A stretch of 10,480 bases of DNA from Acidobacteriota bacterium (GTDB taxonomy: Bacteria > Acidobacteriota > Vicinamibacteria > Vicinamibacterales > Vicinamibacteraceae): the NCBI GenBank assembly GCA_013695405.1, contig JACDAO010000459.1, positions 1 to 10,480 on the forward strand, given 5' to 3'. Under the pieces are notes generated by a model. It had not been told where the DNA came from, searched no databases, and worked only from the letters and a program-made list of their open reading frames with translations. Below, piece after piece: positions 1-10,480 of the stretch. Positions within the stretch are counted from its first letter, which is position 1; each line of letters starts with the position of its first letter. The translations under genes were made by a program, and so were the position numbers.

Positions 1-342
1 GGTCAGGTCTGGGTGAAAACCGGCGGCGACCTCGATCAGTGCGCCCACACGGCCTTTCAGCTCGCAGTGCCCGCGCGTGGGCCGGAGAATACGTGTCAGC
101 AACTTGAGCACTGTGCTCTTGCCTGCCCCATTCGGGCCGATGATGCCAAGCGCCTCGCCGGGCTGTACCTCGAAGGAGACGTCCTTGACGGCCCAGAACT
201 CCTGCTCCTGCAGTTCGACACGGTCGCGACGCCGGAGTACGCGATTAATGCTCGCCGGAATCAGGTCACGCAGGCTGTCGTGGCGCTCGCCGCGCCGAAA
301 CTTCTTCCACACGCCGCCGAACACAATGGCGGGAGACGGCAT
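1..342 (-). CDS. wzt: Polysaccharide ABC exporter ATP-binding protein (Wzt/TagH type), N-terminal part
   Basis: This is the ATPase of an ABC exporter for O-antigen, teichoic acid-like or capsular polysaccharide, acting on the cytoplasmic face of the inner membrane with the permease encoded just upstream. Only the first 114 residues are in the window; the gene runs off its low-coordinate edge. The Walker A motif GPNGAGKST is at residues 69-77, preceded by the usual strand and turn (FEVQPGEALGIIG). The segment GRVGALIEVAAGFHPDL at about 97-113 is the characteristic stretch before the Q-loop and signature region of Wzt-like ATPases. The start is the ATG at 342, two bases after the TAG of the permease, so the two genes are probably translationally coupled. 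Walker B, the signature motif and any C-terminal carbohydrate-binding domain lie outside, so substrate class cannot be judged. The family call is firm; the symbol is by analogy. Confidence 0.93.
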   Translation of the reverse strand, partial: MPSPAIVFGGVWKKFRRGERHDSLRDLIPASINRVLRRRDRVELQEQEFWAVKDVSFEVQPGEALGIIGPNGAGKSTVLKLLTRILRPTRGHCELKGRVGALIEVAAGFHPDLT

Positions 343-344
343 CA

Positions 345-1145
345 CTACACGTTCTCCGCGAACTGGAACTCTGCGCGGTGGAACATCAACCACGCCCAAG
401 CCAGCCCCACCACCGACAGCAGTGCCACGGCGCCAAAAGCCGCCGGATCCGGCAGTCGGTTGAAGAGCAACACGTCCCTGTAGGCATCGATGATCGGTGT
501 CATCGGGTTGAGTTGCATGAGGACCGCGGTCTTGCCACCCACCAGGCTGACTGGATACAGCACGGACGTGGCAAACATCCACAGCTGAATCGTGACCTCG
601 AACAGGTACTTGACATCTCGGTAGAACAGATTGGCCATCGACAGCAACAGCGAGCACGCCATCGTGAAGCAGAGATGCACGGCCACCACCACCGGGAGCA
701 AGAGAATCGCCGAGCCGGGCACGACGCCGTAGTACGCCATCATCGCGACGAGCACCGCCGACGCCACGAGGGAGTCGACAAGCGAGACGAGCACGGCAGA
801 GAACGGAAAAATCTCCCGCGGAAAGTACACCTTCGTGACCAGCGAGGTGTTGCTCGTCAGTGAATTGACCGCGGTGCGCAGCGACGAGGCAAAGAAGTTC
901 CAGCCCAGCAGCCCCGTGAACACAAACAACGGGTACGGCATGCCGACGTCGATCTTCGCGACACGCGTGAAGATGACCGAGAAGATCGCGGTATTGACCA
1001 GCGGCATGAAAATCGCCCACGCGAACCCCATGGCCGCCTGCTTGTAGCGCAGCACGAGGTCGCGTCTGGTCATCTGGAAGAGCAGCTCGCGGTAATCGAA
1101 CTGCTCAGCGAGGAGCTCACGGAAATCCTTCAGCATCTCGCTCAT
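345..1145 (-). CDS. wzm: Polysaccharide ABC exporter permease (Wzm/TagG type, ABC2_membrane family)
   Basis: This is a 266-residue inner-membrane permease that forms the channel of a polysaccharide ABC exporter with the adjacent ATPase. A cytoplasmic N-terminus with the amphipathic stretch LLFQMTRRDLVLRYKQAAMG (about 21-40) is followed by about six hydrophobic segments (roughly 41-62, 72-90, 112-140, 144-170, 181-203, 235-255). The motif NPMTPIIDAYRDVL at 213-226 is typical of Wzm/TagG permeases, and the length matches the family (about 260-270). I chose the ATG at 1145. The frame stays open to 1337, but the extra 64 residues are Arg/Ser/Pro-rich and unlike any Wzm N-terminus. A second ATG three codons later (1136) is possible. 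Only a weak GAGAGA precedes the chosen start. The ATPase follows after two bases. Confidence 0.93.
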   Translation of the reverse strand: MSEMLKDFRELLAEQFDYRELLFQMTRRDLVLRYKQAAMGFAWAIFMPLVNTAIFSVIFTRVAKIDVGMPYPLFVFTGLLGWNFFASSLRTAVNSLTSNTSLVTKVYFPREIFPFSAVLVSLVDSLVASAVLVAMMAYYGVVPGSAILLLPVVVAVHLCFTMACSLLLSMANLFYRDVKYLFEVTIQLWMFATSVLYPVSLVGGKTAVLMQLNPMTPIIDAYRDVLLFNRLPDPAAFGAVALLSVVGLAWAWLMFHRAEFQFAENV

Positions 1146-1344
1146 TCTCTCACTAGTCGGAAGGTGTTCCGGCTTGCACGCGAGCGAGAGCCGGCTCCGC
1201 AGCCCGCGCCGCCCCCCGTCAATCGGCCTGTGCCGCGCCGGGTTGAGGGATGACGGCCCCGCAAAAAATGCGCTCAGCTCAACTGAAGCGACGTGCCCGC
1301 AGGAACCCGAGCGACGACTGCCGCGGCCGCGGCTCATGCCGGAT

Positions 1345-1366
1345 GTACACGATGACGATTGTGTAC
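1345..1366. promoter_or_regulatory. Inverted repeat GTACAC-N10-GTGTAC, candidate operator
   Basis: The two six-base arms are perfectly complementary (1345-1350 and 1361-1366). Within the ten-base centre two further A-T steps on each side are also symmetric (pattern GTACACnATnnnnATnGTGTAC). This size and symmetry fit a dimeric helix-turn-helix regulator. It lies just upstream of the -35 element of the dehydrogenase promoter and about 200 bp from the permease start, so it could control either direction. No regulator is encoded nearby, so the binding protein is unknown. Confidence 0.4.
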
Positions 1367-1386
1367 GCGCCGGACCCGCTCCCGAG

Positions 1387-1415
1387 TTGCCCGGCAGCGC
1401 CGCGCCTGCTACCCT
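1387..1415 (+). promoter_or_regulatory. Sigma70-type promoter for the nucleotide-sugar dehydrogenase
   Basis: TTGCCC (1387-1392) and TACCCT (1410-1415) are separated by exactly 17 bases and match the -35/-10 pattern of housekeeping promoters. Transcription would begin near 1421-1423, giving a leader of about 40 bases before the ATG at 1464. Confidence 0.5.
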
Positions 1416-1463
1416 GCTCGGTTGGCAATGGTCGGACCGCCCTCGCCGAAGACATGCACCTCA

Positions 1464-2777
1464 ATGACTGACATCCTCTCGCGCATCAACGACCGCACGG
1501 CAGTCGTCGGCATTATCGGGCAGGGCTACGTCGGCCTGCCGCTCGGCCTCGTCTTCGAGGAAGCGGGCTTCACCGTGCTCGGGCTGGACGTCGATCAGGC
1601 AAAGATCGACGCGCTCACCCGCGGTGAGTCGTATATCCGCCACATCGGCTCCGAGAGGGTGCGCGACGCCGTCGCCCGCGGTCGATTCCGCGCCACCACC
1701 AACTTCGAGCAGCTGTCGGAATGCGATGCCGTCCTGGTGTGCGTCCCCACCCCGCTCGGCGAGCATCGTGAACCTGACCTGTCGTACATCCACAAGACCA
1801 CGGCCGTGATCGCCGCGCACCTGCGGAAAGGTCAGCTGGTGGTGCTGGAGTCCACCACGTATCCCGGCACGACGGATGAGGAGGTGCTCCCCATCCTGGA
1901 GGCCACCGGCCTCCGCTGCCCGGACGACTTCTTGCTCGCGTTCTCCCCTGAACGTGAGGACCCGGGAAACGCCCACTTCAACACCAAGTCCATCCCGAAG
2001 GTCGTCGGTGGCGTGAACGCACCGTCCACCGAGGCGGCCGTGGCGCTCTATGCCGCTGCCGTGGACACCGTCGTGGCGGTGTCCTCGGCCCGCGTCGCCG
2101 AGTCGAGCAAGCTGCTGGAAAACGTCTACCGTTCCGTCAACATCGCACTCGTGAACGAGCTGAAGGTGACGTTCGACCGGATGGGCATCAACGTCTGGGA
2201 AGTGATCGCCGCGGCGCGCACCAAGCCGTTCGGCTTCACGCCCTTCTACCCGGGTCCCGGCCTCGGCGGGCACTGCATTCCGCTCGATCCCTTCTACCTG
2301 TCGTGGAAAGCGGCAGAGTTCGGCATGTGGACCCGGTTCATCGAACTGGCCGGCGAGATCAACACGTCGATGCCGCGGTACGTCGTGAGCAAGGTCACCG
2401 ACGCCCTCAACGGCGAGCGCAAGAGCGTCAACGGCGCGAGAATTCTCGTGCTTGGCCTGAGCTACAAGGAGAACATCGACGATGACCGCGAGTCGCCCTC
2501 CTACGAGCTGATCGAGTCGCTGGCCGAGCTCGGGGCGGACGTCGACTATTGCGACCCCTTCTTCGAGCGCGCCAGGCACGGCCGGAAGCACAATCTGGAC
2601 CTTGCCGCGGTGCCCTGTACCAACGAGGTGTTCCGGACCTACGACGCGCTGGTGGTCTCCACCGCTCACGCGCAGTTCAAGGACGCGGCGCTGTACGAGG
2701 GCGTGCGCCTGGTGGTCGATACCCGCAACATCGCGACCGAGTCTCCCGTCGGGCCGTTCAGGGTCGTGCGCGCCTGA
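1464..2777 (+). CDS. wbpA: UDP-N-acetyl-D-glucosamine 6-dehydrogenase (WbpA family)
   Basis: The enzyme oxidises C6 of a UDP-sugar to the uronic acid using two NAD+, in the cytosol, to supply acidic sugars for surface polysaccharide. The 437 residues have the three domains of the UDP-sugar dehydrogenase family: a Rossmann NAD domain with GIIGQGYVG at 16-24, a central helical domain with the conserved lysine in ESSKLLEN (K216), the catalytic cysteine in GPGLGGHCIP (C271), and a C-terminal UDP-binding domain with GLSYKENIDDDRESPS at 331-346. Stretches such as HREPDLS, LESTTYPGTT and SPEREDPGN follow Pseudomonas WbpA closely, which favours UDP-GlcNAc over UDP-glucose, but substrate is inferred. 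I chose the ATG at 1464 because MTDIL places the Rossmann strand normally; an in-frame ATG at 1428 would add 12 residues. No clear ribosome binding site is visible. The gene is convergent with fumarylacetoacetase, 32 bp apart, with no obvious terminator. Confidence 0.93.
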   Translation: MTDILSRINDRTAVVGIIGQGYVGLPLGLVFEEAGFTVLGLDVDQAKIDALTRGESYIRHIGSERVRDAVARGRFRATTNFEQLSECDAVLVCVPTPLGEHREPDLSYIHKTTAVIAAHLRKGQLVVLESTTYPGTTDEEVLPILEATGLRCPDDFLLAFSPEREDPGNAHFNTKSIPKVVGGVNAPSTEAAVALYAAAVDTVVAVSSARVAESSKLLENVYRSVNIALVNELKVTFDRMGINVWEVIAAARTKPFGFTPFYPGPGLGGHCIPLDPFYLSWKAAEFGMWTRFIELAGEINTSMPRYVVSKVTDALNGERKSVNGARILVLGLSYKENIDDDRESPSYELIESLAELGADVDYCDPFFERARHGRKHNLDLAAVPCTNEVFRTYDALVVSTAHAQFKDAALYEGVRLVVDTRNIATESPVGPFRVVRA

Positions 2778-2809
2778 GGTGCCCGCGCGGCGTCCGGACA
2801 CGGGGACGA

Positions 2810-4138
2810 TCACCCGCGAGCTGCCAGCACCTCGCCGGCGCAGGCCCCGAAGCGGCCGCCCGCACCCGACGTCCACTGCGCGCTGAGCGTCACGACGTCG
2901 CCGTCCTCGAGAAAACGCCTCTGCTCGCCTGACGTCAGCGGCAGGGGCTCGCTGCCCCGCCAGGTCCGCTCCAGCAGACAGCCGCGTGATTCCGGCGTTG
3001 GCCCGGACACGGTGCCGGTGCCGAGCAGATCTCCGGGACGCAGGTTGCAGCCGTTGCTGGCGTGATGCGCGACAAGCTGCGCCGGCGTCCAATACAGATC
3101 CCGCAGATTGCTCTGGCTGACGCGCATCGGTGACTGACGGTGGTCTCGCATGGCGCGCGACGACAGCGTGACGTCGAGCGTGACGTCAAACGCGCCCGCT
3201 GCCTGATCGTCGGCGTCCTCGAGGTACGGCAACAGCGCGAGCCCGTCTGGGCCACGCGCCGCCGCGGCGACGCGGCACGGCGCCAGCGACTCGAGCGTGG
3301 TCACCCACGGCGAGATCGAGGTGGCGAAGCTCTTGGCCAGGAAGGGACCGAGCGGCTGGTACTCCCAGGCCTGGACGTCGCGGGCCGACCAGTCGTTGAG
3401 CAGCACCATACCGAAGACCCGGTCGAGCGCCGCGGCAATCGGCACGGACTCGCCGAGCCGGTTCGCGCCGCCGATGACCAGGCCCACCTCCAGTTCGTAA
3501 TCGAGCCGCCGCGACGGTTCGAACACCGGTCGATCCCCACCGGCCGCCAAGGTCTGCCCGCAGGGCCGGCGCACCGGTGTGCCGCTGACAACGACCGACG
3601 AGGCGCGGCCGTGGTAGCCGATCGGCAAATGCCGATAATTCGGGAGCAGCGGCTGGTCCGGCCGCAGCATCGTGCCGACGTTGGTGGCGTGGTGGATCGA
3701 CGCGTAGAAGTCGGTGTAGTCGCCAACCGTGCACGGCAGGTGCAGGTGGACCGACGCGATCGGGTGCAGCGCCGCGCGTACCGACTCGCGGGCAGCGCGC
3801 CAGCCGTCCTCGCCGTCGACCAGCAACGCGAACAGCCGGTGCCGCAAGGCCGACCAGTGCGCCGGGGTGAGCGCCAGCAGTGCGTTCAACTGCGGCGAGC
3901 ACATGGCCTCGGCGAGCGGCCTGGGCAGCCCGTCGCAGACACCTGCCGACGTGCACCTGGCGAGGTCGAGCACCTGCTGGCCGATTGCCACGCCAATGCG
4001 CGGCGTCACGTCGTCGCCGGCCGGGGTGAACACCCCGAATGGCAGGTTCTGGACCGGAAACGCCTCGGTCGGACCGGCCCCGGCCGGCAACCAGGAGCGC
4101 GCGGCCGGGTCGTGCGTGTGATCGATCGCCGGAAGCAT
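2810..4138 (-). CDS. fahA: Fumarylacetoacetase (FAH), EC 3.7.1.2
   Basis: This is the last enzyme of the homogentisate pathway; it cleaves fumarylacetoacetate to fumarate and acetoacetate in the cytosol. The 442 residues contain the N-terminal SH3-like domain (NLPFGVFTP at 31-39) and the FAH catalytic fold. Key residues align with mammalian FAH: metal ligands D143 (in DYTDFY), E215 and E217 (in YELEVG) and D249 (in LNDWSARD); catalytic H150 (in HHATNVG); Q256; K269 (in GPFLAKSF). The motif GTGTVSGPTPES at 373-384 is also typical. The length is close to the usual 420-440. It is the last gene of the operon: its ATG directly abuts the TAG of the preceding gene, with no intervening base, which suggests translational coupling since no Shine-Dalgarno site is visible. 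It is oriented convergently to the dehydrogenase gene. The assignment is secure. Confidence 0.97.
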   Translation of the reverse strand: MLPAIDHTHDPAARSWLPAGAGPTEAFPVQNLPFGVFTPAGDDVTPRIGVAIGQQVLDLARCTSAGVCDGLPRPLAEAMCSPQLNALLALTPAHWSALRHRLFALLVDGEDGWRAARESVRAALHPIASVHLHLPCTVGDYTDFYASIHHATNVGTMLRPDQPLLPNYRHLPIGYHGRASSVVVSGTPVRRPCGQTLAAGGDRPVFEPSRRLDYELEVGLVIGGANRLGESVPIAAALDRVFGMVLLNDWSARDVQAWEYQPLGPFLAKSFATSISPWVTTLESLAPCRVAAAARGPDGLALLPYLEDADDQAAGAFDVTLDVTLSSRAMRDHRQSPMRVSQSNLRDLYWTPAQLVAHHASNGCNLRPGDLLGTGTVSGPTPESRGCLLERTWRGSEPLPLTSGEQRRFLEDGDVVTLSAQWTSGAGGRFGACAGEVLAARG

Positions 4139-5077
4139 CTACGAGACCAGCCCGAGGGCTCGCGCCTCCGCCACCGGCTGGTCGAAACTGCAACTGCCGA
4201 TGCTCCGTACCAGGGCGCGGCCCGAGACGGCGAACGGCTCGAGCGGACCCTCGATGATCGGGCCGTGCGCACCGTGCCAGTCGATCACCGAATGCCCCGC
4301 CAACCGCGGCGGCTCGGTGACCGACAGCAGCCGCTCGACCGTCGCGATCACGTCCCCGCTCTGCACCGCCGCGCGCCCGGCGCCCTCGGCGATGCCGGCG
4401 GCCAACACCAGATTGAGATAGCCGAACATCGGGGTGCGCACGCTATCACACGCATCGGTCAGCGGATACGCACCCGTCAACGCATGGTGCAAGCCCGCCG
4501 TCGCCTTGCTGACGATGCCACGGGCCATCGAGGCCGACAGGAACTGCGCGACCGCCGCGGCCGACGGCACCGTGTCAGCCGTCGTCCCACCGGCGCGCAG
4601 CTTGGCGTGCAGGCCGAACCGGGCGACCGCGTCGAGCAGGCCCTCCATGGCGTCGCCGACCGGACACTCGCAGAACACCTCGAAGCCGCGGCTCGCCCAG
4701 ACTCGCGCCGCCCTGACATCGTCGACCGACGTCACCTTCAGTTCGACGGTGTCGACAATGGCCGCGCCGTCGGACGAGTCGGCATGCCGCCGGTTGAAGC
4801 TGCTGACCTGGGCGACATCGGTCTGCGGATCGACACCACCCAGCACGCTGAGCCGCCAGCACTTGGCCACCGCGCCACGCGGGAGGTGCGGCCGGGCCGC
4901 AGCCGAGAATGCATCGAGCTGCGCCGCCGGCACGATGAAGCGCCCGAGCATCCAGGCGTCGCTCCCGGCGCGGTACCCGGCGTACCTGGCTATGGCCTGT
5001 TCCAGCGGCAGCGACGCCGGTGCGAACACGCCGGCATAGTCGAACAGGCGAGCCAGCAGGGCGTGAGCGCGCGGCAC
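4139..5077 (-). CDS. Uncharacterised 312-aa protein in the homogentisate operon
   Basis: I do not recognise a named family. The protein has no signal peptide or membrane segment. Its residues alternate hydrophobic strands and helices (FIVP 47-50, WRLSVLG 74-80, VELKV 111-115, FEVFCECPV 132-140, HAKLRAGG 157-164, IVSKATAGLHH 188-198, FGYLNLVLAAG 218-228), which suggests a beta/alpha barrel. The two lysine motifs, AKLRAGG (K159) and SKATAGLHH (K191), recall the paired lysines of deoxyribose-phosphate aldolase; this resemblance is only by eye. Residues 293-301 (IGSCSFDQP) look like a conserved C-terminal motif, and C136/C138 lie in a strand. The start is the GTG at 5077, seven bases after the hmgA stop, and the TAG abuts the FAH start codon. 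Its position between hmgA and fahA, where maleylacetoacetate isomerase is required, and the absence of that enzyme here, make a role in this step possible. Coding reality is well supported; function is a hypothesis. Confidence 0.85.
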   Translation of the reverse strand: MPRAHALLARLFDYAGVFAPASLPLEQAIARYAGYRAGSDAWMLGRFIVPAAQLDAFSAAARPHLPRGAVAKCWRLSVLGGVDPQTDVAQVSSFNRRHADSSDGAAIVDTVELKVTSVDDVRAARVWASRGFEVFCECPVGDAMEGLLDAVARFGLHAKLRAGGTTADTVPSAAAVAQFLSASMARGIVSKATAGLHHALTGAYPLTDACDSVRTPMFGYLNLVLAAGIAEGAGRAAVQSGDVIATVERLLSVTEPPRLAGHSVIDWHGAHGPIIEGPLEPFAVSGRALVRSIGSCSFDQPVAEARALGLVS

Positions 5078-5084
5078 GGTCGGC

Positions 5085-6236
5085 CTACTCGATCCACGAC
5101 CGGTAGTAGTCGCGGTCCTCGACGTCGAGCGCCTGCGTGCTGACCCGCAGGGGATGGAAGGTGTCGAGCATCACGGCCAGTTCGGTCGTCTCCTTCTGGC
5201 CGAGCGACGCCTCGGTGCGACCCGGGTGCGGGCCGTGGGGCACGCCGTCCGGGTGCAGCGTCACCGATCCGTATTCGATGCCCTTGCGGCTCATGAACTC
5301 GGAGCTCGCGTAGTACAGCACCTCGTCGGACATGACGTTGGAGTGGTTGTACGGCACCGGCACCGCCTGCGGATCGAAGTCGTAGGGCCGCGGGCAGAAC
5401 GAGCAGATCACGAAGTTGTCGCCTTCGAAGGTCTGGTGCGTCGGCGGTGGCAGATGCACCCGACCGACTCGGGGCTCGAAGTCGGCGATGTTGAAGGCCC
5501 ACGGATAGTAGTAGCCGTCCCAGCCGACCACGTCGAACGGGTGATGGTCGAGCACGAATTCGGTCAGCCGAGCGTCCTTCTTGACGACGATCCGGAACTC
5601 GCCGCGTTCGTCCCGCGCCAGCTGGTTGACCGGCCGGCGGATGTCGCGCTCCGAGAACGGCGCGCTTTCGGTCAGCTGGCCGTGTTCGTTGCGATACCGC
5701 TTCGGCGTGCGGACGTAGCCACGGCTCTCGATCACCAGGCATCTCACTGGCGAGGCGAAGATGTAGTGGTGCAGGATGCCGCGCGGGATGACCAGGTAAT
5801 CACCGCGGTCGAATGGGATCTGCCCCAGCTGCGTCTCGAGCGTGCCGCTGCCGTCACTGACGTACACCACCTCGTCGCCCTGCGCGTTGCGGTAGTAGAA
5901 GTCGTCTTCGCCGGTCGGCGCGACGAACGACATCGCGACATCGTCGTTGAACAGCAGCGGGATGCGGTCGGCGGTGATGCTGGACGTCGTGCCCAGCCTG
6001 GCCGTCCGGAAGTGTCGGTGCCTGAACTCCCGGTCGGTCTCCTCCTTCCACGCCAGCGCCCTGAGCGTCCTGGTGGCGCGGATCTGCGTCGGCTGCTGAA
6101 TGTGATAGAGCAGCGACGACGGCCCGACGAAGCCCTTGTTGCCGATCAACTCCTCGGCGTAGAGCGCGCCGTTGCCCTGCCGGAAGACGATGTGCCGCTT
6201 GCGAGGCATCTGTCCGAGCGTGTGGTAGATCGGCAT
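5085..6236 (-). CDS. hmgA: Homogentisate 1,2-dioxygenase, short bacterial type
   Basis: This non-haem Fe(II) cupin opens the ring of homogentisate with O2 to give maleylacetoacetate. The 383 residues are shorter than the classic enzyme (about 430-445) and match the short branch seen in several bacterial groups. Iron-site motifs are visible: the first histidine in PYNHSNVMSDEV (H298) and the last in GVPHGPHPG (H334), corresponding to human H335 and H371. The acidic ligand position (human E341) is occupied by D304, followed at once by E305. HHPFDVVGWDGYYYPWAFNI (231-250) and THQTFEGDNFVICSF (266-280) are well-formed family segments. The ATG at 6236 is two bases after the hppD stop; no ribosome site is visible, so coupling is likely. 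Neighbours hppD and fahA support the role. A related ring-cleaving dioxygenase specificity is possible but less likely. Confidence 0.93.
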   Translation of the reverse strand: MPIYHTLGQMPRKRHIVFRQGNGALYAEELIGNKGFVGPSSLLYHIQQPTQIRATRTLRALAWKEETDREFRHRHFRTARLGTTSSITADRIPLLFNDDVAMSFVAPTGEDDFYYRNAQGDEVVYVSDGSGTLETQLGQIPFDRGDYLVIPRGILHHYIFASPVRCLVIESRGYVRTPKRYRNEHGQLTESAPFSERDIRRPVNQLARDERGEFRIVVKKDARLTEFVLDHHPFDVVGWDGYYYPWAFNIADFEPRVGRVHLPPPTHQTFEGDNFVICSFCPRPYDFDPQAVPVPYNHSNVMSDEVLYYASSEFMSRKGIEYGSVTLHPDGVPHGPHPGRTEASLGQKETTELAVMLDTFHPLRVSTQALDVEDRDYYRSWIE

Positions 6237-6238
6237 GG

Positions 6239-7327
6239 CTACAGATTGCCACGAAGTTCCTGCTCCCGCTCGATCGCTTCGAACAACGCGCGGAAGTTGC
6301 CCTTGCCGAAGCCGCGACTGCCCTTGCGCTGAATGATCTCGTAGAAGACGGTCGGACGGTCCTCGACCGGACGCGAGAACAGCTGCAGCAGGTAGCCTTC
6401 CTCGTCACGATCGACCAGGATGCGCAGCGAGCGGACCATCTCGATCGCCTCCTCGATCTCCCCGACGCGCTGCGGCAGCATGTCGTAGTAGGAATCGGGC
6501 ACGCTGAGGAACTCGACGCCGTTGGCGCGCAAGCGGGTCACCGTCTGCTCGATGTCGGCAGAGAGCAGCGCCACATGTTGCACGCCCGGCCCGCCGTAGA
6601 AGTCCAGGTATTCGTCGATCTGGCTCTTGCGCTTGCCGGCGGCCGGCTCGTTGAGCGGGAACTTGATGGCGTACGAGTTGTCCGACATCACAATGCTCAT
6701 CAGCGCGCTGTACTCGGTGGAGATGTCCTTGTCGTCGAAGCTGATGTAACGCGCGAAGCCGAGCACGGTGCTGTACCAGGTGGCCCAGTGCTCCATCTGA
6801 CCGAGTTCGACGTTGCCGACCATGTGATCGACCCGCAGGATGCCGACATCCTCGCCCGCGATCGGGCGCGGCACGTAACCAGGCAGGAACGGGCCGGTGT
6901 AGTCGGTGAACGAGTAGAAGGAGTGCACGGTGTCGCCGTAGGTCCGGATCGCGGCATGGCGTACCGAACCGTGCTCGTCCGACAGCGTCCGCGGCTCGAC
7001 CGCCGGCTGCGCCCCGCGGCGCACCGCCTCGCCGAACGCCGCGTCGGCATCCTCGACGTGGAAGGCGATGTCGACCACGCCGTCGCCATGGCGGTGGAGG
7101 TGGTCGGCTTCCGGTGAGGTGGACCTGTAGGGCGTGGCGAGCACGAACCGCGCCTTGCCCTGCTGCATGGCGTGGCAGGCCAGGTCGCGCGATCCGGTTT
7201 CGAGGCCGGCGTAGGCAAACTGCGAGAAGCCGAACGCCTTGCGGTAGTAGTACGCGGCTTGCTTGGCGTTGCCGACCACGAAGGTGACGTGGTGAATGCT
7301 CTTCAGGCGCAGCGGGTTGTCCGGCAC
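6239..7327 (-). CDS. hppD: 4-Hydroxyphenylpyruvate dioxygenase, EC 1.13.11.27
   Basis: The enzyme converts 4-hydroxyphenylpyruvate, from tyrosine transamination, to homogentisate and CO2 with Fe(II) and O2. The 362 residues form two vicinal-oxygen-chelate domains (about 10-150 and 163-345). The iron triad is visible: H168 in VDHMVGNV, H251 in GVQHVAL and E330 in FYEIIQRKG. The C-terminal gating stretch [21 protein letters not shown] is typical of true HPPD rather than 4-hydroxymandelate synthase, and hmgA and fahA follow directly. I chose the GTG at 7327 because GAGGA at 7334-7338 precedes it by six bases, the best ribosome site in the window. An in-frame TTG at 7345 would add six residues and place that site inside the gene. 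It is the first gene of the four-gene operon, divergent from the response regulator. Confidence 0.95.
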
Positions 7328-7352
7328 GGCACATCCTCGATCCAAGAAGAAT

Positions 7353-7372
7353 TGCTAATCAGAGCATAAGCA
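7353..7372. promoter_or_regulatory. Inverted repeat upstream of hppD, candidate operator
   Basis: TGCTAAT (7353-7359) and ATAAGCA (7366-7372) are inverted arms with one mismatch and a six-base centre, within the only AT-rich patch of the hppD/response regulator spacer. The site is 25-45 bases upstream of the hppD start, where a repressor of the catabolic operon would block initiation. A second smaller palindrome, CGGCAAATGCCG, lies at 7391-7402. The -35/-10 elements of hppD could not be placed with confidence; TTGCCG and TATGCT occur here but with poor spacing. Confidence 0.35.
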
Positions 7373-7442
7373 TCCCACATACCGTTCGTGCGGCAAATGC
7401 CGAGCGGGCGCGCGGCTCCCCAACGACGCCGGAGTCGCCACG

Positions 7443-7448
7443 TATACT
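7443..7448 (+). promoter_or_regulatory. -10 element TATACT close to the response regulator start
   Basis: TATACT is near-consensus for a -10 box and lies only eight bases before the GTG start codon, so transcription would begin at or just before the codon. No -35 match is seen at the expected distance (CCAACG at 7420-7425) and no ribosome binding site is visible. This would fit a leaderless message. Confidence 0.4.
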
Positions 7449-7456
7449 GCCCGACT

Positions 7457-8506
7457 GTGGCCACGCTCACCGAGCCCATCACCAGGGCACGGATCCTCAT
7501 TGTCGACGACCAGGCCCCGAACATCCGCCTGCTCGAACGGCTGCTGACGACCGGCGGCTACCACCGGCTGTATTCGACGACCGTGCCCGAGCAGGTGGCC
7601 GGTCTGGTCGCCCAGGTCAGCCCCGACCTGATCCTGCTCGACCTGCACATGCCCGGGCTCGACGGCTTCGGCGTGATGGAACAGCTCAGGACCCGCCTGG
7701 ACGAAGAGCGCTACCTCCCGATCCTGGTAGTGACCGCCGACCTCAGCGTCGAGGTCCGGCAGCGCGCGCTCGGGGCCGGGGCCCGCGACTTCCTGAACAA
7801 GCCGTTCGACGCGGTCGAGGCCCTGCTCCGCATCCGCAACCTGCTGGTGACCCGTTTCCTGTACCTGCAGCTGGACAACCACAACCGCGGTCTCGAGGCG
7901 ACCGTTCAGGAACGGACCCGCAAGCTCGAGGTGGCCCGGCTCGAGATCCTCGAGCGGCTGGCGCTGGCCGCGGAGTTCCGCGACGACAACACCGGCGAGC
8001 ACACGCGGCGCGTTGGACGGATGGCGGGTGCGCTGGCGCGCGAGCTCGGGCTGGCCGGCGAGGAGGCGCTGACCATCGAGCGTGCGGCGCCGCTGCACGA
8101 CGTCGGCAAGATCGGCATCCGCGACGCGATCCTGCTCAAGTCGGGCGTGCTGAGCCCGGCCGAAGACGAGGAGATGCAGCGGCACACCGTGATTGGCGCG
8201 AACATCCTGTCGGGCAGCCAGGGCGCGCTGCTGCGCATCGCCGAGGACATCGCCCTCACGCACCACGAGCGCTGGGACGGCGCTGGGTACCCGCGCGGCC
8301 TGTCGCGCCTCGCCATTCCGTTGGCCGGACGGATCACCCACGTCGCCGACGTGTTCGACGCCATGACCCACCCCCACGCCGGGGCGGGCCCGACCAGCGG
8401 GACCGACCAGGCCGTCGACTTCATCCGCGAGCACGCGGGCGCGCACTTCGACCCGGACGTGGTGGACGCCTTCCTGACGGTCGGCAGGAAGATCCAACAA
8501 ACGTAG
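7457..8506 (+). CDS. Response regulator with HD-GYP domain (probable c-di-GMP phosphodiesterase)
   Basis: A cytosolic two-component output protein of 349 residues. The receiver domain (about 10-128) has acidic residues D17/D18, phospho-acceptor D62 in LLDLHMPGLDG, T93 and K115 in NKPF. A charged helical, probably coiled-coil linker (about 138-170) leads to the HD-GYP domain (about 170-342). Its metal and catalytic residues are present: E181/H182, H214/D215 and K218 in HDVGKIGI, H243, H269/H270 and the DGAGYP signature at 274-279, and D301 in VADVFDA. The usual SDRPYR motif after the last of these is absent, replaced by THPHAGAGPTSGT. The GTG at 7457 was chosen because the receiver begins at RARILIVDD; the open frame upstream covers the promoter. 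No partner histidine kinase is in the window. The TAG stop lies inside the first REP-like repeat. Biochemical activity is inferred from intact residues. Confidence 0.93.
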   Translation: MATLTEPITRARILIVDDQAPNIRLLERLLTTGGYHRLYSTTVPEQVAGLVAQVSPDLILLDLHMPGLDGFGVMEQLRTRLDEERYLPILVVTADLSVEVRQRALGAGARDFLNKPFDAVEALLRIRNLLVTRFLYLQLDNHNRGLEATVQERTRKLEVARLEILERLALAAEFRDDNTGEHTRRVGRMAGALARELGLAGEEALTIERAAPLHDVGKIGIRDAILLKSGVLSPAEDEEMQRHTVIGANILSGSQGALLRIAEDIALTHHERWDGAGYPRGLSRLAIPLAGRITHVADVFDAMTHPHAGAGPTSGTDQAVDFIREHAGAHFDPDVVDAFLTVGRKIQQT

Positions 8507-8561
8507 CCGCCGGACTTGTCCGGCGGGGTCGCCAGGTCGGTCGGACAAGTCCGACCGCTAC
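8503..8561. repeat. Pair of REP-like palindromes in inverted orientation (BIME-like)
   Basis: Two hairpins occupy the convergent gap. The first has an 8-bp perfect stem at 8507-8514/8519-8526 with loop CTTG; the second a 7-bp stem at 8539-8545/8550-8556 with loop CAAG. Their cores, CGGACTTGTCCG and CGGACAAGTCCG, are reverse complements of each other. Over 23 bases the first unit and the reverse complement of the second agree at 19, including a GTAGC head on each. They are therefore two copies of one element facing each other, as in REP doublets. Without T-tracts they are poor classical terminators, but they could stop or stabilise both convergent messages. Confidence 0.75.
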
Positions 8562-8565
8562 GCAT

Positions 8566-9951
8566 TCACTGTGGGGCGGGCGCGCGGCCCGCCATCAGGC
8601 CGACGATGAGGGCGGCGGCGGAGGCGGCCAGACCCCAGACGACGGGCGCGAGACCGGCGAGGCCGACGCCACGGGTGCCCACCTCCAGCGCCACGGTGAC
8701 AAGGGCGCCGGCAGCCATCGCGGCACGCGCGTCCGACCTCCTGGCACGCGGCAGGAACAGTCCGGCCACCACCGGCACGAACAGGCTGGCACTGAGCACG
8801 CTGTAGAACAGCTTCATCGCGGTGATGATGCTGCCCGCCCAGATTGCCACCGCTACGCCCAGCACGCCACTGGCCACCGCGGCGATCCGCGCCACGCGCA
8901 ACTGCTCGACGTCGGTCGCGCCAGGCCACAGGTGACCGCGGTACAGATCGCGCGCCATCGACGTCGAGAGCATGAACAGCACGGCGTCGGCGGTGCTGAC
9001 CTCGGCGGAGAAGAGCGCCGCCATTGCCAAGGTGCCCAGCCACGGCGGCAGGTCGTCGTGCAGCAGCGTCGGCAGCGCCAGCTCGTGGTTGCCGAGGGTC
9101 GGATGCAGCACCCGTGCGAGCATGCCGAGCAGCGGCGGCACCGCCGCGAACAGCAGCAACACCACCGCGTTGACGAGCACGCCGGTTCGCACCGTCCGCG
9201 TGTCGCGCGCCCCGAAGACCTTCTGCAGCAAGCCCGGTGAGACGACGAAGGACGGCGCCAGCAGCGCCACGTACATCAAGCCGGATGCGCCGCCGCCGAG
9301 CGGATTCCAGTAGCCGGGCGGGACCGCTGGCGCCACCAGGGTTGCGAGGCCGCCCGCCGCGTGCCAGGCAAACGGGACGGCCAGCAGCAGGCCAGCCACC
9401 AGCACCACCACCTGGACCTGGTTGACCAGAGTCGACGAGCGCAGCCCGCCACTTGTGAAGTAGAGAGTGGCGACGACCCCGCCGATGATGCAACCGTACG
9501 TCCGCGGCAGCCCGGCGACGACCTCGAGCAGGCCGGCCAGCGCAATCAACTGCGCCGCGAGAATCGAGAGCGATCCGCACCACAGCAGCACGGCCATCAC
9601 GGCGCGCACATCCGGACCGAACCGGGCGTGCAGGTAGTCGCCGACGGTGCGGTGATCGTCGGCCGCCGCAACACGCCAGATGCGGGGGCCGACCCACAGT
9701 CCGAGCGCCACCGACCCGAGACCGGCCGATCCGACCCACCACCACGCAGCGACGCCGTCGCGGTAGCCGAGGCCTGCGGCGCCGACGGTCGACCCGGCGC
9801 CGATGTTGGCGGCGATCAAGGTGCCTGCGAGCAGGACCGGCGACAGTTGCCGGCCGGCGACGAAGAACTCCGGCGCCGTCATCCGGCGCGACGACCACCA
9901 GCCAATCGCGACCAGCGCGGCCGCGTAGACTAGCAGGAAGACCAGCGACAT
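8566..9951 (-). CDS. Sodium:solute symporter (SSS family)
   Basis: A 461-residue inner-membrane secondary transporter of the SSS family, which couples uptake of sugars, amino acids, carboxylates or similar solutes to Na+. About 12-13 hydrophobic segments are visible. Signature features include EFFVAGRQLSPVLLAGTLIAANIGAGSTVG at about 28-57 (first core helix) and AALFSAEVSTADAVLFMLST at 311-330, where S319 and T320 occupy the place of the Na2-site hydroxyls. The start is the ATG at 9951, which places the first membrane helix (SLVFLLVYAAALVAIGWW) at the N-terminus; the frame is open further up only through the overlapping peptidase gene. The gap to the peptidase stop is seven bases, so the two form an operon and the cargo may be a product of that peptidase. 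Substrate cannot be told from sequence. Confidence 0.92.
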   Translation of the reverse strand: MSLVFLLVYAAALVAIGWWSSRRMTAPEFFVAGRQLSPVLLAGTLIAANIGAGSTVGAAGLGYRDGVAAWWWVGSAGLGSVALGLWVGPRIWRVAAADDHRTVGDYLHARFGPDVRAVMAVLLWCGSLSILAAQLIALAGLLEVVAGLPRTYGCIIGGVVATLYFTSGGLRSSTLVNQVQVVVLVAGLLLAVPFAWHAAGGLATLVAPAVPPGYWNPLGGGASGLMYVALLAPSFVVSPGLLQKVFGARDTRTVRTGVLVNAVVLLLFAAVPPLLGMLARVLHPTLGNHELALPTLLHDDLPPWLGTLAMAALFSAEVSTADAVLFMLSTSMARDLYRGHLWPGATDVEQLRVARIAAVASGVLGVAVAIWAGSIITAMKLFYSVLSASLFVPVVAGLFLPRARRSDARAAMAAGALVTVALEVGTRGVGLAGLAPVVWGLAASAAALIVGLMAGRAPAPQ

Positions 9952-9958
9952 CGCGGGT

Positions 9959-10480
9959 TCAACGGAGGCTGCGCGCCGACGGCAGAAACGGCAACGGCTC
10001 GGCGTGGCGCACCGCCGACAGAATGGCCTGGGCAGTGACGTCGGCGGCGAGGGCGCCGACCAGCCCCACGTCGGCCGCGCCGGTCTTCCTGCCGGTGGCC
10101 AGGGCGAAGATCGTGTCGCCATCCGAGGGCGTGTGGGCCGGCACGATCGCGCGGGCAAAGCCGTCGTGCGCCATGCGCGCCACCAGCGACGCCTCGGTTT
10201 TGGACAGGGTCGCGTTGGTGGCGACGATCCCCAGCGTGGTGTTGCCCCCCGGCGCATGCGGCGTGGGCAGGCCCTGCCGCAGCAGCAGGCGCGCATCGGC
10301 CAGCGCCCGGCCGTCCTCGGTGCGGACACCCGCGACGACGGCGCCGGTCGCCGGATCGACGACGTCACCGCGGGCGTTGACCGCGACCAGTGCCGCCACC
10401 ACCAGCCCGGACGGCAGGTGAATCGACGCCGAGCCTATCCCGCCTTTCATCGCGCGGCTGATGCCGTACAGTTTGCCGAC
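9959..10480 (-). CDS. P1/S58 family peptidase (DmpA/NylC-like), C-terminal part
   Basis: This is the C-terminal 173 residues of an N-terminal-nucleophile hydrolase of the DmpA/NylC family (L-aminopeptidase/D-esterase, beta-aminopeptidase or oligoamide hydrolase). The precursor cleaves itself so that a Ser or Thr becomes the nucleophile. The visible part includes VGKLYGISRAMKGGIGSAS at 1-19, VVAALVAVNARGDVVDP at 27-43, the probable self-cleavage site GGN|TT (N80/T81), and ARMAHDGFARAIVPAHTPSDGDTIFALATG at 101-130. All are typical. The N-terminal part lies beyond the window edge, so I read the frame through to 10480 rather than using the internal ATG at 10450. The gene precedes the symporter by seven bases in the same direction. 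Family membership is strong; substrate is unknown. DmpA itself uses Ser, whereas this protein has Thr, as NylC does. Confidence 0.93.
   Translation of the reverse strand, partial: VGKLYGISRAMKGGIGSASIHLPSGLVVAALVAVNARGDVVDPATGAVVAGVRTEDGRALADARLLLRQGLPTPHAPGGNTTLGIVATNATLSKTEASLVARMAHDGFARAIVPAHTPSDGDTIFALATGRKTGAADVGLVGALAADVTAQAILSAVRHAEPLPFLPSARSLR

Follow-up and report, generated by a model that had tools for sequence, protein, structure and literature searches.

A protein family encoded beside fumarylacetoacetase in several bacterial phyla is a candidate glutathione-independent maleylacetoacetate isomerase

In bacteria that possess homogentisate 1,2-dioxygenase (HmgA) and fumarylacetoacetase (FAH) but no recognised maleylacetoacetate isomerase (MaiA), no known enzyme accounts for the step linking the two. 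MaiA isomerises maleylacetoacetate with glutathione. The question of what might take its place is raised by the window, a stretch of 10,480 nucleotides from an Acidobacteriota bacterium, which contains a run of four genes on the minus strand:

6239..7345, minus strand: hppD, 4-hydroxyphenylpyruvate dioxygenase (TIGR01263, 446.1 bits against a cut-off of 277), first in the apparent operon
5085..6236, minus strand: hmgA-like homogentisate 1,2-dioxygenase, 383 amino acids (PF20510 and PF04209, HgmA_N and HgmA_C, over the Pfam cut-offs)
4139..5077, minus strand: the candidate, a putative glutathione-independent maleylacetoacetate isomerase, 312 amino acids, GTG start at 5077 (from the open reading frame and its junctions)
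2810..4138, minus strand: fahA, fumarylacetoacetase (TIGR01266, 506.9 bits against a cut-off of 375.3; PF01557 and PF09298)

The stop codon of the hmgA-like gene (5085-5087) is separated by 7 bp (5078-5084) from the GTG of the candidate (5075-5077), and the stop codon TAG of the candidate (4139-4141) abuts the ATG of fahA (4136-4138), leaving 0 bp; these positions agree with an earlier sequence-only reading, which had placed a 312-amino acid gene 7 bp from hmgA and 0 bp from fahA. The same reading had assigned HPPD, HmgA and FAH to the operon, and Pfam and NCBIfam support it, with the qualification that the hmgA-like gene is of a short divergent type because its product scores 70.3 bits against TIGR01015, far under the cut-off of 510.75. 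It had also seen no GST-zeta-type or DinB-type isomerase in the window, and neither family appears in the Pfam or NCBIfam lists of the nine window proteins scanned (for the response regulator, the NCBIfam list holds the best 25 of 104 families). As for the possibility that a canonical maiA lies elsewhere in the same genome, MaiA has no match at E ≤ 1 in the window's assembly (3.86 Mb in 831 contigs, 94.7% complete), and glutathione synthase has none at E ≤ 1e-15.

The stretch from 4139 to 5077 is a real gene, because the 120 relatives listed, apart from the window's own protein, are 37-71% identical, mostly over at least 96% of the length, and close relatives share the start position. Nothing in Pfam or NCBIfam (E ≤ 1) or among the PDB sequences (E ≤ 10) matches the protein. 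A search of 5.8 billion proteins gave at least 894 relatives at E ≤ 0.001 (among 8000 candidate sequences scored); the 120 relatives listed are called 'hypothetical protein' where they have a name, and the closest named organism among these listed matches is Luteitalea. A search with the Tsukamurella protein gave 452 relatives, of which a few carry the automatic names Aldolase, HpcH/HpaI aldolase or hydroxymethylglutaryl-CoA lyase. At least 573 relatives were confirmed in one-per-species genomes, and the 80 loci kept belong, by record titles, mainly to Gemmatimonadota, Acidobacteriota, Chloroflexota, Planctomycetota and the Bacteroidota/Chlorobi/Ignavibacteria group, a few titles being vague or doubtful (L020, 'Deltaproteobacteria', whose genome was sampled with the window's phylum; L046, 'Leptolyngbya'). 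The candidate is also found on 24 plasmid records (three queries) of Actinomycetota, Bacillota and Cyanobacteriota (Streptomyces 11, Priestia 6, Pseudonocardia 2, Rhodococcus 2, Tsukamurella 1, Nonomuraea 1 and Kovacikia 1), none of the 24 being from Pseudomonadota by organism name. The family spans eight phyla.

Comparison of 51 members with Pfam and NCBIfam, and of 49 more with Pfam (E ≤ 10), did not disclose a known family under another name: only scattered weak matches were obtained, including those to Amidohydro_2 in one of the 51 (E 0.0067) and to an IS2 transposase model in three of the 51 (best E 0.0022). The family profiles A1, A2 and A3 have no PDB match at E ≤ 0.001; the best is an NAD(P)H-flavin oxidoreductase (E 0.011 over 57 positions, E 0.71 with the broader profile). 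At the level of sequence, GST-family Pfam models match neither the window protein nor the 51 and 49 members scanned, and the candidate has no match to TIGR01262 (GST-zeta MaiA) at E ≤ 1. Pfam models of the mycothiol-dependent maleylpyruvate isomerase/DinB group are likewise without a match in the window protein (E ≤ 1) and the scanned members (E ≤ 10), as are those of the Asp/Glu racemase superfamily in both sets; PF01557, of the FAH superfamily, is absent from the candidate and present in its neighbour (2810-4138). No publication on the family was found in the full-text literature, most subscription journals lying outside it, by titles and abstract openings among the matches listed; in their accessible parts, the main text of PMC9007349 does not use the word 'maleylacetoacetate' and PMC11012174 has nothing on the candidate gene. 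The proposed reaction is already known, but the protein family carrying it out would be new.

The genomic neighbourhood ties the family to fahA. FAH is present in 70 of the 80 related loci, downstream and on the same strand in 70 of 70, with a median of 12.5 bp from the candidate's stop codon to the first FAH-like base (within 100 bp in 60/70 and within 250 bp in 64/70). In five of the ten FAH-less loci the contig stops less than 170 bp from the match (L014, L033, L040, L048 and L069), and for the five that have room (L046, L057, L059, L076 and L077) FAH is encoded elsewhere in each genome. Over its cut-off, FAH was found in 50 of 51 candidate-positive genomes, the sole miss being G160, the assembly of L069. 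In tblastn searches (E ≤ 1e-8) that used the proteins of the window as queries, HmgA being of the divergent type, hmgA and hppD lie in the fetched flanks of only 12 of the 80 loci each, which marks FAH, the proposed user of the product, as the specific partner. Among the relatives it is therefore the coupling to fahA, more than that to hmgA, that is conserved. The sequence-only reading would have taken a maiA elsewhere in the same genome, or homologues lying mostly away from hmgA, as refuting an isomerase; neither outcome refutes it, since most homologues lie beside genes of the pathway, although with fahA as partner more often than hmgA.

The window's gene order is found again on plasmids, and is thus repeated in named, cultivable bacteria. 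In all 15 of the candidate-bearing plasmid loci examined (of the 24 records), fahA is directly downstream of the candidate (X): the order is hppD-X-fahA-hisC-hmgA in three plasmid loci of Priestia, hmgA-X-fahA in Pseudonocardia, Rhodococcus and Nonomuraea, hppD-hmgA-X-fahA in Tsukamurella, and, among six Streptomyces loci, hmgA-X-fahA-CoA-transferase A/B in three and X-fahA with no hmgA in the stretch in the other three. On the megaplasmid pA of Kovacikia minuta (L154), the candidate overlaps or abuts fahA, with hppD and hmgA upstream on the opposite strand. The X-fahA order thus recurs across eight phyla. The candidate was found in none of six Proteobacterial plasmid fahA loci, four of which have maiA annotated beside fahA; the FAH proteins of these six loci are 44-55% identical to that of the window. 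FAH itself was found on 119 plasmid records (one query, E ≤ 1e-30), topped by Paracoccus (16) and Sphingobium (14). The divergent HmgA type is common to those candidate-bearing plasmid loci that have hmgA (42-52% identity to the window's), and five of the six Proteobacterial fahA loci contain only a distant match to the window's HmgA (23-26%).

The distribution of the family among whole genomes follows that of FAH. In a sample of 119 genomes from the window's phylum, 23 encode FAH over the cut-off and 19 encode the candidate, all 19 being among the 23 (20 further genomes have weak, below-cut-off matches to the FAH model). In 148 genomes from the phylum of locus L066 (titled Candidatus Thermochlorobacteriaceae; presumably Bacteroidota in GTDB), 55 encode FAH and 22 the candidate, again all within the FAH-positive set, and a broader profile likewise gave 22 of 148. 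No candidate was found in the FAH-negative genomes of either sample (0/96 and 0/93, respectively); over both samples, 41 of the 78 genomes with FAH and none of the remaining 189 encode the candidate. Fisher p values of 1.8e-18 (window's phylum) and 1.4e-11 (L066 phylum) are inflated by genome relatedness; with the window's phylum collapsed to 82 genera, and relatedness otherwise ignored, p is 1.4e-14. An overlapping sample around genome G131 (149 genomes, 25 with the candidate) mostly repeats the sample of 119 and is kept outside these totals. Adjacency is not the sole source of the link, because some copies do not directly adjoin FAH: 3 of 19 in the window's phylum (one at a distance of 2.8 kb, two at approximately 300 kb) and, in the L066 phylum, 10 of 22 (four at approximately 3 kb, six on another contig or at approximately 200 kb).

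MaiA was found over its cut-off in none of the 119 genomes of the window's phylum, the 148 of the L066 phylum or the 50 of related loci, compared with 1 of 14 control genomes (Caulobacter). The last set comprises the genomes of 50 of the 80 loci, picked for taxonomic spread (27 of the 30 left out are titled Gemmatimonas or a Gemmatimonadota taxon), to which genome G000 is added for FAH and glutathione synthase. Co-occurrence with hmgA and fahA in genomes lacking a GST-zeta-type maiA had been put forward in the sequence-only reading as support for an isomerase; co-occurrence with FAH, in genomes in which MaiA was not recognised, is strong. Weaker GST-like matches to the MaiA model at E ≤ 1e-5 occur in 21 of the 119 genomes of the window's phylum; among its FAH-positive genomes such matches, far below the cut-off, are found in 2 of 19 with the candidate (G031 and G074) and in 0 of 4 with FAH only. 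A MaiA hidden near FAH was sought with four plasmid MaiA queries, which matched only their own source loci (tblastn, 232 loci, E ≤ 1e-3). None of the 51 candidate-positive genomes has glutathione synthase (gshB, TIGR01380) over the cut-off, compared with 3 of the 14 controls; weaker matches occur in 7 of the 51 (best 186.5 bits versus a cut-off of 299).

Isomerisation of maleylacetoacetate is the sole step of the pathway without a recognised enzyme in the genomes examined. Because its gene lies beside fahA in several phyla in which the usual glutathione-dependent isomerase was not found, the candidate probably performs this missing step, and genomic context thus favors a glutathione-independent, non-orthologous maleylacetoacetate isomerase. 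In this reaction, which we infer, the candidate would turn the product of HmgA, maleylacetoacetate, into fumarylacetoacetate, the substrate of the adjacent FAH. Like MaiA/GSTZ1 (TIGR01262), the candidate would catalyze this reaction from the slot between HmgA and FAH, and maiA is beside fahA in four Proteobacterial plasmid loci just as the candidate is elsewhere. Unlike MaiA, to which it has no sequence match, the candidate is a protein of 312 rather than approximately 210 amino acids, and it is found in genomes with neither MaiA nor glutathione synthase over the cut-off. The absence of glutathione is not a strict condition, because a cyanobacterial plasmid carries the candidate and cyanobacteria generally make glutathione.

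Each of nine polar residues, Lys191 and Cys296 among them, is shared by at least 97% of the members in an alignment of 347 sequences. The most conserved positions are Lys191 (347/347), Glu137, Lys159, Gly219 and Asn222 (346/347 each), Pro20 and Pro301 (344/347), Asp13, Glu112 and Arg161 (343/347), His197 (340/347) and Cys296 (338/347), and their counterparts, the cysteine included, are invariant in a Tsukamurella-led alignment of 49 sequences. Such a pattern of polar residues looks like that of an enzyme. Four of these codons in the window, computed from the start of the open reading frame and checked by eye on the sequence, are:

4601..4603, minus strand: Lys159, in the KxRxGG motif (346/347)
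4505..4507, minus strand: Lys191, in the KATAGLHH motif (347/347)
4412..4414, minus strand: Asn222 (346/347)
4190..4192, minus strand: Cys296, in the GSCS motif, the proposed nucleophile (338/347)

As read from the alignment, most of the conserved segments fall in or just after a hydrophobic stretch, and the succession of Glu112, Glu137, Lys159-x-Arg161, Lys191, Asn222 and Cys296 resembles the order expected in a (beta-alpha)8 barrel. A tentative and rather doubtful mechanism can be drawn from these residues, in which Cys296 would take the role of MaiA's glutathione by adding to the activated double bond, the resulting single bond would rotate and Cys296 would then leave, while Lys191, Lys159, Arg161 and His197 would hold the substrate by its carboxylate and polarise its ketone, a lysine perhaps forming a Schiff base for this purpose. 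Independence from a thiol cofactor and the roles of individual residues are both what we infer. The proposed mechanism would share its use of an enzyme cysteine with maleate cis-trans isomerase, a cofactor-free member of the Asp/Glu racemase superfamily, but the candidate members scanned have no Pfam or NCBIfam match to that enzyme.

The nine of 347 members without the cysteine weaken the case for its role: three are divergent copies of the L066 phylum, four are close relatives (54-60% identity), one is cut short by a contig end and one is a shorter protein that aligns in part. When 21 of the 22 copies of that phylum were checked singly, 16 had kept the whole signature and five (genomes G360, G391, G441, G453 and G457; loci L188-L192) showed, in the alignment, a combined loss of Arg161, His197, Gly294 and Cys296; Lys159, Lys191 and Asn222 are retained in all five (two also lack Asp13 and one lacks Glu137). 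These five are all far from FAH, being among the six copies on another contig or approximately 200 kb away. That Arg161, His197 and Cys296 disappeared together suggests a shared part for them in the function linked to FAH, and the five copies may have drifted or changed role.

Several other readings of the same observations deserve consideration. It is unlikely, though less so than the readings that follow, that the candidate is an enzyme of the pathway other than its isomerase, which might remove side products (succinylacetoacetate or maleylacetoacetate derivatives), hydrolyse maleylacetoacetate or act on the released acetoacetate. Context ties the candidate to FAH rather than to a given reaction, the existence of FAH-positive genomes without it would suit an auxiliary step, and the automatic labels of a few relatives (Aldolase, HpcH/HpaI aldolase, hydroxymethylglutaryl-CoA lyase) would suit other chemistry; yet an auxiliary enzyme should be equally useful beside MaiA, and the candidate was found in none of the six Proteobacterial fahA loci, nor is any of the 24 plasmid records that carry it Proteobacterial by organism name, even though plasmids with FAH include 16 of Paracoccus and 14 of Sphingobium. 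That isomerisation is the one step here without a recognised enzyme also counts against such a role.

An isomerase that relies on another low-molecular-weight thiol (mycothiol, bacillithiol or coenzyme A) appears improbable; being a special form of glutathione-independent isomerase, it overlaps in likelihood with the preferred explanation. Known enzymes of this chemistry do use thiols, glutathione in MaiA and mycothiol in maleylpyruvate isomerase, the latter acting, in hosts that lack glutathione, on a ring-fission product whose cis-trans isomerisation is assisted by the thiol. Thiol types are expected to differ among Bacillota, Actinomycetota and Cyanobacteriota, however, and the family occurs in all three and in other hosts expected to differ in this respect; moreover, it has its own near-invariant cysteine. 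The maleylpyruvate isomerases belong to the gentisate pathway, and the candidate has no Pfam match to their family, for whose DinB-type members a helical DinB fold is expected. A mycothiol-linked maleylpyruvate isomerase is named in the accessible part of PMC6498646.

Slightly less probable again is an accessory role, in which the candidate would serve FAH or HmgA as a chaperone, activator or scaffold. A precedent, according to the accessible part of PMC3203155, is HmgX of Aspergillus fumigatus, an unnamed cytoplasmic protein needed in a tyrosine-degradation cluster, which by description is similar to the candidate in being an unnamed member of such a cluster, but HmgX belongs to the HppD step and occurs alongside maiA. 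The tight coupling of the candidate to fahA would fit a helper of FAH; the enzyme-like conservation of polar residues (Lys191 in 347/347; Glu137, Lys159 and Asn222 in 346/347) does not, and the FAH proteins of six Proteobacterial loci, 44-55% identical to that of the window, have no such neighbour. That the gene is unrelated to tyrosine breakdown and adjacent to it by accident, an alternative left standing by the sequence-only reading, is now strongly disfavoured, since the X-fahA order is found in eight phyla and no candidate-positive genome without FAH is found among 267 from two phyla, with only the five divergent copies of the L066 phylum (far from FAH and without Arg161, His197, Gly294 and Cys296) and the one candidate-positive assembly without FAH (G160) in its favor.

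A non-orthologous isomerase, the leading hypothesis of the sequence-only reading, thus stands as the best-supported explanation from context and co-occurrence, but it does not account for all FAH-positive genomes. Of the 78, 37 (33 of 55 in the L066 phylum and 4 of 23 in the window's phylum) have neither the candidate nor MaiA over the cut-off, and a Nocardia farcinica record has hmgA approximately 12 bp before fahA with no candidate between them. Consequently, either FAH is kept without the candidate, or a further isomerase or non-enzymatic route exists, and the assumption that a recognisable isomerase is required does not hold without exception. Loci of this kind, with FAH and neither family, include L108-L111 (genomes G034, G038, G085 and G093), L193-L212 and L165, and may have such a further isomerase or route. 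The reference list of PMC10970868 includes a 2002 study in mice whose title names a bypass of the latter type, glutathione-dependent and nonenzymatic. Rhodococcus ruber Chol-4 grows on homogentisate, and in the accessible part of PMC6498646 the genes named for the homogentisate cluster in a figure legend are hmgA and hmgB, with no isomerase among them, whereas the text mentions hmgABC genes.

Another isomerase was sought near FAH in 20 of the 33 such loci of the L066 phylum, and none of the recurrent neighbours is isomerase-like by sequence reading: they include flavin-reductase-like proteins (5/20), acetoacetyl-CoA synthetase-like proteins (2/20) and serine hydroxymethyltransferase (6/20). 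The candidate proteins of the same phylum have no tblastn match at E ≤ 0.01 in these 20 loci. The neighbouring genes were called with a longest-ORF script that missed known genes in some GC-rich loci, and a small or overlapping gene could therefore be missed. In one of the four candidate-less FAH loci of the window's phylum, the protein encoded between hppD and hmgA resembles phenylalanine hydroxylase by sequence reading.

If the candidate is an isomerase, it would be a non-orthologous counterpart of GSTZ1, a human disease-related enzyme, possibly with a new mechanism of cis-trans isomerisation, and annotation pipelines could name many hundreds of 'hypothetical proteins'. It offers one candidate enzyme for several phyla, from uncultured Acidobacteriota to cultivable Streptomyces, Priestia and Herpetosiphon, and makes the gap in the pathway directly testable. 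A bolder proposal, possible though it falls short of probable, is that a cofactor-free family of maleylacetoacetate isomerases in at least eight phyla uses its own cysteine and lysines in place of MaiA's glutathione; in bacteria such a family may predate GST-type MaiA, which would then have taken its place in the Proteobacteria and eukaryotes that make glutathione.

The remainder of the window encodes other functions. A response regulator with an HD-type output domain (7388-8506, plus strand; PF00072 and PF13487) is divergent from the adjoining hppD. Beyond it, on the minus strand of the stretch from 8566 to 10480, a Peptidase_S58-family gene (9959-10480; PF03576), of which the 5' end lies beyond the window, is followed by a gene for a sodium:solute symporter (PF00474), and the two are possibly a peptide-uptake and cleavage pair. 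At the other end, positions 1-2777 contain polysaccharide genes, including an ABC-2 export permease (345-1337, minus strand), the start of an ABC ATPase (as read from the translation) that runs off the window edge, and a nucleotide-sugar dehydrogenase (1359-2777, plus strand).
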